A stretch of 64,000 nt of DNA from Chloroflexota bacterium (GTDB taxonomy: Bacteria; Chloroflexota; Dehalococcoidia; Lucifugimonadales; QGNO01): positions 62,001 to 126,000 of the forward strand of contig QGNO01000003.1 in the NCBI GenBank assembly GCA_003228195.2. Reading direction: 5' to 3'. Below, one piece after another: positions 1 through 64,000 of the stretch. Every line of letters starts with the position of its first letter. Position 1 is the first letter of the stretch. Below the pieces are notes generated by a model, which was given only the letters and a program-made list of their open reading frames with translations, was not told where the DNA came from and did not search any database. The translations under genes and the position numbers were made by a program.

Positions 1-63
1 GTCTTCGTCAGAAGCCGACTTGAGAACGTCCAAAATTTCGTAATAATCTTTCTTAATAGCCAC
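1..63 (-). CDS. dnaJ: DnaJ molecular chaperone, N-terminal fragment (runs off window edge)
   Basis: Reverse strand from GTG at 63 reads (V/M)AIKKDYYEILDVLKSASDED, matching the J-domain start (KDYYEIL). Confidence 0.8.
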   Translation of the reverse strand, partial: MAIKKDYYEILDVLKSASDED

Positions 64-456
64 GATCACACAACCCCATATGTAAACAATTTATATCGTA
101 TCAGGCTTAACAATACTTTTGTGGGTTTGGAAGGAATGGTGATTACAATGTTTCATCGAGGGAAAATAGTTCATGCCTGCACCCATACGAGTTGCCAAGC
201 ATATCATCCATTAATTGAAAAACATACCGAACACTGAAAATCGGGGTTGAGTATCTCATCAGAGCGGCCCAATAATAACTACAGAACCATAAGGTTACAC
301 ATAACGGGAATAAGTCACACTGGCGTTTCGTAGTTTATCCATCGCATGTTCCCTACCGATCTTCCCTTTAACGCTTCCAGCATCTGAGACCTTTGAAACC
401 ACTTCGGGCATAATTCCAGTGCCTTCAATTAATTCAATCACACTCTGAACCATCCT

Positions 457-495
457 AAAAAGAAGAGGGACCCCAATGGAGTCCCTCTTCTTTTT
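457..495 (-). terminator. Rho-independent terminator downstream of the secreted protein gene (possibly bidirectional)
   Basis: Perfect 15-bp inverted repeat AAAAAGAAGAGGGAC / GTCCCTCTTCTTTTT, 9-nt loop, A tract on one side and T tract on the other. Confidence 0.85.
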
Positions 496-516
496 ACTAT
501 CGACTTCTGGTTGTTA

Positions 517-3351
517 TTACGAAACCAGTATGCCAGCGGCGGTCACATAGACCCAATACCCTGCGCCTACAGTTACTGTCGCAAAGTTGTTCGGTAGGAC
601 CTTAGTCCACGTTCCAGCTTGCGTGTCGTAGGTGTAAGCGGTCACCCATGATGTGCTACCAAAGTATGTATCAGCAGACACGGTGTCACCAGGTGATTGG
701 GAACCCAATACCGTGATTGGAACCATGTTCCAACCAGCCGACAGGTTGATTGCCGGTGGTGGGGCATCAAAGCCCTGCCCAGGCACGCTAACCTTAATCG
801 GGCTAAATGACGTGGTATTCACCCAGTATGCATATGATCCGTCAACTGTCGACAGAGTACCACTCAAGGTACCGTCTGCATCACGTGTTGCAGATAGCCA
901 TGCACCATTCTGATAACTAGTCACCGACTTAACTTCGGATACAGTTATGACACTGTTGATAGCAGAGTCAGCAGGCTCGCCTGGCAAGGATATCAAGTTC
1001 ATTCCAGGCTTCAAAGGTATGCTAACGTCCGGGGTCGCCTTTACCGTAAAGGTAACAGAGGCGTTTGAGGCCAAAGTGTTACCTGCATCGTCAGTACCAT
1101 TGATCTCAAGATCGTGGTCGCCAAGGGCTAGGCCGCTCGTCGACAAGATAAAGGTCTGGTTATCGGTAGTAGCTTCCGTACCTAACACATCAGCGTCATC
1201 CAACGTTAGTACCGTTAGGGTAACTGCCTTGTGCGTGTCACCATCGTACTCACTAGCTTCACCAGTCCAGTTGATCGTGACGAACGGGTCATTCCTGGTC
1301 ACATCCGTGCCGTTAGCGGGAGTCACGGATGGCGCCGGGATACTGTCGTCCATCTCTATCATGATCGCACTTGACGAAGCAGGATCATTGCCGCCACCGC
1401 TTCCGGCGTTACCAGCAGTATCAGTACCGGTAACTTTAATTACAAAGGCGCCGTCATCAAGTCCGCGGGCAGTTAGCCACGCATCCACGTCGATTGTCTT
1501 ACTCCACTGGTTGGTACCGAGGAACGTCAGGGAACCTGAGTCCACCATACCTCCTGCAGGCGCTGCAGCCGTGGACAATATCAAAGTACTACTGCCAGAT
1601 GCTGCCCCAACCGTAATGACCGGGTTAGTCAGCAAAGTCTCGTTGGCTTCCACCTGTATCGTAATTTCATCGTCACTTACAGGCACGCCTGTTCCTTCAG
1701 CAGTTATTGTAGTAGTGAAGGTTGGTGCAAGCCCGTCAGCAGCGGCACTGTTGGTCAAAACCGCGGTGTTCGCGTTACCAGCAGCGTCCTCGATCGAGCC
1801 AGCGGCCACTTCTACCTTGGGGGTAGCAGATGGACCCTTCGCACCGACGGTCAGGAACACACTGTCAGTCTGACCAGAGTGCCAGTCAGCTGCGACTGCA
1901 GCAACACCGTCAACGGTGAAGTCCGCAGCAGCTACTGAGTCACCATCAATGGCACCGTCAAAGATGACGCGAATGCTCGTGGTCTTGCCCTTAGTCACAT
2001 CTGTGATCAGACGGGCACTACCTGACTTAGAAGCGTCCCAATACTGTCCGAGGATAACATTGGGATCCGTAGAACTAAGTGTAACGGCCGCACGGTCCAG
2101 TGTGAACGTATGAGGATCGGCCGCACCTTCCGCAGCGGTGGTGGTATCGACATCACTCTTTCCAGTGTTGCCGGCATCATCCTTGGCTTCCATATACCAC
2201 TCGTAATCTCCATCGCCAGCGGCGGTCAGATCTACTTGGACTGACGCGCTTTTACCACCGGTGATCGTTGTCAAGGTGTATTCACCGTTGACGAAGCCCT
2301 GAGCGCTATCGTCCGAGGTCAAAGCATCGTTCTTAATTTCCTTCCAGGTCGTTCCCTCATTAAGGGAAATGTAGAACTTAATGGTGGTTGATTTTACTCC
2401 TGACTGTGCATCAGTCACGTCACCGGCAAGAACAGTCGTCACAGAGTTGGTCTCTGTTGCCTTGACGGGAGTAAGACCGGTGGCCTCTGGAGAAGTCAAC
2501 TCAACATTCAGGGTAGCAGTGCGGGATTCTCCGCCCTCGCTAACATCCTTGTATACAGCGCTTATGACGTTGCCGTCACCAGCTGCTATCACTTGGGGGT
2601 TAGACGAGGCATTAGACGCAGTAGCCAGCGTGAAGGTGTCAGTGAAGACGCCTGTATTCAAGCCGGTCTCTGCAAGAGTGACTGAGAAACCAGTCTGGTC
2701 CGACGTGCTCTTGAGAGTCACGGTGGTCGTATTCGCTTCAGAACCGAAGTAAATCAAAGCGAAGTCACCAGTACCAGAAGTCTTGGATATGGTCACAGTG
2801 TTCATTCCTATGTCTACAACTGAAAGACCTACCAAGTTGTCAGCCGGGTCTCCAACAACAATCACGTCATTGGTTGACAGGCCGTTAGCTTCTCGGGCTG
2901 AGTTGAGTGCGTCAACATCTGCCGCACCAGCCGCAGCCAGGACCAACGCATTAGTCATAGTGCCGGTGTATGTGCCACCTAGAGCATTAATCGCCGCCGT
3001 TATAGCTGTAAGATCAGTCACAGGCGTGCTAAGCGTCGCGTCCTCAACAATTCCAGCCCAGTCAGCTATAGGAGCTGTGTTCGGGTAGACCGTTATAGGC
3101 GAGATAGCCGCAAATGTATAAGCAGCGGTCCCCCCCCTACCAGCGACCTCGGCCTTCTGGAGGACAGGCACGTTAACATCACTGTCCGTGACCGTTATCT
3201 TAACGGTCTTGCTCAAGTCAGACCAGCTGGTATCCATTGCGATGGTACCAACCACTCCTGACGGAGCGGCTAAAGCACTCGCTGCGCCTAAAGCGGCTAA
3301 CAGCAGCGCCGTAACTCCAATTAAAGAAAGAAAACTGAAACGCTTATTCAC
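517..3351 (-). CDS. Large secreted surface/S-layer-like protein with Ig-like repeats
   Basis: 944 aa; signal peptide MNKRFSFLSLIGVTALLLAALGAASALA; Thr/Ser/Asp/Gly-rich beta repeats; C-terminal repeats ending YWVN/YWVY. GTG start. Confidence 0.8.
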   Translation of the reverse strand: MNKRFSFLSLIGVTALLLAALGAASALAAPSGVVGTIAMDTSWSDLSKTVKITVTDSDVNVPVLQKAEVAGRGGTAAYTFAAISPITVYPNTAPIADWAGIVEDATLSTPVTDLTAITAAINALGGTYTGTMTNALVLAAAGAADVDALNSAREANGLSTNDVIVVGDPADNLVGLSVVDIGMNTVTISKTSGTGDFALIYFGSEANTTTVTLKSTSDQTGFSVTLAETGLNTGVFTDTFTLATASNASSNPQVIAAGDGNVISAVYKDVSEGGESRTATLNVELTSPEATGLTPVKATETNSVTTVLAGDVTDAQSGVKSTTIKFYISLNEGTTWKEIKNDALTSDDSAQGFVNGEYTLTTITGGKSASVQVDLTAAGDGDYEWYMEAKDDAGNTGKSDVDTTTAAEGAADPHTFTLDRAAVTLSSTDPNVILGQYWDASKSGSARLITDVTKGKTTSIRVIFDGAIDGDSVAAADFTVDGVAAVAADWHSGQTDSVFLTVGAKGPSATPKVEVAAGSIEDAAGNANTAVLTNSAAADGLAPTFTTTITAEGTGVPVSDDEITIQVEANETLLTNPVITVGAASGSSTLILSTAAAPAGGMVDSGSLTFLGTNQWSKTIDVDAWLTARGLDDGAFVIKVTGTDTAGNAGSGGGNDPASSSAIMIEMDDSIPAPSVTPANGTDVTRNDPFVTINWTGEASEYDGDTHKAVTLTVLTLDDADVLGTEATTDNQTFILSTSGLALGDHDLEINGTDDAGNTLASNASVTFTVKATPDVSIPLKPGMNLISLPGEPADSAINSVITVSEVKSVTSYQNGAWLSATRDADGTLSGTLSTVDGSYAYWVNTTSFSPIKVSVPGQGFDAPPPAINLSAGWNMVPITVLGSQSPGDTVSADTYFGSTSWVTAYTYDTQAGTWTKVLPNNFATVTVGAGYWVYVTAAGILVS

Positions 3352-3400
3352 TTCCTACCCCCTTATGGATATCCGAAATTGGGATGCGTTGTTTAGACAT
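3344..3400 (-). CDS. Putative 18-aa leader peptide overlapping the start of the secreted protein
   Basis: ATG TCT AAA CAA CGC ... GGA AGT GAA TAA (MSKQRIPISDIHKGVGSE*); its stop overlaps GTGAATAA at the downstream start. Confidence 0.35.
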   Translation of the reverse strand: MSKQRIPISDIHKGVGSE

Positions 3401-3670
3401 AACAAACCGGGGCTCCGCCAAGCGGGGCGCCCGGGACGGGTCTATTCCATTTTTCACAAGGAGAACTTCTCGCGAGTTCATTCCACTCCTTGGCAAGGTC
3501 AAACCCAAGACATTTTTCACGATTTACTCTCGATTGTCAATAGCAACGCTCCATTTTGACCGTCTTCGACAGCCACCGGAACAAGACAACCCTCTTCACT
3601 CACAGAGATTCGGCAGCAACGTCCCTACTCAATAATTAGGACCGTCACTGAGTGTCCAAACCGTGAGGGG

Positions 3671-3700
3671 AGGATAGCTGAAATAAGGCTACCTTGTCAA
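3671..3700 (-). promoter_or_regulatory. Putative promoter of the secreted protein gene
   Basis: Minus strand TTGACA (3695-3700), 18-nt spacer, TATCCT (3671-3676). Confidence 0.45.
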
Positions 3701-3966
3701 GCCTGACAAGGTCATTTTGGAAGTGATATACGATCGAGAATGGGAGAAATCTTAAAGATACATTCTATAAGAAACTATCAAGCTGGGCTATGCTGGAAAT
3801 ACTGCTTAATACAGAATTTTAATCGTCATAACTGCTTTAGAAGGCGATTAAGGGTGATTTTGCCCCTTCTTGTAAACCACAAAAAGGCCACCTAAAGTAA
3901 GTCTGCCAACCATTGAGTACGACAGAGAAATTGTGTAGTTAATAGGTAAAATACTTTATTAACGCT

Positions 3967-5286
3967 TTAAGTTTGTGCGAGTTTGTGTAAGTTAGTTAGG
4001 AAATCCGCGTTGCTTGTACTCTTAGATAACATTCCCATAACTCTTTCAGTTACGTCTGAACTGGCTCCACTATCGGAACTACTCATACTAACCATGCGTC
4101 TTAACAGCCAGATTTGCTTCAAATCTGCCTCACTCAATAAAAGCTCTTCGCGACGGGTACCACTTCTTTGGATGTCTATCGCCGGGAAAATTCTTTTCTC
4201 CGCAAGGCGTCTTTCCAAATGGAGTTCCCAGTTTCCAGTGCCTTTGAACTCCTCATAGATCACATCGTCCATTCGACTCCCAGTTTCCACTAGGCAAGTG
4301 GCGATTATTGTTAGGCTGCCACTGCCTTCGGTATTACGTGCGGCACCGAAAAATTTCTTTGGGGGATAAAGCGCGATAGGATCTATGCCACCTGAAAGTG
4401 TTCTTCCGCTAGTGGGTACAGCCAGATTATAAGCACGGGTAAGCCTAGTTATACTATCAAGCAATATAGCTACATCCTTCTTTCCTTCTACAAGCCTCTT
4501 AGCGCGTTCAAGTGCCAATTCTGCAACGCGGCAATGATCCTCCACGGGCTCATCAAAAGTAGAACTGAAAACTTCACCAGCGACTGATCGCCGAACATCG
4601 GTGACCTCTTCAGGTCGCTCCCCAATCAAGGCAACCATCAAGTGTATATCTGGATAATTCGAAGTTATGCCATGCGCTATCTCTTTGAGCAGCATAGTCT
4701 TGCCAGCCTTAGGAGGCGACACTATGAGCCCACGTTGCCCCTTACCAATGGGTGCGACCAAATCTATGATTCTTGACGAAAGGTTAGTGGGAGCCGTTTC
4801 TAATTTCATATGGGAATCAGGAAAAACGGGCGTGAGTTTTTCGTAGGTAGGCCTACCTCTGGCCTGATCAGGCTCAATTGAGTTAACGGTTTCGACTCTT
4901 GTTAGGCCAAAGTACCGCTCAGCTTCTTTGGGAGGCCTAATCTGACCCGAGACCATATCACCAGTACGAAGCCCAAATCGCCTTATCTGGGATTGGGATA
5001 TATAGACATCGCGTTGCCCTGGCTTGAGTTCACCATTTCGACGCAAGAATCCGTACCCGTCACCCATTGTCTCCAAAACGCCGTCAGCCACTATATTAGG
5101 CTCGGATTTATCTCCCTTCTCGTGCCGTTCGGCGAAATAACCAACGATCCTGTGTAGTATCTCGTCTCTGCCAAGAGACCCAATGGCTTCTACGTTGAAC
5201 CCTGAGATACGATCTGCCAAGTCCGCCAACTCATCCCTTGTCTTGGTTTCCAGTTCAGATAATTGGACAGTAGCATTTGTAGTCAA
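3967..5286 (-). CDS. rho: Transcription termination factor Rho
   Basis: [20 protein letters not shown] and [11 protein letters not shown] motifs; N-terminal cold-shock-like RNA-binding domain (GYGFLRR). Confidence 0.98.
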
Positions 5287-5604
5287 GAATGATCACCTCA
5301 GAGAATGTTTAAGATTTGCTCAAAGTAGAGTTAGTCATTATTAAATAGAATTGTAAGTTTGTCTTTGTACGATTCCAGTAGCCAGGGCAACAGTTCCGGT
5401 CGAGAGTATCTGTCCTCATGTTAATTAAGACAGTCATCCTTAGTATTTATTACTGGATCTGCTCCTAGCAACGTCGCCACTTCCTGCACCGACCATCATA
5501 GGCTTCGCGGGTGGGGGTTGGCACTAATATGGGTATAGTCACAGGGGAGTCAAGGCGAAGCTGCTGAATTATATCAGACGTCAAGAAAATCGTCCACCGT
5601 TGGA

Positions 5605-7251
5605 TTATCTCCGAATCAACGGTAATGGCCGTTGGTCTCCTTTACGAATAGTTTCCTGAGTCGCTTCTAGGAAATCCCTAAACAAAGGGTGGGGACGTTG
5701 TGGACGCGACAAGAATTCAGGGTGGAACTGCGTTCCTAGCATAAATGGGTGGTTTTCCACCTCGCTGATTTCTACAAGTCGTCCATCGGGAGACAAGCCA
5801 CTAGCGATCAAGCCCACTTCCTCTAATAGTGATCGATATGTACTATTAAACTCGTAACGATGCCGATGGCGTTCTTCAATTTCGGATCTACCATAGGCCC
5901 TTGCCGCCCGAGTATTTGGAACTAGTTGACACTTGTAGATACCAAGCCTCATTGTGCCGCCCATTTGCTTTACCTGCAGTTGTCCTGGCATCAAATCTAT
6001 GACTGGGTGTTTAGTATCTGGATCAAACTCCGTAGAATTTGCGTCGGAATAACCTAACAAGCTGCGAGTATATTCCACCACCATCATCTGCATTCCAAGG
6101 CATAATCCGAAATATGGCACAAGGTTTTCCCTCGCATATTTAACGGCCTGAATCATTCCATCAATTCCCCTAGGCCCAAAACCACCAGGAACCACTATGC
6201 CTTTCGCAAAAGCTAGTAAGTCTTCCGTCCCATACCTCTCAATATCCTCTGATTGTATCCACGAGATTTCTATATCCTTATCGTGAGCAAGGGCTGCATG
6301 GGAAAGAGCCTCTTTCACAGAAATGTATGAGTCCGGCAACTCGGCGTATTTACCCACCACCGCAATCGGTATTTTCTCCCTTTCCAAATTAATTCTATCT
6401 ACAAGTATTCTCCAATTGGACATGTCATTTCGTTTACGATCAAGATTCAGAGACCGTAAGAGAATCGAGCCCAAACCTGCGTCTTCAAGAGCAAGTGGAA
6501 CCTCATAGACGTTATCCAAGGTTGGCAAAGCAAACACGGCATCGCGAGAAACATCACAAAAGAGAGATATCTTGTCTTTAATAGCATCCGAAACCGGAAA
6601 GTCACTTCTCGCGATGATTGCATCAGGCTGGATCCCGATACTTCTTAACTCCTTGACGCTATGTTGTGTGGGTTTTGTTTTAAGTTCTCCAGTGGTCACC
6701 ATATTTGGCAACAGCGTAACGTGTATATAGTAAACGTTGTCGCGCCCGGCATCCTTTCTGATTTGACGTATGGCTTCTAGGAAAGGAAGACCTTCAATGT
6801 CACCTACGGTGCCACCCACTTCAACCACAACTACCTCGGCGCCACTTTCAGAGGCAAGGTTAAAAATATGTTCCTTTATCTCATCTGTAACGTGCGGGAC
6901 CGTTTGTATAGTACCTCCAAGATAGTCACCTCGACGTTCCTTAGCGATCACTAGACTGTAAATTTGACCGGCAGTTATATTGGACGACCCTGTAAGCTCA
7001 ATATCTATAAAGCGTTCGTAATGACCCAAGTCTAGATCCGTCTCAGATCCGTCCTTAGTAACAAATACCTCTCCGTGCTGGTATGGCGACATCGTGCCAG
7101 GGTCCACATTGAGATAGGGATCCAATTTCATTACAGAAACCGATATGCCGTGACTCTTCAAAATCCGCCCAATAGAAGCTACGCTAATGCCCTTGCCTAT
7201 GGAGCTCACAACGCCGCCTGTCACAAAAATATATCTTGTACTCATAACCAA
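5605..7251 (-). CDS. pyrG: CTP synthase
   Basis: RYIFVTGGVVSSIGKGI N-terminus and glutamine amidotransferase domain (FGLCLGMQ). Confidence 0.98.
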   Translation of the reverse strand: MVMSTRYIFVTGGVVSSIGKGISVASIGRILKSHGISVSVMKLDPYLNVDPGTMSPYQHGEVFVTKDGSETDLDLGHYERFIDIELTGSSNITAGQIYSLVIAKERRGDYLGGTIQTVPHVTDEIKEHIFNLASESGAEVVVVEVGGTVGDIEGLPFLEAIRQIRKDAGRDNVYYIHVTLLPNMVTTGELKTKPTQHSVKELRSIGIQPDAIIARSDFPVSDAIKDKISLFCDVSRDAVFALPTLDNVYEVPLALEDAGLGSILLRSLNLDRKRNDMSNWRILVDRINLEREKIPIAVVGKYAELPDSYISVKEALSHAALAHDKDIEISWIQSEDIERYGTEDLLAFAKGIVVPGGFGPRGIDGMIQAVKYARENLVPYFGLCLGMQMMVVEYTRSLLGYSDANSTEFDPDTKHPVIDLMPGQLQVKQMGGTMRLGIYKCQLVPNTRAARAYGRSEIEERHRHRYEFNSTYRSLLEEVGLIASGLSPDGRLVEISEVENHPFMLGTQFHPEFLSRPQRPHPLFRDFLEATQETIRKGDQRPLPLIRR

Positions 7252-7700
7252 CTCATTAATCTAAATTCTTAACTTGAAATGAAAAATCGGTACGGAAAGT
7301 GCCATCGGCACACTGGGCCAGTAGTTTGCATTTGCGCGCATAAAGCCGCACTCTAAGTAAGCTTCTGTTTCGCCGTAGCTCATTAACTTATTTAGTCTTC
7401 ACGACTGCGCATTTAATTAATGCCCGTTGAGATTGTAGATGCGGTTTTAAAATAGTGTCAAGCATAATTATTTAAACAACCAACCGCTGGCTTTGCCGAA
7501 GTCACGCCATCGAGCACACCACAATTTGCCCAAAATCAGTTAACTCGTTAAGAAAGGTTAGTAAATCCACAACAGCGACTGACAATCTTTGAAAATTTAG
7601 AGCAAACCCACAGGCAGGGACGCAGACCCCAAGATTGACCTTTATCGTCAAAAAATGTAAAATCTAGCATGTTAAGAGTCATGCGAAAGCAGCCGACGAG

Positions 7701-8249
7701 ATGCGTATAACGGGTGGCGAGGCACGTGGAATTCAGCTTCTAGTGCCGCGTTTTCCTCGTTTCAGACCGACCTCAGATAGAGTGCGCTCAGCACTCTTTC
7801 AGGTGATATCAAATTTGTTGATGAAAGCTCGGGTATTAGATTTATACGCAGGAAGTGGATCTCTCGGAATTGAGGCGCTGAGTCGCGGCGCCGAGCTTGC
7901 CGATTTTGTAGAAATGAATCTTGTCCTATGCCGTGCCATCAGAGATAACTTAAGAAAGACAACCTTAGATGGCAAAGGAATGGTGCGAAGATTGAGCGTC
8001 GGCAGAGCAATCACTACCTTGAAAGGACCCTACGATATAATACTCCTAGATCCGCCTTACAATCGGCCTGATCTAGACGAAACGATGGAGAAACTGGGAG
8101 ATTCAACTCTCCTGGCAAACAAAGGTCTGATCGCTTTGGAACACAGTAAACAGCAGGTCCCACAGCAAAGTTATGGAATCTTGGAAAAATATTCGGAACG
8201 ACGGTACGGAGATACAATGCTAACGTTTTACAGAGAGGCAATGTCATGA
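7701..8249 (+). CDS. rsmD: 16S rRNA (guanine(966)-N(2))-methyltransferase RsmD
   Basis: MRITGGEARG, LDLYAGSGSLGIEALSRGA and DPPYN motifs; upstream of coaD. Confidence 0.95.
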   Translation: MRITGGEARGIQLLVPRFPRFRPTSDRVRSALFQVISNLLMKARVLDLYAGSGSLGIEALSRGAELADFVEMNLVLCRAIRDNLRKTTLDGKGMVRRLSVGRAITTLKGPYDIILLDPPYNRPDLDETMEKLGDSTLLANKGLIALEHSKQQVPQQSYGILEKYSERRYGDTMLTFYREAMS

Positions 8250-8734
8250 CTTTAGGTCTTTATGCAGGTAGTTTTGATCCGATAACTAAGGGGCATCTCG
8301 ACATCGTGCAACGGGCGGCATCGATTGCAGGGAAACTCGTACTAGCTGTATTTGACACGCCATCCAAAGGCTTACTTTTCTCTACCAACGAACGGCTACA
8401 ATTGTGTCAAAGCGCCGTGGCAGGAATGAAAAATGTCGAGGTTGCAAAATTTAGTGGTCTCCTAGTTGAATTCGCCAGGTCGATCAACGCAAATTTCATG
8501 ATCCGTGGGCTCAGGAACATTACCGACCTAGATTATGAAGTGGCAATGCTAATGATGAATCGAAAACTGAATCCCAGAGTAGACACTATATTCCTTTATA
8601 CCAGTCAAGAGTATCAATCAATCAGTTCTTCTTTGATAAAGGAGGTAGCCAGTTTTGGAGGCGATATAACTGACCTTGTAACAAAGGATGTTGCCCAAGC
8701 TCTGAAAAGTAAACTAAGTGCTCAGGCACAATAA
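8246..8734 (+). CDS. coaD: Phosphopantetheine adenylyltransferase
   Basis: LYAGSFDPITKGHLDIV and MIRGLRNITDLDYE motifs; ATGA overlap with rsmD. Confidence 0.97.
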   Translation: MTLGLYAGSFDPITKGHLDIVQRAASIAGKLVLAVFDTPSKGLLFSTNERLQLCQSAVAGMKNVEVAKFSGLLVEFARSINANFMIRGLRNITDLDYEVAMLMMNRKLNPRVDTIFLYTSQEYQSISSSLIKEVASFGGDITDLVTKDVAQALKSKLSAQAQ

Positions 8735-8820
8735 AATAACTCGAAAGGGGAATATCATCGAAATCTTCGGCATTATAGATAAATTAGAATCATTGGCAAC
8801 TTCAGGCATACGAGTCCCTA

Positions 8821-9251
8821 TGAGTAAGAAACTCTTCGTAGATTCTGAGACACTTCTCGAACTCGTAGATCAATTGCGAGTCTCAATTCCACAGGACATA
8901 TCTACAGCTAATGAAGTCATAAGGAAACGAGAAGAGTTGCTCAATCAGTCTTTGGGAGAAGCAAAACGCATTAGGGCGTCCGCTGAAACTGAGTTTCGTT
9001 CCAAGGTAGGGGAAACAGAGCTCGTTAAAGAAGCCGGAAAAGAGGCGAAAGCGATATCAAAGGAAGCTGAAGAAAGGGCTCAGCAAATATTAGATGTCGC
9101 CGAAACTCAAGCTGCAACAAAAAGAACGTCTGCTGATAGGTACGCGCAAGAGCAACTATACAAACTTGAGGAAGAGGTAAACAGACTTCTTAGCACCGTG
9201 CGAAACGGCATAGAAGTACTCGAAGCACAACAAAAAGTTTCCGGCCAGTAG
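8821..9251 (+). CDS. Coiled-coil protein of unknown function, ATP synthase b-subunit-like
   Basis: ORF 8718-9251; likely start ATG at 8821 (MSKKLFVDSETLLELVDQL); long Ala/Glu/Lys-rich helix. Confidence 0.6.
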
Positions 9252-9332
9252 GTGCCGTTCTAAAATTACCGGCAACACACTTGAAACTGGGATCTTAAAG
9301 CTGTGTTTCGTATGACTAAACTTAGAGTAAGT

Positions 9333-9833
9333 CTACGAGTCTGAGTGGAAATCGCCGCTCTGGCCGCCTCGCTTGCTAATCAACCGAACGTCTCCGATCT
9401 TCATCTCCCTGTCTACAGCTTTGGCCATATCGTAAATCGTCAACGCGGCCAGCGTTACCGCGGTTAACGCTTCCATTTCAACCCCAGTGTTCGCATTTGT
9501 ACTGGCAAAAGCCGTAACTTCCACCGCTGATCTAGCGTCATCCAAGCTGAACTCGATAGAAACATGACTAAGTGGTATGTTGTGACAAAATGGTATCAAG
9601 TTAAATGTCTGCTTGGCCGCCATTATCCCAGCGACTCTAGCAATTGCCAAAACGTCCCCCTTTTCGATTCCTCGCTCTCTAATCAAAAAAAGTGTCTCTG
9701 GCTTCATGTACACACTGCCTACCGCGACGGCATCGCGTAAGGTGGTCTTTTTATCAGTTAAGTCCACCATTTGACCTCTACCTTCCTCATCAACATGTGA
9801 AAGCCCAATAAATTTATCTACTTTACCTGCCAT
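9333..9833 (-). CDS. moaC: Cyclic pyranopterin monophosphate synthase MoaC
   Basis: MVDLTDKKTTLRDAVA, IPFCHNIPLSHV and GVEMEALTAV motifs. Confidence 0.97.
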   Translation of the reverse strand: MAGKVDKFIGLSHVDEEGRGQMVDLTDKKTTLRDAVAVGSVYMKPETLFLIRERGIEKGDVLAIARVAGIMAAKQTFNLIPFCHNIPLSHVSIEFSLDDARSAVEVTAFASTNANTGVEMEALTAVTLAALTIYDMAKAVDREMKIGDVRLISKRGGQSGDFHSDS

Positions 9834-10738
9834 TAAACTAATCCTACTCCTGCCCGAATTTGGATAGTGGTCCTAAAGTGAAGCTTAGCGACATATCGTA
9901 ATTTATCAAACCCATACTTCGTAGCTATCTCAATGCCTTTATCTATAACCTTTGAAGAAGCTCCCTTTGGCAAGTCATCAATCCCCATCTCGCGGCTTAA
10001 GCTTTCAAGCCCTGTCAGATATGCCTCGCGTGCAATTATTGATGCAGATGCAACCGCAATGTCAGATTCAGCTCGCGGCATCTGAATGAGATTTATTTCC
10101 CTTCCCTTAGTCATAAGGCTATCTCTAACGAATTTTTCGTCACCAAATTGATCAGTGATCGCAAGATTACACTCTTTTACATTCAACACGTCTTCCAATG
10201 CTCTTGCGTGAGACCACCCAAGGAGTTTATTGAGGTTTTTCATTTTATCGTAAAGTTCATTGTACCTTTCAGGGCCAACCGTAACGATTTTCCATGTCAC
10301 CAAACTCTTAATGTCTGCTGCCATCACCTTTATCGCCTTGTCTGACAATTCTTTGCTATCGCGCACACCGATATCTCTCAGCCTAGATTCGCTTTCACTA
10401 TCAACGAAGGCAGCTACCGTTACCAAAGGACCGAAATAATCGCCTTTCCCACTCTCGTCCGATCCAATCCTGGGACCCGAATACCCTTGAGGTAAACCGG
10501 CGCTTTTAAGCAAAGGTGTTTTTTCGATAAAGCCCTGAGCAGCTAATTTGACAACCCACTTATCCGTTTCAGCGCCCTGAAAAAGAACTTTGTTAGTTTT
10601 GTAAACAGTAATTCTGATACCTTGGTTTTTGGCAATTAAAACAGAGTTCTTTTCTTCGCAAACGAAATCAAGGTTTTCTAAGCACCGTTTCAGCAGAGGT
10701 ACTTGATCTGAGCTCAATGTTGTTGAAAACTGGTTCAT
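9833..10738 (-). CDS. rnhC: Ribonuclease HIII
   Basis: GSDESGKGDYFGPLV catalytic motif with N-terminal TBP-like domain. Confidence 0.93.
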   Translation of the reverse strand: MNQFSTTLSSDQVPLLKRCLENLDFVCEEKNSVLIAKNQGIRITVYKTNKVLFQGAETDKWVVKLAAQGFIEKTPLLKSAGLPQGYSGPRIGSDESGKGDYFGPLVTVAAFVDSESESRLRDIGVRDSKELSDKAIKVMAADIKSLVTWKIVTVGPERYNELYDKMKNLNKLLGWSHARALEDVLNVKECNLAITDQFGDEKFVRDSLMTKGREINLIQMPRAESDIAVASASIIAREAYLTGLESLSREMGIDDLPKGASSKVIDKGIEIATKYGFDKLRYVAKLHFRTTIQIRAGVGLV

Positions 10739-10782
10739 GTTATTAGCCTCAGTAAACTGAACTAGGCTTTTATAAATCGTAT

Positions 10783-11814
10783 TTATCCACCAATATGGTA
10801 CATTTCTACTTTTTTCGCAGGCTGCTTCGAATGGGCTCCACGCTCTTCAGAATATCGGTCTTCACGCGCACTCCAAACTCGGGTAATGAACTTCACTATG
10901 TCACCATCGGTAGTCTGCGACCTTATTAGTGTCCTCAGATCGTGTCCGAAGCTAGCAAATAGGCACGTGTAGATAATTCCATCAGCTGAAAGTCTCGCAC
11001 GTGAACAGTCCATGCAAAAAGGATTTGTAACAGAAGAAATAAGCCCTAACTCCCCTTCCCCATCAGCGTATCTGTATCGGGCTGCCACTTCTCCGGGAAA
11101 GTTCTTACTTAGCGCGACTAGAGGCATCTCTTCATTTAACTGGTGAAGTATGTCTTTCGACGACACGACCTGCTCCATTCGCCAACCATTTCTGTTCCCC
11201 ACATCCATATATTCTATAAACCTCACTATGTGCCCTCTAGCCTTAAAATATGAAGCTAATTCAACGACCGTGTGATCATTAACTCCTTTTTGTACAACTG
11301 TATTAATCTTAATGGGCATGAAGCCGGCTTCTTCAGCAGCTTGAATACCATCCAAAATCGGTTGTGTCCCATATTGTCGTCCGTTCATCCGTTGAAAAAT
11401 TTCATCGTCCAAGGTATCCAAACTAACGGTCAAACGCTTGAGTCCAGCCCTCTTCAACTTTCCCGCAATTTTGCCAAGTCTATACCCATTGGTAGTAAGT
11501 GAAAGGTCATCAACACCTGATATTGCAGCTAGATCCCTGACCAGTTCTTCAATATTAGGTCTAAGTAACGGCTCCCCACCTGTGAGCCGTAATCGAGTCA
11601 CTCCGAGCTGAACAAAGATTTTGGCTACTCTTATTATCTCCTCATAACTCAGTACCGCGTCTCTGGATAGGAATTTATATCTCTCTCCATAAATCTCATT
11701 CGGCATGCAATAGGTACATCGGAAATTACATCTGTCTGTTACAGAAATTCGGAGATCCGTCAGTGGCCTTCCGAAAGTGTCTCTTAGACCCTGTCGTTTA
11801 ACGTAATTATCCAT
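10783..11814 (-). CDS. moaA: GTP 3',8-cyclase MoaA (radical SAM)
   Basis: CNFRCTYCMP, TGGEPLLR, second cluster CMDCSRARLSADGIIYTC, C-terminal GG. Confidence 0.97.
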   Translation of the reverse strand: MDNYVKRQGLRDTFGRPLTDLRISVTDRCNFRCTYCMPNEIYGERYKFLSRDAVLSYEEIIRVAKIFVQLGVTRLRLTGGEPLLRPNIEELVRDLAAISGVDDLSLTTNGYRLGKIAGKLKRAGLKRLTVSLDTLDDEIFQRMNGRQYGTQPILDGIQAAEEAGFMPIKINTVVQKGVNDHTVVELASYFKARGHIVRFIEYMDVGNRNGWRMEQVVSSKDILHQLNEEMPLVALSKNFPGEVAARYRYADGEGELGLISSVTNPFCMDCSRARLSADGIIYTCLFASFGHDLRTLIRSQTTDGDIVKFITRVWSAREDRYSEERGAHSKQPAKKVEMYHIGG

Positions 11815-11832
11815 AAACTATTTCATTGAATT

Positions 11833-12432
11833 TCATATTAATAGCCATCTTAATCTTTTAAACAGTTTATTTGTAGCGATCCCTCTATGGCTAACGGCAT
11901 CTTTGGAATCAGAATCTATCTCGCCGAAAGTCTTGCCAAGGGCTGGAAAATAAAACAACGGATCATAACCAAATCCGTTAGCACCCTTGATTTCCCTTGC
12001 TATGTACCCATCGCAAGTTCCTTCAAAAAGTTCTGGCTCATGACCACTGATCGCCAATGCGATTACGCAACTAAACCTAGCCATACGGCTTTTCCAAGGG
12101 GTATCACTAAGATTGCTAAGTAGCAAATCATTATTCTCGTTGTCAGGAGCGGCAACACCAGCATAACGAGCGCTATATATGCCTGGCGCACCCTCTAGCG
12201 CATCTACTTCAAGTCCTGAATCATCTGCTAAAGTCGGTAGTCCAGTCTTACAAGCATAATATTCCGCTTTAATGAGAGCATTTTCCGAAAAAGTGGCTCC
12301 AGTTTCATTGGGTTCACTAATAATTCGTTCCTGTTGTGGGGTTGTAAAAACAATCGGGAGATCGCTAAGGAGTCTACTATACTCCTTAACCTTTCCATCA
12401 TTATTCGTTCCTATAAGTAGCTTAAATTGCAC
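11833..12432 (-). CDS. rdgB: XTP/dITP diphosphatase (RdgB/HAM1 family)
   Basis: GTNNDGKVKEY, LADDSGLEVDAL and GFGYDPLF motifs. Confidence 0.95.
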   Translation of the reverse strand: MQFKLLIGTNNDGKVKEYSRLLSDLPIVFTTPQQERIISEPNETGATFSENALIKAEYYACKTGLPTLADDSGLEVDALEGAPGIYSARYAGVAAPDNENNDLLLSNLSDTPWKSRMARFSCVIALAISGHEPELFEGTCDGYIAREIKGANGFGYDPLFYFPALGKTFGEIDSDSKDAVSHRGIATNKLFKRLRWLLI

Positions 12433-12491
12433 AGTTACGGGAGTTGTTCCTCAGGACAGACAAGCATTGGTTTACGAAATTATACTTCAGC

Positions 12492-13514
12492 CTAGCCCTT
12501 ATCCATTTCCGGTTTATAAACTCCGTCACGGGCTGCACTGGTAACCTTAGCGCGATGCAAATAGGCTTGTTGCGCGTTTGACACTTTGGAACTGTCCCCA
12601 CTCCATATTTTTAGCGGAGTAGCTTGTAATCCACGACCATATGAAAAGCTGAGTTGCCAGGGAGTGGCCGAATCAACCATTTGATTAATTGCATTAAGAT
12701 TTACCGTCGCCTCATCATCACTTTGCCCTCCAGAAAGGAACACTATGCCTGGCATTTCAGCTGGGACCGTGCGCTTAAAACAATCAATCGTATGCTCTGC
12801 AACATCTTGAGAGCTCGCCCTGCCGGAGGCTTCTGAGCCAGAAAGGACCATATTGGGCTTAAGGAGCATTCCGCCAAGGAAAACAGACTGGCTATGTAGC
12901 TCTTCAAACACTCTCTGGAGAGTAGCCTCGGTTATTTCAAAGCAACGTTTTATATCGTGACCCCCATCCATGAGCACTTCAGGTTCAACTATAGGGACAA
13001 GCCCTGCCTCTTGTGACAGAGTAGCAAAGCGACCAAGAGCATGAGCATTTACATCTATGCAGTAAGAGGTTGGGATTGAATCACCTATAGTCATAACTGC
13101 ACGCCATTTCGTAAATCTAGCGCCAAGCTCATAATACTCTTGAAGCCTCTCTCTCAACCCATCCAATCCCTCAGTAACGGTTTCATTTGGCGAGTTTGCT
13201 AGCGCCTTCGCACCCTTATCAACCTTTATCCCCGGGATGATGTTTTCACTTTTCAACGCATCTACAAACGTTTGGCCGGCATCCGTGCTCTGTCTGATTG
13301 TCTCATCAAATAAGATTATGCCGCTTATATAGTTGCCACTCCCTTTAGCGGTAATAAGCAGCTGGCGCCAAGACCTGCGATTTTCTTCGGTGGGATCGAC
13401 GTTCACACTTTTCAGTCTGCGGGCTATAGTAGAATCACTTTCGTCAGCCGCAACAATGCCTTTACTTTTAGCTACAAGTGCTTGAGCTGTTGCCTGCAGT
13501 TCTTCCCTGTTCAT
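12492..13514 (-). CDS. Class I fructose-bisphosphate aldolase
   Basis: GIVAADES, FTKWRAV, GGMLLKPNMV and FLSGGQS motifs. Confidence 0.95.
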   Translation of the reverse strand: MNREELQATAQALVAKSKGIVAADESDSTIARRLKSVNVDPTEENRRSWRQLLITAKGSGNYISGIILFDETIRQSTDAGQTFVDALKSENIIPGIKVDKGAKALANSPNETVTEGLDGLRERLQEYYELGARFTKWRAVMTIGDSIPTSYCIDVNAHALGRFATLSQEAGLVPIVEPEVLMDGGHDIKRCFEITEATLQRVFEELHSQSVFLGGMLLKPNMVLSGSEASGRASSQDVAEHTIDCFKRTVPAEMPGIVFLSGGQSDDEATVNLNAINQMVDSATPWQLSFSYGRGLQATPLKIWSGDSSKVSNAQQAYLHRAKVTSAARDGVYKPEMDKG

Positions 13515-13704
13515 GGGTGCCTCTCTTTTGATGATCTGGAGTTAGAAGCTTTAACTCGAGACAGATGGTCGATTAAACATCGCACTTTTCGATAAGTTTA
13601 TCACGATATATACGGTTAAAAACAACCTTTAATTCTTGATATACTTAAGGCTACTTACTTTGGCACACCTAAAGGAGAATCTTTAGATTCATAAAGGGGC
13701 GATT

Positions 13705-14694
13705 ATGAAGAATATCCACCCAGCTATTGACCGTAATTTCGCAATGGATCTCGTAAGAGTTACCGAAGCGGCCGCTATAGCTTCTGCACAGCACGCGGGA
13801 AAAGGCGACAAAGAACTAGTCGACCAAGCTGCTGTCGACGCTATGCGTTTCATTTTGGGATCTCTCTCAATGGACGGAATAGTTGTTATAGGAGAAGGGG
13901 AAAAAGATGAAGCGCCAATGCTATTTAACGGCGAATTAATCGGGGACAAATCGGGTCCTCAAATGGATATAGCGGTAGACCCCATTGACGGAACTACCTT
14001 GCTATCTAAGGGACTTCCAGGAGCTATAGCCGTAATTGCTCTCTCGGAGCGCGGTGCAATGAACTGCCCAAAGGAAGTTATGTACGTTAATAAAATAGCC
14101 GTCGGGAAAGAAGCCAAGGGACATGTGGATGTTAATGCGTCGGCAAACACAAATCTGAAAAACATAGCTAAAGCAAAGAAGAAACGAATCAGCGAACTAA
14201 CTGTGGTGGTACTTGATCGCCCAAGACACGACGGACTTTTGGAAGATATCAGGACTGCTGGGGCCAGAATTAAACTAATCTCGGATGGCGACGTTGCCGC
14301 CGGAATACATGCTGCCATGGCTAACAGTGGAGTTGACGCCCTAATGGGGATAGGTGGCACCCCTGAGGGCGTGATTGTAGCCGCGGCAATCCGTTGTATC
14401 GGCGGTGAGATTCAATGTAAGGCGTGGCCAAGAAACGACGACGAAAGAGACCAGGCCATAACTGGTGGTGCTGATTTGAACAAAGTTTATACTACTGAGG
14501 ACTTGGTTGCTGGAGAAGAAGTATTTTTCGCAGCGACTGGAGCGAGCTCTGGCGACTTGCTAAGAGGAGTTAACTTTTTCGCTAATGGCGCGCAAACTCA
14601 TTCACTGGCTATGAGATCTAGATCTGCGACTTTACGTTGGATAGATACCATTCACGATTTTACCCGCCTCGACAAAACTCGTTACAGTACCTAA
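13705..14694 (+). CDS. glpX: Fructose-1,6-bisphosphatase class II (GlpX)
   Basis: GEGEKDEAPML, DPIDGTTL and GIGGTPEGV motifs. Confidence 0.95.
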   Translation: MKNIHPAIDRNFAMDLVRVTEAAAIASAQHAGKGDKELVDQAAVDAMRFILGSLSMDGIVVIGEGEKDEAPMLFNGELIGDKSGPQMDIAVDPIDGTTLLSKGLPGAIAVIALSERGAMNCPKEVMYVNKIAVGKEAKGHVDVNASANTNLKNIAKAKKKRISELTVVVLDRPRHDGLLEDIRTAGARIKLISDGDVAAGIHAAMANSGVDALMGIGGTPEGVIVAAAIRCIGGEIQCKAWPRNDDERDQAITGGADLNKVYTTEDLVAGEEVFFAATGASSGDLLRGVNFFANGAQTHSLAMRSRSATLRWIDTIHDFTRLDKTRYST

Positions 14695-14789
14695 GCAAGC
14701 ATTATTGACAAGGTTGAGTTCACAATTTGATCATACGTTGACGAGACCATGGATCGGCAACTTCAGACTGTTAAAATATTAAGTACTAC

Positions 14790-14819
14790 TTGACCCGTAT
14801 GAATATCCAAGCCTAGAAT
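14790..14819 (+). promoter_or_regulatory. Putative pheS promoter
   Basis: TTGACC (14790-14795), 18-nt spacer, TAGAAT (14814-14819). Confidence 0.5.
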
Positions 14820-14846
14820 TGTCGTGTTTGGATGCTGAGATCGCTT

Positions 14847-15905
14847 ATGCCTAAACCTTCTTTGTTAGAACAACTCAATTACATTGCCAAAGAAGCTGAT
14901 TCCCAATTGGAATCAGCGGCTAGTGAAGCCGATATAGAATCGTGGAGAGTCGCCTATTTGGGAAGACAAGGTCGGCTTACCATGCTACTTCGTAATTTAT
15001 CCTCACTGCCCATCGATGACAGAAGAGTTGTGGGATTGGAAGCCAACCGAGTTAAAAAACTCCTAGAAGAAAAGTTAAATGGGCGGCAACAGGCACTAAA
15101 AGAAGCTGGATACTCCAGATCCCTCCTGGAGGGCGGCATAGATATAACTTTGCCTGGTAGGCCAATGGCGATAGGAAGACTCCATCCGACCACTCGAATT
15201 CTCAGGGAAATCTTGGAAGCATTCACTTCTATGGGATTCAGTGTGCTTGAGGGTCCTGAGGTAGAGTGGGAACACTACAACTTTGATGCGCTGAATATTC
15301 CCAGCGAGCATCCCGCGAGGGATATGTGGGACACTCTTTGGGTTGATTGGGCAGATCCCTCATCCCAAGAGCGTAACATGCTAATGAGAACTCACACTTC
15401 TCCTATGCAAGCCCGTGTTATGGAAAATAATGAACCACCTATTCGAGTGGTAGTCCCAGGTAAGTGTTATCGCTACGAGGCAAGCGATGCCACTCACGAG
15501 TGGCATTTCTATCAAGTAGAAGGGTTGGCAGTAGACACAGGCATAACTTTCGCTGACCTAAAAGGGACGCTTTATCAGTTTGCCAAACGCATATTTGGTC
15601 AAGATAGACAAATACGATTCCGATGCGACTACTTCCCATTTGTCGAACCTGGAGTTGACATGTCGATAGATTGTTTCTCCTGCAACGGCAAGGGATGCCG
15701 CATCTGTAAAGAAAGTGGCTGGATTGAGATACTGGGGGCAGGTATGGTCCATCCGAATGTGCTACAAGGAGTAGGCTACGATCCTAAAAAATATACCGGA
15801 TTTGCTTTCGGAATGGGGCCCGAACGAATTGCAATGCTAAAGTATGGGATAGACGACATACGACACTTCTATACTAACGACCTTAGGTTCCTAAACCAGG
15901 TCTAG
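14847..15905 (+). CDS. pheS: Phenylalanine-tRNA ligase alpha subunit
   Basis: ORF 14832-15905; HTHTSPMQAR-type motif (MRTHTSPMQ), FGMGPERIAMLKYGIDDIR C-terminus. Confidence 0.96.
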   Translation: MPKPSLLEQLNYIAKEADSQLESAASEADIESWRVAYLGRQGRLTMLLRNLSSLPIDDRRVVGLEANRVKKLLEEKLNGRQQALKEAGYSRSLLEGGIDITLPGRPMAIGRLHPTTRILREILEAFTSMGFSVLEGPEVEWEHYNFDALNIPSEHPARDMWDTLWVDWADPSSQERNMLMRTHTSPMQARVMENNEPPIRVVVPGKCYRYEASDATHEWHFYQVEGLAVDTGITFADLKGTLYQFAKRIFGQDRQIRFRCDYFPFVEPGVDMSIDCFSCNGKGCRICKESGWIEILGAGMVHPNVLQGVGYDPKKYTGFAFGMGPERIAMLKYGIDDIRHFYTNDLRFLNQV

Positions 15906-15934
15906 CAGCATTTAGCCAATCAAGATTCCGTTGT

Positions 15935-17377
15935 TCAAACGGGATACTTGCTAGAGCCCCAAAATCCAGGTTGGATTTCTAGTTTGGAATGCAATCCCGT
16001 TCTTTTTAGCATTAATTCTGTCACATTTTGAGATCGTTCTAGAACTGCTTGTTCATCAATTACCGTCAGTATTCTGTTGCGCATTAACACTTGTCCATCA
16101 ACTATTACGGTATCTACATCCTGGCCATTAGCAAAACCAACCACACGATGTACTGGCATATTCAACGGGTAAAGATGCGGTTTATTCATGTCAATCAAAA
16201 TTAAGTCAGCCTTTTTCCCAACTTCGAGAGATCCGATTTGATCTTCCAATCCCAATGCATGGGCGGCATCAATCGTAGCCATTTCCAACACTTTGCCTGG
16301 GGGCATATAGGTGCCATCCCTTTGTTCACCACGATGTTGTCTCATACAAACGTACATGTGTCGGAACATATCGTAATTCATGTCTGGACCAGAGCCATCA
16401 GATCCCAATGCAACAGTCACTCCAGAATCAAGCAACTCGGGCACTGGGCATCTAGATGGGTACGAATTGCCAGAACTTGGATTGTGGGCAATCTTAGTGT
16501 CGGTTTCACTACAAATATTAATTTCCTCCTCTGTAAGTCCTGTCGAATGAGAAAGTAAACACTTGGGTCCAAGAATTTCCAATTCGCGATGTGCAAACTC
16601 TACGGTACCTGTGTCATGCCCATCCTGAGTGAATATTAAGTCGTATTTATATGCGAGGTCCCGGGCTCTTTTCGACTGGTCTTTGATATCTTTAGCACTC
16701 ATGTCTTTGTAAGGAGCGCGAGAGGGATTTATCACAGGTGACATGATAGATACTTGAATACGACCACTGCCTTTGTCATGCCAAGTATTAATAATTTCTT
16801 CGCTGGTTTTAAGATACTGATCAAAGCCAACCATTTCTGATTCGCTTGCGCCACTGCTCCACGAAACGTACTTTCTGGGGTATGGGGGATTGCTTGGGCC
16901 CACTGCAATAAACTCTCGAACGCCCACCTGGTTCACAGCATCACAATGATTGTCAGCATAAACAGGCTTGTCCGTGCGCATTATCATGGTGCCTCCCCCA
17001 AAGTAGGTCACTCCACAGGTAGTACCATTCTTAAGCCTGTCTACTGAAGACAGAAGGGCATCGGCGTACCAAAATTCTTCATCAGTGCCCTCCGCATATA
17101 CGTAATCGACAATATCTCCCCACATGCCAGCTGGTCCATGTCCTATGGTCTTCATCAAGGCATGTCCCGCATGACCATGCCCATCTATTAGACCAGGAAG
17201 AATTACATTCTTTGCCGCATCTATAACACGGTCTGATTTATGGCTTAATTCCACTTCCTCCCTTGGCCCGACAGCCACTATCCGATCAGCTTCCAAGGCT
17301 ATCGCTCCGTCATCTATAACCCTGCGATTCGGATCCATGGTGATAATCGTCCCACCAGTAATTAGAATGTCTGCCAT
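15935..17377 (-). CDS. Amidohydrolase (AtzA/TrzN/cytosine deaminase-like)
   Basis: GLIDGHGHAGH HxH motif, AHNPSSGN and LGSDGSGPD motifs. Confidence 0.88.
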   Translation of the reverse strand: MADILITGGTIITMDPNRRVIDDGAIALEADRIVAVGPREEVELSHKSDRVIDAAKNVILPGLIDGHGHAGHALMKTIGHGPAGMWGDIVDYVYAEGTDEEFWYADALLSSVDRLKNGTTCGVTYFGGGTMIMRTDKPVYADNHCDAVNQVGVREFIAVGPSNPPYPRKYVSWSSGASESEMVGFDQYLKTSEEIINTWHDKGSGRIQVSIMSPVINPSRAPYKDMSAKDIKDQSKRARDLAYKYDLIFTQDGHDTGTVEFAHRELEILGPKCLLSHSTGLTEEEINICSETDTKIAHNPSSGNSYPSRCPVPELLDSGVTVALGSDGSGPDMNYDMFRHMYVCMRQHRGEQRDGTYMPPGKVLEMATIDAAHALGLEDQIGSLEVGKKADLILIDMNKPHLYPLNMPVHRVVGFANGQDVDTVIVDGQVLMRNRILTVIDEQAVLERSQNVTELMLKRTGLHSKLEIQPGFWGSSKYPV

Positions 17378-17448
17378 TTCTTAACCCTCCAAATTTAATT
17401 TCATCAACTAAGCTGAGCTGGAGTGCACCTCACAAAGTTAAAGAAAAG

Positions 17449-18462
17449 TTACACACTTGTGTCGTTCCAAAATTCGTGAAGTTGGACCATAAGTTCAGTT
17501 GAAAATGGATTTGCATCTACTGCAACAGCGGCTTCTTGTATCTGGTCTTCCCCGGAAAAACCCACCAGAGTAGTAGACACACCCGTATGCATTAAAGCAA
17601 AACGAACAGCAGCCTTTGGTCTAGTCGATAAATCACCGCCAAGTAGAAAGTCGAGCTTCAAGGCTCTCTCTTCGTCGCTGAAATAGCCAGAATCCGTAAC
17701 CATCGAGCTGCCTATCGTAGGAGACGCATAGCCTTGACGAGCGATCGGCCCACCTATAGCACCAGCTGCCATTACACGTATGACCACAACCCCCATACCA
17801 TGACCGGCTGCCCTGTCGATGATTTGCCTAAAGTTGTGTCCTCTAAACCCATCAGGCATTTCCATGCCTGCGCTGGGATTAAGCAGATTGTAGAAAGTCT
17901 GTATAACTTCAAATCTTCGACTTTTTACTACTGAGTGAAGCGTTTCTGTATCACCATTCCCCGTAAATCCGGTGAAGCGTACCAATCCTTCAGACCTTAA
18001 ATCATCGAATACGTCCGCCACTCCACCCTTGCCCAAGACATCATAAATACCAATCGTTTCCCCACTAAGCCCACCACCGCCACGCTCCGTTATACCATCG
18101 TGCAGTTGAAAAACGTCTACATAGTCACGATCAAGGCGCTTCAAACTACTCTCCAAAGATCTGCGTACATTGCCACTGATATCGTTTAACGCGCCCCGTA
18201 AGTGTATTTTCGTTGCAACAAACACTTTCGGTTTGATCTCAGTAAGAACCTTTCCTAAGTTGGACTCAGATAACCCGTCACCATAGCTCGGGGCGGTATC
18301 AAAGTAGTTAATTCCCGAATGAATGGCTTTTTCAACAGCCCGAACTTGCGCTTCGAACGAGCCTCGAACCATCAACCCTCCTACATTGCCACAGCCAAAT
18401 CCAACCTCAGACACCATTAGTCCTGTCTTACCAAGAGTGCGATAGATCACAATGTCCTCCAT
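17449..18462 (-). CDS. Aldo/keto reductase
   Basis: YRTLGKTGLMVSEVGFGCGNVGG, NYFDTAPSYGDGLSE and DVFQLH motifs. Confidence 0.93.
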   Translation of the reverse strand: MEDIVIYRTLGKTGLMVSEVGFGCGNVGGLMVRGSFEAQVRAVEKAIHSGINYFDTAPSYGDGLSESNLGKVLTEIKPKVFVATKIHLRGALNDISGNVRRSLESSLKRLDRDYVDVFQLHDGITERGGGGLSGETIGIYDVLGKGGVADVFDDLRSEGLVRFTGFTGNGDTETLHSVVKSRRFEVIQTFYNLLNPSAGMEMPDGFRGHNFRQIIDRAAGHGMGVVVIRVMAAGAIGGPIARQGYASPTIGSSMVTDSGYFSDEERALKLDFLLGGDLSTRPKAAVRFALMHTGVSTTLVGFSGEDQIQEAAVAVDANPFSTELMVQLHEFWNDTSV

Positions 18463-18465
18463 TAG

Positions 18466-18494
18466 CTGACTAATTGATTCATGGTCAGTATAAT
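18466..18494 (+). promoter_or_regulatory. Putative pheT promoter
   Basis: CTGACT (18466-18471), 17-nt spacer, TATAAT (18489-18494). Confidence 0.45.
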
Positions 18495-18529
18495 GGTGTT
18501 TTCAATATGTTGTTGGGTATTGAACCATT

Positions 18530-20929
18530 ATGAAAATTCCTTTGCAATGGCTAAAAGAATACGTCGATGTCACCATGACACCCATAGAGCTCGGTCAACG
18601 ATTGACCATGGCTGGCTTAGAAACTAGTGACGTCAGTTTTATAGGGCGAGAATGGGACAACATTTTTGTCGCTCACGTGGATAAAGTACAAGCTCATCCA
18701 AATGCCGATAGGCTCAGATTGGCTACCGTGAACTTAGGTCAAGAAACGATCACTGTAGTGTGTGGTGGACCCAACTTGGCTCAAGGTCAAAAGGTAGCTT
18801 TCGCAAAATTGGGCGCCAAGCTGAAAAACCCAGAATCTGAGAAGGCACAAACTCTAAAGGCGATTAAGATACGCGGTTTTTTGTCAGAAGGAATGGTCTG
18901 CTCAGAACGAGAGTTGGGCCTGGGGGAAGATGCTTCTGGGATTCTTATACTAGATGAAAATGCCCCAACTGGTACCCCGTTGTCTGAATATCTCGGGGAC
19001 ACAATAATAGTAACCGAAGTCACTCCTAATAGACCGGATTGGCTTTCTCTACTAGGCGTCGCGTACGAGGTGGCTGCCATAAATGGCGCTGAGGTAAAAA
19101 TTCCTAGATCTTCGTACAATGAGGAGTCGCCGACAATCAAACAAACCTGCACTCTTCTGAATGAGGCCCCTGATTTAGCTCGACGTTATACCGCGAGTCT
19201 CATTAGCGGGGTGACCATTGGCGCTTCACCTCAATGGATGAAAGATCGGCTCACTAAAGTAGGGCTCCGCCCTATCAACAACATAGTAGATATCACTAAT
19301 TACGTAATGCTCGAGTATGGGCAACCATTACACGCATTTGACTTCGACACTTTAGACAAACGGACTATTTTAGTTCGCCGTGCGAAAAATGGAGAATCAT
19401 TAACAACTATCGATGGAATTCATCGCAAGTTTACTAACGACATGCTGGTAATAGCAGACGGAACCAAACCTGTAGCGGTTGCTGGCGTGATGGGAGGTGC
19501 GGCAACAGAAGTCTCCCAAAGCACCACTAATGTCTTACTTGAATCGGCAAACTTTAAGCCAGAATCCATACGTAGAACATCTGCGTCGCTTGAAATTAAG
19601 ACGGAAGCTTCATACAGATTTGAAAGGAACCTCAACTCAGAATTAGCCTCGGCGGCCTTAAAAAGAGCCACGGCGCTAATACAAAAACTGGCTGGGGGCA
19701 CCGTATCTAAAGGGATATTAGACTCACACCCTGGAAAGTCCGACAAGTCCACCGTCATTTTGGAGATTAACCGTATTAAAAAAGTCTTGGGTGTTGCTCT
19801 ATCAACAAATCAGATCAAAAAGGTACTCACTTCTCTGGGTTTTAACATTACATTGATCGACCAGAATTCAATAAGCGTGCGCATTCCATACTGGCGAAGT
19901 GATATATCAATCGAAGAGGATTTGATTGAAGAACTCGCAAGGACTACTGGGTATGAACGTATCCCAGCGACTTTCTTGGCCACCAGCATACCTCAACACC
20001 AAAAACAGCCCGAAAGAGAATTGAGAGAAAAGGCAAAAGATCTTCTAGTTTCCGCTGGGCTACAAGAAATAATCTCCTATTCAATTACTGCTGAAAGAAA
20101 CCTAGATCTAACCAAAAAAGTCGAACAAACGAAACCTTTGAGATTGCGAAATCCCATGTCTCCAGAACAAGAATTTTTGAGAACTTCCCTTCGAGGCAGC
20201 CTTTTGGCGACACTAGAGATGAATCAGCGGTACGGACAAGACCGAATAGGTATTTTCGAAGTAGGCCGGGTTTATCTGAGGCGGAAAGATGACTTACCAG
20301 AGGAAAGGGATATGGCCGTCGGGGCGCTCTGGGGAGGAAGGGCACCCTTGTCTTGGGTTGGAGAACAAGGCAAGGTGGATTTTTTTGATGCAAAAGGTGT
20401 CGTCGAGTCATTTATGTCTGGCCTAGAACTTGAAGTAGAATACGTGGCAGGCGAAGACCCTAATTTTCACCCAGGGCGAACCGCCTATGTGAAGATTAAT
20501 GAAGTGACAACAGGAGTCATAGGGGAATTACGACCAGATATACAAGAGGAACTAAGTATTCCAGGTGAGCCAGTAGCACTGTTTGAGTTGAATCTTGCAA
20601 CTATTCTCCAACATCTACCTAAAGAAACATCTCGATTCGAATCGATACCCAGGTTTCCAGGATCTTACCGTGACCTATCCTTGCTGGCAGATTTCCACGT
20701 CCCCGCGGCAAGATTGGAGTCTTTGATCAAAGATCATGAATTGGTAAATGATGTGACAATTTTCGACGTTTATGTAGGGAGCGGTGTACCGGAAGGTAAA
20801 CGATCAATAGCATTACGTATCCACTTCAAATCACCACATCGTACGTTAACTTCCAAAGTGATTTCGGATGCTGAAGGAGAAATAATGAATAGACTTGTTA
20901 AAGAAGTAGGAGTAGAGCTGCGTAGTTAG
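18530..20929 (+). CDS. pheT: Phenylalanine-tRNA ligase beta subunit
   Basis: MKIPLQWLKEYVDV, tRNA-binding domain, B3/B4, B5 and FDX-ACB domains. Confidence 0.97.
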   Translation: MKIPLQWLKEYVDVTMTPIELGQRLTMAGLETSDVSFIGREWDNIFVAHVDKVQAHPNADRLRLATVNLGQETITVVCGGPNLAQGQKVAFAKLGAKLKNPESEKAQTLKAIKIRGFLSEGMVCSERELGLGEDASGILILDENAPTGTPLSEYLGDTIIVTEVTPNRPDWLSLLGVAYEVAAINGAEVKIPRSSYNEESPTIKQTCTLLNEAPDLARRYTASLISGVTIGASPQWMKDRLTKVGLRPINNIVDITNYVMLEYGQPLHAFDFDTLDKRTILVRRAKNGESLTTIDGIHRKFTNDMLVIADGTKPVAVAGVMGGAATEVSQSTTNVLLESANFKPESIRRTSASLEIKTEASYRFERNLNSELASAALKRATALIQKLAGGTVSKGILDSHPGKSDKSTVILEINRIKKVLGVALSTNQIKKVLTSLGFNITLIDQNSISVRIPYWRSDISIEEDLIEELARTTGYERIPATFLATSIPQHQKQPERELREKAKDLLVSAGLQEIISYSITAERNLDLTKKVEQTKPLRLRNPMSPEQEFLRTSLRGSLLATLEMNQRYGQDRIGIFEVGRVYLRRKDDLPEERDMAVGALWGGRAPLSWVGEQGKVDFFDAKGVVESFMSGLELEVEYVAGEDPNFHPGRTAYVKINEVTTGVIGELRPDIQEELSIPGEPVALFELNLATILQHLPKETSRFESIPRFPGSYRDLSLLADFHVPAARLESLIKDHELVNDVTIFDVYVGSGVPEGKRSIALRIHFKSPHRTLTSKVISDAEGEIMNRLVKEVGVELRS

Positions 20930-20942
20930 CTCGTTTCACTAT

Positions 20943-21920
20943 ATGACTGACATCCTCATACTTTCAACTGTTATTTTAGCTACCGGCCTTTTGATTATAG
21001 TGCTACTCAGACAAAAATCTAGCGGATTGAACAAAGAATTACAGAATTCGATTGATGAGATCGGGCAAGCCAAAGACATAATATCCGACCATGCCCTACG
21101 TACAATGGAGTCTCTCAACGATCTTGGGGAAAATTTGCACCGGATAGTGCAACAACAGGAACAAACGCAAAAAATTGGTGAGTCACTGAAAGATCTATTA
21201 CAAGGCCCAAAGCTACGCGGAAATTATGGCGAGATGATTTTAGAAGAAATGCTCGACAAAGCACTGCCAAAAAGTATGTGGGGCAGACAACACATACTAT
21301 ACGGCAGGGAAGCGGTGGACTGTGCAATAAAATATCGGGATGTATTAGTACCAATAGACTCGAAATTCCCTCGGGACTCTTATTTGAAATATATCAGTGC
21401 TGAGTCCGAGGAAGAAAAGACAGGATATTGGAAGGAATTTGAACGAGCGGTCAGAACGCAAGTAACTAGTATCCAATCAAAATATGTGAAACCTGAGTAT
21501 GGGACCTCAGACTTTGCACTTATGTTTATACCATCCGAAGCAATATATTATGAAACCATTGCCGATAATAACCGCTCTGCGAACAACTCCTCTCTTCTGG
21601 AATATGCGCAGTCTCGCCACGTGATCCCAGTCAGTCCCAATACCCTGTACGCTTTCCTGCAAGTGATACTGTTAGGTATAAAGAACTTGGAGATGTCAAG
21701 AATTGCTAGGGATCTGCAAAAAAATCTCGCGGCAATTCAAAAACATTTCGACTACTTTAACAATAAATATGTTGAAGTGGGACGTGACCTTGAAAAAGCC
21801 TCGGAAGCGTACCGAATCAGTGAAAACCATCTGCGAAGATACAAAAGCGGGATAGACACTACTTTACAGATCAAAGAAAAAGATGATTCAACGGAGACCA
21901 ATGGCTCATCAACATCATGA
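20943..21920 (+). CDS. rmuC: DNA recombination protein RmuC
   Basis: GNYGEMILEEML, PIDSKFPRDSYLKY, FALMFIPSEAIYYE and VSPNTLYAFLQ motifs. Confidence 0.93.
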   Translation: MTDILILSTVILATGLLIIVLLRQKSSGLNKELQNSIDEIGQAKDIISDHALRTMESLNDLGENLHRIVQQQEQTQKIGESLKDLLQGPKLRGNYGEMILEEMLDKALPKSMWGRQHILYGREAVDCAIKYRDVLVPIDSKFPRDSYLKYISAESEEEKTGYWKEFERAVRTQVTSIQSKYVKPEYGTSDFALMFIPSEAIYYETIADNNRSANNSSLLEYAQSRHVIPVSPNTLYAFLQVILLGIKNLEMSRIARDLQKNLAAIQKHFDYFNNKYVEVGRDLEKASEAYRISENHLRRYKSGIDTTLQIKEKDDSTETNGSSTS

Positions 21921-23196
21921 TGACACATATACAGCTGATATGCTATCTGTCGAAGAGGCTAGAAATGAGGTTCTAGCCTTGGTGAAGGTTCTGAACCATG
22001 AAGACGTCCATCTTATGGAATCGCTTGGTCAGGTCATAGCCGAAGATATCTATGCGGGGCTAGACATACCACCTTTTCAAAACTCCGCTATGGACGGCTA
22101 TGCCGTAAGGCACCAAGACATCAAGGGTGCTTCCCCTAATAACGCAATCACACTCAAGGTAGTAGGAAGTATCGCAGCTGGACAGATAGCCAAAGTGGCT
22201 TTACCAGAGGGTGCCGCTATTAGGATAATGACAGGAGCACCTTTACCGCTAGGAGCAAACACGGTTGTCCCGTTCGAAGAAACCGATGAATTAGTTCGAA
22301 AAAAAAGCGACGAAACAGTAGACGAAGTGTCTGTGTTCCATGAATTTTCTAAAGGAGAATTTGTAAGACCTGCTGCAGAAGATGTTAGAAAAGGCGAATT
22401 GATTCTAAGAAGCGGCACAGTGATAAGAGCTGCCGAGATTGGAGTATTGGCATCTCTGGGCTACGACTCTATAACAGTCACGAGGCGGCCTTTAATCGGG
22501 ATACTGGCGACTGGAAACGAGCTAGCAAAACCAGGCACAAGTTTGATCTATGGAAAAATTTATGACAGTAACACTTATAGCGTAGCAGCCCTTGTGAAAA
22601 GGTACGGTGGAATTCCAAAAATCCTTGGCATCGCCAAGGATAATTTCAAATCTATAGATTCAATGTTATTCAAAGGAATTGCAACTGATTTACTAATTAC
22701 ATCGGCAGGAGTGTCTAAAGGGGACTACGATATTGTGAAAGACGTTTTGACACAACGTGGTAACATCACCTTCTGGTCAGTGAGAATGCGCCCTGCAAAA
22801 CCAATAGCTTTTGGAGAATTAGCCAGTATAGATAACCATAAGATACCACTTATCGGGTTGCCGGGAAATCCCGTGAGTGCAATGATAGCTTTCGAACAAT
22901 TAGCTAGGCCGGCAATATTGAAAATGATGGGAAAGACAAAACTCACCAAACCATACGTTTACGCATTTCTTGAAGACCCAATAATCAACACAGACGGGCG
23001 ACGAGTTTACGCCAGAGCAATTGTAAGTAAGAAAAACGGCAAGTATTATGCCAAACTAACAGGGCCCCAAGGTTCAAACGTACTTACGTCAATGACCAAA
23101 GCCAATGGCCTAGCTATATGCGATGAAACTGTATGTGCAATGAAAATCGGCGACATTGCCAAGATTGAAATGCTTGACTGGGAAGAAGTCGAATAA
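21901..23196 (+). CDS. moeA: Molybdopterin molybdenumtransferase MoeA
   Basis: DIPPFQNSAMDGYAVR, IMTGAPLPLGA and GLPGNPVSAMI motifs. Start uncertain (21883, 21901 or later). Confidence 0.94.
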   Translation: MAHQHHDDTYTADMLSVEEARNEVLALVKVLNHEDVHLMESLGQVIAEDIYAGLDIPPFQNSAMDGYAVRHQDIKGASPNNAITLKVVGSIAAGQIAKVALPEGAAIRIMTGAPLPLGANTVVPFEETDELVRKKSDETVDEVSVFHEFSKGEFVRPAAEDVRKGELILRSGTVIRAAEIGVLASLGYDSITVTRRPLIGILATGNELAKPGTSLIYGKIYDSNTYSVAALVKRYGGIPKILGIAKDNFKSIDSMLFKGIATDLLITSAGVSKGDYDIVKDVLTQRGNITFWSVRMRPAKPIAFGELASIDNHKIPLIGLPGNPVSAMIAFEQLARPAILKMMGKTKLTKPYVYAFLEDPIINTDGRRVYARAIVSKKNGKYYAKLTGPQGSNVLTSMTKANGLAICDETVCAMKIGDIAKIEMLDWEEVE

Positions 23197-23655
23197 ATGA
23201 TGAAGGGAGGAAAGTTGTTAGTTAAAGAAAAAGAGGACCAAGGATCAAGATACATGGAGGCGACTGTTAAAGTTGATGTTGATCATCTCGAAACACTGGG
23301 AAGATCAATCAGTCTGCTACTCCTGCATAGGCGATGTGCTTCATGTTGGCGTGAACTAATTAATGAACCAAACCAAGGCTTAGATATTGATGCGAAAAGC
23401 CACCTCAAGCAGATTACGGGACACTGCTCGAAAGATCCAGGGTTCATTAGTCATGGAATGCCGATGTTGGAAGCTGTGTTTCGAATACTCCTCATCCGCA
23501 AGTATGGGCCCATTTCAATCAACAAACTCGTAGACGCCCTTCAAGAAATGTGGACTGACCCAACCAATCCAAGCCTACCTTCTCCAGAGAAAATATACAG
23601 GATGCTAAAAGGAGACAGATACTACGGCATAGTATTGTCCAATCTATCCAGTTAG
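23197..23655 (+). CDS. Hypothetical protein with Cys/His cluster
   Basis: 152-aa ORF directly after the moeA stop; CASCWREL and HLKQITGHC segments. Start could be 23254. Confidence 0.6.
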   Translation: MMKGGKLLVKEKEDQGSRYMEATVKVDVDHLETLGRSISLLLLHRRCASCWRELINEPNQGLDIDAKSHLKQITGHCSKDPGFISHGMPMLEAVFRILLIRKYGPISINKLVDALQEMWTDPTNPSLPSPEKIYRMLKGDRYYGIVLSNLSS

Positions 23656-23734
23656 GCTCGCAACAAAGCCGGCATCTTCCGAATAGCCACGATAGAGTGG
23701 TCCGTAAGACAGCCAACAGGAATATCAGATTGTG

Positions 23735-24094
23735 CTAGGGAGACACATGCTCTCGGGCAGTGGACACGAGCTCCGAGAAAGCTAGTTCGTCCCTGACCGC
23801 TATGTCAGCCAATATCTTCCGATCTACTTGCACATTGGCTAGTTTCAATCCATGCATGAACACACCGTAAGGCAAACCACCATTACGAGCTGCAGCAGCT
23901 ATCCGCAGTATCCATAGGCGTCTAAAATCGCCCTTACGCTCTCTCCGATGAGCGTAAGTATATGCCATCGCCTTATTCAAGGACTCTTGAGCCCTCCTAA
24001 AAAGCTTATGCCTTCCTCCCTTATGACCTTTAGTAAGTGAGAGCACCTTAGCATGACGGCGATGCCTAGTTACACCTCGTTTAACTCTAGCCAA
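23735..24094 (-). CDS. rplT: 50S ribosomal protein L20
   Basis: MARVKRGVTRHRRHAKVL. Confidence 0.98.
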   Translation of the reverse strand: MARVKRGVTRHRRHAKVLSLTKGHKGGRHKLFRRAQESLNKAMAYTYAHRRERKGDFRRLWILRIAAAARNGGLPYGVFMHGLKLANVQVDRKILADIAVRDELAFSELVSTAREHVSP

Positions 24095-24159
24095 TATATC
24101 TCCTTCGGCACATATTCATGTCGTTTAAATACTCGTACGGGCCGCGGGTAAGCGGTTCC

Positions 24160-24360
24160 CTATTTGGAATAAGGAATCAGACGCCGTAACTTAGGAATAT
24201 CAGCTTTACTAACTAACACCGTGTCATCAAACATACGGCGGGCTCGTTTTGACTTCTTCCTTCTAAGGTGGCTGCTCATACCTTTCATTCGTAAAGCTTT
24301 ACCGCCCCCTGAAAATCGAAATCTGGCTTTGGCACCTTTATGTGTTTTTAGTTTTGGCAT
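24160..24360 (-). CDS. rpmI: 50S ribosomal protein L35
   Basis: MPKLKTHKGAKARFRFSGGGK. Confidence 0.98.
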   Translation of the reverse strand: MPKLKTHKGAKARFRFSGGGKALRMKGMSSHLRRKKSKRARRMFDDTVLVSKADIPKLRRLIPYSK

Positions 24361-24373
24361 TGATACTTTTTTC

Positions 24374-24946
24374 TTAAAGACCTACAAGTTCTGTTTCTTC
24401 CTTATTCTTACTGACCACTTCTTGACTCTTGGTGCCAAGTTTCGACTGAGCTAAAATTATGCTCAACATACGCCCTTCCATAGAGGGGGCCTTTTCAAGC
24501 TTAGACACTTCTTGCAAGGACTCTGCAACCTTTCGTAAAAGCGCCACTCCAAGCTCAGGGTGAGTTATCGAACGACCCCTAAAAAGTACTGTTAATTTAA
24601 CTTTAGCTCCAGTATCCAGCAACTTTCTTACTATGCGTTCCTTAGCTTCCAAATCATGCTGGCCAATATTAGGTCTGAGCCTTACTTCCCTCAACTCAAC
24701 AGACTTCTGGGATTTCTTCGCCTCTTTTTCCTTTTTCGCCTGTTCGTACCTAAACCTGCCGTAATCTAGCAAGCGACAAACTGGAGGGTCGGCTCCCGGA
24801 GCCACTTCAACCAAATCCAATGCCCGCTCCTGTGCTAGCACCAGCGCATCCTGAATTTTCATCACACCCAACTGCTGGCCATCTTCATCAACTAAGCGAA
24901 TCGTGGCGGAACGTATAGCTCGATTAGCCCGGTACTGCCTAGATAT
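24374..24946 (-). CDS. infC: Translation initiation factor IF-3, probable ATA start
   Basis: Extending the ORF upstream gives ISRQYRANRAIRSATIRLVDEDGQQLGVM, the canonical IF-3 N-terminus; in-frame TGA just upstream; AGAGGTGA 6 nt before ATA. Confidence 0.92.
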   Translation of the reverse strand: MSRQYRANRAIRSATIRLVDEDGQQLGVMKIQDALVLAQERALDLVEVAPGADPPVCRLLDYGRFRYEQAKKEKEAKKSQKSVELREVRLRPNIGQHDLEAKERIVRKLLDTGAKVKLTVLFRGRSITHPELGVALLRKVAESLQEVSKLEKAPSMEGRMLSIILAQSKLGTKSQEVVSKNKEETELVGL

Positions 24947-24987
24947 TCTCGGTCACCTCTCTTTTTACCTTCCTTTCAAAGGGGAAT

Positions 24988-25016
24988 AATATATCACAGC
25001 GGCTTCAGGCAGTAAA
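24988..25016 (-). promoter_or_regulatory. Putative infC-rpmI-rplT promoter
   Basis: Minus strand TTTACT (25011-25016), 17-nt spacer, TGA-TATATT extended -10 (24988-24993). Confidence 0.5.
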
Positions 25017-25131
25017 GGTGCAGATTTAGACCATGAAAGCAATCTTTTCCAACTATTTAATTCATCAACATGTTTATATAGCGTACTATACACAATGCCA
25101 ACTGTTGGATCCTAAAAACAAGGCTCAAATA

Positions 25132-25737
25132 ATGTTCAGCAAAACTGAATTGAGTAAAATTACCGACATTATCGACTTGAAGTCGACGAACATTGCCAGT
25201 GTAGTGATCGGAATTGACGGTCTAGCTGGAGCAGGCAAGTCCACATTAGCACAACAAATTGTACATTGGGTCGAGAACGCTACCCACATAGAACTAGATG
25301 ATTTCTATCAGCCCTATCATCTAACAAAAGACTCGCGATTGAGCCCCAAAGAAATGTGTTTCAAGCTATTCGATTGGAAAAGGCTAAGGAATGATTTGCT
25401 TATACCAATCGCTCGAGGCCATGCTGCCGTTTATCAAAGATACGGTTGGATTGAGAATAGGCTTTTAGCTCATGTAGAAATTCCTGTCGCTCCAGTGATA
25501 GTAGTTGAGGGGGTCTTCGGCATGCTGCCATCTCTCAGATCTTTTTATGACTTAAAGATCTACGTAGACACGCCAAAAACCCATAGGTTAAGTCGTCTTA
25601 ACGCCAGAGGCTATTTAAATAGAGAATGGATGGGCCCATGGATGGCCGCAGAAGATTGGTATATTGATCAAATCAAACCCAAAGATCACGTTGATCTAGT
25701 AATTCCGGGGACACCCAATAAGATAGATGCATTTTAG
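25132..25737 (+). CDS. Uridine kinase-like P-loop NTPase
   Basis: IGIDGLAGAGKSTLAQQI Walker A, IELDDFYQPY and VVEGVFGMLP motifs. Track start 25033; M at 25132 likely. Confidence 0.85.
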   Translation: MFSKTELSKITDIIDLKSTNIASVVIGIDGLAGAGKSTLAQQIVHWVENATHIELDDFYQPYHLTKDSRLSPKEMCFKLFDWKRLRNDLLIPIARGHAAVYQRYGWIENRLLAHVEIPVAPVIVVEGVFGMLPSLRSFYDLKIYVDTPKTHRLSRLNARGYLNREWMGPWMAAEDWYIDQIKPKDHVDLVIPGTPNKIDAF

Positions 25738-27488
25738 CTATTATTTGACACAGCTTCCCTAATAATCTCCACCGCTTGGCCCACTGCTAGGGAACCCATA
25801 TCTTCGTTAGACCTGAGTCGGACAGACACTGTTTTATCTTCTTCTTCACGATCTCCGACTATCAACATGTAAGGCACCTTTTGCAGTTGCGCTTCGCGTA
25901 TCTTCGAATTCATACGCTCATTACGATCATTCACTTCCACCCGAAGTCCCCCATCTGACAGCTGCCTCCTGATATGTTCAGCATATTCAGCGTGTCGATC
26001 TGCTATGGGGATTATCACAGCTTGGACAGGAGCCAGCCAAACTGGGAAAGCACCCGCGAAATGCTCAATTAAAATGCCCATGAATCTTTCTAGAGATCCA
26101 ATCATCGCTTTGTGCAAAACAACAGGCCTTTGCCTCAATCCATCGTCACTGACATACTCCAAATCAAACCGTTCTGGCAGTGAGAAATCAAGTTGAATAG
26201 TACCCAGCTGCCATTCCCTAGACAACGCATCCGGGACAAAGAAATCGATTTTGGGTCCGTAAAAAGCACCCTCACCCGTCACAGATTCGAACGGTAAATC
26301 AGCTTCTTCCAAGACTCTTCTTAAAGCTGTTTCGGCCGTGTCCCATATTTCGTCAGATCCAACACGTTTTTCAGGCCTCAAAGATAAAGCGATTCTCACC
26401 TCTTTAAACTTGAATAACGAATATGTCTGCTGATACATGTTAATAAGAGTACGAACTTCCCCCGCAACTTGGTCAGGCGTGCAAAATATATGAGCGTCGT
26501 CTTGGCTAAAAGTACGAACCCTGGTAAGCCCATGCGTTACTCCTGAACGTTCATACCTATGCAATCTGCCAAAGTCGGCGAAGCGAATGGGAAGGTCTCT
26601 ATACGAGCGCAATCTAGAAGAATAGATCAGAGCGTGCGCTGGGCAATTCATTGGCTTCAAGCCATACTCACGATCCTCGTGTCGAATAAAGTACATATTG
26701 TCCTTATAGTTATCGTAGTGACCAGAGCGCTTCCACAGTTCCGTATCAAATATCTGTGGCGTTATAACTTCCTGGTAGCCACTTCTCTGGTAAAGATCCT
26801 GTACGTATCTAACTAGCGACTGATACACAACAGTGCCTTTCGGCAAAAAGAATGGACTAGCTGGAGCGATAGGGTCCATCAAGAACAAGTCAAGTTCTAA
26901 GCCCAGGCGACGATGATCTCGTTTCTGAGCTTCCTCTAATCTAATCAAGTGGGCATCAAGATCATCTTGAGACTCAAATGCTGTGCCATAAATACGTTGA
27001 AGCATCGGCCTAGTCTCATCACCGCGCCAATACGCACCGGCAACTGATAGAAGCTTGAAGGCCACTATCTCTGCGGTTGAATCGGTGTGCCCGCCTCTAC
27101 ACAGGTCCTCAAAAGATCCATGTCTATAAAAAGTTACGGTTTCTGTCTCGGATAATTCGTCAATAATTTCAAGCTTGAAGGGCTGATCCTTCTCTATGTC
27201 CTTGGCTTCCTCCCGAGATACTTCGCGACCACTAAATGCTAGCCCTGCTTCGATACTCGATCGCATGCGCTCTTCGATAACCTGGAGATCCTCTACTGTA
27301 ACGGCGCGAGGCACCAAGAAATCATAGTAGAATCCATCGTCAGTCGGCGGTCCTATTCCAAGCTTGGTCCCAGGGAAAAGTTCGCATACTGCCTCAGCCA
27401 AAACGTGAGCAGTAGAATGACGTAGGCGATACACACTACTATTGTAGGCACTATTCTCTGAGGTAGTTTCTTGGTCGTCTTGTAGCAA
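25734..27488 (-). CDS. thrS: Threonine-tRNA ligase (lacks N-terminal TGS domain)
   Basis: HSTAHVLAEAV editing domain, class II core MNCPAHALIY, anticodon-binding C-terminus; TTG start with AAGGTGA upstream. Confidence 0.96.
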   Translation of the reverse strand: MLQDDQETTSENSAYNSSVYRLRHSTAHVLAEAVCELFPGTKLGIGPPTDDGFYYDFLVPRAVTVEDLQVIEERMRSSIEAGLAFSGREVSREEAKDIEKDQPFKLEIIDELSETETVTFYRHGSFEDLCRGGHTDSTAEIVAFKLLSVAGAYWRGDETRPMLQRIYGTAFESQDDLDAHLIRLEEAQKRDHRRLGLELDLFLMDPIAPASPFFLPKGTVVYQSLVRYVQDLYQRSGYQEVITPQIFDTELWKRSGHYDNYKDNMYFIRHEDREYGLKPMNCPAHALIYSSRLRSYRDLPIRFADFGRLHRYERSGVTHGLTRVRTFSQDDAHIFCTPDQVAGEVRTLINMYQQTYSLFKFKEVRIALSLRPEKRVGSDEIWDTAETALRRVLEEADLPFESVTGEGAFYGPKIDFFVPDALSREWQLGTIQLDFSLPERFDLEYVSDDGLRQRPVVLHKAMIGSLERFMGILIEHFAGAFPVWLAPVQAVIIPIADRHAEYAEHIRRQLSDGGLRVEVNDRNERMNSKIREAQLQKVPYMLIVGDREEEDKTVSVRLRSNEDMGSLAVGQAVEIIREAVSNNS

Positions 27489-27659
27489 TGAGTCACCTTA
27501 TAAAATAGCCAATACACCTATGTGAGGTATGGCAATATCCGACGTGAAATTGATGTAACTATAGGAGATTTCATTTCCCATAATAAAAGATGTCATCTAC
27601 ACATCACATTCGCGTATCATTCTAGGGTTTGCACATAGCATTAACAAGTCCAGATCATC

Positions 27660-27923
27660 CTATCCAGTTTCAAGATGTTCCAGCATCATTTCAACGGAGG
27701 CTTCGATACGAGCCTCAGTGAAATCATTGTAATCACCTTCCGGAATATGGATAGTCTTACAGTCAAAGCAGGCCCTAGGTTGGTCTTCCAAGTGCATTTC
27801 ACCTCCTTCCCCAGCGCACGGACTCGTCCATTCTTCAGTCCCTACTACTCTAAACGGGTGTTCGGCACCTAGCTCCCTGACCAATTCCGATTCAAAAATG
27901 TTTTTTATATCTACGAAGTCCAT
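27660..27923 (-). CDS. Small hypothetical protein with possible metal-binding Cys/His
   Basis: 87 aa; CAGEGGEMHLEDQPRACFDCKTIH. Confidence 0.5.
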   Translation of the reverse strand: MDFVDIKNIFESELVRELGAEHPFRVVGTEEWTSPCAGEGGEMHLEDQPRACFDCKTIHIPEGDYNDFTEARIEASVEMMLEHLETG

Positions 27924-27994
27924 TTCTCTATTTATACAAAGTTCAAGGTGAAGTAAACTATTAGTTTGTTGCTATATCGCAATTATAAACAAAT

Positions 27995-28690
27995 ATGTAT
28001 GAAGACTTCCACAGAATAGCTAGGGCCGTAGGCTTAACCCGGGTCATAAGAACGCCCAGACAACAACTTGCCACTTTCGGCACAACAAACCTAAAATATT
28101 ACATCGTAACTGAACCAATATATAAGGACCTAGAAACGCAAGCTAACGAAGTCGTAGTAAGAGACGGGCAAGTGACTGCTCAGAGACCAAATATAGTCAC
28201 GCCTAGCTATATGCTTAACCTTGGAGGTTTCAGTGCCGAGGCCAGAGAGTACATGGAATACCTTTCCGATAAATTCGGGGTCAACAGTGCAGGGCTGTTG
28301 TACCAGTACAGCAATAACCCAGGCACTACTGAAATCGTTGACGGCAACGTAGAGGGTGTCGCAGAAAAAATAAGTCAAGATCTTGACCAAAGAGATGTCG
28401 GAATGGCAGTCGTGTTAAGTGGGCTAGATGAACTGTGGGATGTCTCCCTATTCAAATTCATATATGAATTCACAGCAAGTTCTTCAGTTTCAAATGCCAG
28501 AGAAATGGCAACAATGGGTCTCTTAGATCCAGTGCCGAATCTTGATGTGCCAAAAGGTGTAATTGATAAAATAGACGAACTATTTAGCCAAGTAAAAACC
28601 GGATTGGAACCCAGCATACTGCACAGGGAATTACTAAGGTGGGGATTGTTCGAGTATTACGAGACACGTTTCCTTGCCCTATTTAAATAA
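27995..28690 (+). CDS. Hypothetical protein, 231 aa
   Basis: Long ORF with protein-like composition; no recognised motif. Confidence 0.7.
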   Translation: MYEDFHRIARAVGLTRVIRTPRQQLATFGTTNLKYYIVTEPIYKDLETQANEVVVRDGQVTAQRPNIVTPSYMLNLGGFSAEAREYMEYLSDKFGVNSAGLLYQYSNNPGTTEIVDGNVEGVAEKISQDLDQRDVGMAVVLSGLDELWDVSLFKFIYEFTASSSVSNAREMATMGLLDPVPNLDVPKGVIDKIDELFSQVKTGLEPSILHRELLRWGLFEYYETRFLALFK

Positions 28691-28742
28691 ATACCCTGAA
28701 ATCCACACAGCTTTGAATGGGCTTGAGCCAACTTCGAATATA

Positions 28743-28819
28743 TGGTGGGCGGTAGTGGGCTCGAACCACTGACCTCCGCGATGTCAACGCGACGCTCTAA
28801 CCAGCTGAGCTAACCGCCC
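28743..28819 (-). tRNA. tRNA-Val (anticodon GAC), CCA encoded
   Basis: Reverse strand GGGCGGTTAGCTCAGCTGGTTAGAGCGTCGCGTTGACATCGCGGAGGTCAGTGGTTCGAGCCCACTACCGCCCACCA folds as a cloverleaf; loop TTGACAT. Confidence 0.95.
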
Positions 28820-28869
28820 AAGAAGGCACCCAAGTTTATCCATCTGCAGTTGTTAGGTCAACAAACTTC

Positions 28870-29904
28870 TTATTTGGCTAAATCCTGAACAGTCTTTATG
28901 CCTTTTTGATCCATGTATTTGATTAAACCAAGGCTAATATTCTTGGCAACGCTGGGGCCCTCATAAATCAAACCCGTGAGTAACTGCACAGTGTTGGCAC
29001 CGGCCCTAATTGCCTCAATTGCATCTTCGCACGTAAATATACCCCCACAAGCGTGCACCGCCATACCCTTTCCAACTTCCAAGCGTATCTCTTTTATCAT
29101 TTCTAAGGTTTTCCACAAAAGTGGCTTTCCGCTCAAGCCGCCATGCCCCACTGCCAATTTAGTCTCTTTTATTGGATGAGTATTGGCAACAGTAATGCCA
29201 TCTACTCCTTCTTTAGCTGCAATGCTAACCAATCTTAGAATCCGCTCTTTGCCCAATTCGTCAAAGTAGGGAGGCATTTTTACCAAAAGAGGTTTTATTC
29301 GACTCTCATTCAACGCAAGAATCAATGCTTCAAAGTTGTATGGATCCTGGAACGTTCGAATACCCTCAGTGTTAGGAGAGCTTATGTTAAGTTCCACACC
29401 ATCCACAAAAGGCTGCAATGTTTTCTGGCAATCCACGAACTCTTGAATCTTCAATCCGGAAACGCTGACAATTATAGGTTTGCCGCTCCCTCGCTGGCGC
29501 ATTTGGGCATCCTGCAAATAGTCCTTGGCCGACTTTAATCCTTTTCCAGGGAAACCCAAAGCGTTAATAATGGCTTCTCGGGAAGGTAACCTCAAAAGCC
29601 TAGGTGAAGGGTTGCCAGCCCGTGGTTGAACCGTCACTGTGCCAGCAACAACATATCCAAACCCAAGAGACAAAAGGCCATCGATAAACCTACAGTTCTT
29701 ATCATAGCCTGCAGCTACGCCTACAGGCGACGGATAGGTCACGTTGCCTGCCGACACTGCAAGTCTCGGATTAAAGTAATCAAAATAGTGTGATAAGGCA
29801 CTCTTAAAAAATGATTGCTTTAGGAAAAAATCAGCTGCAGCCTGAGCGTGCTCTGGGGAAAAACGAAATAGTAAAGGCCGGAATACCTTCTTGTATATTT
29901 GCAT
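28870..29904 (-). CDS. pyrD: Dihydroorotate dehydrogenase (quinone), class 2
   Basis: PVGVAAGYDKNCRFIDGL, NISSPNT and GGLSGKPL motifs. Confidence 0.95.
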   Translation of the reverse strand: MQIYKKVFRPLLFRFSPEHAQAAADFFLKQSFFKSALSHYFDYFNPRLAVSAGNVTYPSPVGVAAGYDKNCRFIDGLLSLGFGYVVAGTVTVQPRAGNPSPRLLRLPSREAIINALGFPGKGLKSAKDYLQDAQMRQRGSGKPIIVSVSGLKIQEFVDCQKTLQPFVDGVELNISSPNTEGIRTFQDPYNFEALILALNESRIKPLLVKMPPYFDELGKERILRLVSIAAKEGVDGITVANTHPIKETKLAVGHGGLSGKPLLWKTLEMIKEIRLEVGKGMAVHACGGIFTCEDAIEAIRAGANTVQLLTGLIYEGPSVAKNISLGLIKYMDQKGIKTVQDLAK

Positions 29905-30026
29905 ATTTCAAAGGAAGTCTAAATCTAATGTCGCTAGTATACATTCTAGAATGACAATCAAACCACTACCTCACTTAACCAGTAATTACCGTCACTTCAC
30001 GGTTCTAACACGCAGCCCCTGCGCCC

Positions 30027-30055
30027 TTGACAATAGATACTCCGGATAATACCAT
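30027..30055 (+). promoter_or_regulatory. Putative groESL promoter
   Basis: TTGACA (30027-30032), 17-nt spacer, TACCAT (30050-30055). Confidence 0.6.
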
Positions 30056-30066
30056 CCTTACTCGCA

Positions 30067-30093
30067 TTAGCACTCTGCCAAACAGAATGTTAG
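30067..30093 (+). promoter_or_regulatory. CIRCE-like operator (HrcA binding site)
   Basis: TTAGCACTC-N9-GAATGTTAG: left arm perfect, exact 9-nt spacer, right arm 6/9 versus GAGTGCTAA. Confidence 0.75.
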
Positions 30094-30133
30094 CGTTATA
30101 TTGATCAACACAAGACAAGTTAAGGAGGCAAGT

Positions 30134-30427
30134 GTGGCAGATACTTTTAATCCACTGGGCGACCGTGTTGTAATTCGACCTCTTGAAGGGGAAGAAATTA
30201 CTCAGAGTGGCTTGGTGCTTCCAGATACAGCAATAGAAAAACCACAAAAAGGTGAAGTGATTGCGGTTGGTCCTGGCAGAATCGGAGATGATGGCAAGCG
30301 TATAGCAATGGAAGTAAAGGTCAAAGACAAGATCGTATACTCGAAGTACGCAGGAACCGAACTGAAAGAGGACGACGTTGATTATCTGATACTTAGAGAA
30401 TCAGATATTCTAGCAACGATCGCGTAA
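30134..30427 (+). CDS. groES: Co-chaperonin GroES
   Basis: [20 protein letters not shown] start with AAGGAGG upstream. Confidence 0.97.
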
Positions 30428-30462
30428 TCATAAAGCTAATCAATCATTCTCACTAAAGTTAA

Positions 30463-32082
<1,620 letters not shown>

Positions 32083-32102
32083 GACAAGTAAGAAACGTTC
32101 TC

Positions 32103-32145
32103 AACCGGCGGACTCTGTGCTTGCGGAGAGTCCGCCGGTTTTTTT
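32103..32145 (+). terminator. Rho-independent terminator after groEL
   Basis: Perfect 14-bp stem AACCGGCGGACTCT / AGAGTCCGCCGGTT followed by T run. Confidence 0.95.
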
Positions 32146-32193
32146 GTTCAAGAGTAGTATCATAGTGTCTATCTTATAGAACTGAGGTTCGAT

Positions 32194-33339
32194 ATGTCTT
32201 TTGATCTGGCGTGTACAAACTGTGGAGAAACGTACGACAATTCCGAGTACAGAACAACATGTCAGAGTTGTAATGGCTTTTTGAGAATTAGGTATGACAC
32301 GCCTTCTGTCGCATCAAAAAGAATCAACTCTAAGCTGACTGGAATGGCAAGATATTTGCCAATGCTACCCTTAAGTAACTCCCATAATCTAGTAACTATG
32401 GGTGAAGGCAACACTCCCATAGTGTCCCTATCGAGAATTGGCCAAATCTTAGGCATTAATAGCATACACGCCAAATTAGAGTACATGAACCCAACTGGCG
32501 CTTTCAAAGATCGCGGCAACGCAATACAAGTGTCTGTCCTAAAAGAGACAGGCGTTGACAAAATAGCTGAGATCGGGGGGGGCAATACAGGTCATTCTCT
32601 AGCCGCGTACTGTGCTAAAGCAGGTATCACTTTTGCAGCTTTCGCCTTTGAAAGTAACGAAAACAGAAAAGTTCAAACAATTATGCAAGCCGGAGCCGAA
32701 ATGCATTGGGTGAATGGCAACCGGCAAGATGCAGTCAACGCTATGAAAATATTTTGCTCTCAATCTGGTACTTTGAATCTTAGTTACCACTTGAATACCT
32801 ATTTCATAGAAGGTAACAAGACTATAGCGTACGAGATTGCAGAACAAATGCGTTCGATCCCAGATCATATAATTGTTCCAGTCGGTAACGGTTCCCTACT
32901 ACTAGGAATGTTATGGGGCTTCGAAGAAATGCTTCAAGATGGAAGAATCGAGCGAATTCCAAGCCTACACGCAGTTCAATCGCTCGCATTTCAGCCACTC
33001 GTAGCTGCATTTCATAAAAAAGAGTGGTCGCCAGATCTCTCATCGCAGTCCACGGTGGCGATAGGTATAAAAATTGCCAATCCTCCTAGACTCGACGAGC
33101 TCATTGAAGCATGTCGGGGTACCGGCGGGCGACCTGTAACAGTTTCTGATGACGAAATTATCAAATGGCAAGGGCACCTTAACAGGCTTGAAGGCTTATT
33201 CGTAGAGCCGACTTCAGCCACAGTTTTAGCTGCCGCTGAAAGGCTCGTTTATGACGGCACAATAAGATCTGACCAGAAGATACTCTTCCCTCTCACCGGC
33301 TTCGGATTCAAAGAGCCGATGCCTTCCATTACGAATTGA
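32194..33339 (+). CDS. thrC: Threonine synthase
   Basis: N-terminal zinc ribbon CTNCGETYDNSEYRTTCQSC; PLP motif GAFKDRGN; GGGNTGHS. Confidence 0.93.
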   Translation: MSFDLACTNCGETYDNSEYRTTCQSCNGFLRIRYDTPSVASKRINSKLTGMARYLPMLPLSNSHNLVTMGEGNTPIVSLSRIGQILGINSIHAKLEYMNPTGAFKDRGNAIQVSVLKETGVDKIAEIGGGNTGHSLAAYCAKAGITFAAFAFESNENRKVQTIMQAGAEMHWVNGNRQDAVNAMKIFCSQSGTLNLSYHLNTYFIEGNKTIAYEIAEQMRSIPDHIIVPVGNGSLLLGMLWGFEEMLQDGRIERIPSLHAVQSLAFQPLVAAFHKKEWSPDLSSQSTVAIGIKIANPPRLDELIEACRGTGGRPVTVSDDEIIKWQGHLNRLEGLFVEPTSATVLAAAERLVYDGTIRSDQKILFPLTGFGFKEPMPSITN

Positions 33340-33390
33340 TCACATATCAAATTCGTTTGAACCAGCTGGTTTATGAAGGTAGATCTCGGG

Positions 33391-33419
33391 TTGTTTGGGA
33401 ACGCTCTGAGTGCTATAAT
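33391..33419 (+). promoter_or_regulatory. Putative nusA operon promoter
   Basis: TTGTTT (33391-33396), 17-nt spacer, extended -10 TGC-TATAAT (33414-33419). Confidence 0.65.
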
Positions 33420-33460
33420 CATGCCGATGTAGATTAACATCCTCGACTGGGTTTGAATGT

Positions 33461-33485
33461 AAAAGTGGGTTCGTCCCACTTTTTT
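33461..33485 (+). terminator. Terminator-like hairpin (possible attenuator) in the nusA leader
   Basis: AAAAGTGGG-TTCGT-CCCACTTTT, 9-bp stem with T tract, about 50 nt before the nusA start. Confidence 0.65.
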
Positions 33486-33533
33486 GTTGAGTTGGGGCTG
33501 AGCTTGTACAAAATATGCAGGAGGTGGGTAGCC

Positions 33534-35057
33534 GTGAAAAGTGATTTTCTCATCGCTTTAACACAGTTAGCAGCCGAACGAGGACTGCCAAAAGAAATGG
33601 TACTCGATGCCATTGAGGCTGCGCTTGCATCCGCCTATAAAAAAGACAACTTGGCTGCCGAACAAAATATATCGGTCAGGCTAAATCCAGCCTCGGGCGA
33701 CATAAGGGTATTCGTACTTATGGATGTCGTTCAAGAAGTCGAAGACGACAAAACAGAGCTTGATCTTAAGAGTGCGCTCAAGCTCAACTCAGGTGCGAAG
33801 ATTGGTGATGTAATAGAAATCGAGTCTGCGCACAACCTTGCTGGACGTATTGCGGCGCAGACCGCCAAACAAGTTGTCATGCAGAGACTTAGGGAGGCAG
33901 AACGAGAGCTTGTTTTTGCGGAATACGCTGACCGTGCCGAAGACGTTACAACGGGCACAATTCAAAGGTTAGAGCAACGTCAGATAATTGTAGATCTCGG
34001 TCGTACGGAAGGGATACTACCGGAACGTGAGCAAGTACCTACAGAGCGATATAGACAAGGGCAAAAGCTGAAACTATACATCGTTGAAGTGGCAATGACA
34101 GCCAAGGGGCCTGAGATCATAGTGTCCAGGTCAGATAAAAACCTTGTGAAACGCCTTTTCGAAATAGAGGTTCCAGAAATCCATAACGGCATAGTAGAAA
34201 TGAAAGCGATCGCGCGCGAACCTGGTTCCAGAAGCAAGGTTGCAGTAGTAGCAACTCAGGAAGGCGTTGATGCTGTGGGTTCCTGTGTAGGCCTTAGAGG
34301 TATACGCATCCAAAACGTGGTCAACGAATTGCAAGGCGAAAAGATTGATGTGGTGCAGTGGCACAGTGACCCAAGTACTTTCATATCAAATGCACTAAAC
34401 CCATCACAAGTGCTGCACGTTTCACTGAGTGAAGAAGGAAATAATGCAACAGTCGTTGTGCAAGACAAGCAGCTTTCGTTAGCTATCGGCAGAGAGGGAC
34501 AAAATGCAAGACTAGCTGCAAAATTGACTGGCTGGAAAATAGACATTCTCAGTTCGGCAGACGTTGAGCTTGAAAGGCTGAAAAAATCCCCTCCGAAAAC
34601 TGCTTCTGCTGATGCAGCGACAGACGAATCGCAAGCATCCGATACAGCTATCTCAGAAATGACACCCGCCTCAGAAGAGAAGGTTGATCTAGAATTGGTG
34701 GATAAGACACAAGTATTGGAAGAAATACACGAAGATTCATCTCAAGCTTCCGATGTAGATCAAGGAGACTCAGTCCAAACAGAGGAAACATCTACTGCTG
34801 ACACTGAAGCGTCGGAGACGATCGAGATTGAAGAAGAGTGGATAGAGCAGGATGACAAGGAATTGGAAGAAGAGGTAGAAGAAATTCCTCTTACAGATGA
34901 TATATGGAAAGTACCTCAACTCGCTAGCAAGGTTGGTGGATCTCAGATCAGATTTGCTGAGGATATTATGGTGCCTAGAGCTAATGAAGGTAGGCGCCGT
35001 GGAAAATCGTCCGTCAAACGGAAAAAGGGCTCCAGAGGAGGAGCTTTCACCAGGTGA
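33534..35057 (+). CDS. nusA: Transcription termination/antitermination protein NusA with acidic-then-basic C-terminal tail
   Basis: KSDFLIALTQLAAERGLPKEMVLDAIEAAL; S1 and KH domains (AIGREGQNARLAAKLTGWKIDI); GTG start after AGGAGGTGGG. Confidence 0.96.
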   Translation: MKSDFLIALTQLAAERGLPKEMVLDAIEAALASAYKKDNLAAEQNISVRLNPASGDIRVFVLMDVVQEVEDDKTELDLKSALKLNSGAKIGDVIEIESAHNLAGRIAAQTAKQVVMQRLREAERELVFAEYADRAEDVTTGTIQRLEQRQIIVDLGRTEGILPEREQVPTERYRQGQKLKLYIVEVAMTAKGPEIIVSRSDKNLVKRLFEIEVPEIHNGIVEMKAIAREPGSRSKVAVVATQEGVDAVGSCVGLRGIRIQNVVNELQGEKIDVVQWHSDPSTFISNALNPSQVLHVSLSEEGNNATVVVQDKQLSLAIGREGQNARLAAKLTGWKIDILSSADVELERLKKSPPKTASADAATDESQASDTAISEMTPASEEKVDLELVDKTQVLEEIHEDSSQASDVDQGDSVQTEETSTADTEASETIEIEEEWIEQDDKELEEEVEEIPLTDDIWKVPQLASKVGGSQIRFAEDIMVPRANEGRRRGKSSVKRKKGSRGGAFTR

Positions 35058-35084
35058 GTAATCATCAATCATGAAGAGGGGGTA

Positions 35085-35363
35085 GTGTTAATGCAGCAAC
35101 GACACAAACCAGTCAGACGTTGCTTGGCATGTGGGAAACAAGCTCTTCAAATAGAATTGGTGAGAATTGCGAAAACACCTCTTGATGGGGTAATAGTAGA
35201 CCTAGGTCCGCGAAAAGTTTCTGGTCGCGGCGCGTATCTTTGCAAAACTGCTAAGTGCTGGGAAACCGGTCTGAAAAAGGGGAGATTGGACCATTCTCTA
35301 AAGACAAGTATCACTCCGGAGGAAAAGGAAACTCTTCTGGTTTTTTCGAAAACTTTGAATTAA
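35085..35363 (+). CDS. ylxR: YlxR/RnpM family RNA-binding protein
   Basis: PVRRCLACGK ... GRGAYLCKTAKCW, between nusA and infB. Confidence 0.93.
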   Translation: MLMQQRHKPVRRCLACGKQALQIELVRIAKTPLDGVIVDLGPRKVSGRGAYLCKTAKCWETGLKKGRLDHSLKTSITPEEKETLLVFSKTLN

Positions 35364-35383
35364 GTAACTACAAGGCAAGTCTA

Positions 35384-37186
35384 ATGGAAGAGCAAAAGGA
35401 AAATAACACTACAACAGAAAGCACAGAGTCTGAACCTAAAAAGACCTCTACTAAGGTCCGGGTCGTGCGATTGCCAGAAACCGTTACAATATCGACTTTT
35501 GCAGAAATGATTAAGGTTAGCCCCATAGATCTGATGAAGCAGCTTATGCGAAATGGGATCATGGCCAACATAAACCAAGCGGTTGATTTTGCTACGGCCT
35601 CATCTATTGCACCTGCCTTTGGTTATAAAGTAGCCCCACTCGATGTGCAAAACTTAAAAAAGACTAAGATAGAAGACATCGAGACGGATGCTTCCCTACT
35701 CCAATCGAGACCGCCCGTGGTAACTATTTTAGGACATGTGGATCATGGTAAAACTACTCTGCTTGACAACATTCGAAAGACTAAAGTGGTTGAACGAGAA
35801 GCTGGCGGAATCACTCAACATATAGGTGCTTACCAAGCTATATACGGACAGAATTTAATCACATTTATAGACACTCCTGGACACGCGGCTTTCTCCAGCA
35901 TGAGGGCTCGCGGGGCAGAAGTTACTGACTTGGTTATTCTGGTTGTAGCCGCGGACGACGGGGTAATGCCTCAAACTGTAGAGGCGATAAATCATGCCAA
36001 AGCTGCTAACGTGCCGATCATTGTAGCAATTAACAAAATAGACCGGCCTAACTCCGATGTCGAAAGAGTTAAGAGGCAATTGTCTGAAAATGACCTCCTC
36101 ATCGAAGAGTGGGGAGGAGATATTATCGCGGTGCCTGTTTCAGCACTTACTGGGGAAGGTATAGATGATCTCCTTGAGAGCATAAACATTGTATCTGAAA
36201 TATCCGAATTTAAAGCCAACCCAGAAGGCTTAGCAAGAGGTGTCGTTTTAGAAGCCAAATTGGATAAGAGTCGTGGCCCAGTTGCCACACTTATAGTTAA
36301 GAGCGGAACCCTAAGTCTAGGAAATATTTTGGTTGTTGGCCCGAACACAGGAAAAATAAGATCCCTCATGAACTACACAGGGGGGAAAATAGACGCAGCT
36401 CCTCCGTCGACTCCAGTCCAAGTTTTAGGCTTAAGTAATGTGCCCATAGCTGGGGCAACTTTCTTGGTGGCGCAAAATGAAAAAGAAGCCCGAGATTTAA
36501 TTTCGCGCCACCAAAGCGAGAATAAGCCTAACAACAGGACTAGCTTCGAAGACATGATTAGCCGAATACGAACTGGGGAAATGAAGGACCTGAATTTAGT
36601 GATAAAAGCTGACGTGCAAGGAAGTATTGAAGCTATTAGCCACGCTCTTACACAACTAAGCACCGAAGAAACGCAAGTTCGAATATTACACACCTCTTCC
36701 GGATCCATAGCCGAAAGTGACGTCTTTTTAGCTCTAGCTTCAGACGCTATAATCATAGGTTTTAACACACCCATAGAACCAAGCGCTAGGCGAGTAGCAA
36801 ATCACGAAAAAGTTACTGTGAAATTTTACAGTATTATTTATCAACTATTGGATGAAATACAAAATGTTATTCAAGGAATGGCCGCCCCATCTATGAAAGA
36901 GATCATAGATGGGCATGCAGTCGTACGTACCGTTTTTGAGCGCAGTAAGAACTCGAACATCGCAGGAGTGTACGTTACAGATGGCCATATACTTAGAAGC
37001 TCATCCGTAAGGATCTCAAGAGATGGATCGGTGATATTCGACGGCCTCTTGGCCAGCCTGCGACATTTCAAAGACGACGTACGCGAGTTATCTACAGGAT
37101 ATGAGGGCGGCGTAGTACTGAACGGATTCAACGATTTTAAAGAAGGCGATAGCTTGGAGTTGCACAGGCAAGAACAAGTCTCCTAG
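35384..37186 (+). CDS. infB: Translation initiation factor IF-2
   Basis: [28 protein letters not shown] motifs; in-frame ATG at 35384 preferred over the track start 35255 inside ylxR. Confidence 0.97.
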
Positions 37187-37263
37187 AAACTTGCCAAAGC
37201 CCATACCTAAACACCAGGTCAGGCATTAAGAATTTACTAGATATAAATAGGTCTAATCTTTAA

Positions 37264-37491
37264 ATGAATGGTAAGACAAGAAGTGCAATTCTTTCAGATA
37301 TTATCTATACGATACTCTTCGGTGTTTACATTGGTGTAATTCTAAGCTTTATTACTGGACATTTGAGTACTGGTATAAGCGGTGGTGTTTCTCTGGCTAT
37401 AGCAAGCGCTGTTAGTTTTAGTATTCTGAATACAAGAAACCTAAAGTGGCCACTTTCCACTTGTAACATTACCATGAGCATTGTGTCGTGA
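37264..37491 (+). CDS. Small hydrophobic membrane protein, hypothetical
   Basis: 75 aa with two hydrophobic segments (IIYTILFGVYIGVILSFI; GGVSLAIASAVSFSIL). Confidence 0.45.
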   Translation: MNGKTRSAILSDIIYTILFGVYIGVILSFITGHLSTGISGGVSLAIASAVSFSILNTRNLKWPLSTCNITMSIVS

Positions 37492-37572
37492 ACAAAGTAC
37501 TCTTTTCGACAATAACTACAATGATTTAGAACCTGCCATCCCATCTGTCATGATTTAGAATAAGGCGCAACT

Positions 37573-38781
37573 ATGACTAACGTATATGAAGAATTGGGTG
37601 TAAGGACAATAATCAACGTTGCTGGGATTTCAACGCGCGTAGGCGGAGCTCTTATGCCACCAGAGGTAGTGTCAGCAATGTCTGAAGCCGCCAAATCGTC
37701 GGTGTCTATGACAGATCTCCAAGCCGCAGCAAGTAGGTTCATTGCAACAATAACCGGTGCAGAAGCTGGTTATGTTACTTCCGGTGCATCAGCCAGCCTG
37801 ACTTTGGGGGCAGCAGCAATAATAGCAGGCCTCGATCCTGGTTTAATGGAGAGGCTACCTAATACAACTGGCATGAAAAATGAGTTCGTGGTCTCAAGAG
37901 AACACAGAACTGGATATGACCATGCCATTAGAGTCGCCGGAGGAAAACTCACCGAAGTAGGTATGAACGAACAATTATCAGGGGCTGGGGTAAGAAGAAC
38001 TGAGGTTTGGGAATTTGAGGCAGCAATCAACAGTAACACAGTAGGGATACTCTACACCGCCACTCCGACCAGCGAACCTCCGTTAACTTCGATTATCAAG
38101 ATGGCTCTCAAATATAAACTCCCTGTACTAGTAGATGCTGCGGGGCAGCTTCCCCCGGTTACCAACCTTACAAAATTCATTGAACTAGGCGCGGACCTGG
38201 TGGCATTCAGTGGAGGAAAGGGACTTAGAGGACCGCAATCGAGTGGCATATTGTGCGGTCGGCGTGACTACATCGCCTCTGTAGCCCTTCAAAACATGGA
38301 TATGGACGAGTATTTCGATATATGGGACCCCCCAGAGGACTTCATCCCCAAAAGCAACATAATAGGAATACCTAGGCACGGCATTGGGAGGGGATTCAAA
38401 ATCTCCAAAGAGGAGATAATTGGCCTAATAACGGCATTGAAGCTCTTCTCGTCAGGAAAATATCGTCCAAATTATCAAGTTCAGCAAAGATATTTAAAAC
38501 TCGTTGCCAAACGACTAACTGGATTAAAATTAGAACCCAAATTGATTATCCCGAAAGATGATCAATTTCCATTATTACACATTATACTGGACACGAATGC
38601 ATTAAAAATGTCAGGATTTGAAGCAAGTCGCAAACTTAAACTTGGTGCTCCTGGGGTTTTCGTTAGCGAAAAATTGCTTCACGAGAACACTTTAATAATT
38701 CATCCCATTAATCTTGACGATGCCAGAACAGAAATACTGATCGAAAAACTAATAGATGTACTAGGTGACAATGAACGTTAA
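37573..38781 (+). CDS. SelA-like PLP-dependent enzyme (aminotransferase class V fold)
   Basis: GVRTIINVAGISTRVGGALMPPEV, YVTSGASASLTLG, PLP Lys in FSGGKGLRGPQSSG. Confidence 0.85.
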   Translation: MTNVYEELGVRTIINVAGISTRVGGALMPPEVVSAMSEAAKSSVSMTDLQAAASRFIATITGAEAGYVTSGASASLTLGAAAIIAGLDPGLMERLPNTTGMKNEFVVSREHRTGYDHAIRVAGGKLTEVGMNEQLSGAGVRRTEVWEFEAAINSNTVGILYTATPTSEPPLTSIIKMALKYKLPVLVDAAGQLPPVTNLTKFIELGADLVAFSGGKGLRGPQSSGILCGRRDYIASVALQNMDMDEYFDIWDPPEDFIPKSNIIGIPRHGIGRGFKISKEEIIGLITALKLFSSGKYRPNYQVQQRYLKLVAKRLTGLKLEPKLIIPKDDQFPLLHIILDTNALKMSGFEASRKLKLGAPGVFVSEKLLHENTLIIHPINLDDARTEILIEKLIDVLGDNER

Positions 38782-38817
38782 ATCGAGTGATCAGCCAAGA
38801 ATCGTGAAGGATGGACC

Positions 38818-39174
38818 ATGACACGGCGAATTGAGCGAGTGAATGAGCTAGTGAGAAAAGAGCTTAGCGATCTACTATCTAAGGAAATGAATGACCCTAG
38901 ATTGCCCCTGTTAGTGAGTGTGACTCGTGTCGAAGTGTCTACAGACCTACGTAATGCTAAAATTTACGTAAGCGTGATGACAAATCGTGAAGAACGCGAA
39001 ACAACTATAAAGGTTTTGCAACGAGCCTCAGGTTTTCTTCATAGAGAGCTAAAGAAGAGACTGTCTTTGCGATACATCCCCATACTATCTTTCAGACTTG
39101 ATGATTCAATCGAAAAAGGCTCACATATTCTTGATATGATAGACAACATAAAACCTCCAGGGCATCTGTATTGA
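38818..39174 (+). CDS. rbfA: Ribosome-binding factor A
   Basis: RIERVNELVRKELSDLL ... VSVTRVEVSTDLRNAKIYVSV. Confidence 0.95.
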   Translation: MTRRIERVNELVRKELSDLLSKEMNDPRLPLLVSVTRVEVSTDLRNAKIYVSVMTNREERETTIKVLQRASGFLHRELKKRLSLRYIPILSFRLDDSIEKGSHILDMIDNIKPPGHLY

Positions 39175-40115
39175 TAAAAGCAATAAATGGGATTTTTAAC
39201 GTTGATAAACCAATCGGACTCACTTCAACAGAAGTAGTACGCCGAATAAAAAGGCTATCGTCTCAGAAACGTGTAGGTCACGCAGGAACTCTGGATCCAG
39301 CCGCCACCGGCGTGTTGCCAATTTGCGTTGGCCAAGCAACCCGACTAACCCAATTTATAGTTAACAGCCATAAAGAATATGTGGGAACCGTGCACCTTGG
39401 AATATCCACAAATACTTACGACCGGGAAGGCCAGATAACTGCAAAATCTGATCCTTCAAATGTAACACTAAAAACTATCGAATCTGCATTGGAGCATTTA
39501 AGAACTGAAACTCATCAGAGGCCTCCCCCATTTAGCGCGTTGAAACTCCAAGGAAAACGCCTCTATGAATTGGCTCGAAGTGGAAAACAATTTACGGTCC
39601 CCCCGCGAAAAGTGGAGTTGATAAAGCTAGAGATAATGGAATGGGCATCCCCAGAGCTAACTCTTTTTGTTCAATGCACACAAGGATTTTACGTTAGATC
39701 CCTAGCGCAAGATTTAGGTGAAAAATTAGGATGTGGAGGGCACCTGTCCAAATTACACCGATTGAAGACCGGACCTTTTCATATAGAGAACGCGACGTCC
39801 CTAGATGCAGTACAAGATTCTTTCGCAAAAAATACGTGGCAGGACCTAATAATTCCGTCTGATTATGTTGTCCTGGATATGCCTTCAATCGAAATGGACG
39901 TGGAAGAAGAACAGTGTATAAGAAATGGCCAGGCAATCAGAGTTAAAGCTGAAGCTAACCTTTCGTCCCATCTTCAAAAAGCCAGAGCTTATGGTCAGGG
40001 AGGTAAATTTACGGCGCTCGTTACATTCGACCTGCCATCGAAATCTTGGCTCCCTTTCAAAGTTTTCGATATAGACACTGCGTCCCCTTACAGCGTCCAC
40101 AACAGGCTTAGCTAA
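39171..40115 (+). CDS. truB: tRNA pseudouridine(55) synthase TruB
   Basis: GIFNVDKPIGLTSTEVVRRIK, VGHAGTLDPAATGVLPI; TTG start overlapping the rbfA stop (TTGA). Confidence 0.97.
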   Translation: MIKAINGIFNVDKPIGLTSTEVVRRIKRLSSQKRVGHAGTLDPAATGVLPICVGQATRLTQFIVNSHKEYVGTVHLGISTNTYDREGQITAKSDPSNVTLKTIESALEHLRTETHQRPPPFSALKLQGKRLYELARSGKQFTVPPRKVELIKLEIMEWASPELTLFVQCTQGFYVRSLAQDLGEKLGCGGHLSKLHRLKTGPFHIENATSLDAVQDSFAKNTWQDLIIPSDYVVLDMPSIEMDVEEEQCIRNGQAIRVKAEANLSSHLQKARAYGQGGKFTALVTFDLPSKSWLPFKVFDIDTASPYSVHNRLS

Positions 40116-40260
40116 CAGGTGCGTGATCTTTACACCTGTCGGAGATCAAATTTTAGTGGGGAGTGACATTCACCGCAACAAGCAGTCTCTCAGTAATCGC
40201 TATAATCCTCCAGTTGCGGGCTCTATACAGAATGATAGCTCATTGAAGAACTGTAGTGCT

Positions 40261-41079
40261 CTAATCCTTATTAATGATTTCCATCATCTGTTTATGCACC
40301 TCTGGCCAGCCTACAACCACGACAGGGATGGCTCTATTCTGATCCCACCTTATAGGTTCACCTAAATTGTCGGTAAACATTATTCCCAACTCCTTAGCAA
40401 TAATGCATCCGGCTGCCAAATGGACTGGAGATATGTTATAAAAAACTCCTCCCGCGAGTCGCCCAAGGCATATCTGCAATAATGGAAAAGCAGCAGACGC
40501 GAAAGAATTAACTTGACCAACACCACTAAGCCAATCCAATTGCCCACTCATCAATCTTTTCCATTCTGATCCACCGTCTATCTCTAAGGCAATGGCAACT
40601 TCTGCGAGCTTTCCCAACGGAGGGGAAGCAGACCAAAGTTGTCCGTTCCTCGCCACGCCACGACCGGAGACCGCCGTCAACTGCTCCTGTTGAGCAGGCA
40701 AGGTTAGCACCCCTATTTTCAATTCATTTTTTTGCCTCAATGCAATGCTCACTCCCCAATGTGCAAGGCCTGTATTAAATGGAACTGTCCCACACAAAGG
40801 ATCCACGAGCCAAGTTAAATCGGAGTCTTCAAAATATTCAGAGCTTTCCTCCGAAATAATTGAGGATGCTACTTCAGCAACTCTAAGCGTTTCCGCTATT
40901 ACCCTATCCGATGCTATATCTGCGTCGGTGACGAGGCCCCCATCATCCTTAATCCAAGCCCCTAATGCTGAACCATCCGCTCTAAATATCTTTCTCAGGA
41001 CTTCTGAGGATTCCCTCGCAGCAACTAAAGCGATCTCCAGAGCCTTGGCTTCATTCACCGTGTCTTTATCTTTGCTCAT
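40261..41079 (-). CDS. Inositol monophosphatase family protein with substituted metal-ligand residues
   Basis: IMPase fold motifs SEESSEY, WLVDPLCGTVPFNTG and VHLAAGCIIAKELG; track start 41136, in-frame ATG at 41079. Confidence 0.85.
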   Translation of the reverse strand: MSKDKDTVNEAKALEIALVAARESSEVLRKIFRADGSALGAWIKDDGGLVTDADIASDRVIAETLRVAEVASSIISEESSEYFEDSDLTWLVDPLCGTVPFNTGLAHWGVSIALRQKNELKIGVLTLPAQQEQLTAVSGRGVARNGQLWSASPPLGKLAEVAIALEIDGGSEWKRLMSGQLDWLSGVGQVNSFASAAFPLLQICLGRLAGGVFYNISPVHLAAGCIIAKELGIMFTDNLGEPIRWDQNRAIPVVVVGWPEVHKQMMEIINKD

Positions 41080-41989
41080 ACTTACCACCAAGCCTACTTT
41101 CCGGTATGTTCCGATTGAGTGAACTTCCAATGGCAAAGTCTAAATCATCAAATTGCCAAGCGTTACTCTTATACAACTTTCTCATCAGAACTCGTTGGGA
41201 ATATACGGTCATTGGCGGGCCAAATACGCCAATGACTTGGCCAGTAATGTTGGCAGCCGCTTCAGTGCAAAGATATGCTACCTTAGGTGCATTTCTTACT
41301 GATGATCTAATCCCTTGTGCATCGGATGATTCAGCAGAAACACCCCATTGTTCAATATATGCACGAGCCGTACTAGACATCCCTTCAGTCATCCTCGTAT
41401 CTGCACCTGGAAAAACAGCGTTAATAGTTATGTTGTCGACCTTAAGCTCATCTGCAAGCCCCTGCACAATACCAATCTGCCCACCTTTAGCGGCAGAGTA
41501 GTTACACTGCCCTAAGTTACCCAAAGCTGAAACAGAAGAAAACAAGATTATTCGTCCATACGACTGCGATTTCATAATGGGAACAGCTTCAGCAACTATA
41601 TTTAAAGCTCCGTACAGGTGAACATTTATAACATCGTCCCATTCTTCCTCCAACATGTTGAATACCATCCTGTCACGAACTATCCCTGCGGCATGGCAAA
41701 CTATATCCAGTCTTCCAAACATACTCATAGCTGCATTTACAATGCGCTTGGCACCGTCAGGCTGGGCGACCGAATCGTAATTGGCCACTGCGTCCCCTCC
41801 ACTACCAATTATTTCGGAAACAATCCCATCGGCAGGTGTACTTGAGAACCCACCACCACTCAAGTCACTACCTACGTCATTAACCACTACGGCTGCGCCC
41901 TCTTTAGCCAGCCACTTGCTAACCTCACCTCCAATACCACCACCACCACCAGTAACAATTGCCACTCTGCCTTCCAATGATTTTTTCAA
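41066..41989 (-). CDS. Short-chain dehydrogenase/reductase (intact motifs)
   Basis: VTGGGGGIG and YSAAK motifs; TTG start overlapping upstream stop. Confidence 0.93.
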   Translation of the reverse strand: MKKSLEGRVAIVTGGGGGIGGEVSKWLAKEGAAVVVNDVGSDLSGGGFSSTPADGIVSEIIGSGGDAVANYDSVAQPDGAKRIVNAAMSMFGRLDIVCHAAGIVRDRMVFNMLEEEWDDVINVHLYGALNIVAEAVPIMKSQSYGRIILFSSVSALGNLGQCNYSAAKGGQIGIVQGLADELKVDNITINAVFPGADTRMTEGMSSTARAYIEQWGVSAESSDAQGIRSSVRNAPKVAYLCTEAAANITGQVIGVFGPPMTVYSQRVLMRKLYKSNAWQFDDLDFAIGSSLNRNIPESRLGGKYEQR

Positions 41990-42756
41990 CTTAACTCTTC
42001 CCCGTCAAAAAGATACTTCGGCACTAAATAATTTAATTCGTCAACAGAAAAAATGTCGGAACTATATATTCCTCGTTCGATAGCAGGAACGGAATACAAA
42101 GACACTTCTTGCTCATCAACCCGAAATATGCTACTGATTCCTGGAGTAACAAGATTGCTACAAATATAGGCTGACACCAAAGCAGCGTTTCTTGCATGGT
42201 CCGAAATAACTGCATTACATCCTACGCCATATTTCTCCATGTCGAGTGCAGTGGTACGGGTAAATCCAATTATAGCCTCAGTGATAATTGAATTGGTGAC
42301 ACTGATATCATGATGGATCTTTTTATCCCTTATTATATTAACTATTTGACCACTATTTTGCGTGCGCATATGAGCAGAAACATACTTGGTGGTCGCAAAC
42401 ACATTCTTCATCACCGGTCTAATTATTTCATCCCACTTTTCTGGCACGGAATCTAGAACTGACCCACCATCTCTTATCTCAATGCCAGACACAAACACGT
42501 CTACCTTTCCGAAGGAATCTACAGTGAAATTTAAGAGAGACTCAGCGTCTGCCATAGAAGTTAAATCAAAGTGGCCGACCTTTGCCACACCATCAACTGC
42601 ATTGATCTCACTAACCATCCTCTCCACCCATTCGGAATGGCTACAGTTAGCCACTATTGCAGCCCCTTCGCTAGCGAAGAGAGTTGATATCTCCTTGATT
42701 AAATCATGGTCCTCGCCAGTAACGAGAGCCACCTTTCCTCTAAATCGATCACCCAT
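41986..42756 (-). CDS. SDR-family protein lacking cofactor and catalytic motifs (probable pseudoenzyme)
   Basis: SDR-like start GKVALVTGEDHDLIKEI without TGxxxGxG; YxxxK region reads VTNSIITEA. Confidence 0.8.
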   Translation of the reverse strand: MGDRFRGKVALVTGEDHDLIKEISTLFASEGAAIVANCSHSEWVERMVSEINAVDGVAKVGHFDLTSMADAESLLNFTVDSFGKVDVFVSGIEIRDGGSVLDSVPEKWDEIIRPVMKNVFATTKYVSAHMRTQNSGQIVNIIRDKKIHHDISVTNSIITEAIIGFTRTTALDMEKYGVGCNAVISDHARNAALVSAYICSNLVTPGISSIFRVDEQEVSLYSVPAIERGIYSSDIFSVDELNYLVPKYLFDGEELS

Positions 42757-42864
42757 ATTCCATCACCAAATTATTGAAGTGCCCTTTGAGGGCTAATATA
42801 ACACTTCCTTCGCATATATTAGTTAGATACGCGCAAAGGGCGTACGCAATAGATTATAATCATA

Positions 42865-44178
42865 ATGGACCTGTACACATCTGACCCACTATTACTTAAA
42901 TCCGCTGAGATAAAGGGCGGCATTCTGACACAAAATACTGTTCCACACTCACCAGAAAAACCCTCTCCTGTAGAGGAACCTTCTGCAAGTTTCATGATAG
43001 GTCTGTCCGCAGGTCATGCGGTAAAGCATTTTTACCAACAGGCGTTCCTTTTGCTCCTTCCGTCAATCAAGGCAACCTTAGGAATTACCGACGTGCATAT
43101 CGGTTTGATTGGATCGATCAGAACTATCTTTAGTGCTGGAATGAACATTCCATCTGGAATAGTAGCTGACATCTGGAGAAGTAAAGTTGCGCTTATTTTG
43201 GCTTCAAGCCTCAGCACACTTGGAATAGGTTACTTTCTAATTGGTGCTGCATCAAATTACTGGCTACTCGTTCTCGGAGTCGCCGTGACAGGAATCGGCA
43301 CTTCATTCTGGCACGCACCAGCCTTCGGAACACTTGCTGCCGTTTATCCAAGCAAACGCGCTACGGCGCTTGCCGTCCACAGAATGGGGGGGTCCATCGG
43401 GGACAGCGTATCCCCCATAGTGATAGGCATTCTTTTGGGTGGATTCGCTATATTCGGACTGGAATGGGATGGTTTGAACTGGCGCCAATTAGCTTTCCTA
43501 ATGGTTTTGCCCTCCCTTGGAAGTGCCGCAATTATTTTTCTCGTTTATAGAGACATTCCTGCGATGAGTTCAACGGGCCTCACATTTAAGACTTACCGAG
43601 AGTCAATAAAACCCCTAATCAAGAATAAGGCACTCATCGCAATGACAGGGCTTACAACCGCTCGGGCAATGGCCCACAACGCGCTCAACATCTTCATAGT
43701 TATATATATGAGTGAAGATCTAGGGTTTTCTGCCTTCAAGAGTGGATACCATTTATCTTTATTAACACTGTTTGGCATCGGTTTCGCGCCCGCAATGGGT
43801 TGGGCTGCTGACAGAATAGGGCGGCGCATAGTTATTTTCACAGGCTTAGCTTCAATATCCGTGTTGATATATTCAATTCTCATATTTAGAGATGGTGTGG
43901 GATTCACCGTAGTTCTTTCCTTACTCGGGTTATTCCTGTACTCAGTGAACCCTGTAATGCTAGCAACCGCTATAGATGCGACCAAGAGAGGCACTGAGGG
44001 CTCTGTAACTGCTATAGTTTTTACTGGGGGTGCTGTATTCGGTTCAATATCACCGGTATTGGCAGGATGGTTACGTGGAATGTACGGCATGGACAGTGTC
44101 TTCTATTTCACCGGTACAATCGCAGCCATTACCACTTTCGTATCCCTGATCATACCGATGACTACAAGCAAAGAATAA
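42865..44178 (+). CDS. MFS transporter
   Basis: Multiple hydrophobic helices; GWAADRIGRR loop motif. Confidence 0.92.
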   Translation: MDLYTSDPLLLKSAEIKGGILTQNTVPHSPEKPSPVEEPSASFMIGLSAGHAVKHFYQQAFLLLLPSIKATLGITDVHIGLIGSIRTIFSAGMNIPSGIVADIWRSKVALILASSLSTLGIGYFLIGAASNYWLLVLGVAVTGIGTSFWHAPAFGTLAAVYPSKRATALAVHRMGGSIGDSVSPIVIGILLGGFAIFGLEWDGLNWRQLAFLMVLPSLGSAAIIFLVYRDIPAMSSTGLTFKTYRESIKPLIKNKALIAMTGLTTARAMAHNALNIFIVIYMSEDLGFSAFKSGYHLSLLTLFGIGFAPAMGWAADRIGRRIVIFTGLASISVLIYSILIFRDGVGFTVVLSLLGLFLYSVNPVMLATAIDATKRGTEGSVTAIVFTGGAVFGSISPVLAGWLRGMYGMDSVFYFTGTIAAITTFVSLIIPMTTSKE

Positions 44179-44210
44179 AACAGCGCTCACGCCAAATAAG
44201 GGGGGCATGA

Positions 44211-45386
44211 ATGAGTCTCTTAATTAGAAATGTCAGACTTGCCGACGGGACAATATCAAAACCAATCCCGACAGTATCAGTTGAGGTAGAAAATAGCATC
44301 ATATCTTGGATAGGTGAAGATGCCAGCCATCCTATCAGCCACAGCCATACTGAAGAAATTGACGGGCGCGGCTTCACGTTGATCCCAGGGCTTATCGACT
44401 GTCATGAGCATTTCACCAGCGATGGAGGACCAGACAATGCAGAAATTCTCGTTAATGATCCACTTGAAGTAGCGACTCTCAAAGCGGTGGGTAATGCCCG
44501 CAGGGCATTGCTTTCCGGAGTAACTTCAGCAAGGGACGTTGGTGCAAAGGGCGGTATTAACATACCATTTGCCAAATCTGTTGCGGCAGCAACCATACTG
44601 GGGCCTCGGATTCTTGCAGCTGGTGAGTGGCTAGCTTTCGCTGGCACTTGGGGTTCATTTGTCAGAACACTTGCTAATCTAGAAGAGATTGTTTTGGCAA
44701 CCAAAGAGCAAGTACATAAAGGAGCTGCTCTTATCAAAGTAGGTGCAACCGGCATGACACCAGAGGGGGAGCAATTCCCCACTCTTGGACTGGACGTGTT
44801 AAAAGCAGTGGTGAAGACAGCAACAGCGGCAGGATTAAAGGTAGCTGCCCATTGCGTGGGTTATGAGGGAACCCATCAGGCAGTGGAAGCCGGCGTAGCG
44901 TCGATTGAACATGGCACATTCGTTAGTGAGGAGACCGCGCAACTGATGGCCGCGAAAGGCACTTACTTGGTCCCTACGATGTCTACTTGGGATGCCCGGC
45001 TCACTCAAGCTTACATGGCGAAAGAACCTAAAGATAAATTAACAACTGCCGAAGAAAGAGCAGAGGAATCAAAGTCCAGCTTCAAACGTGCCTTATCAGC
45101 AGGAGTCAAGATAGTACCCGGCTCAGACGCCGGTGGATCGGCAGTACGACACGGTATGTTAGCAAGAGAAATAGAGTTAATGGTAGAAACTGGAATGTCT
45201 CCTTCTGCTGCATTAAGAGCCTCTACAAGTGACGCAGCTGATTTACTGGGCATAGCCGATATCGTTGGTACTATCGCGGTCGGTAAGATTGCGGATATGG
45301 TTTTGATTGATGGAGATCCTTACTCAAGTCCGTCAGCATTGCGGAATGTGTGGGGAGTTTTCCAAGCTGGCAAAAGAATCCGTTAA
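44211..45386 (+). CDS. Amidohydrolase (imidazolonepropionase/prolidase-like)
   Basis: LIPGLIDCHEHF, IKVGATGM, AAHCVG, IEHGTF and PGSDAGGS motifs. Confidence 0.92.
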   Translation: MSLLIRNVRLADGTISKPIPTVSVEVENSIISWIGEDASHPISHSHTEEIDGRGFTLIPGLIDCHEHFTSDGGPDNAEILVNDPLEVATLKAVGNARRALLSGVTSARDVGAKGGINIPFAKSVAAATILGPRILAAGEWLAFAGTWGSFVRTLANLEEIVLATKEQVHKGAALIKVGATGMTPEGEQFPTLGLDVLKAVVKTATAAGLKVAAHCVGYEGTHQAVEAGVASIEHGTFVSEETAQLMAAKGTYLVPTMSTWDARLTQAYMAKEPKDKLTTAEERAEESKSSFKRALSAGVKIVPGSDAGGSAVRHGMLAREIELMVETGMSPSAALRASTSDAADLLGIADIVGTIAVGKIADMVLIDGDPYSSPSALRNVWGVFQAGKRIR

Positions 45387-45460
45387 GCGACCTGCCGAAC
45401 CAAATGCCCCTGCCTTTTCCATCATCAAACCGTAGAAGATTGCCGAACGCGACATCGTGT

Positions 45461-45568
45461 CAATGTGTGCAAAATTACATATATTTCCGTTTATCTGTGT
45501 AAATCTGCTTCTAAGTTGACATTCAATAGTATATTTTCTTATACTTTTCCAAATCAAGGTGTGCAAAA
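45461..45568 (+). repeat. Direct repeat pair CAA(T/G)GTGTGCAAAA flanking the argJ promoter
   Basis: 45461-45474 CAATGTGTGCAAAA and 45555-45568 CAAGGTGTGCAAAA, 94 bp start to start. Confidence 0.6.
45516..45545 (+). promoter_or_regulatory. Near-consensus sigma70-type promoter for the arg operon
   Basis: TTGACA (45516-45521), 18-nt spacer, TATACT (45540-45545). Confidence 0.7.
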
Positions 45569-45586
45569 AGCTTATTATAGCTACAG

Positions 45587-47035
45587 ATGTCAACTGAAGT
45601 CGGAATTGGACTACGCGAGGCGGCTCGCAACTTATCTATAGAGCCAGGTACCATACGTTACTGGATAAAACGCGGCTGGATAAAAGTTATTCAAGAAGCA
45701 AGCGGGCAAGGTAAACCAATGATCTTAGACCGCCAATCAATTATGGCTTGCTATGCAATACGAACTAAAAAAGACAAGCGCTACAACAAATATATTCCTC
45801 AACCAATGGAGCAAGAAATGACTCATGACTTTCAATTCCTTCCTAGCGGTACATTAACCAGCCCTGATGGGTTCTTAGCTGGAGCTACATTTGCAGGAAT
45901 GAAAACATACTCAGAAGACAAACTGGACCTGGGCATAACCTATTCCACTAGTCCAGCCGTAAGCGCTGGGATTTTTACCACCAACCAAGTCAGGTCACCG
46001 TCCGTCATATTAACTGAAAAACATGTGCGAAACGGGAAAGTGCGTGCAATTGTTGCGAACAGCGGAATTGCTAACGCTGTTGTTGGAGAGCCCGGAGTCA
46101 AAGATGCTGAAGAAGTGGTAAGACTAGCGGCCATACAACTTGACCTACCTAAAGCCGAAATAGGTTTTCTAAGTACAGGAATAGTTGGAGTAGAACTTCC
46201 GATGGCCCTGATAAGAGCTGCCCTGCCACAAATCGACTTTTCTACCAAGGGTGGAACCGAGTTCGCAAAAGCGATAATGACTACGGACACCCACTCCAAA
46301 GAAGCAGCGATTTCCTACGAACATAAAGGTCGTACCATAACGGTTGGCGGAGCGGCTAAGGGCGCTGGCATGATCCACCCAAACATGGCTACGCTATTAA
46401 GCGTTCTCACTACAGATGCCAATGTAGACCCATCATACCTTCAGGAAGTAATACAATCCGCTGGTGACCAATCTTTCAATATGATATCTATAGACGGTGA
46501 TACCAGCACCAACGACTCACTAGTAATCATGGCAAATGGTACTGCTGGAGGACCCATCGTAGAAAAAGACTCTGAGGAAGGATCAATCTTCAAGGAAGCC
46601 GTTACTCAACTGTGCATACACTTGTCAAAACAGGTGGTCTTGGACGGTGAAGGCGCTAACAAACTGTTTGAGGTCAAGATAGTGGGCGCGCGAAATTATA
46701 ATGATGCGCGCCTGGGAGCCAGGGCCGTTTCCAGCTCGAATCTAGTTAAAACTGCCGTCCATGGCAACGACCCAAACTGGGGCAGACTGGTAGTGGCATT
46801 GGGTAGAAGCGGGGCGCGAGTGAAAGAGGACAAATTGTCTCTCTACATCAACGATGTGTGCATCATGGAAAACGGACTGCCAATTCCATTCTTTAAAGAC
46901 GCCATAGTACTCCAAATGCAAAATCCAGAGGTGAGATTTACCATAGATCTAGGGATTGGTGATTCAACGGCTACCGCCTGGGGCTGTAACCTCAGTGAAG
47001 GTTACGTGACTTTCAACAGTGCCTATACTACTTAA
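45587..47035 (+). CDS. argJ: ArgJ (bifunctional ornithine/glutamate N-acetyltransferase) with N-terminal HTH domain
   Basis: Residues 1-~70 HTH-like (LREAARNLSIEPGTIRYWIKRGWIKVI); ArgJ body with GAGMIHPNMATLLSVLTTDA and NDPNWGRLVVALGRSG. Confidence 0.92.
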   Translation: MSTEVGIGLREAARNLSIEPGTIRYWIKRGWIKVIQEASGQGKPMILDRQSIMACYAIRTKKDKRYNKYIPQPMEQEMTHDFQFLPSGTLTSPDGFLAGATFAGMKTYSEDKLDLGITYSTSPAVSAGIFTTNQVRSPSVILTEKHVRNGKVRAIVANSGIANAVVGEPGVKDAEEVVRLAAIQLDLPKAEIGFLSTGIVGVELPMALIRAALPQIDFSTKGGTEFAKAIMTTDTHSKEAAISYEHKGRTITVGGAAKGAGMIHPNMATLLSVLTTDANVDPSYLQEVIQSAGDQSFNMISIDGDTSTNDSLVIMANGTAGGPIVEKDSEEGSIFKEAVTQLCIHLSKQVVLDGEGANKLFEVKIVGARNYNDARLGARAVSSSNLVKTAVHGNDPNWGRLVVALGRSGARVKEDKLSLYINDVCIMENGLPIPFFKDAIVLQMQNPEVRFTIDLGIGDSTATAWGCNLSEGYVTFNSAYTT

Positions 47036-47114
47036 GCCACAACTCTTTTTGAAATAGTATGAAGGTTGGCTATTGCACAACAATCCAGTCAGCTGTAACG
47101 ATAACATTTTCGAT

Positions 47115-47903
47115 ATGAACACTAAGCGAACAATTGTAATCAAGATAGGCGGAAGTACGTTAGAATCAAACGACACGACCTTAAGTGATATTGTGTCTCT
47201 GCAAGATTCAGGAAATGAGATAGTTGTCGTGCACGGGGGCGGCCCTTTAATTTCGGACTGGATGAAACGGCAAGGGTTACTACCACGTTTCATAAAAGGG
47301 CTCCGGGTTACAGATTCGGCAAGTCTAGAAATAGCTGTGGCGGTCCTAGCAGGTTTGATTAATAAGCAACTGGTTTCTACTATTGCGTCGCTTGGAGGAC
47401 GAGCGATCGGCCTTTCCGGGGTTGACGGCAATATGTTGCAAGGGCAAATAAGCAATCCAGATCTTGGATTTGTTGGCAGGATCACAAAAGTGGACCCGAA
47501 CCCTATCTTGGGTATTTTACAAGCTGGATATATACCCATGATTGCGCCTGTGGCGATAGCTGAAACTGAACAAGCGGGATCATTTCTACTAAACATAAAT
47601 GGTGATATAGCAGCTGGTCATTTGGCCTGGGCGTTAAAAGCTGACGAGCTGATTTTCCTGACTGATGTTGCTGGAGTTCTTGACTCATCCGGAAGACTGA
47701 TATCCAGATTAACAGCAAGGGAGGCTCGCGGACTGATTACCGCTGGAATTGCTCATGGCGGCATGATACCAAAGCTTGAGTCTTGCATTGTAGCAATTGA
47801 ACGCGTGCCTAAAGCCAGAATATTGGATGGCAGACATCCTGGAACGCTGATTAAAGCTCTAAACAATGATACTCTAGGGACACAAATAATAGGAAAATAT
47901 TAA
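47115..47903 (+). CDS. argB: Acetylglutamate kinase
   Basis: IVIKIGGSTLE, VVVHGGGP, LRVTDSASLEIA, NINGDIAAGHLA; ATG at 47115. Confidence 0.95.
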   Translation: MNTKRTIVIKIGGSTLESNDTTLSDIVSLQDSGNEIVVVHGGGPLISDWMKRQGLLPRFIKGLRVTDSASLEIAVAVLAGLINKQLVSTIASLGGRAIGLSGVDGNMLQGQISNPDLGFVGRITKVDPNPILGILQAGYIPMIAPVAIAETEQAGSFLLNINGDIAAGHLAWALKADELIFLTDVAGVLDSSGRLISRLTAREARGLITAGIAHGGMIPKLESCIVAIERVPKARILDGRHPGTLIKALNNDTLGTQIIGKY

Positions 47904-47921
47904 ATAAAGGCATGGCTTAAT

Positions 47922-50660
47922 TTGACAAATAACGGCGACAATACACCTTCAGCAAGTTGGAACTCTGACTTCCTTTTCCCTACAGATATCGGTAAGTTTC
48001 TGAAATGGGGGCTACTTGCGCTGTTAGTGCTACTAACACTAGCTCTAACATTCATACTGCTAGAGATTTACACCAACTGGCTGTGGTTCGAATCTTTAGG
48101 CTTCCTAGGCATTTTTAGAACTGTTTTGTGGACTAAGATATGGCTTTTCCTTGCTGGGGCTCTGATTTTCAGTGCCTTGGCCGGTCTAAGTGTATCCATT
48201 GCTTACAGAAACGGCAGAGGAGAATCTTACCTTCCCCTACCTCCTCAAACAATTCACTCGATAAACAAACTAACCGTAGTGGTAATCGGTCTTGTAGTTG
48301 CAATCGCGTCACTAGCGTTTGGAACAACGCTAAGCGGAAACTGGGAATCTGTGCTCAGGTTAAGTGAAAGTTCCCCATTTGAAATTTTAGATCCTGTTTT
48401 CCAAAAGGACGTCAGTTTCTTTGTGTTCACACTGCCAATACTACATCTAGCACAGGGTTGGATTCTTGGAGTTTTGATAGCAACGCTCATCATTACGCTA
48501 GGAGTTTACTTGATTCAATTCGCAATCAGGGGCTTGCCAATCCAGTTTAGCCAAAATCAAAAGACGCAGGCAGCCGTAATCGGTGCTCTTATTTTCCTTA
48601 CTTTGGCCGCTGGGCATCTTCTAGGAAGGTATCAAACACTATTCTCGGAGCAAGGGGCAGTATTTGGGGCCACCTATACAGACATTCACGCCAGAATACC
48701 AGCGCTTCTAGTGCTCGCATTCGTGACGGCGTCAAGCGGAATATTGCTATTGGCTTCTTTGCACTCTTCGATACGAGGCTCACGGGGAAATCGTCTCGCC
48801 ATTGCAGCAATTTTACTTTGGTTAATAGCAACTTTCGGAATCGGTAATTTGTATCCGTCTTTCATACAACGGTTTACAGTTGACCCGAACGAGCTTCAAA
48901 AGGAACGAATTTACATAGAAAGGAACATTGAATTTACTCGTGCTGCTTTTGGGATCAACAAGATAGATAATCGATCTTACGAAGCAACCGGGCAGCTAAC
49001 ATCGAAGGAAATCTTAGATAATAGTGAGACCATAAACAATGTCCGACTCTGGGATCCTAAACCATTAGTTGACACTTACAACCAAATCCAACATCTGCGG
49101 CTATACTACAACTTCTCAGACGCGGATGTTGATCGATATGAAATAGATGGTGAATATAGGCAAGTGCTTGTAGGTGCGCGGGAAATTCACCCAGAGTTAT
49201 TGCCAATTGAGGCACAAAGATGGGTTAATGAAAAGCTCCAATTCACCCACGGATATGGTGCTGCTGCGAGCCCAGTTACCGAATTTACAGAAGAAGGGCG
49301 GCCTATATTTTTTGTTAAGGACGTTCCGCCGACGGGACCACTCAAAATAAATAGACCAGAAATCTACTACGGCGAAAGCACCACAAACTACGTAATAGTT
49401 AACAGTGAAACCGACGAATTCGATCACCCGACCGAAGGCAATCAACCAGTTTACGTTCAGTACAAAGGAGATGGAGGCATATCCCTTGGTTCATTGCTGC
49501 GGAAATTGGCATACGCCTTACATTTTCGAGATGTAAACATTTTAATCAGCGGAGAAGTCACTACTGAGAGTAAAGTGATGTACGAACGGGAAATCACTTC
49601 AAGAATTACAAAAGTCGCACCGTTCTTGACACTCGACAAGGATCCTTACATAGTCATCGAAAACGGGAAGCTGGTCTGGATTCAAGATGCCTATACTACT
49701 ACCAACAAGTACCCCTATTCAAAGCCTACCGGCAATTTCAACTATATAAGAAACAGCGTGAAAGTAGTCGTAGATGCGTATGACGGTGGGTTGCAATTCT
49801 ATGTCTCTGATCCAGATGATCCTATGATTCAAACGTATAAAAAGATCTTTCCAGATCTTTTTATACCAATGAATCAGATGTCAGATTTCCTGAAAAATCA
49901 CCTCAGGTATCCTGTAGACATGTTCTCAATACAATCGGAAACTTATCTACAATACCATATGACAGACCCGACTGTTTTCTTTAACAAGGAAGACCAGTGG
50001 AGTATCCCTACGGAAATTTCATTCGGGCAACAACAGCCCGTAGAACCCTATTACGTTATAATGAAGCTTCCTGGAGAAAAAGACGTTGAATTCGTTTTGA
50101 TACTTCCTTTCAGCCCCGCAGACAAGCCTAATATGGTTGCATGGCTAGCAAGTCGAATGGATGGACCTCACTATGGAGAACTGGTGTCTTATACATTCCC
50201 AAGCGGAGTTCAAGTTGACGGCCCAATTCAAATAGAAGCAAGAATAGACAATAACACTGAGATATCTCAACAATTTACGCTGTGGGATCAATCAGGATCA
50301 GCTGTTATAAGAGGAAATCTTCTGGTTATTCCAATAGCCAACTCTATCTTGTACGTAGAGCCTATCTATTTGATGGCCGAAGGCGTTGCGCTCCCGGAAC
50401 TGAAACGAGTCATACTAGCGTCGGCAAACAAAGTAGTGATGGAAAAGACGCTCAACAAAGCCCTAAGATCGCTGTTTGGTACTCAAATCTTGCCAGAAAC
50501 AACATCATCAGTTAAGGACCCTGCAGATCCTTCCACCGATGCAGGGAGCGGACTGGGAACAATCAAAGAAGCTTTAAATGCTCTGAAGCAAGGGCTGGTA
50601 ACACTAGAGGAACTGGTTGCCAAATTGTCAGATGGGATTAACAAGGAGAGTAAATCGTGA
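47922..50660 (+). CDS. UPF0182 family large membrane protein
   Basis: 912 aa; N-terminal helices with ILLEIYTNWLWFESLGF, then extracytoplasmic region (YGESTTNYVIVN). Confidence 0.93.
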   Translation: MTNNGDNTPSASWNSDFLFPTDIGKFLKWGLLALLVLLTLALTFILLEIYTNWLWFESLGFLGIFRTVLWTKIWLFLAGALIFSALAGLSVSIAYRNGRGESYLPLPPQTIHSINKLTVVVIGLVVAIASLAFGTTLSGNWESVLRLSESSPFEILDPVFQKDVSFFVFTLPILHLAQGWILGVLIATLIITLGVYLIQFAIRGLPIQFSQNQKTQAAVIGALIFLTLAAGHLLGRYQTLFSEQGAVFGATYTDIHARIPALLVLAFVTASSGILLLASLHSSIRGSRGNRLAIAAILLWLIATFGIGNLYPSFIQRFTVDPNELQKERIYIERNIEFTRAAFGINKIDNRSYEATGQLTSKEILDNSETINNVRLWDPKPLVDTYNQIQHLRLYYNFSDADVDRYEIDGEYRQVLVGAREIHPELLPIEAQRWVNEKLQFTHGYGAAASPVTEFTEEGRPIFFVKDVPPTGPLKINRPEIYYGESTTNYVIVNSETDEFDHPTEGNQPVYVQYKGDGGISLGSLLRKLAYALHFRDVNILISGEVTTESKVMYEREITSRITKVAPFLTLDKDPYIVIENGKLVWIQDAYTTTNKYPYSKPTGNFNYIRNSVKVVVDAYDGGLQFYVSDPDDPMIQTYKKIFPDLFIPMNQMSDFLKNHLRYPVDMFSIQSETYLQYHMTDPTVFFNKEDQWSIPTEISFGQQQPVEPYYVIMKLPGEKDVEFVLILPFSPADKPNMVAWLASRMDGPHYGELVSYTFPSGVQVDGPIQIEARIDNNTEISQQFTLWDQSGSAVIRGNLLVIPIANSILYVEPIYLMAEGVALPELKRVILASANKVVMEKTLNKALRSLFGTQILPETTSSVKDPADPSTDAGSGLGTIKEALNALKQGLVTLEELVAKLSDGINKESKS

Positions 50661-51844
50661 GCAACTGGCAAGAAATAGAAAAACAGTACTACATGCAAGT
50701 AGTACGCCGACAGCCCGTAACTATAGTCAAAGGGCAAGGCACTAAGGTTTGGGACGATACAGGGAAAGAGTATCTAGACTTTACATCCGGCTGGGCTGTA
50801 AACAACATAGGTCACTGTCATCCTGCTGTAGTTAAGGCCGTACAAGATCAAGCTGCAACACTAATGCAAACCTCCAACGCATACTATACGATTCCTCAGC
50901 TTGAATTAGCAAAAGTCTTAATAGACAACAGTTGCTTGGATCGTGTTTTCTTTTCAAATAGTGGTGCCGAAGCTAATGAAGGTGCGGTTAAGCTTGCTCG
51001 TAAATACGGGAAACTTAAACTAAACGGCGCTAACGAAGTTATCACAGCACTTAACTCTTTCCACGGAAGAACTCTAGGAATGATAGCAGCAACAGGCCAG
51101 CCACACTACCAAGAGGCTTGGGCACCTTTAGCAGAAGGCTTTATTAACGTGGAATACGATGACCTAGATGCGCTAAAAAGGGCCACTAATGATAATACTT
51201 GTGCGGTAATGTTGGAGCCGCTCCAAGGAGAAGGTGGAGTTAACGTTCCAGAAGAGGGTTACCTGAAAGCGGTTAGAGATTGGTGTAATCAAAAAGGTAT
51301 ATTGCTAATCTTCGATGAGATACAAACAGGCCTAGGGCGACTTGGCACCCTTTTTGGATACCAATCTTTTGAAGTGGAGCCCGATGTAATGACACTGGCA
51401 AAAGGTCTCGGTGGCGGTGCTCCGATAGGTGCTTTCCTAGCAAAAGAGCATGCCTCGGTGCTTGAACCAGGAGATCACGGTTCAACCTTTGGAGGAAACG
51501 CTTTAACGTGCGCAGCAGCTCATGCTTCTTCAAAATACATCGTAGATAACAACGTGTCAGAAAAGGCTGGAATTGCCGGTAGTTACCTTAAACAAGAGTT
51601 AAATACTCTCAAGTCAAAATACTCTCAGATAACCGATGTAAGAGGCATGGGTATGCTAATCGGCGTCGGATTCGACACGGATATATCCGGGCAAGTCGTA
51701 GCTGCCTGCACTGCCGAAGGGCTGCTGCTAAACGCCGTGAGGCCTAACACCATACGTTTCATGCCACCGCTTACCCTAAGTGTGGAAGAAACAGATCAAG
51801 GGATCAGTAAACTAAGCAACGCTCTTGATAAAGTACTGCAATAA
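50657..51844 (+). CDS. argD: Acetylornithine aminotransferase
   Basis: [58 protein letters not shown]. Confidence 0.95.
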
Positions 51845-53079
51845 TGGGCAAATCTGAGAAAATCCTTCTTGCCTATAGCGGAGGTCTTGATACTTCCGTA
51901 ATACTGCATTGGCTGATTAGCCAAGGACATGATGTGGCTACTTACACTGCGAACCTAGGCCAAGACGACGACATGCAGGACATTTCAAGTAAAGCCGTGC
52001 AAGTGGGCGCATCTAACGCTTATGTTGAGGATCTTACCAGCGAGTTTGTTACTGACTTTATTTTCCCAGCGATACGGGCCAATGCCATCTACGAAGGAAA
52101 ATACCTCCTAGGCACTTCCCTCGCTCGGCCACTCACGGCAAAGGGGCAGGTCGAAGCGGCGCTAAAGGCCAAGTCTACCGCACTATCGCACGGGGCTACA
52201 GGAAAAGGTAACGATCAGGTGCGTTTCGAATTCACATTCCACACCCTAGCCCCAGAATTGAAGATTTATGCTCCGTGGCGCGACCCGCTATTTCTATCCA
52301 AATTCACTGGCAGACCTGACATGCTGCATTATGCCAAAAAGAACAACATACCCGTATCGGCAACCAAGAGAAAACCGTGGAGCAGCGATGCTAACTTGAT
52401 GCACATCAGTTATGAAGCCGGGGAGCTAGAGGATCCGGCTCGCCGGCCGAGAGAATCTATGTTTCAAATGACTCGGTCTCCGAAAAAAGCTCCGAACAAA
52501 GAAACAGAAATTGAAATAGAATTCCGCAACGGGGACCCAATTGAGGCACGCAATCTTCAGGACGGTCACTCGGAATCTAAGCCTGTACAGTTATTCCAGT
52601 ACCTGAATAATTTGGGTGGTGTTAACGGAATTGGCAGAGAAGACATGGTAGAAAATCGTTTTGTCGGTATAAAGTCTCGAGGGGTATATGAAACCCCTGG
52701 AGGTACCATTTTACAAAAAGCGCATCGCGATCTTGAAGGACTTACCCTGGATAGAGAAGTCATGCACTTGCGTGATTCCTTGATCCCACGCTTTTCTGAG
52801 CTCGTGTACTACGGTCTATGGTTTTCACCTGAAATGGAAATGTTACGTTCTTTATTTGACAAAAGCCAAGAATATGTCAGCGGGACAGTAACTTTGTCGT
52901 TGTACAAAGGAAATGTCACCATCAAAGAACGGAGGTCTCCATTCACTTTGTATAGCGAGGATCTGGCCAGTATGGACAGACTTGGTAATTTCGACGCAAC
53001 CGACTCGACGGGGTTCATACGGATTAATGCACATCGCCTAAGAAACAACTCACTCAGGAAACAGAAAGAGAATCTCTGA
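51844..53079 (+). CDS. argG: Argininosuccinate synthase
   Basis: [35 protein letters not shown]. Confidence 0.98.
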
Positions 53080-53187
53080 AGTTAGATGCAACCTAATCTC
53101 AATAAAACCTGACAATGCTAGCCTACATTTAGCGACCTGTAGCATACACGTCTAGCAGAGCCAGACAGATGTTCGTATACTTAAAAC

Positions 53188-54546
53188 ATGACAGAAAGCA
53201 GAACACCAAGGCCCAAGATCACCTCTAGTTATACAGTCTCCTTAAGTTACGATAGGCGACTATACAAACAGGATATTACAGCATCTATCACTCATGCCAA
53301 GACATTGGCAAAAGGAAGCATAATATCTCAGCCTGAATCCAAATCAATAATTAACGGATTGATTAAAATTCAACACGAGATAGAAACGGACGTGTTTCCC
53401 TGGCAGCCTGAGCTAGAAGACATCCATATGAATATAGAAAGCCGCCTGTACGAAACGATAGGAGATGTGGCTGGCAAATTGCACACTGCACGTTCTAGAA
53501 ATGACCAGATTGCTGTAGATCTGCGTTTATTCACGAAGGAAGCGATTCAGGAGAGTATATCCTTAATTCGCAACTTTCAAAGCACTCTTATAGAGGTAGC
53601 AGAACACAATATTGAAGTGATTTTGCCAGGGTATACTCATATGCAACGCGCCCAACCCGTGCTTCTGGCCCACCATTTGCTAGCATATTTCCATATGCTG
53701 CACAGGGATGCAGAGCGCTTCGATGGATGCCTACAACGGACGGACGTCTTGCCCCTTGGAAGTGGAGCATTAGCGGGTATTCCATACAACTATGACAGGC
53801 AATTTGCTGCAAGCGAACTCGGCTTTTCCGCAATAAGTCAAAATTCCATGGATGTCGTTTCTGACCGGGACTATATCGTTGAGTACTTGTCAAATGCTGC
53901 CATATGTATGGCCCACACATCAAGGCTAGCAGAGGAAATTGTTCTATGGTCTACGCAGGAATTTGGATTTATAAACCTCAGCGATCAATACGTTACTGGT
54001 AGCAGTATGATGCCTCAAAAACGAAATCCTGACTTCGCAGAACTAGCTCGAGGGAAAACAGGTAGGGTCTATGGAAACTTATTTGCTTTGTTAACGACGA
54101 TAAAAGGGCTGCCCATGACTTATAATCGCGATCTTCAGGAGGATAAAGAACCCCTTTTCGACAGCATTGAGACCCTGCACTCCACTCTAGAGATAATGAC
54201 TGGGATGATAGCCACATCCACTTTCAACAAAGATCGTATGAGATACGCTGCTGAAGATAGCACAGTTTTAGCTACCGACCTGGCGGACTATCTTGTAAAC
54301 AAGGGCATGCCATTTCGAGAAGCTCATGGAATCGTTGCTCAAATCTCAGAATATGCTTTGAACCACAACAAATATTTCAAAGACATGGAACTATCAGATT
54401 ATCAGAGCTTCTCCGAATTATTTCAAAAGGACGTTTATCAAGTTACGATAGAAAGGTCAATTGAAACTCGATCCATACTGGGTGGTACGGCGCCTAAAAA
54501 CGTGCGCGAGGCTCTCGCAAAGGCAAGATCCTTGTTGTCGAGTTAA
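53188..54546 (+). CDS. argH: Argininosuccinate lyase
   Basis: AGKLHTARSRNDQIAVDLRLF, GYTHMQRAQPV, GSSMMPQKRNPDFAEL. Confidence 0.98.
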   Translation: MTESRTPRPKITSSYTVSLSYDRRLYKQDITASITHAKTLAKGSIISQPESKSIINGLIKIQHEIETDVFPWQPELEDIHMNIESRLYETIGDVAGKLHTARSRNDQIAVDLRLFTKEAIQESISLIRNFQSTLIEVAEHNIEVILPGYTHMQRAQPVLLAHHLLAYFHMLHRDAERFDGCLQRTDVLPLGSGALAGIPYNYDRQFAASELGFSAISQNSMDVVSDRDYIVEYLSNAAICMAHTSRLAEEIVLWSTQEFGFINLSDQYVTGSSMMPQKRNPDFAELARGKTGRVYGNLFALLTTIKGLPMTYNRDLQEDKEPLFDSIETLHSTLEIMTGMIATSTFNKDRMRYAAEDSTVLATDLADYLVNKGMPFREAHGIVAQISEYALNHNKYFKDMELSDYQSFSELFQKDVYQVTIERSIETRSILGGTAPKNVREALAKARSLLSS

Positions 54547-54584
54547 GGAATATTCTTCATTACTACTAAATCCCGAGGTGTAAT

Positions 54585-55256
54585 TTGGGTGCATTCAAAT
54601 TAGCCCCTTCAATATTATCAGCAGACTTCGCTAATCTTGGAAAAGCCGTTCAGGACGCAGAAAGAGGTGGGGCCGATTACATTCACGTAGACGTAATGGA
54701 TGGTCGTTTCGTCCCAAATATCACGTTTGGGGCTCAAATTGTGAAGGCATTGCGAGCAAAAACAAAACTTCCGTTAGATTTACATCTGATGATTGTGGAA
54801 CCAGAAAATCATGTGAATGAGTTTGCTAGGGCAGGAGCAGACAGTATCACCGTACACGCCGAAGCTTGTTCCGACATAAGCAATACCGTGGACAAGATAA
54901 AAAAGGCTGGCGTCAACGCGGGAGTAGCCATCAGTCCAGATACGGAATTCTCAGCTATAAAGGGCATCATAACTCAAATTGACCTAATACTAGTAATGTC
55001 TGTTTACCCAGGCTTTCCAGGGCAAGCATTTATACCACAGTCACTCAACAAACTTAGCGAAATACGAAAACATCTCGACGCTGAAAGACTAAAGGCTGAA
55101 CTGGAAGTGGATGGAGGAATCAACAAGGATACGATCTCATCCGTCGTTGAAGCCGGTGCAACCATAGTGGTTGCTGGATCAGCGATCTTTAACGAACACG
55201 AAACAGTTGAGGAAGCAATCGATAAGCTGCGAAGCAGACTAAATGATAATAACTAA
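54585..55256 (+). CDS. rpe: Ribulose-phosphate 3-epimerase
   Basis: KLAPSILSADFANLG, HVDVMDGRFVPNITFG, VMSVYPGFPGQAF, EVDGGI. Confidence 0.97.
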   Translation: MGAFKLAPSILSADFANLGKAVQDAERGGADYIHVDVMDGRFVPNITFGAQIVKALRAKTKLPLDLHLMIVEPENHVNEFARAGADSITVHAEACSDISNTVDKIKKAGVNAGVAISPDTEFSAIKGIITQIDLILVMSVYPGFPGQAFIPQSLNKLSEIRKHLDAERLKAELEVDGGINKDTISSVVEAGATIVVAGSAIFNEHETVEEAIDKLRSRLNDNN

Positions 55257-55263
55257 GAGCTGT

Positions 55264-55449
55264 TTAGCTCAATTTTCTGTGATGAGTACGTAGGCAACGA
55301 GTGCACAATTGGACGCGCTGAGTCCGCCCATCTAGCTGTAATCTAATCTTGTGGACATTGGGAAGCCACCTTCTATTGGTAGCCCGCTTCGAATGGCTCA
55401 CATTGTGACCAAATTGACCAGTTTTTCTGCAAACATGGCACTTAGCCAT
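55264..55449 (-). CDS. rpmB: 50S ribosomal protein L28
   Basis: MAKCHVCRKTGQFGHNVSHSKRATNRRWLPNV. Confidence 0.96.
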   Translation of the reverse strand: MAKCHVCRKTGQFGHNVSHSKRATNRRWLPNVHKIRLQLDGRTQRVQLCTRCLRTHHRKLS

Positions 55450-55539
55450 GACTTCACCTCTTTGACGCCAAACCTAAGGGTGTGTAAAATCTGCCTTCAA
55501 AGTTAACATAGGTTCTCATGCGGTTCAAGTGAAAGCTCA

Positions 55540-57174
55540 ATGTCTACATTACCTCAGAAAGATTACACATCGTTGGACGGCGCTGATCTGAAAAAGATGT
55601 TGGTTACGGCTTTGTCATCCTTAGAGTTAAACGCACCGATAGCCAACTCACTTAACGTTTTCCCAGTACCAGATGGCGACACAGGGACCAATATGTACCT
55701 AACGCTGAAATCAGCGGAAAGCCTATTGGCTGAACAAGAGTACATATCAGCAAGCAAGTTAGCGTCAGGTATCGCATATCAAACTCTGATGGGGGCTCGC
55801 GGAAATAGCGGCGTTATATTGTCCCAGTTTTTCCATGGATTGGCAGAAGGGCTAGCTAACAAGGATTTGTTCACAGGGAAAGATTTAGCCATAGCGTTGG
55901 AACAGGCTTCAAAAGCTTCATATACAGCTGTAAGTAATCCGGTCGAGGGAACGATTTTGACTGTAATCAGAAAATCAGCTGATGCTGCAAATGCACTTGC
56001 TGATACGGGAGAAACAGACGCGATCAAAATCCTGGAATACTCACTCAGCGCTGCAAATGAAGCTTTAATAGAAACTGAGGAAATTCATCCCATGCTAAAA
56101 GAAGCAGGCGTAATAGACTCCGGTGGCATAGGAATAGTAGCAATTATTGACGGGATGGTTAACGGATTGCAAGATGCAAATGCACAAATTCTAAATATAG
56201 ACGTCCGGGAAATCAAACCCAACTCACGATATCTAGATGAGACTCAAGAGCAGGCGTTCGGATATTGCACCCAACTACTCGTATCTGGAAACAATTTGGA
56301 GATTGACAAAATAAAGGCATACCTTTCGGAGAAAGGCTCGTCAATAGTAGTAGTAGGAACAGATCAAGCAGCAAAAATACACTGCCACACCGAAGATCCC
56401 GACTCCATACTCAATTATGCAAAAACCCTAGGAGTAGTTACACAAACGAAAATTGACGACATGGATGAACAACATCGTGACTTCCTGGAACATCATCGTA
56501 GCGAAGGCACAAAACTGGTGCCGATAGGGATCGTCACTGTATCAACCGGGAGCGGAATCAACGAACTATTCACAGAACTTGGTGCATTACAAATTGTCCC
56601 AGGCGGACAAAACATGAATCCAAGCACCAAGGAAATACTGGATGCGCTGATCAGTGCTCCGGCTTCCGAAGTCATATTTCTAGCAAACAACTCCAACATA
56701 GTGCCTGCCGCTCAGCAAGCGATGTCGCTATCTGAAAAACCTGCTCACCTTTTGCCCACCACCTCCATACCAGCAGGCATCACTGCACTGATATCTTTTG
56801 ATCCAGATGCTGATGCAACTTCCAACTTGAAGCAGATGCAAGCCGCTATATCTGGGCTAGATTATGCCGAAGTCGCCATCGCAGAAAGAACCACCACAGT
56901 CAACGGCAAGAACGTTCAAAAAGGTGATTCAATCGCGATCCTAAATGGCGATCTTGTTGCCTCTCACAAAAGTACGGAGCAGGCGATTAGAGAGCTTTTC
57001 AAGCACTCTAATCCTTCCCCGGGAAGACTGGTCACTCTTTATTGGGGTATGGATACTAAGGAAGCTGATGCCAAGAAATTAGCTGAAAATGTGCCTAAAT
57101 GGTGTCAAGGCGTTGAAGTTGACCTAGTATATGGTGGGCAACCTCACTATAATTACCTTGTTTCAATAGAATGA
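55540..57174 (+). CDS. DAK2 domain protein, FakA/YloV-like fatty acid kinase
   Basis: NVFPVPDGDTGTNMYLT, GARGNSGVILSQ, VIDSGGIG motifs. Confidence 0.94.
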   Translation: MSTLPQKDYTSLDGADLKKMLVTALSSLELNAPIANSLNVFPVPDGDTGTNMYLTLKSAESLLAEQEYISASKLASGIAYQTLMGARGNSGVILSQFFHGLAEGLANKDLFTGKDLAIALEQASKASYTAVSNPVEGTILTVIRKSADAANALADTGETDAIKILEYSLSAANEALIETEEIHPMLKEAGVIDSGGIGIVAIIDGMVNGLQDANAQILNIDVREIKPNSRYLDETQEQAFGYCTQLLVSGNNLEIDKIKAYLSEKGSSIVVVGTDQAAKIHCHTEDPDSILNYAKTLGVVTQTKIDDMDEQHRDFLEHHRSEGTKLVPIGIVTVSTGSGINELFTELGALQIVPGGQNMNPSTKEILDALISAPASEVIFLANNSNIVPAAQQAMSLSEKPAHLLPTTSIPAGITALISFDPDADATSNLKQMQAAISGLDYAEVAIAERTTTVNGKNVQKGDSIAILNGDLVASHKSTEQAIRELFKHSNPSPGRLVTLYWGMDTKEADAKKLAENVPKWCQGVEVDLVYGGQPHYNYLVSIE

Positions 57175-57194
57175 CTCTTGATTGAGGATTAAAT

Positions 57195-58037
57195 ATGTCT
57201 ATTAAAATAGTAACAGATAGTACCGCAGACCTTCCTTCGGAATTGGCGACAAAGTTAGGGATAACTGTAGTGCCCCTTAACGTGCAATTTGGAGAGGATA
57301 CTTTTCTGGATGGGATTGATCTTCATCCTGAAGAGTTCTTTCAGAGACTGGCCACAGAAAAACAGCTGCCTACTACATCTCAGCCCTCTCCGGGAAAATT
57401 TATAGAGGCGTACAAACCACTAGTAGATGCGGGTCACGACATAATATCGATCCACGTATCAGACAAGCTAAGTGGCACACTAAACTCAGCAAGGCAAGCC
57501 AAGGAACAATTCAAGAATGCCCATATTGAACTTATAGATTCAGAACAGGTAACTCTTTCTCTAGGCTTGATCGTGCTAGCAGCTGCCGCCGAAGTAAAGA
57601 AAGGCTCCAAGTTTGATGCTGTGATAGAAGAAACCAAAAATGCGGCTGCAAAAGTGAAGGTCCTAGGGCTACTAGATACTATCGAATACCTAAAAAAAGG
57701 CGGACGAATAGGCAAGGTTAAAGGCTTCGTAGGATCCATTCTTAAGGTAAGGCCGATAATCACAGCCGTCGATGGAATAGTTCATTCTGCTACCTCGGTA
57801 AGGAGTAGAGCTGCGGGCTTACAATACATGCTGACAATCGCAGAAGAATATGCGCCTCTTGCAAGAGCCGGAGTCTTATACAGCACCACGCCGGAGGAGG
57901 CGAAGGAGCTTGCGGAGAAAATTCGCCCTCTCGTTTCTGATGGAGAGGTTGTGTTGACTCGTGTCGGCCCTGTCATAGGTACACACGCTGGTCCTGGGGT
58001 AATCGGTTTAGCGGTGCAGTCCGAGAACGGTTCATAA
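57195..58037 (+). CDS. DegV family (FakB-like) fatty-acid-binding protein
   Basis: KIVTDSTADLPSELA, TSQPSPGKF, GRIGKVKGFVGSILKVRPI. Confidence 0.95.
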   Translation: MSIKIVTDSTADLPSELATKLGITVVPLNVQFGEDTFLDGIDLHPEEFFQRLATEKQLPTTSQPSPGKFIEAYKPLVDAGHDIISIHVSDKLSGTLNSARQAKEQFKNAHIELIDSEQVTLSLGLIVLAAAAEVKKGSKFDAVIEETKNAAAKVKVLGLLDTIEYLKKGGRIGKVKGFVGSILKVRPIITAVDGIVHSATSVRSRAAGLQYMLTIAEEYAPLARAGVLYSTTPEEAKELAEKIRPLVSDGEVVLTRVGPVIGTHAGPGVIGLAVQSENGS

Positions 58038-58077
58038 AACCTTACTAACCACTAACCACATCATTGAGGAGGCCGAT

Positions 58078-60531
58078 ACGCCTTCCAAGAATACAGACAA
58101 GGAATCAGACAAAACTGACCATCGTGCCGCGTTTATACGTATCCTTGAGCTAGAGCAGGCACGCGGACACGATAATACGTCGGTTTACGGTGGGCTGGGC
58201 AAGTTTTTAGAGAACTGGCAGGCCGTCAGCCTGGGAAAAGCCTCAGCAGAGATTTTATACACAAACAATCTACTCCCTACACCCTACGACTCCATGACGC
58301 TCGCAGAACGATCTGAATGGGCGATTACTGTCCTTTCGACCCTAAGGCAAAGACCCACCGCCAGTAAAGCCCGTCGGAGTAAATCAACAAAGCCCTACGT
58401 AGAAACCGAGAGCCAACTTAATATTCTTGATGCGGAAACTTCTATCCTCAGTACTGTCCGACCTAAAGTTTCAGCAGCCTTGAAGAAATTAGATGCAAGA
58501 ACAGTCGGTAATCTAATATATCTTTTCCCAAGGCGCCATAACGAGGTAGTAAAAATATCTGCATTGTCCCCAGGCGAAGATCAAACTATCGTGGCGTCCC
58601 TATGGGAAGCGAGGCCTACTCAGTTAGGAAGGTCCCTAAAAGGAACTGAAACGGTTTTTGGAGATGAAACTGGAAATATTCGAATAGTCTGGTTCAACCA
58701 ACCTTATCTAGTCAGACATTTCAAGCCTGGTAGACGGTATGTCCTCAGTGGAAGAGTCTCGATATTTCGGGGACACCGTACGATGGACTCACCAAGCTAC
58801 GAAGAGTTGACCGAAAGTAGTGCCTTAGAAAAGCTAGTAGAGCATGGTCATCTTTTCCCAATTTACCCTTTAACGGAAGGGATTACGCAACAAACAATGC
58901 GGAAGATAGTGAGGGAAGCTCTTTCTAAAGCAGTGTCTCACGCTAAAGAACTTATGCCTTCGGGCATTCTCCAGCGTAATCGTTTAATTGCTCTGGGAAA
59001 AGCCTTGTGGCAGGCACACTACCCAGACAATATTGAAGCTTATGAAACAGCGAGGCGGCGTTTGGCTTTTGACGAGCTTTTTATACTTTTACTGCGTGTA
59101 CTTTACTTTAGGACCAAGTCAAACGTGGCAGAAAGTTCCATAAGCCTCTTTCCGCCTGAAGGCGCTTTAGAAACATTTATCAGTTCATTGCCATTCGAAC
59201 TCACAAATGCCCAAAAACGGGTGTTGGAAGAAGTTACACAAGATTTAATATCTTCAAAGAAGCCAATGAGTCGCCTGATACAAGGAGATGTAGGGAGTGG
59301 GAAAACGGTCATCGCCCTTGCAGCGCTGGTCACTGCCGCTACATCCAGTTTCCAATCAGCAATCATGGCTCCTACGGAGATACTTGCGGAACAACACTTT
59401 CTAACTGTAACCAACCTTTTACAAGGTTTGACCGAGCCCAGTGTCAAGCAACACCTAATTTCGATACGACTTCCTCCGTACTCGAAGCCAATCCTAATAG
59501 GATTACTTCTGGGCAATACACCGGCTAGAGCGAAGCGTGAGCTTCAAGCCATGCTCTATGAAGGAACCCTCGACATTGTCATAGGTACTCATGCGATAAT
59601 TCAAGAAAATGTGAGTATCCCTAATCTAGCCTTAGCTATAGTAGACGAGCAACATCGCTTCGGAGTTAAACAGAGGGCGGCACTACGTGAGCACGGGAAA
59701 CAACCACACATGCTAGTGATGTCTGCCACTCCTATTCCAAGAACCCTGACACTGACGTTGTACGGTGATCTAGATCTCTCTACATTAGACGAACTTCCCC
59801 CTGGCAGGCAGCCCATTCGAACAAAAGCGGTCGGACCAGAACGACGTAGCGCCGTACACGATTTCGTAAGACGTGAGATAGCATCCGGCAAACAAGCCTT
59901 TTTCATTTACCCACTTATTGATGAGTCCGATTCAATAAATGCCCGTGCGACCATTAAAGAACATCATCGGCTTTCTACCGATATATTTCCTGATTTGCAG
60001 ATAGGCCTACTTCACGGTCGAATGCCAACCAGTGAAAAGAAGGATGTGATGGACCGTTTTCGATCCGGAGAACTGAATATTCTGGTATCAACTGCCGTAA
60101 TAGAGGTAGGAATAGACGTTCCCAACGCAACGGTAATGCTGATAGAGAGCGCTGACAGATTTGGACTGGCTCAATTACATCAATTCCGGGGCCGTGTGGG
60201 AAGAGGCTCACAAACAAGCTACTGCATCATGATTGCGGAATCACCGTCTGAAGACGCAAAAGAGCGGCTCCTAGCAATGGAAAAGATCACAGATGGATTT
60301 GAACTGGCTGAGGTTGATCTTCAATTGCGGGGAGCAGGTGACTATTTTGGTACTCGGCAAAGTGGCCTGCCCAATTTACGGATGGCACGGCTCGCGGATA
60401 CAAATTTGCTAAGCTTAGCCCGTGAGGAGGCAAACATACTACTCGAATCGGATCCAGAATTATCCAACCACCCTCTCATTCTAAATGAGATCAATGAAAT
60501 GCGAGACACTATAGCAGGGGAAGCTGGGTAA
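58078..60531 (+). CDS. recG: ATP-dependent DNA helicase RecG; start extended to a candidate ACG codon
   Basis: RLIQGDVGSGKTVIALAAL, DEQHRFGVKQR, ATPIPRTL, QFRGRVGRG. Frame is open upstream of ATG 58294; GAGGAGG (58066-58072) precedes ACG at 58078. Confidence 0.9.
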   Translation, partial: TPSKNTDKESDKTDHRAAFIRILELEQARGHDNTSVYGGLGKFLENWQAVSLGKASAEILYTNNLLPTPYDSMTLAERSEWAITVLSTLRQRPTASKARRSKSTKPYVETESQLNILDAETSILSTVRPKVSAALKKLDARTVGNLIYLFPRRHNEVVKISALSPGEDQTIVASLWEARPTQLGRSLKGTETVFGDETGNIRIVWFNQPYLVRHFKPGRRYVLSGRVSIFRGHRTMDSPSYEELTESSALEKLVEHGHLFPIYPLTEGITQQTMRKIVREALSKAVSHAKELMPSGILQRNRLIALGKALWQAHYPDNIEAYETARRRLAFDELFILLLRVLYFRTKSNVAESSISLFPPEGALETFISSLPFELTNAQKRVLEEVTQDLISSKKPMSRLIQGDVGSGKTVIALAALVTAATSSFQSAIMAPTEILAEQHFLTVTNLLQGLTEPSVKQHLISIRLPPYSKPILIGLLLGNTPARAKRELQAMLYEGTLDIVIGTHAIIQENVSIPNLALAIVDEQHRFGVKQRAALREHGKQPHMLVMSATPIPRTLTLTLYGDLDLSTLDELPPGRQPIRTKAVGPERRSAVHDFVRREIASGKQAFFIYPLIDESDSINARATIKEHHRLSTDIFPDLQIGLLHGRMPTSEKKDVMDRFRSGELNILVSTAVIEVGIDVPNATVMLIESADRFGLAQLHQFRGRVGRGSQTSYCIMIAESPSEDAKERLLAMEKITDGFELAEVDLQLRGAGDYFGTRQSGLPNLRMARLADTNLLSLAREEANILLESDPELSNHPLILNEINEMRDTIAGEAG

Positions 60532-60633
60532 ACTGGATAGAGCATGTTGGGAGGGCATTCTGCAAGGCCTAATTCCAACATCTCAACCAATAAAATCTTG
60601 TAAATTGTCGCTCATGGTATCATTTACTACGTT

Positions 60634-62307
60634 ATGTTGCTAAAACATCTGATAGCCAAGCTCGCAATCCAGGCTGTCGAGAGTGCCCAAGAGAACGGAT
60701 CTCTTCCGGCCGGACCGTTGCCTGAAATCGAAGTTGAACGACCCCAGCATTCAGACCACGGTGACTTCGCTATTAGCCTCCCACTAAGACTTACACGTTC
60801 TGTCGGGATCAACCCAATGGTGATCGCTCAGCTGCTTGTTCCACTAATACCAAAAAACGATGCCGTATCTGAGGTCCGCGTAGCGTCCCCAGGGTTCATA
60901 AATTTTGTACTGAATCCAAGTTGGCTTCAAAAAGAACTAAATTCAATAATCCAAGAGAGTGATTCTTTTGGAAATATAAAGAGAGACGTCAATGAGCGAA
61001 TACAATTAGAGTTCGCCAGCGTCAATCCAACTGGACCATTACACGTGGGACACGCTCGAACCGCAGTTTTAGGAAGCGTGCTCTCGAATCTTCTGGCTGC
61101 CGCCGGATTCGAAGTCTCAACGGAATACTACATTAACGACGCCGGCACACAAATGGATAACTTCTATAAATCTCTTTATGCCAGATACATGCAAGAACTA
61201 GGGCACCAAACAGACATGCCTGAAAGTGGCTACATTGGATCGTACATCACCGATTTGGCAAAAGAGGTGATCACCAAAAATCAAAACCGGTTCGTTGAGA
61301 TGCCAGAAGAAAAAGCCGTAGCCCAAATCGGCGCTTTGGGTCTAAAGAAAATGCTCTCGATAATACGTAAAGATCTGGAATCGGTTAATGTGAATTTCGA
61401 CGTATGGTTTAGCGAAACTGATGAACTTCACAAGAAGGGCGAACCAGATGCGACTCTCAACGAGTTGAAGAAAGCCGGATATATTGTCAATCGTGAAGGG
61501 GCAACTTGGTTTGAATCAACTAAACTAGGCGAAGAACGGGACAATGTGTTAATACGCTCTACAGGAGAACCCACTTATTTCGCCCTAGATATCGCCTACC
61601 ATAGCAATAAATTTCTCACCCGTGGATTTGACCGAGTGATAAATATTTGGGGCGCAGACCATCAAGGACATGTCTCCAGAATGAAAGCTGCTGTTTCCGC
61701 AATAGGAGTGGATCCCGAACGTCTTCAAATAATTATTAGCCAACTGGTTGCCCTTAAGCACGGTGACGAAGTTGTACGTGCTTCAAAACGAACCGGAGAA
61801 ATGATTACAATGAGGGATCTGGTGGACGAAGTAGGCGCTGATGCCTGTAGATTCTTCTTTTTGTCTCGCACTCCGGAAAGCCAAATGGAGTTCGACATGG
61901 AACTAGCCAAGAAAGAGTCTGCTGACAACCCTGTGTATTACGTCCAATATGCCCATGCCCGCATAGCAGGAATAATGAATTTGGCCAATCAGAATAGCCT
62001 GGACTACACGTCTGGTGATGTTGGGCTGCTAACACACTCAGCGGAAATTGCGCTCATTAAAAAGATGTTGGCATTGCCAGAACTGATTGATCATATTGGC
62101 GACAGTATGGAGGCCCATTTGTTGCCAAAATATGCAACTGAGCTTGCCGCAGCGTTTCACTGGTTTTATCAGCAATGCCGCGTGGTGTCTGAAATACCGG
62201 ATGAGTTTGCTCTAACAATGGCAAGGCTTAAGCTGGTCGAGTGTTGCAGAATCGTTTTTGCCCGATGCCTTTCATTAATGGGGATGTCGGCTCCAGAGAA
62301 AATGTAG
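60634..62307 (+). CDS. argS: Arginine-tRNA ligase
   Basis: FASVNPTGPLHVGHARTAVLG, VVRASKRTGEMITMRDLVDEVGADACRFFFL. Confidence 0.97.
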   Translation: MLLKHLIAKLAIQAVESAQENGSLPAGPLPEIEVERPQHSDHGDFAISLPLRLTRSVGINPMVIAQLLVPLIPKNDAVSEVRVASPGFINFVLNPSWLQKELNSIIQESDSFGNIKRDVNERIQLEFASVNPTGPLHVGHARTAVLGSVLSNLLAAAGFEVSTEYYINDAGTQMDNFYKSLYARYMQELGHQTDMPESGYIGSYITDLAKEVITKNQNRFVEMPEEKAVAQIGALGLKKMLSIIRKDLESVNVNFDVWFSETDELHKKGEPDATLNELKKAGYIVNREGATWFESTKLGEERDNVLIRSTGEPTYFALDIAYHSNKFLTRGFDRVINIWGADHQGHVSRMKAAVSAIGVDPERLQIIISQLVALKHGDEVVRASKRTGEMITMRDLVDEVGADACRFFFLSRTPESQMEFDMELAKKESADNPVYYVQYAHARIAGIMNLANQNSLDYTSGDVGLLTHSAEIALIKKMLALPELIDHIGDSMEAHLLPKYATELAAAFHWFYQQCRVVSEIPDEFALTMARLKLVECCRIVFARCLSLMGMSAPEKM

Positions 62308-62394
62308 CCCCTTGCCTACTTGAATCTATCGACTTAGTACCCAGATATAGTTACTATGGCTGAAACGAGCATAAGATATTCGGGGTGACAACCA

Positions 62395-63708
62395 ATCCTT
62401 AAGACAACATCCGGGTCGGAACCTGCGAGTCCCGATCTTAGAGATAACAAACACAGGGTATTCTACGGCTGGTACATTGTAGCAGCGAGCATCCTGCTCA
62501 ATTCCTACTTTTCATTAGCCTTTTGGCAAGGCTTCACTGTTTTCTTCCTAGCAATCCTTAATGATTTTAAAGTGTCTCGAACTGTCCTATCAGGGGCATT
62601 TTCTCTTCGCCAAGTAGAATCCGGATTCCTATCACCACTCGTAGGGTATCTTGTAGACCGGCTCGGTCCGAGAAAAGTAATTTTTTCTGGTGTGCTAATA
62701 GCTGGCACAGGAATGATTTTGATAAGTTTTTCCACCAATATCGGACTTTTCTACTTGGCATTTCTTCTGGCATCCATAGGAATAGGGGCAGCGTCTCATA
62801 ACGTTTCATGGGCAATTATGGTCGCCCGCTGGTTTAAAAGGAAAAGAGGCAGGGCAACTGGATTGGCGATGATGGGCGGAGCACTGGGAGGGCCTGCAGT
62901 ATTATTGATCTCCTTCTTGCAAGGATCGCTCGGGTGGAGAACATCAGTGTTCTGGCTTGGGCTTGGTATCTTTGTTGTCGGAATTCCATTATCACTTGTA
63001 GCACGCTCTTCGCCCGAAGACTATGGGTATCAGCCTGACGGAGATACTGTAAATAAATCCCGATCTGACCCAAACGGCAACAAAGTAGTTGATGAAAATG
63101 GCAGTGGTAGAAATCATGAGTATACAGTTAAAGAAGCACTGAGAAGTAGGCCGTTCTGGGGGCTAGTGGTAATCCTAGGGGCTCAGCAATTCGCGATGAG
63201 TGGCCTTCATGTTCATCAAATTGCCTATTTTCAGGGTATCGGCTTTACCGCGATCGAAGCAGCCTCAATTCTTGCAATCGCCTTCAGTGTCAGTGCAATC
63301 GGCAGACTTTCCGTAGGAATATTGATAGACCGGTACGATTGGCGCGGCGTACTCGCATCTATTTTCGTTGGGCACATTATAGCCACGCTAATCCTTACGA
63401 ATGTCACCACATATTGGCACGCCCTGGTTTTTGCAGTGACGCTTGGATTATTCCACGGTATGGCCGTCCCATCCCGGCCTTTCATAGCCGGTTCTATTTT
63501 CGGAACAAAGACCTTCGGGACCATTTGGGGCGTGGTTGACGGCGCCATAATAATAGTGGGGTTGGCAGGGCCAATATTCCTGGGATGGACTTTCGATACG
63601 TACGGTACATATAAACCTGCCTTCTTTGTGATTATGGCAGTCCTCACTATAGCTACTCCATTAATCTATTTGGTATTCCGATCCGGAGAACCGAACAACC
63701 ATGCTTAA
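62395..63708 (+). CDS. MFS transporter; N-terminus extended upstream of track start (start codon uncertain)
   Basis: Upstream frame encodes HRVFYGWYIVAASILLNSYFSLAFWQGFTVFFLAIL, a typical MFS first helix; no ATG/GTG/TTG between TGA 62386 and this segment. GGGGTGA is 6 nt before ATC 62395. Confidence 0.82.
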   Translation: MLKTTSGSEPASPDLRDNKHRVFYGWYIVAASILLNSYFSLAFWQGFTVFFLAILNDFKVSRTVLSGAFSLRQVESGFLSPLVGYLVDRLGPRKVIFSGVLIAGTGMILISFSTNIGLFYLAFLLASIGIGAASHNVSWAIMVARWFKRKRGRATGLAMMGGALGGPAVLLISFLQGSLGWRTSVFWLGLGIFVVGIPLSLVARSSPEDYGYQPDGDTVNKSRSDPNGNKVVDENGSGRNHEYTVKEALRSRPFWGLVVILGAQQFAMSGLHVHQIAYFQGIGFTAIEAASILAIAFSVSAIGRLSVGILIDRYDWRGVLASIFVGHIIATLILTNVTTYWHALVFAVTLGLFHGMAVPSRPFIAGSIFGTKTFGTIWGVVDGAIIIVGLAGPIFLGWTFDTYGTYKPAFFVIMAVLTIATPLIYLVFRSGEPNNHA

Positions 63709-63720
63709 GGAGACCGTTAC

Positions 63721-64000
63721 ATGGGAATAGTCTACGAAACGTCCAACTTGTTATTTAGGGGAGCTATAAGTGTCTTTGGTGACCTAGAAGTGACTGGAAA
63801 GGAAAACGTGCCGCGTAAGGGAGCACTAATAGTAGTATCAAACCATCTGAGTGATACGGACCCCGGCATACTAAATGCAAGCATTCCGAGGAGAGTTCAA
63901 TACATGGCTAAGGCTGATCTCTTTAGAAATCCATTGGTCCACCATTTGTTCAGGGCTTATGGGGCGTTCCCAATAAATGAAACCGGGCAAGAACATTATT
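63721..64000 (+). CDS. plsC: 1-acyl-sn-glycerol-3-phosphate acyltransferase, partial (runs off window)
   Basis: MGIVYETSNLLFRGAISVFGDLEVTGKENVPRKGALIVVSNHLSDTDPGIL: HX4D motif; AAGGAGA upstream. Confidence 0.88.
   Translation, partial: MGIVYETSNLLFRGAISVFGDLEVTGKENVPRKGALIVVSNHLSDTDPGILNASIPRRVQYMAKADLFRNPLVHHLFRAYGAFPINETGQEHY

Follow-up and report, generated by a model that had tools for sequence, protein, structure and literature searches.

BirA and PutA are metabolic enzymes that carry an N-terminal DNA-binding domain. Both of them double as repressors (reviewed in PMC6978683). A different type of regulator is represented by BldC, a MerR-like protein without an effector domain, which binds direct repeats in a head-to-tail manner (PMC5859096). 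ArgJ is a bifunctional or monofunctional ornithine acetyltransferase (TIGR00120, PF01960; solved structures 1vz6, 1vra and 3it4). The M. tuberculosis enzyme is an A2B2 tetramer, with cleavage taking place between Ala199 and Thr200 (PMC5887547).

The window analysed here is a stretch of 64,000 nucleotides from an uncultured Chloroflexota bacterium. It contains a single ORF of 482 codons (45587-47035, + strand), running from ATG to TAA with zero internal stops, in which a 77-residue MerR/excisionase-like HTH segment is in frame with a complete and intact ArgJ. The features of the locus are as follows.

45460..45474, + strand: upstream copy of a 15-bp direct repeat, TCAATGTGTGCAAAA, candidate operator (exact TCAAKGTGTGCAAAA occurs twice in the genome)
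45516..45545, + strand: sigma-70-like promoter TTGACA-N18-TATACT, 11/12 matches
45554..45568, + strand: TCAAGGTGTGCAAAA, the second, downstream repeat copy, where transcription presumably starts (repeat search)
45587..45817, + strand: residues 1-77, putative HTH-type domain (core approximately residues 8-59) and linker (sub-threshold profiles, relatives L114 and L129, coding signal, model)
45808..45811, + strand: GGAG, Shine-Dalgarno-like, 6 nt before the internal ATG (sequence)
45818..47035, + strand: ArgJ proper, from Met78 (native-type start) to the stop (PF01960, NF003802, TIGR00120; starts of relatives align here)
46391..47032, + strand: ArgJ beta chain from the catalytic Thr269 (invariant site and solved beta chains)
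47073..47903, + strand: argB (N-acetylglutamate kinase), the next gene (AA_kinase PF00696, 161 bits)

The complete ArgJ occupies residues 88-482, and this is the only argJ copy in the assembly (1.52 Mb, 28 contigs, 90% complete). The whole HTH-ArgJ protein exceeds the curated cut-offs of the two equivalog families, TIGR00120 (420.7 bits against 298) and NF003802 (449.3 bits against 351), as well as that of PF01960 (438.5 bits against 32), and the match to the ArgJ family is full-length. All positions invariant across 35 aligned ArgJ sequences are also present in this protein, including Ala268 and Thr269, both invariant, between which the self-cleavage site lies. Residue 269 is the first residue of the beta chains in the solved ArgJ structures. 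The catalytic motifs and the adjoining argB are likewise shared with the family, and acetyltransferase activity is predicted here. An HTH pattern followed by a complete ArgJ with its self-cleavage region in one uninterrupted ORF, as described in an earlier sequence-only reading of this DNA, is thus borne out. The same applies to its expectation that the HTH would be retained on the alpha chain after self-cleavage, which agrees with the Ala268-Thr269 site: if the whole ORF is translated and cleaved before Thr269, the extra residues remain on the alpha chain.

The order argJ-argB is conserved in relatives, and the true start of argB here may be a later codon. Directly after argB lies a UPF0182 membrane-protein gene (47922-50660), in an order conserved in many relatives. 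The genes upstream of argJ (MFS, amidohydrolase) are not conserved in relatives.

With the exception of this genome, the HTH-ArgJ architecture was not encountered among the relatives. By tblastn with the whole protein, argJ is present in 234 of the 250 genomes of the order, this one included. In the other 233 argJ-bearing genomes, none of the matches listed extends unbroken into residues 1-60. The architecture is also absent at 80 GTDB loci and among the matches listed for a sample of 400 genomes of the phylum. The one apparent exception in the phylum sample (L181, G787) was a chance extension, and the other listed matches starting before about residue 60 run through a stop. Several long open frames (G582, G040, G463, G074 and G069) consist of G+C-rich or other-gene sequence without an HTH. 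The relatives compared include none from the same family, and the nearest are therefore only ~65% identical. In all relatives searched, ArgJ begins at the position of the internal ATG and no HTH precedes it; the 77 additional N-terminal residues of HTH type distinguish this ArgJ from all of them. No ArgJ-HTH fusion was found in the literature search either, consistent with the sequence-only reading, which knew of none. Judging from the genomes searched, the architecture appears to be confined to this one. The architecture of the relatives leaves the fusion here intact but makes it lineage-specific, and a recent loss of a stop codon or an assembly error may be involved. As the fusion occurs in one genome only, conservation gives no support to a function.

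The MerR/excisionase-like character proposed for residues 1-77 stood in the type of the best matches, which are of the MerR_1 and HTH_17 kind, but not in their strength, as all of them are below the cut-offs. MerR_1 reaches 19.1 bits (curated cut-off 21.6), HTH_17 16.1 (27), the carph-isopro domain 20.7 (38) and the excise profile 12.8 (28.8); no Pfam or NCBIfam match for these residues passes its curated cut-off. Excisionase-type PHROGs match at E ~0.01. In size and HTH pattern the segment resembles BldC and the excisionases (MerR-like HTH without effector domain, HTH_17), from which it differs in its sub-cut-off profile scores and in being fused to an enzyme. A single-sequence model consists of four helices; of the five models made, the best has a pLDDT of 73 and the other four have 42-51. 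DNA-binding proteins (RacA, NmlR, BldC, Xis, phage HTH proteins) predominate among the PDB folds nearest to this model, all of which are at E > 1. In the full-length model, residues 1-78 are mostly below pLDDT 50, since no other alignment row covers them. On balance, residues 1-77 are regarded as an HTH-type domain; confidence in this assignment is fair but not full. The sub-threshold profiles and the restriction of the fusion to a single lineage would also suit a real fusion whose HTH-like segment has no transcriptional role and acts as a tether or as a folding or solubility tag. The closest relatives and nearest fold matches, though weak, are DNA-binding domains, and this explanation is considered very improbable.

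In a search of 393 genomes, the best relative of the HTH segment was a stand-alone protein of 81 aa from a genome of the same class (L114:1480-1725, E 4e-8 for that genome), with an identity of 38-41% (41% over 46 residues). A second homologue, found in the same order with a two-row profile (E 1.4e-6), forms the N-terminus of L129, a tyrosine-recombinase-like protein in which MerR_1 is just above its cut-off (21.8 bits) and Phage_integrase is below its own; the remainder of this protein is recombinase, not ArgJ. The existence of both a stand-alone relative and an N-terminal HTH in another protein implies that the module is portable. No second copy of the HTH occurs elsewhere in the same genome. 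Many weaker HTH matches across the order fall in other proteins with MerR-like domains of a generic kind and were excluded as relatives. Candidates for a phage or plasmid origin of the HTH were also rejected, as no phage matched, HTH proteins of cyanobacterial plasmids matched only weakly (best E 1e-4), and a viral contig gave a single short match. In L114 the HTH gene is followed after about 200 nt by a small SWIM-type zinc-finger ORF (1921-2205; 17.2 bits against 19.6), possibly forming a pair with it, and no such SWIM-protein partner was found above the cut-off in the present genome.

The occurrence of the same HTH at the N-terminus of the L129 protein raises a further explanation, in which the segment is not translated, or is decaying, and represents a relic of, for instance, a tyrosine recombinase N-terminus. 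Only ArgJ from Met78 would then be made and the region would serve as a long leader. The HTH ATG has no good Shine-Dalgarno sequence, as this explanation would expect, and many genes in this genome likewise have none that is clear. Against it, the 77 codons contain no stop and their codon usage is typical of expressed genes here. The codon score of the segment is +0.16 bits/codon in the ORF frame, close to the median of +0.20 bits/codon for genes in the 64-kb window, and the five other frames score between -0.43 and -0.61; the training set comprised ~40 large ORFs, the HTH-argJ ORF among them. The HTH segment, with a codon usage like that of this genome's genes, is on this measure genuinely coding. 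Moreover, the HTH ATG has a near-consensus promoter 41 nt upstream of it, and the relic explanation is regarded as quite unlikely.

This promoter, TTGACA-N18-TATACT, had been proposed to place the HTH at the 5' end of the transcript and is indeed present, although promoter-like sites as a class are not commoner than in shuffles (4 observed versus 3.1). Its TATACT is 41 nt upstream of the HTH ATG, and the old start of ArgJ is another 231 nt downstream, whereas in several relatives a TATACT -10 hexamer is found ~25-45 nt before argJ itself. It can be seen that the HTH occupies the former promoter-proximal place of argJ. In several related families (L003-L009 and L034), the element ~25-45 nt upstream of argJ is extended -10-like, mostly TATGSTATACT. 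No riboswitch or other Rfam element was found in 45200-47200.

A second in-frame ATG, not reported in the sequence-only reading, encodes Met78 at 45818, at the start position of the relatives. In the relatives the ArgJ start corresponds to residue 78 of the present protein or lies within a few residues of it. Several of them have an in-frame stop 1 to 5 codons upstream of the ArgJ Met, which makes a longer ArgJ impossible in those relatives; for the others the nearest ATG was taken as the start, biasing the start alignment of 35 sequences. With GGAG 6 nt upstream of this internal ATG, ArgJ of native length could be made here too, and may be produced from Met78 alongside the fusion or as the sole product.

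These observations also bear on the explanation that two genes have been read as one ORF. In this case a stand-alone HTH gene upstream of argJ would have lost its stop through recent mutation or assembly error, ArgJ would be made mainly from Met78, and the HTH would be unrelated to the enzyme. Such an origin would account for the position of Met78, which coincides with the start in relatives (in several of them a stop precedes that start by no more than 5 codons), and for the GGAG at 6-nt spacing. Additionally, the closest HTH relative is a stand-alone protein of 81 aa, a length close to that of the 77-aa extension, no relative searched shares the fusion, and the assembly is a draft of one genome in 28 contigs. 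On the other side, the frame is open as assembled, the coding signal is continuous through the HTH segment, no frameshift signature is seen, and ribosomes must continue into ArgJ if the HTH ATG is used. This is the principal rival explanation, less probable than the main one given next but with a real share of the probability.

The main explanation, to which we give about an even chance, is that a portable MerR/excisionase-type HTH was added in frame at the 5' end of argJ, specifically in this lineage, and that the start originally used by argJ was kept. The HTH coding sequence sits between the promoter and argJ with no stop before ArgJ, and Met78 and its GGAG have been kept. Following such an addition, the transcript would give a 482-aa HTH-ArgJ precursor, and native-length ArgJ would probably also be produced from Met78. 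Both forms would cleave themselves before Thr269, with the HTH staying on the alpha chain, and the product would be an ordinary A2B2 enzyme displaying up to two HTH domains. HTH-ArgJ could be a rare enzyme with a second role in gene control, or just as well a join that arose recently or by chance and in which the normal start of the enzyme is still used.

The promoter is flanked by the two copies of the direct repeat, which are 94 bp apart, or about nine helical turns. The exact TCAAKGTGTGCAAAA occurs at these two places only in the 1.5-Mb genome; with two mismatches allowed, genome matches are at the level of a reversed-pattern control. When the 200-nt region was shuffled 2000 times, 3 of the shuffles produced a repeat this good (14/15), and of the 320 successive 200-nt blocks into which the window divides, only one reached that level. 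The pair was noticed in hindsight and is treated as a lead, being a candidate operator on sequence grounds. BldC sites are tandem repeats, in contrast to the widely spaced copies here.

ArgR (PF01316) was found neither in this genome nor in 39 relatives, among which argJ is nearly universal. As those 39 relatives have no fusion, the absence of ArgR is general and not specific to this genome. The fusion could regulate its own operon, an idea with circumstantial backing from the direct repeat around the promoter and from the fact that no ArgR was found. As a weaker step of the main explanation, the fusion might bind the two 15-bp repeats and, once bound, damp transcription of argJ-argB in a genome that yielded no ArgR. 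The full form of this idea, an enzyme-regulator in which the HTHs of the self-cleaved tetramer bind the TCAAKGTGTGCAAAA repeats and govern argJ-argB, the lineage having no detectable ArgR, is rather unlikely. That HTH-ArgJ senses acetylated intermediates, as had been suggested, is speculation.

The likeness to BirA and PutA is one of principle, an enzyme joined to an N-terminal HTH-type domain; here both are in one ORF that also holds an internal start with GGAG. Enzyme and domain are unrelated to those of BirA and PutA, and DNA binding by HTH-ArgJ is putative. If true, the enzyme-regulator would be a newly formed one of the BirA/PutA kind, and we know of no other ArgJ of this kind. Having kept the old internal start, it would illustrate how fusions of this type can arise, one gene giving both the enzyme and the fusion.
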